Assembly (NCBI GenBank): GCA_017420625.1
Contig: JAFOIR010000100.1
Coordinates: 1-11,424 of the forward strand
From: Bacillota bacterium
GTDB lineage: Bacteria; Bacillota_A; Clostridia; Lachnospirales; Bianqueaceae
Direction of reading: 5' to 3'
Length of the DNA stretch: 11,424 bases
Notes under the pieces: model-generated
Seen by the model: the letters and a program-made list of their open reading frames with translations, nothing else
Databases searched by the model: none
Told to the model about the DNA's origin: nothing
Translations under genes and position numbers: made by a program
Shown here: one piece after another, positions 1-11,424 of the stretch
How positions within the stretch are numbered: the first letter of the stretch is position 1
Layout: every line of letters begins with the position of its first letter

Positions 1-1429
1 TATTTTTGTTTTCCGTTTCGATCAGTTTCTCTGCGGCAGCCAGTGCGTCTTCCAGGGCTTTGATCTGAGCTTCTGCCTGCTCCGCCGCTGCCTGATCCGC
101 CGCTTCACGTGTTTCTTTTTCCTTGTCGACCAGTTCCTTTTGTACTGCCAGAAGCTCCAGACCGTTCTCCTGTTCCAGAACCGCTTTCTGATAATCCGCT
201 TCAGCCTGTGTCAGCGCTTCTTTCGCTTCGGAAATCGCTGTTTTGGCAGTCTCGATCCGGTTTTCTGCTGATGTGACAGCACTTTGTGCCGCTTCCAGTT
301 CATCCTTGGCTTTCTGGAAGGCAGCTTCTTTCTTTTTCAGTTCTTCCTGCAAAGCATTGCCTTCATCACCAGTCTCAGATCCTCCGCCGGAGGATTCTTC
401 CCCAGAGGATTCCCCGGTATCTGCAGAAGAACTTTCTAAGCCTTCCCCATCTGAACTCTCACTGCCGGCGGGATCAGAATTGGTACTGCTTTCGCCGGAA
501 GATTCGCTGCCGGAAGATTCATTGGATCCACCGGAGCTCTCCTCTTCGCCGGATGAGCTTTCAGAACTGTCACTCTCATCCGCAGATCCTGCAGAAGATT
601 CCTCCGGTTGATGCTGAGCGATCCATTCCTCATAGGCGGTTCTGGCTTTTTCCAGTTCTTCTTCCGCCTTTACCATGGCTGCTTCCTTCACCGGAACATC
701 TGCCTTCGCTGAAGCCAGTGCTTCCTGTGCTGCTTCCAGTTCGTTTTCAGCTGCAGACAGTGTATTCTTTGCAGCTGTGACTGCTGTTTCACTGGTCTTG
801 ACTGCTGCATCATAGGCATTTTCCTGCTCTAGGATGCTTTTTTCGATCGCAGCGCTTTCAGCCGCCGCTTCTGCCGCTTTAGCCTGACGTTCACTTTCAG
901 CCTTTTGAGCTTCGGCAAGGACGGTTTCTGCTGCTGCCTTGTTTTCCTGTGCCTTTTTCAGATTCTCTTCGGATTTCTCTTTATCTTCTGCTGCTCTTGT
1001 ATGACGTGCAGCAGCAGCTTTGACTGCATATTCTCCTGCCACCTCGTTATAATAATACTGCGAAGATAATGCACTGTACTGCGCTTTTCTGGATTCTATC
1101 CCATCTTCCAATGTCTTCTGGTCCAGTACGAGCAGCAGCTGGCCTTCCTCCACCAGATCTCCTACCCCAACCGTGATGCTTGTGACCGTTCCCCCAACGG
1201 ATAAATTAAGTTTCTGAGAGACCGGAACAGCCATGACATCTATATATTCAGCAGACAGAATCTCTCTTTTTTCGACCATAATGGTACCTGTCTGGGTGGT
1301 CGTTGGTTCCTTCAGGACCGGAACCTCATCGGGTGTACCGCTTTTTTCAGTGCATCCTGTGAGCAGAGAAAGCACCAGCATGGCGGACACGCAAAGGCTG
1401 ATTGCCTTTTTTATCAACCTGTTTTTCAT
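1..1429 (-). CDS. Lipoprotein membrane-fusion (HlyD/RND-type) adaptor with very long coiled coil, partial at left edge
   Basis: The frame is open without a stop from the ATG at 1429 to the left edge (476 codons visible), so the C-terminus is missing. Residues 1-26 form a lipoprotein signal with lipobox LLTGC (Cys26), which predicts anchoring on the outer face of the membrane. Residues about 68-103 (LSVGGTVTSITVGVGDLVEEG region) match the first half of the biotinyl-lipoyl-like domain of membrane-fusion proteins. Residues about 104-276 and 359-476 are Ala/Glu/Lys-rich heptad-like coiled coil, the two arms of an alpha-hairpin. Residues about 277-358 are an acidic Ser/Glu/Gly/Asp segment with almost no hydrophobic residues, placed where the hairpin tip should be. 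The start is supported by AAAGGAG a few bases upstream. The gene begins 13 nt after the stop of another adaptor gene, so the two are probably co-transcribed. Partner transporter genes, expected downstream, are off the window. The family is clear; the substrate is unknown. Confidence 0.85.
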   Translation of the reverse strand, partial: MKNRLIKKAISLCVSAMLVLSLLTGCTEKSGTPDEVPVLKEPTTTQTGTIMVEKREILSAEYIDVMAVPVSQKLNLSVGGTVTSITVGVGDLVEEGQLLLVLDQKTLEDGIESRKAQYSALSSQYYYNEVAGEYAVKAAAARHTRAAEDKEKSEENLKKAQENKAAAETVLAEAQKAESERQAKAAEAAAESAAIEKSILEQENAYDAAVKTSETAVTAAKNTLSAAENELEAAQEALASAKADVPVKEAAMVKAEEELEKARTAYEEWIAQHQPEESSAGSADESDSSESSSGEEESSGGSNESSGSESSGESSTNSDPAGSESSDGEGLESSSADTGESSGEESSGGGSETGDEGNALQEELKKKEAAFQKAKDELEAAQSAVTSAENRIETAKTAISEAKEALTQAEADYQKAVLEQENGLELLAVQKELVDKEKETREAADQAAAEQAEAQIKALEDALAAAEKLIETENKN

Positions 1430-1442
1430 GTTTCTCCTTTGC

Positions 1443-2549
1443 TCATTTCAGGATCACGGAATCCCCTTCGGAAAGTCCTTCGAGAATCTCCGTCAGTTTA
1501 TCGTTGGAAATGCCCACTTTCACCGGCTGTACCTGCCTGAGACCTTCGTCATCGATAATATAGACAACCGTCTGTCCGCCCAGATCCTGGATTGCACTGG
1601 TCACTACGCAGAGGACATTGTGTTTTTCCGAGGTTGTGATCCGAACGATGCCGGTATCTCCCTGAGACAGCTCCGGATCAGGCATTTCCATCTGAAAATA
1701 CATCCGTCCTTCTTTGACATTTGCCACATCCAGTTCACTGGCCGCCCTGGCAATGACCGGGTAGGTCTTTTCATTACATACAAGCATATATTCTTCTCCG
1801 GTACGAATCAGATCACGATTTCCGGAATACACTTCAAACAAGGCAGCTTCCATATTGGTGATCACGACGACCGTCCGGTTTTTTACTGACCTTTCCCCAT
1901 CCTCAAAGCCATAGAGCGAGGTTACATTGCCTTCGATGGATGCATAAATCTGTCGTTTCGCCTTCTGTTTTTCAAGCTCTTCCAGCCGAAGACTGGCGAC
2001 TTCATATTCGCTGTAGAGAAGAGACTGTCTGGCGCCAAACTGACTGTTGACTGAACTCTCCCTGTCTGTCGCGGTTCCGTGTGCTGCGTTCCAACTATCT
2101 TCCAGCTTTGCGGCTTCCAGTTCCAGACTCCAGGAAGACGACAGATGATAAAGTTCAAGGCTGATGTTATCCAGGTCATTCTGCTGCTCGCGGATCTGAT
2201 CATCAAAAGACGATACGTCCAGTTCCATCAGAAGATCTCCGGGCATCACATGATCACCCATGGCTACATAAACATGCGAAATCGTCTCCCCGCCCACCGA
2301 AAAGCCAAGTCGCTCTTCTTCGGAGGGAATATATGTACAACGAATGTTGCTCCCAACTTCGATATCTGATCTGAATACCGGAGTCAGGACATACTCATCC
2401 ACCTGCCCCTCAGTCAGAATCGGTGCGGTCGGAAGTTCTTCCTCTTTGGGAAGGATTCCACATCCGGTCAGAGAAAGTGAAAGAATGAGCAGCAGAACAA
2501 GCAGTCTTACTGCTTCCTTTCTCAGCGGTAGCTTTATGGTCGTTTTCAT
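1443..2549 (-). CDS. Lipoprotein membrane-fusion (HlyD/RND-type) periplasmic-adaptor-like protein
   Basis: This 368-residue protein has a signal peptide with lipobox LSLTGC (Cys30). Residues about 81-112 (GFSVGGETISHVYVAMGDHV...) form the first lipoyl half-motif, about 113-199 a short helical hairpin, and about 200-231 (IYASIEGNVTSLYGFEDGER) the second lipoyl half. Beta-barrel and membrane-proximal domains follow, ending EGLSEGDSVILK. This is the complete domain order of adaptors that bridge a MacB-type ABC or RND exporter to the outside. In a Gram-positive cell it would sit as a lipoprotein on the outer membrane face and assist an ABC exporter. It is first of two adaptor genes; the next starts 13 nt downstream. 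GAGG lies about 10 nt upstream of the ATG. Its hairpin is far shorter than that of its neighbour, so the two are not simple duplicates. The cargo cannot be read from the sequence. Confidence 0.85.
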   Translation of the reverse strand: MKTTIKLPLRKEAVRLLVLLLILSLSLTGCGILPKEEELPTAPILTEGQVDEYVLTPVFRSDIEVGSNIRCTYIPSEEERLGFSVGGETISHVYVAMGDHVMPGDLLMELDVSSFDDQIREQQNDLDNISLELYHLSSSWSLELEAAKLEDSWNAAHGTATDRESSVNSQFGARQSLLYSEYEVASLRLEELEKQKAKRQIYASIEGNVTSLYGFEDGERSVKNRTVVVITNMEAALFEVYSGNRDLIRTGEEYMLVCNEKTYPVIARAASELDVANVKEGRMYFQMEMPDPELSQGDTGIVRITTSEKHNVLCVVTSAIQDLGGQTVVYIIDDEGLRQVQPVKVGISNDKLTEILEGLSEGDSVILK

Positions 2550-2584
2550 CTATAGATCGCCTCGTAAATGCGGTTTTTCTGCAC

Positions 2585-2637
2585 AAAAAAAGAATACCCC
2601 AGAATAAGGATATTGTATCACTTATCCGGGGTTTTTT
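2585..2637 (-). terminator. Rho-independent terminator after recR, possibly bidirectional
   Basis: CCCC (2597-2600) pairs with GGGG (2628-2631), and ATAAG (2604-2608) with CTTAT (2621-2625), around a short loop. On the minus strand the hairpin is followed by ATTCTTTTTTT (complement of the A-run 2585-2591), which ends the ffs-dnaX-ybaB-recR transcript. A T-run on the plus strand (2632-2637) makes the structure symmetrical, but no plus-strand gene reads into it. Confidence 0.85.
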
Positions 2638-2647
2638 CCACTACTTC

Positions 2648-3247
2648 TTACAGAGCGGTACGGCCTTCCAGGGCACGTGTCAGCGTCACTTCATCAACAT
2701 ATTCGAGGTCTCCGCCCACCGGAACGCCGTTCGCAATGCGCGTCACCTTAATGCCAAGGGGTTTAATCAGCCGGGATAAATACATGGCTGTCGTCTCGCC
2801 TTCTACTGTCGGGTTAGTCGCGATGATAACTTCTTTTACCTTATCATCACCAAGGCGCACCATCAGTTCACGCATTCTCAGATCATCCGGGCCGACACCG
2901 CCCAACGGAGAAATCACACCCTGCAGAATATGGTATACGCCTTTATACTGACGGGTACGTTCATAGGCGGCTTTATCGCGGTCCTCCTCAACGACCATGA
3001 TCGTGGAATGATCACGTGCAGGATCCGCACAAACAGCACACAGCTCTCCGTCCGAAAGGCCGCAGCAGCATGTACAATACTTCACTTTTTCACGCGCTTC
3101 GATGATCGCATCTGCGAGTGCTTTTGTCTGCTCTTTGGGCATACGGATCACATGAAGCGCCAGTCGCTGTGCGCTTTTTCGTCCAATTCCGGGCAGTCTG
3201 GAAAGCTCTCCGATGAGATTCATGACCGGGCTGGAAAATTCATCCAT
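2648..3247 (-). CDS. recR: Recombination mediator protein RecR
   Basis: This 199-residue protein has the usual RecR length. Residues about 10-30 carry the helix-hairpin-helix (LSRLPGIGRKSAQRLALH). A C4 zinc finger follows, with Cys58, Cys61, Cys70 and Cys73; the CTCCC cluster contains two extra cysteines. A Toprim domain runs from about residue 81 (IMVVEE) through IATNPTVEGETTA, and the C-terminus holds the conserved ANGVPVGGDLEYVDEVTL block. In the family RecR works with RecF/RecO to load RecA on gapped DNA during recombinational repair. The ATG overlaps the TGA of the preceding ybaB by one base (TGATG), which indicates translational coupling. It is the last gene of the unit, with a terminator just downstream. 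Confidence 0.97.
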   Translation of the reverse strand: MDEFSSPVMNLIGELSRLPGIGRKSAQRLALHVIRMPKEQTKALADAIIEAREKVKYCTCCCGLSDGELCAVCADPARDHSTIMVVEEDRDKAAYERTRQYKGVYHILQGVISPLGGVGPDDLRMRELMVRLGDDKVKEVIIATNPTVEGETTAMYLSRLIKPLGIKVTRIANGVPVGGDLEYVDEVTLTRALEGRTAL

Positions 3248-3603
3248 CAGAACATCCCCGGAAGCTTCATCCCGCCGAGAGATCCGCCCATTCCGCCGCC
3301 AAGCTTCTGTTCGGAATATTCATCGACTTTCTTCAGCGCTTCATTGGTTGCCGTAAGGATCAGATCCTGCAGCATTTCGATGTCATCCGGATCGACAGCT
3401 TCCGGCTGCAGTTCTACCTTAGTGACCTGTTTCTGACCGGTGACTGTGATTTTTACCACTCCGCCTCCGGAAGTTCCCTCAAATTCCATGGTCTCCAGTT
3501 CTTTCTGTGCTTCTTCCATCTGGCGCTGAAGACGCTGAGCCTGTTTCATGATATTCTGCATGTTTCCGGGCATTCCCTGAAAACCACCGCCACGTTTTGC
3601 CAT
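3247..3603 (-). CDS. ybaB: YbaB/EbfC family nucleoid-associated protein
   Basis: This 118-residue protein matches the YbaB/EbfC family in length and pattern. A Gly/Met-rich N-terminus is followed by a long amphipathic helix ([20 protein letters not shown]). Then comes the beta segment [20 protein letters not shown], the [12 protein letters not shown] helix, and a Gly/Met-rich tail. Family members are small dimeric DNA-binding proteins almost always encoded between dnaX and recR, as here. The dnaX stop codon is part of the ribosome binding site of this gene (TAAGGAG), and its own TGA overlaps the recR start, so the three genes are tightly coupled. Confidence 0.95.
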
Positions 3604-3616
3604 TTTGTTTATCTCC

Positions 3617-5191
3617 TTATTTATAGTTGATATCCATATGAATATTTCGGTTAAACTCGTTCTTTCCCCAACTGCTTCCGGAGGACCCGTCCGACTTCAT
3701 TACCCTCAGCATGTATGGGGTTCCTGTCTTTTCCAGAATAAAGGATGCTATTTCCTCTTTATGGGCTTCGATCTGATTATAATAGACCGGCATGTTGGCG
3801 ACAAGCACTAATTCTGCCGGCGCATCGCCTGCTTTCATCTGAGAATACTTAAGCGCCATCAGGTTCGGACTGCGGCGAAGCAGTTCATCCTGCATTCTTG
3901 GCCATGCAGCGATCAGTTTCTGAACATCCGTGTTTCCGCCTGCAGGAATATCCTGCACGGGCTTCATGGCCGGCTCAGAAACCGATCTTACCGGAGGCGT
4001 CTTTGGTACAGGCTGCGGATTGATGTTCGATGCAGGTGCCATTCGCTGCTGTACTGGCTTTTCCAGAGTTCTCTGAGGGATGCCTGCTGCAGGATCCTCT
4101 ATAGTCCCGGAGCCCAAGCGAATCACCGCTACTTCGATCAGAATACGGCGGCTGCTGGCAGTTTTCAGCTGCATCTCCAATCTGGCCAGTTGTTCGATCC
4201 AGCCGGTCAGTTGATTTTTCCCTACCTGCCCCGCCTGATCAGCCAGTCTTTCCTGCGTGTCTGCCGGGACACTGAGGATTGTTCCGGCCTGTCTGGTCCC
4301 CAGCACTTTCATAATCAGAAGATTGCGCAGATATCCGTTCCAGCTCGTTACAAACTGCAGTGCGTCACGTCCGGTGTCAAACACCTTGGCAACTCCATCA
4401 AGAAGATCGGCTACATCCTGTCGGATCAGGGCATCTGTCATTCTGGTAAAGATCCTGTCATCGACTGCTCCCAGAACCTCCTCGACATCGGCCAATGTAA
4501 TCTTTCGGTCAATATAGTAGGCATGGCATTGATCCAGAATACTGAGTGCATCCCTCATACCGCCGTCTGCAATCGCTGCAATATAGGCAAGAGCTGCCTC
4601 TTCTGCTTCAATGGATTCAGCCTGACAGACACGCCTAAGCTGCATCGTGATATCTTCCGAAGTGATCCTTCTGAAATCATAGCGCTGGCAGCGCGAAACG
4701 ATCGTTGGCAGTACTTTCTGCGGATCGGTCGTAGCCAGAATAAAGATTGCGTGCTCAGGCGGTTCTTCCAGTGTTTTCAGCAGTGCATTAAAGGCAGCCG
4801 TCGAGAGCATATGCACTTCATCGATGATATAGACTTTATATCGTCCCTGTGATGGTGTATACTGCACTTCTTCCCGTAGATCACGGATATTATCAACGCC
4901 GTTGTTGGATGCAGCATCGATCTCGATGACATTGAATCCGCTTTCTGCTTCTTTGCACAGTTCACATTCATTGCAGGGATTTCCGTTGATTGGATGAAGA
5001 CAGTTGACCGCGCGTGCAAAAACCTTGGCGGTCGAAGTCTTACCGGTTCCCCTTGTTCCGCAGAAGAGATAGGCATGTCCGATCTGACCGTATTTGACCT
5101 GGTTCTGCAAGGCAGTGACAACTGCTCGCTGTCCGACGATCTCATCGAAGTTCTTCGGACGGTGTTTCCGATAGAGTGCCAGATAAGCCAT
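3617..5191 (-). CDS. dnaX: DNA polymerase III subunit gamma/tau (clamp loader)
   Basis: This 524-residue protein has the standard DnaX N-terminus ([16 protein letters not shown]). Walker A is GTRGTGKT at about residues 45-52. The zinc module uses Cys64, Cys73, Cys76 and Cys79. Walker B is VYIIDE at about 120-125, sensor 1 is ILATTDP at about 151-157, and the SRC arginine-finger motif is at 166-168. Clamp-loader domain III continues to about residue 370. A Pro/Gln-rich linker and a short C-terminal tau-like domain follow. It is the ATPase that loads the sliding clamp and organises the replisome. The ATG at 5191 has a strong GGAGGAGGAG site at 5195-5204. The gene starts only 28 nt after the SRP RNA 3' end with no terminator between, so it is probably transcribed through ffs. 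Confidence 0.97.
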
Positions 5192-5218
5192 TTTCTCCTC
5201 CTCCGCTGACTAAATAAT

Positions 5219-5344
5219 ACTCCGGATAGACACCTACCCGGCAGGTCATATCACATAGAAAGGTTTTCTTAGTGCTGCTTCCTTCCGGACCTGACACGAT
5301 TCGAAATTTCCTATTGTATGGTACCGAATAGGGCTACCCGGAGC
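5219..5344 (-). ncRNA. ffs: Small bacterial signal recognition particle RNA (4.5S-like)
   Basis: The minus strand at 5268-5295 carries the universally conserved SRP domain IV sequence (GTCAGGTCC, GGAAGGAAGCAGC, then ACTAAG), the binding site for Ffh. The ends close in a stem: CTCCGGGTAG at 5343-5334 pairs with CTATCCGGAG at 5229-5220, with one G-U pair. This gives a hairpin RNA of about 125 nt without an Alu domain. The 5' end fits the expected start site 7 nt after the TATACT box. The 3' end is placed at the end of the closing stem and is uncertain by a few bases. Its position upstream of dnaX is the usual one in Bacillota. Confidence 0.95.
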
Positions 5345-5350
5345 ATTCTA

Positions 5351-5379
5351 AGTATAGACTCTTTCATGCTTTCTGTCAA
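5351..5379 (-). promoter_or_regulatory. Sigma-A promoter of ffs (and probably dnaX-ybaB-recR)
   Basis: On the minus strand a perfect -35 TTGACA (5379-5374) is separated by 17 bases from -10 TATACT (5356-5351). The predicted start near 5344 coincides with the first base of the closing stem of the SRP RNA. Confidence 0.92.
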
Positions 5380-5396
5380 GAGCACAAAACATAATA

Positions 5397-5475
5397 GCGG
5401 TCTCTACCGTGGTTTCGTTTACTGATCCTTGGGCTTTGCCCTGTGGAATCGTTCACGAAACCGGATAGAGACCGC
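5397..5475. repeat. Long imperfect inverted repeat, probable terminator of the permease operon
   Basis: GCGGTCTCTA (5397-5406) pairs with TAGAGACCGC (5466-5475). GGTTTCGT (5411-5418) pairs with ACGAAACC (5455-5462). Inside, a bulged GATCC/GGAATC helix and GGGC-TTT-GCCC (5431-5441) complete a 79-nt hairpin. On the minus strand it is followed by TATTATGTTTT, a weak T-tract, so it may end the permease transcript. It is unusually long for a terminator. No target-site duplication is visible around it, so a small mobile repeat is possible but unsupported. Confidence 0.6.
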
Positions 5476-5513
5476 CAATCACATTGATGCTTGACAGATC
5501 AATAACCGATTGT

Positions 5514-5629
5514 TTAGCCTTTCAGAGAACCGACCGATGGTCGGCCGCAGATTTCGACAATTAGCCTTTCAGAGAACCGACCGATGGTCGGCCGCAGATT
5601 TCGACAATTAGCCTTTCAGAGAACCGACC
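5514..5629. repeat. 47-bp tandem repeat copying the 3' end of the permease gene (2 full copies plus 22 bp)
   Basis: Two identical 47-bp units lie at 5514-5560 and 5561-5607. A third 22-bp partial copy at 5608-5629 is the last codons and stop of the permease gene. Each full unit contains CCGACC-GAT-GGTCGG, a perfect 6-bp hairpin (5530-5544 and 5577-5591). The gene copy retains only one arm of it. The shared 22 bp end exactly at the TAA stop codon. Confidence 0.95.
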
Positions 5630-6522
5630 ATTACGCCCTTAACAAAGTACTTCTGTGCGAAGGGGTATGCCAGCATCATGGGAAGGGTCGAGAAAACGAT
5701 CATGGTATACTTCAGCTGATCGGCAGACAGAAGCTGAAGTTCCAGCTGCTGCTGACCATCGCCGGTACCGCCGCCCTGCTGATTTTCTGCCTGCAGTTTT
5801 TCAGCCAGTACCAGTTTACGACGCAGATATAGCTGCAGTGGCTGCAGACTCTGATCGATCAGGTAAATGGAAGCTGCGTACCAGGAGTTCCACTGGGCAA
5901 CCAGCGTATAGATCGCAATAACAGCCATGATCGGTTTGGATGTCGGAATATAGACATTCCAAAGAATCTGGTAGTTATTGGCGCCGTCGATTCGGGCCGA
6001 TTCACGAAGGTCTTCAGGGATCGTAGCAAAGTATGTACGTACAAGGATGATATACCACATACTGACGACACCGGGAACCAGAATAGCCCATCTCGTATTA
6101 TACATGCCCAGCTTTGACATGATAATGAACTGAGGAATCAGACCGCCGCTGAAGTACATGGGGATCAGGATGAAGAAGACCCATACTTTCTTGGCAAACA
6201 GGAAGGGAGACGTCAGCGGATAAGCTGCCATAGCAGAGGTGATCAGCATACCGACCACACAGACGGAAGCATAGATCAGTGTGTTGCCATAGGTGACCCA
6301 CATCTGATTGTCTTTGAATAGCTGCGTATAGGAACCGGTATAGAATCCTTTCGGAATCAGGAAGACATCCAACGTACGGGCAGCGATCGGACGGCTGAAG
6401 GAAATGATGATAACATACCACACCGGGTAAATACAGATCAATGCCAGGATTGCCAGAATGATGTAAATGATCACAGTGGCTGTCATGGATCCGTTTTTGA
6501 TCTTATTGGGATTTTTTGCCAT
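5608..6522 (-). CDS. Carbohydrate ABC transporter permease, LplC/YtcP type (CUT1)
   Basis: This 304-residue integral membrane protein has a first membrane span at about residues 15-42 and further spans along its length. The ABC-importer EAA loop (EDLRESARIDGANNYQILWN) at about 170-190 contacts the ATPase. The C-terminus KYFVKGVMVGSLKG is typical of the LplC/YtcP branch of sugar permeases. Residues about 240-268 form a Gln/Gly-rich loop before the last spans. It is the second permease of a heterodimeric importer; the first gene ends 17 nt upstream. The start is supported by AAGGAGG. The last codons and stop are repeated twice more downstream as part of a 47-bp tandem array, which does not alter the protein. 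No ATPase or binding-protein gene is adjacent. The sugar is inferred, not shown, to be fucose-containing because of the divergent fucosidase. Confidence 0.93.
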   Translation of the reverse strand: MAKNPNKIKNGSMTATVIIYIILAILALICIYPVWYVIIISFSRPIAARTLDVFLIPKGFYTGSYTQLFKDNQMWVTYGNTLIYASVCVVGMLITSAMAAYPLTSPFLFAKKVWVFFILIPMYFSGGLIPQFIIMSKLGMYNTRWAILVPGVVSMWYIILVRTYFATIPEDLRESARIDGANNYQILWNVYIPTSKPIMAVIAIYTLVAQWNSWYAASIYLIDQSLQPLQLYLRRKLVLAEKLQAENQQGGGTGDGQQQLELQLLSADQLKYTMIVFSTLPMMLAYPFAQKYFVKGVMVGSLKG

Positions 6523-6539
6523 GATTTCTTCCTCCTTCC

Positions 6540-7490
6540 TTAGAACAGACCGGCACCGGTCAGCTTATCGGAGATCGCGTTGGTGATAACCACCAGCAGG
6601 AAGTTGATAACAGACTGGATCAGACCGACAGCGGTAGTGAAACTGAAGCTCTTACCGGCTGCCTGAGTCAGCTGACGGTAGATGTAAGTACCGATAACAT
6701 CAGCCTTTGAATAGGTTGCAGGCACATACATCAGCAGGATGAAGTCCGTATTGGCATTCAGCAGAGAACCGACTGCCATGATCAGCATGATCGCAATGGT
6801 CGGAACGATACTCGGAATCGTGATATGAATGGCCTGCTGGAAACGGTTTGCACCATCAAGGCGGGCAGACTCATACATAGACGTATCGATCGACGTGATA
6901 ACGGAAATATACAGAATGGAGTTGAATCCGAATCCTTTCCAGATATTGGAAAGAACGTATATCTCCGGGAAGACATCGGGCATGTTCCTCCAGGCTTTCG
7001 CTTCACCGCCAAGGGCGACGATCATCTTATTGATCAGACCATTGGGGTTCAGGAAGGAAATCAACATACCGCACATAACAACCATGGAGATGAAGTACGG
7101 CAGATAGGATGCAGTCTGAATGAACTTCTTGTATCCCATGATGTTGACTTCGTTCAGAAGAAGGGCGAATACGATCGGTACCCAGAAACCCCAGACCAGG
7201 TTCAGGAAACTCAGCCAGATGGTATTGACCATCAGACGTTTGAAGAACGGTCCTTCATAGAAGTCTATGAAGTGTTTAAAGCCGACCCATTTGATATCTT
7301 TGCCGAAGAAACTGGCACCCGGCATATAGTCCTGGAATGCAATCACATAGCCAAAAAGCGGGGCGTAGCAATAGATCGCAATGACAACAAAAGCCGGGAT
7401 AAACAATGAATACAACTCAAGGTTGTCCTTGAGGAGCATCAGTTTACGCTGCTTCGACATTTTCTTCTTTGGAACGACAGCAGTACTCAT
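6540..7490 (-). CDS. Carbohydrate ABC transporter permease, LplB/YteP type (CUT1)
   Basis: This 316-residue integral membrane protein has a basic N-terminus (KKKMSKQRK) and a first span at about residues 26-52. The IAFQDYMPG segment and the pattern WVGFKHFIDFYEGPFF are characteristic of LplB/YteP permeases. The EAA loop (YESARLDGANRFQQAIHITI) lies at about 206-225. The protein ends KLTGAGLF as family members usually do. It would pair with the LplC-type protein encoded 17 nt downstream to form the membrane channel of an oligosaccharide importer. Such importers commonly use a shared MsmX-type ATPase encoded elsewhere. GGAGAGG lies 7 nt upstream of the ATG at 7490. A leader of roughly 145 nt separates the gene from a perfect sigma-A promoter. 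Confidence 0.93.
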   Translation of the reverse strand: MSTAVVPKKKMSKQRKLMLLKDNLELYSLFIPAFVVIAIYCYAPLFGYVIAFQDYMPGASFFGKDIKWVGFKHFIDFYEGPFFKRLMVNTIWLSFLNLVWGFWVPIVFALLLNEVNIMGYKKFIQTASYLPYFISMVVMCGMLISFLNPNGLINKMIVALGGEAKAWRNMPDVFPEIYVLSNIWKGFGFNSILYISVITSIDTSMYESARLDGANRFQQAIHITIPSIVPTIAIMLIMAVGSLLNANTDFILLMYVPATYSKADVIGTYIYRQLTQAAGKSFSFTTAVGLIQSVINFLLVVITNAISDKLTGAGLF

Positions 7491-7521
7491 GTTTAATCCT
7501 CTCCTTCCACAATAAAGTTAT

Positions 7522-7619
7522 ACATACCATCAACCTACAGGTTTCCTCAACGAAAAAAGCCACAGGCATCCTCCTTTCTATGTGCAATCTGCTCATGAAA
7601 AGGAATGCAGATGGTATAT
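7522..7619 (-). promoter_or_regulatory. Structured 5' leader of the permease operon (candidate cis-regulatory RNA)
   Basis: In the minus-strand transcript ATACCATC (7617-7610) can pair with GATGGTAT (7531-7524), extendable to 10 bp with one wobble. ATCTGC (7612-7607) can pair with GCAGAT (7592-7587). The two stems share three bases and cannot both form completely. A short palindrome AACCTACAGGTT lies at 7532-7543, and a GGAGG site at 7574-7570 precedes a possible GTG start. No known riboswitch consensus was recognised. Confidence 0.45.
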
Positions 7620-7641
7620 TTTTCACAACTTATGTGTATTA

Positions 7642-7670
7642 ATTATATGACAGCAGGTCTTTCTTGTCAA
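7642..7670 (-). promoter_or_regulatory. Perfect sigma-A promoter of the permease operon
   Basis: On the minus strand the consensus -35 TTGACA (7670-7665) and consensus -10 TATAAT (7647-7642) are separated by 17 bases. The predicted start is near 7635, giving an untranslated leader of about 145 nt. So strong a core promoter suggests that control acts through a repressor or the leader. Confidence 0.92.
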
Positions 7671-7695
7671 CATTGAACAAAACTTTTTCTTTTTT

Positions 7696-7724
7696 TTGGC
7701 AGGATTATACCGATATGATATAAT
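7696..7724 (+). promoter_or_regulatory. Sigma-A promoter of the fucosidase gene
   Basis: The -35 TTGGCA (7696-7701) and -10 TATAAT (7719-7724) are 17 bases apart. The predicted start near 7731 leaves about 36 nt to the ATG, including the GGGAGGAG ribosome binding site at about 7752-7759. It is divergent from the permease promoter; the two -35 boxes are about 25 bp apart, so one regulator bound between them could control both. Confidence 0.88.
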
Positions 7725-7766
7725 AGAAATGCAATCAAATAACATATTTCCGGGAGGAGTGCTGCA

Positions 7767-9062
7767 ATGTCTGCCTACACTCAGAATCTGACCGCTTATG
7801 AAGATCAAATCGCGAGGACCAGAGATCAACGGATGGCATGGTGGAGAAAGGCCCGGTTTGGCATGTTTATTCACTATGGTCTTTACTCAGTGATCGGAAG
7901 ACACGAATGGGCCATGTCGATGGAAGGGATCGATGTCAAAGATTATGAGAAAGCTGCTGACTGCTTCCATCCCAAAGAGGGCTGCTGCCGTGAATGGGTA
8001 CGTCTTGCGAAACAGGCCGGAATGAAATATGCCGTTCTGACTACACGGCATCATGAGGGCTTTTCTCTCTGGGATTCTGCTGTCAATCCCTACAACAGCG
8101 TCAATTACGGTCCCCACAGAGATATCGTTCGTGAATTTGTGGATGCTTGCCGTGAGGAAGGTTTATGGATCGGATTTTACAGTTCTCTTATGGACTGGCA
8201 TCACCCGGATGGTGCCCGCTGTGCGGATGATCTGTCAGCCCGCCGCCGATTCCTTGACTACATTGAAGCACTGAATACAGAGCTGCTTACGCAGTATGGC
8301 AAGATCGATATTCTCTGGTATGATGTACCGGATCCCATGGTGAATGCTGAAGAGTGGGATTCTCTTATGCGCAATCAGCGTCTGCGCGCTCTGCAGCCGG
8401 AGATCATCATCAATGACCGCAGTCGGCTTCCCGAAGATTTCGGAACACCGGAAGGCCAGATCCGCCCGCAGGAACGAGACTGGGAAGCCTGTATGACCTT
8501 CAACGATATTTCCTGGGGCTATCTGGACGAGGAACAATCTGCAGTCTATGCCTACAATGCTCCCAGGATCCTCAGAATGCTCTGCACCTGCAGCCGAAAC
8601 GGCGGAAATCTGCTTCTCAACATCGGTCCTGCGCCGGACGGTTCTGTTCCTAAAGACGCAGTCATGCCTCTCAGACAGGTTGGAGAATGGTTAAGAACAA
8701 ACGGGGAAGCTGTCTACGGACCGCTCCTGAAAAACCCGCTTGGAGCCTCCTGGTTCAGAGGAGGCAACGGGATCACAGGAATGACCTGTGCACAAAATAA
8801 AAAGGCGGTATATCTCTGGAACTGGATCACACCGCCAAATGGCGACATGTTCCTTGCCGGTTTCGATATACCTGCCTCTTCAATCATCGAGCTTTCAACT
8901 GGTCGGGAGATTCCCTTTGACAATCTGCCTGACGGCCGAATCCATCTGATGGACCTCAGGCGTCCCTGCGGTCCTGTCGGCGTAGCCCTTTACAAAGTCA
9001 GCTTTGATCAGCCTTTCGGATCCTATCGGCCTTTTGGAAAATACCCGCAGATCACCTTTTAG
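7767..9062 (+). CDS. Alpha-L-fucosidase, glycoside hydrolase family 29
   Basis: This 431-residue protein has no signal peptide, so it is cytoplasmic. The GH29 barrel motifs appear in order: WWRKARFGMFIHYGLYS (about 25-41), HEWAMSM (about 46-52), YAVLTTRHHEGFSLWDS (about 88-104), and DILWYD (about 181-186) whose Asp186 is the expected nucleophile. The TPE motif at about 227-229 supplies Glu229 as a candidate acid/base, at the spacing seen in the family. WEACMTFNDISWGY and NGGNLLLNIGPAPDG follow. The rest is a beta-sandwich-like tail, so the protein is about the usual size for a single-domain member. It would release L-fucose from imported oligosaccharides. The gene is divergent from the sugar permeases and shares their promoter region. 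Its TAG stop overlaps the stop of the convergent gene. Linkage preference cannot be assigned from sequence alone. Confidence 0.93.
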   Translation: MSAYTQNLTAYEDQIARTRDQRMAWWRKARFGMFIHYGLYSVIGRHEWAMSMEGIDVKDYEKAADCFHPKEGCCREWVRLAKQAGMKYAVLTTRHHEGFSLWDSAVNPYNSVNYGPHRDIVREFVDACREEGLWIGFYSSLMDWHHPDGARCADDLSARRRFLDYIEALNTELLTQYGKIDILWYDVPDPMVNAEEWDSLMRNQRLRALQPEIIINDRSRLPEDFGTPEGQIRPQERDWEACMTFNDISWGYLDEEQSAVYAYNAPRILRMLCTCSRNGGNLLLNIGPAPDGSVPKDAVMPLRQVGEWLRTNGEAVYGPLLKNPLGASWFRGGNGITGMTCAQNKKAVYLWNWITPPNGDMFLAGFDIPASSIIELSTGREIPFDNLPDGRIHLMDLRRPCGPVGVALYKVSFDQPFGSYRPFGKYPQITF

Positions 9063-9634
9063 AGCGTGAGTGCCCATTCCTCCATCGTAAGCTCTTTTTC
9101 GACTTTTCCTTCCTTTGGCTCAGCGTCCTCTTTCTCAGCTTTTTCCTTCTTTTGTACCGGAGGATCCTGGTTTTTCCCCACTTTGGAAACATTGACCCAT
9201 TCGCCAAGATTCTCGGAAGTTTCCATTTTCCACGTAGAGCCATCCGCTATCGTTATATATTCCGAATTCTCTTCCGAAGTAGGTTCTTCTGATCCATTCT
9301 TCAGACTCTCGACGAACTGCTCAGAGTTTTCCATACTTTCCAGGAACAGATGCTTCATCTTATGAGATGCCTTAATGACAGTTCCCGGGCTCTGCAGATA
9401 CTCGGCAACCGCTCTCGGATCACTGGCGATCCGCTGAAAGACAGGATCATCCATGATATCTTTGATAGATTCAGCCATGTTGGAGAGATTAAAGCCGACA
9501 TCCGTATACATTTTAACGGTAGCAGCGATCATCATGGCCAGGATTTCGGAATTCTTCCGCATGATCTTGCCCATCCGAGCTTTCTTCAGCTTTTCTTCAA
9601 TAAACTTTTTCCATTTTTTCTGATTTTCTGTCAA
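9059..9634 (-). CDS. Protein of unknown function, 191 residues, TTG start, downstream of STAS gene
   Basis: I do not recognise this protein. The N-terminus is strongly basic (KKWKKFIEEKLKKAR). Residues about 30-80 are helical and contain DDPVFQRIASDPRAVAEYL, a spaced Asp-Pro pattern that loosely recalls STI1-like helical repeats. Residues about 127-150 (ITIADGSTWKM ... GEWVNVSK) look like a small beta segment. The C-terminus is Lys/Glu-rich and probably disordered. There is no signal peptide or membrane span. The start is TTG at 9634: it is the first start codon after the STAS stop, and GGGAGAG lies about 13 nt upstream; ATG at residue 21 is the alternative. The gene is in the same frame as the STAS gene, nine codons (27 nt) after its stop codon, and probably shares its transcript. 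Its TAA overlaps the fucosidase TAG tail to tail. Confidence 0.7.
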   Translation of the reverse strand: MTENQKKWKKFIEEKLKKARMGKIMRKNSEILAMMIAATVKMYTDVGFNLSNMAESIKDIMDDPVFQRIASDPRAVAEYLQSPGTVIKASHKMKHLFLESMENSEQFVESLKNGSEEPTSEENSEYITIADGSTWKMETSENLGEWVNVSKVGKNQDPPVQKKEKAEKEDAEPKEGKVEKELTMEEWALTL

Positions 9635-9658
9635 AGTCGTTTTTTCTCTCCCTGGTGA

Positions 9659-9970
9659 TTATTCAAACTTGAATAGCCTGGTAAATCCGGTAATCTCAAA
9701 AACTTCCATTACCGCTTTGCTGACATTTCTTGCAATCAGAACACCATGCTTCTGGCGCATATCCATATATACATGTCGGAAGGCACGAAGACCGGCACTG
9801 GAAACATATTCCAGTTTTCCCATATCCAGGACAAGTGTCTCGAACTGGGGAACCAGAGAAACCAGGATATTTTCAACTTCCTGTGAATTCGTTGCATCGA
9901 TGTATCCGATCAGATGCAGTTCGCCTTCGGTTCCATGTTTGATCAGATTCATATCCATATTAATTTCCAT
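9659..9970 (-). CDS. STAS-domain protein (SpoIIAA-like anti-sigma factor antagonist)
   Basis: From the ATG at 9970 the protein has 103 residues, the length of a single STAS domain. The first strand is MNLIKHGTEGELHLIGYID. The central LVLDMGKLEYVSSAGLRAF motif (about residues 47-64) carries Ser57/Ser58 at the position that is phosphorylated by the partner kinase in SpoIIAA/RsbV proteins. The last helix is NVSKAVMEVFEITGFTRLF. Such proteins release sigma factors or other targets from anti-sigma kinases; no kinase or sigma gene is adjacent. A GTG at 9994 would add eight residues (MPPAEGGG), but those are encoded by a GC palindrome and I consider them non-coding. The AAGGCGG ribosome binding site lies inside that palindrome. 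An unknown gene follows in the same frame. An IS110 element lies just upstream. Confidence 0.88.
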   Translation of the reverse strand: MEINMDMNLIKHGTEGELHLIGYIDATNSQEVENILVSLVPQFETLVLDMGKLEYVSSAGLRAFRHVYMDMRQKHGVLIARNVSKAVMEVFEITGFTRLFKFE

Positions 9971-9973
9971 TCC

Positions 9974-9992
9974 GCCGCCTTCGGCTGGCGGC
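9974..9992. repeat. GC-rich palindrome at the STAS gene start
   Basis: GCCGCC (9974-9979) and GGCGGC (9987-9992) form a perfect 6-bp stem with a 7-base loop. In the STAS mRNA the stem covers the only plausible Shine-Dalgarno sequence (AAGGCGG), so it may dampen translation. Its REP-like character beside an IS110 element is notable, because some IS110 relatives insert at such palindromes. Confidence 0.75.
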
Positions 9993-10011
9993 ACAAATAG
10001 TGATGAAAGTA

Positions 10012-10040
10012 TCGACTGCCTTCCACGCTGTGCCTATAAT
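10012..10040 (+). promoter_or_regulatory. Candidate promoter of the IS leader RNA
   Basis: A perfect -10 TATAAT lies at 10035-10040. The -35 candidate TCGACT (10012-10017), spaced by 17 bases, matches the consensus at four of six positions. In IS110-type elements the complete promoter is often assembled only when the ends join, so a weak -35 at an integrated copy would be expected. The predicted start is about 10046. The opposite strand has a weaker TTGTAG-N16-TATTAT that could serve the STAS gene. Confidence 0.5.
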
Positions 10041-10045
10041 AAAAG

Positions 10046-10208
10046 CGAGAAGCTATACTACAAAGCACGGGGAGGTGAGTCGTAAAAACTCTCTCGTTTT
10101 AGACAGCATATTAATCAGTGTAAGTTCCACCTTCCAAGCACAAATAAGTGGCTCTATCAGACCGTACACTAAGAATTGTTTTAACTCTTGTTAAATGTGT
10201 GGTGGAAC
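10046..10208 (+). ncRNA. Candidate bridge RNA of the IS110 element
   Basis: This is an approximately 165-nt non-coding leader between a TATAAT box and the transposase gene. A first stem pairs CGAGA (10046-10050) with TCTCG (10092-10096). Inside it is GAGT (10077-10080)/ACTC (10088-10091). A second domain is closed by GTTCCACC (10124-10131) with GGTGGAAC (10201-10208), a perfect 8-bp stem, and contains TTTAAC-TCTT-GTTAAA (10180-10195). AGTGTA (10117-10122)/TACACT (10165-10170) is an alternative pairing. In the IS110 group such left-end RNAs guide the recombinase by pairing with target and donor DNA. Assignment rests on position, size and foldability, not on a covariance model. Confidence 0.55.
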
Positions 10209-10249
10209 AGTCAATGGCTTCTCTCACTTTTTAGAAAGGAGCGTTGCCC

Positions 10250-11424
10250 ATGAAAGTTGTTTATCAGACCTGCTGTGGCGTCGATGTTCACAAGTCTTTT
10301 CTCGTTGCCACAATCATCAAAACCACTTCCGGAGTTCAGCCTTCCTATCAAAAGAAGCGCTTCTCCACCTTTAACAATTCCATTCTTGAGTTTAAGAAAT
10401 GGCTGTTGGACAATTCCTGTCGTGATATCTGCATGGAATCTACCGGTAAATACTGGGTACCTGTGTTCAACCTTTTGGAAGACGAGATCAACGTCACCAT
10501 CGCCAACCCCAAATGGGTTAAGGCTGTCAAAGGGAACAAGGATGACACCAAGGATTCCAAGTGGATTGGGGATCTGTTCAGACTTGGGCTTGTGCCCGGA
10601 AGCTATATACCGTGTAAAGAGATCCGTATCCTCAGGGAGTTCACGAGATACCGGTATAAACTGACTTCCTGCAGAAGTAGCGAGAAGAATCGATTTCAAA
10701 ATGCGCTTACTGTCTGTAATGTCGCATTGGATTCGGTTGTTTCCGATATTTTCGGGAAATCAGCCACCTCTGTGATCGATTACCTCCTCGAACAGTCCGA
10801 CAATTCCATCAACCACGAAGAAATATCCTCCAGACTACTTCGTTCACTCAAGAAGAAGTCCGAGAGTGTCATTGAATCCATCGAAGGTTATCAGATGACT
10901 GATTCCCAGAAATATCGCATGCGTCTTGTCCACGCACACATGGATTATATCACATCAACAATCTCCGATATAGACTCAATGATTAATTCGTTGGTCGAAC
11001 CTTATGATAATGCTGTCAAGTTACTGTGTACCATTCCCGGAGTTGATCGCAACAGTGCGATAACTATAATCTCCGAGATTGGCACGGATATGACACAGTT
11101 TTCCAATTCCAAGCGTTTATGTTGCTGGGCTGGCCTGACTCCGGGTAATAATGAGTCAGCTGGTAAGAAGAAATCTGTTCGGATCACACGTGCCGGTGTC
11201 TACCTCAAACCTGCATTGGTACAAGTTGCCTATGCAGCCGTGAAATCAGACAAGTCTCCTTACTACAAAGCCAAATATGAGCGCATCATGAAACGTCGTG
11301 GTAAGAAACGCGCCATCATTGCGATCGCCAGGATGATCCTTACTGCCGCCTATCAAATGCTGTCTACAGGCGAGGTGTGGAATCCTACCGATCTTTACAA
11401 GATTGATATGCCTGAACCCCTCAA
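10250..11424 (+). CDS. IS110-family transposase (DEDD recombinase), C-terminus cut by window edge
   Basis: The frame is open from the ATG at 10250 to the right edge (391 codons plus two bases); family members are about 400 residues, so little is missing. The N-terminal RuvC-like DEDD domain shows CCGVDVHKS (Asp12), CMESTGKYW (Glu63) and KGNKDDTKDS (Asp99 and Asp102, the DxxD pair). A helical, lysine-rich middle follows. The C-terminal Tnp domain starts with LLCTIPGVDRNSAITIISEIG (about 258-278). It continues with FSNSKRLCCWAGLTPGNNES, where Ser303 is the candidate nucleophilic serine, and KKKSVRITRAG. The catalytic residues appear intact, so the element may be active. GAAAGGAG (10234-10241) lies 8 nt before the ATG. 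Together with a left-end RNA, such enzymes catalyse excision through a circle and RNA-guided insertion. Confidence 0.95.
   Translation, partial: MKVVYQTCCGVDVHKSFLVATIIKTTSGVQPSYQKKRFSTFNNSILEFKKWLLDNSCRDICMESTGKYWVPVFNLLEDEINVTIANPKWVKAVKGNKDDTKDSKWIGDLFRLGLVPGSYIPCKEIRILREFTRYRYKLTSCRSSEKNRFQNALTVCNVALDSVVSDIFGKSATSVIDYLLEQSDNSINHEEISSRLLRSLKKKSESVIESIEGYQMTDSQKYRMRLVHAHMDYITSTISDIDSMINSLVEPYDNAVKLLCTIPGVDRNSAITIISEIGTDMTQFSNSKRLCCWAGLTPGNNESAGKKKSVRITRAGVYLKPALVQVAYAAVKSDKSPYYKAKYERIMKRRGKKRAIIAIARMILTAAYQMLSTGEVWNPTDLYKIDMPEPL

Follow-up and report, generated by a model that had tools for sequence, protein, structure and literature searches.

The element and its relatives

The window, by which we mean the whole stretch of 11,424 nucleotides that was analysed, ends within an insertion sequence: it holds the left end of an IS110-family element together with the greater part of its recombinase gene, which is cut by the end of the window (Table 1). 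The left boundary of the element lies at about position 9961, and around 287 nt precede the gene. The ATG from which the initial annotation had the recombinase start is indeed found at position 10250. In a profile search the product matched the Pfam families DEDD_Tnp_IS110 and Transposase_20, and it scored 236 bits, against a cut-off of 140, with the NCBIfam model NF033542 ('IS110 family RNA-guided transposase'). Moreover, the recombinase of one relative (L004) can be aligned with the solved IS621 recombinase (8wt6). Comparison with IS621 yielded D12, E63, D99, D102 and S303 as the candidate DEDD residues and serine, which we take to be catalytic. A DEDD (RuvC-like) recombinase with a Transposase_20 domain and a conserved serine, as in the IS110 family in the broad sense, is thereby present. 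The gene had been described as apparently intact: the residues are all there, whereas only 391 codons lie inside the window versus 420 codons in many close relatives.

The best 80 of 189 related loci were kept for comparison. They derive mostly from Lachnospiraceae and other Clostridia, are 71-99% identical in their best segment, and are not independent because several are copies within one genome. Full copies mostly measure 1.62-1.68 kb. The right end is short, about 98 nt from the stop codon onward in L004, and together with the long left end that carries the RNA upstream of the gene this gives the layout of the IS110 group. Phage records contained no match. In the remainder of the window, a bacterial small SRP RNA (Rfam RF00169) is encoded on the minus strand (5232-5330) and an alpha-L-fucosidase family gene on the plus strand (7767-9062; Pfam 1.5e-76).

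Element ends were located with an approximate search whose patterns were CCATTCCGC and a tip with TA as its last bases; the constancy of these letters is partly by construction because they served to locate the ends. The CAT and NNN discussed below were absent from the search pattern. The flank analysis used 64 of the 80 left flanks and 68 right flanks.

Table 1. Features of the element and its insertion site in the window
Feature	Position	Strand	Remarks
STAS-domain host gene adjoining the left end	9659..9958	-	start CAT 9956-9958 inferred from the junction pattern
Left junction CATATTA	9956..9962	.	start codon 9956-9958, variable NN, likely core TA 9961-9962; from flanks and empty sites in relatives
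Left tip	9963..9971	.	in host sense Shine-Dalgarno-like AATGGAAAT in the window, GGAGAT in most relatives
Left-end hairpin CCGCC/GGCGG	9972..9991	.	stem preserved where the sequence changes, e.g. L037, L042, L071
Left subterminal inverted repeat TAGTGATGAAAG	9998..10009	.	partner of CTTTCACACTA at the right tip of relatives; by eye
Sigma-70-like promoter, TCGACT-17-TATAAT	10012..10040	+	predicted, sequence match
Bridge/seek RNA	10045..10224	+	ends approximate, about 180 nt; alignment of 46 left ends
Right target guide GGGAGGTGAG	10070..10079	+	Shine-Dalgarno-like; would pair with the top strand
Left target guide CATATTAAT	10107..10115	+	identical in sense to the left junction; predicted pairing with the bottom strand
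Domain 2	10124..10208	+	closed by 10124-10131/10201-10208 and 10138-10142/10196-10200
Donor guide ACACTA	10166..10171	+	equal to the right tip of relatives
IS110-family recombinase	10250..11424	+	ATG at 10250, 391 codons present, continuing past the window end

A conserved RNA structure upstream of the recombinase gene

An alignment of 46 left ends revealed a structured RNA between the left tip and the recombinase gene. Five left ends (L054, L061, L070, L078 and L080) were lost to the search pattern, L068 was excluded for its insertion, and L072, which has a long left end, was omitted from the left-end comparison. RNAalifold predicted 39 pairs, 14 of them with two-sided changes. A structure of 32 pairs chosen from this prediction has 97.2% of the cells paired across the 46 left ends, and 13 of its pairs change on both sides. 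None of 500 shuffles reached it in any of five measures; versions slid along the alignment dropped to 30-43%, a control that is biased toward the structure because the latter was derived from the same alignment. G-U pairs read on the plus strand are frequent (42 U-G at columns 10/185 and 45 G-U at columns 102/169), which is consistent with an RNA of the plus strand. Folded alone, the RNA of the window is not exceptional (z -1.73, with 11 of 200 shuffles as good), and the evidence for structure is therefore comparative. Rfam contained no family above threshold at the RNA region, the SRP RNA being its sole match in the window.

The bridge RNA proposed in the initial annotation is borne out by this comparison, in a corrected form. 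The 8-bp stem 10124-10131/10201-10208 (helix 4), which closes the second domain, is perfect in the window, as had been noted, and shows two-sided changes in 6 of its 8 pairs among the 46 relatives. The proposed 5' stem 10046-10050/10092-10096 is possible in the window sequence but did not hold up across relatives, with 79.1% of cells paired versus 77.1% after shuffling (reached by 23 of 500 shuffles). A comparatively supported outer helix takes its place, in which 10047-10055 and 10057-10059 pair with 10215-10223 and 10209-10211. A structured RNA does cover the suggested interval 10046-10210, but it ends later, at about 10224, since the outer helix reaches 10223. The region lies upstream of the recombinase gene and not downstream, the alternative that an element of the IS1111 type would have presented. 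The RNA may be transcribed from within the left end. The TATAAT reported at 10035-10040 is exact and is preceded at 17 nt by TCGACT. This promoter matches at 10 of 12 positions and is weak evidence by itself, as one site was found against a mean of 0.6 in shuffled sequence.

Insertion between Shine-Dalgarno sequence and start codon

The flanks of the relatives revealed a preference for translation starts. CAT, usually the start codon of a host gene on the opposite strand, stands in register in 57 of the 64 left flanks. The frames read outward from it have a median length of 200 aa, 45 of the 57 being 60 aa or longer; among the 128 control frames, which are the two remaining frames of each of the 64 left flanks, 5 are that long. 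In the window, the corresponding frame (9659-9994) matches the Pfam STAS domain (1.1e-13). Once the two flanks are joined, 49 of 55 sites contain a GGAGG-like motif that agrees at 4 or more of its 5 bases, and in 38 of these 49 it precedes the start codon by 4-9 nt. The motif was taken as the best-scoring position within 24 nt, without a shuffle control. The right flank thus usually appears to be the Shine-Dalgarno sequence of the host gene.

Related genomes retain the site without the element. The L042 site is uninterrupted in all five relatives tested, e.g. CATTTTA followed by TTATCTCC in L093 and by AAATCTCC in L095. Among the relatives of the L013 site, six of seven have an uninterrupted CAT..CTCC; in L101 the alignment ended short of the junction. 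These empty sites indicate, on comparative grounds, that the element was inserted between Shine-Dalgarno sequence and start codon. The likely core of the exchange is TA, because the right tip ends in TA and all L042 relatives have TA. Against this, 4 of 6 informative L013 relatives have TC at that place, and position -6 varies. A core CT as in IS621 was set aside in favour of TA on the basis of the flank alignment and the empty sites.

Candidate guides matching target and donor DNA

Searching the loops for matches to the flanks and ends, as the initial annotation had suggested, uncovered covariation between the RNA and the DNA it would recognize. An RNA segment CAU-NNN-AA (10107-10114) matches the left junction, and NNN is equal in RNA and flank at 58 of the 64 loci, with the flank permitted to shift by one base wherever the tip contains an additional one. 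Shuffling gave a mean of 5.8 and a maximum of 16 in 20000 trials. The agreement persists in 41 of 44 left ends with similarities below 95%; with each distinct combination counted once, it holds for 15 of 18. Moreover, 15 further left ends provided 11 new sites (four of which are copies in a single genome) with NNN agreeing in 10 of them; L115 is off by one base. In a mutual-information scan of every pair of columns drawn from flank, left end, RNA and right end, for which 34 of the 46 alignment rows were used, two flank/guide pairs ranked first and second, and the third such pair was found, together with two right-tip/guide pairs, within the 45 strongest column pairs displayed. Guides that update themselves after insertion were considered and rejected: copies within one genome share their RNA though the flanks differ by a base (L005/L006, L033/L034).

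A second match links the second domain to the element itself. The hexamer at the right tip equals an RNA segment in 66 of 67 loci, spanning six sequence variants. An element-encoded structured RNA with loops that match target and donor (right tip), again a trait of the IS110 family in the broad sense, is thus found by comparison. A guide for the left tip did not emerge: no RNA segment complementary to ATCTCCATT was found by eye, and the mutual-information scan is unable to reveal one because the left tip hardly varies. The segment GCACAAAUA, which equals a stretch of the left end, was weighed as a possible donor guide; it is partly a strand of helix 5.

The GGAGG-like right guide has modest statistical support. 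Compared with their own right flanks, the guides of 60 loci scored 258 versus a shuffled mean of 230.8 (23 of 10000 shuffles reach 258), and many single matches are poor, e.g. 1/10 in L002. In L009 an unusual right flank, GGCTTTGAG, goes with an equally unusual right guide, GGCTTTTAG. On the other side, both left guide and flank of L054 and L058 read ACACTAATC in place of CATNNNAATC. As to the sites themselves, L009 may be a case of natural retargeting; the frame behind its CAT is just 5 aa. The flank of L054 and L058 resembles the right tip of a miniature element, which suggests insertion beside such a tip.

Left tips at the start of host genes

Read in the sense of the host gene, GGAG is present in the left tip at 61 of 67 loci, 6 nt ahead of the start codon; a tip joined to a start codon would read GGAGATTANNATG. 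The copy in the window has GGAA instead. The subterminal repeats are about 9-10 bases long and imperfect, as judged by eye, and one column pair joining left end and right end is complementary in all 34 rows. A promoter directed outward from the left end was judged by eye only and dropped; its -10 is not conserved. On the opposite strand of the right end, behind the host Shine-Dalgarno sequence, a short GTG frame is present in 63 of 69 loci, e.g. one of 19 aa in L002 (VKESRGQPKSGALKQAIEK).

The tip also occurs apart from complete elements. The pattern CATNNNAATCTCCATTCCGC was found in 48 of 200 Lachnospiraceae genomes, at 136 places, and its reversed control at none; the next left-end block, ACAAATAG, follows at 43 places in those 48 genomes. 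A right-tip pattern, found at 42 places, fits the main clade only, and its count does not compare strictly with those of the left tip. We classified 53 tips as 9 with guide RNA, 13 miniature, 30 solo and 1 at a contig end, in classes that are crude: L130, L148 and L149, counted as solo, resemble miniature forms by eye, and in L112 and L127 the following left-end block is preserved. The guides of the nine match their own flank in eight cases and are off by one base in the other. Of the 44 tips without guide, 42 stand before a frame that stays open for 60 aa or more, or as far as the retrieved flank extends, the exceptions being L107 and L152. The retention of tips at gene starts fits their use as ribosome-binding sites, without proving it.

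The miniature forms measure 43-267 nt from left tip to right tip. Those of 66-71 nt (L126, L134, L153) and of 137-145 nt (L135, L136, L138, L139, L144, L146, L147, L150) stand at gene starts and carry the same left tip along with a right tip; the type of about 140 nt recurs in genomes G066, G145 and G232. Apparently devoid of recombinase gene and guide RNA, the miniatures are possibly non-autonomous passengers. In genome G008, three lone left tips (L085, L086, L087) are located at the start codons of frames of at least 234 codons, with no element behind them. A right tip directly abuts another left tip in L135, L142, L144, L147, L148 and L150; such tandems would be expected were the left junction itself a target.

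Proposed mechanism and alternatives

Taken together, we consider it highly probable that this IS110-family element carries a bridge (seek) RNA in its left end that guides insertion between Shine-Dalgarno sequence and start codon, with the left tip donating a replacement ribosome-binding site. The guides of the first domain would describe a translation start, one being Shine-Dalgarno-like and the other copying start codon, spacer and core TA of the top strand. Bound to the DNA, these two target guides would pair with opposite strands of the ribosome-binding site of the host gene, and the guide of the second domain would match the right tip of the element. The recombinase would then carry out strand exchange at TA or close to it, so that the element comes to lie, in one orientation, between Shine-Dalgarno sequence and start codon. 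As the left tip would supply GGAG at normal spacing, the host gene would be given a replacement ribosome-binding site from which it may be translated. The circle junction is predicted to read CACACTAATCTCC, and the copy in the window to terminate, past position 11424, in CACACTA or a near variant of it, with CTCC no more than a few bases further on.

A conserved region directly upstream of the recombinase gene could conceivably be co-transcribed with it, and might then be an untranslated leader that regulates the gene with no guide RNA involved. We regard this as very improbable, as a leader would not be expected to track, base by base, the flanking host DNA (58/64) or the right tip (66/67). 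Hardly any credence is given either to the idea that the NNN beside CAT belongs to the element, so that its match to the RNA would be internal and uninformative on target choice. Copies within one genome do often share NNN (L012, L013 and L016; L026-L028), but pairs of such copies with the same RNA differ there (L005/L006, L033/L034), and the CATTTTA of L042 is already present in the uninterrupted sites of L093 and L095.

It is also conceivable, although unlikely, that the RNA guides the choice of the spacer bases only, and that the preference for a Shine-Dalgarno sequence and start codon stems from the recombinase or from the survival of harmless insertions. Indeed, these two signals are near-constant and hence give little covariation signal, and the support for the right guide is modest. 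Yet right flank and right guide are unusual alike in L009, and in L054 and L058 guide and flank both have ACACTAATC where CATNNNAATC is usual.

Relation to known systems

The element combines features of two groups. In IS621, according to excerpts of Durrant (2024, PMC11208160), each loop pairs with the bottom strand by its 5' side and with the top strand by its 3' side, the target is a REP element, and subterminal repeats of the IS110 group span 2-3 bp. The present element shares with IS621 the recombinase kinship, an RNA upstream of the gene, a left end that is longer than the right end, and two RNA domains, one for target and one for donor. The expectation that two loops specify target and donor as in IS621 thus stood as far as target and right-tip guides are concerned, but the order of the target guides is reversed, the 5' guide (10070-10079) being top-pairing and the 3' guide (10107-10115) bottom-pairing. 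In addition, it targets a translation start and not REP, and its subterminal repeats, as judged by eye, appear longer. In ISEc21, as in IS621, the guide for the bottom strand comes first (5') and that for the top strand second (3'), according to Siddiquee (2024, PMC11187229); this order of the IS110 group is not that of the window element. For IS1111 the same paper gives the top-strand match 5' and the bottom-strand match 3', a downstream non-coding region and a recombinase of 330-350 aa, and mentions upstream-RNA exceptions. With IS1111 and its seekRNA the present element shares the order of the target matches and the subterminal inverted repeats. It differs in that the RNA lies upstream and the recombinase counts about 420 aa, both as in the IS110 subgroup, and in that a hairpin separates the left repeat from the left tip, at a distance of about 35 nt versus about 7 bp in IS1111. 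Thus, RNA placement is IS110-like, whereas guide order and, as far as judged by eye, subterminal repeats are IS1111-like.

An IS110-family element that targets translation starts is already in print, as the title of Doran (1997; cited in PMC8141618) reads 'IS900 targets translation initiation signals ...' (Mycobacterium avium subsp. paratuberculosis). According to the passages on IS900 in PMC8141618, an opposite-strand hed ORF spans that element; in the relatives of the present element, the frames on the opposite strand behind the right tip are short, measuring 3-37 aa in 68 of 69 loci. The likeness to IS900 lies in the targeting of translation starts, known for IS900 from a title. A literature search, outside bioRxiv preprints and most subscription papers, found no guide-RNA account of IS900 and no bridge RNA that reads Shine-Dalgarno sequence and start codon. 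The target consensus of IS900 is reportedly made up of CATG and CNCCTT, one on either side.

We lean, with some reserve, towards a more general reading. The guide RNA would encode a general grammar of translation starts, with many targets per genome, and the left tip would be a portable ribosome-binding site. Miniatures mobilized in trans, and solo tips that outlasted the decay of an element, may have remodelled the 5' leaders of many genes in Lachnospiraceae; the left junction would recreate the target and give rise to tandems. The analysis offers a testable RNA-guide explanation for the choice of translation starts by insertion sequences, as reported for IS900, and adds an architecture in which IS110 and IS1111 traits are combined. 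It suggests an origin for some of the repeated 5' leaders in Lachnospiraceae genomes, and points to a natural recombinase that could put DNA before genes, in one orientation, in gut Lachnospiraceae.
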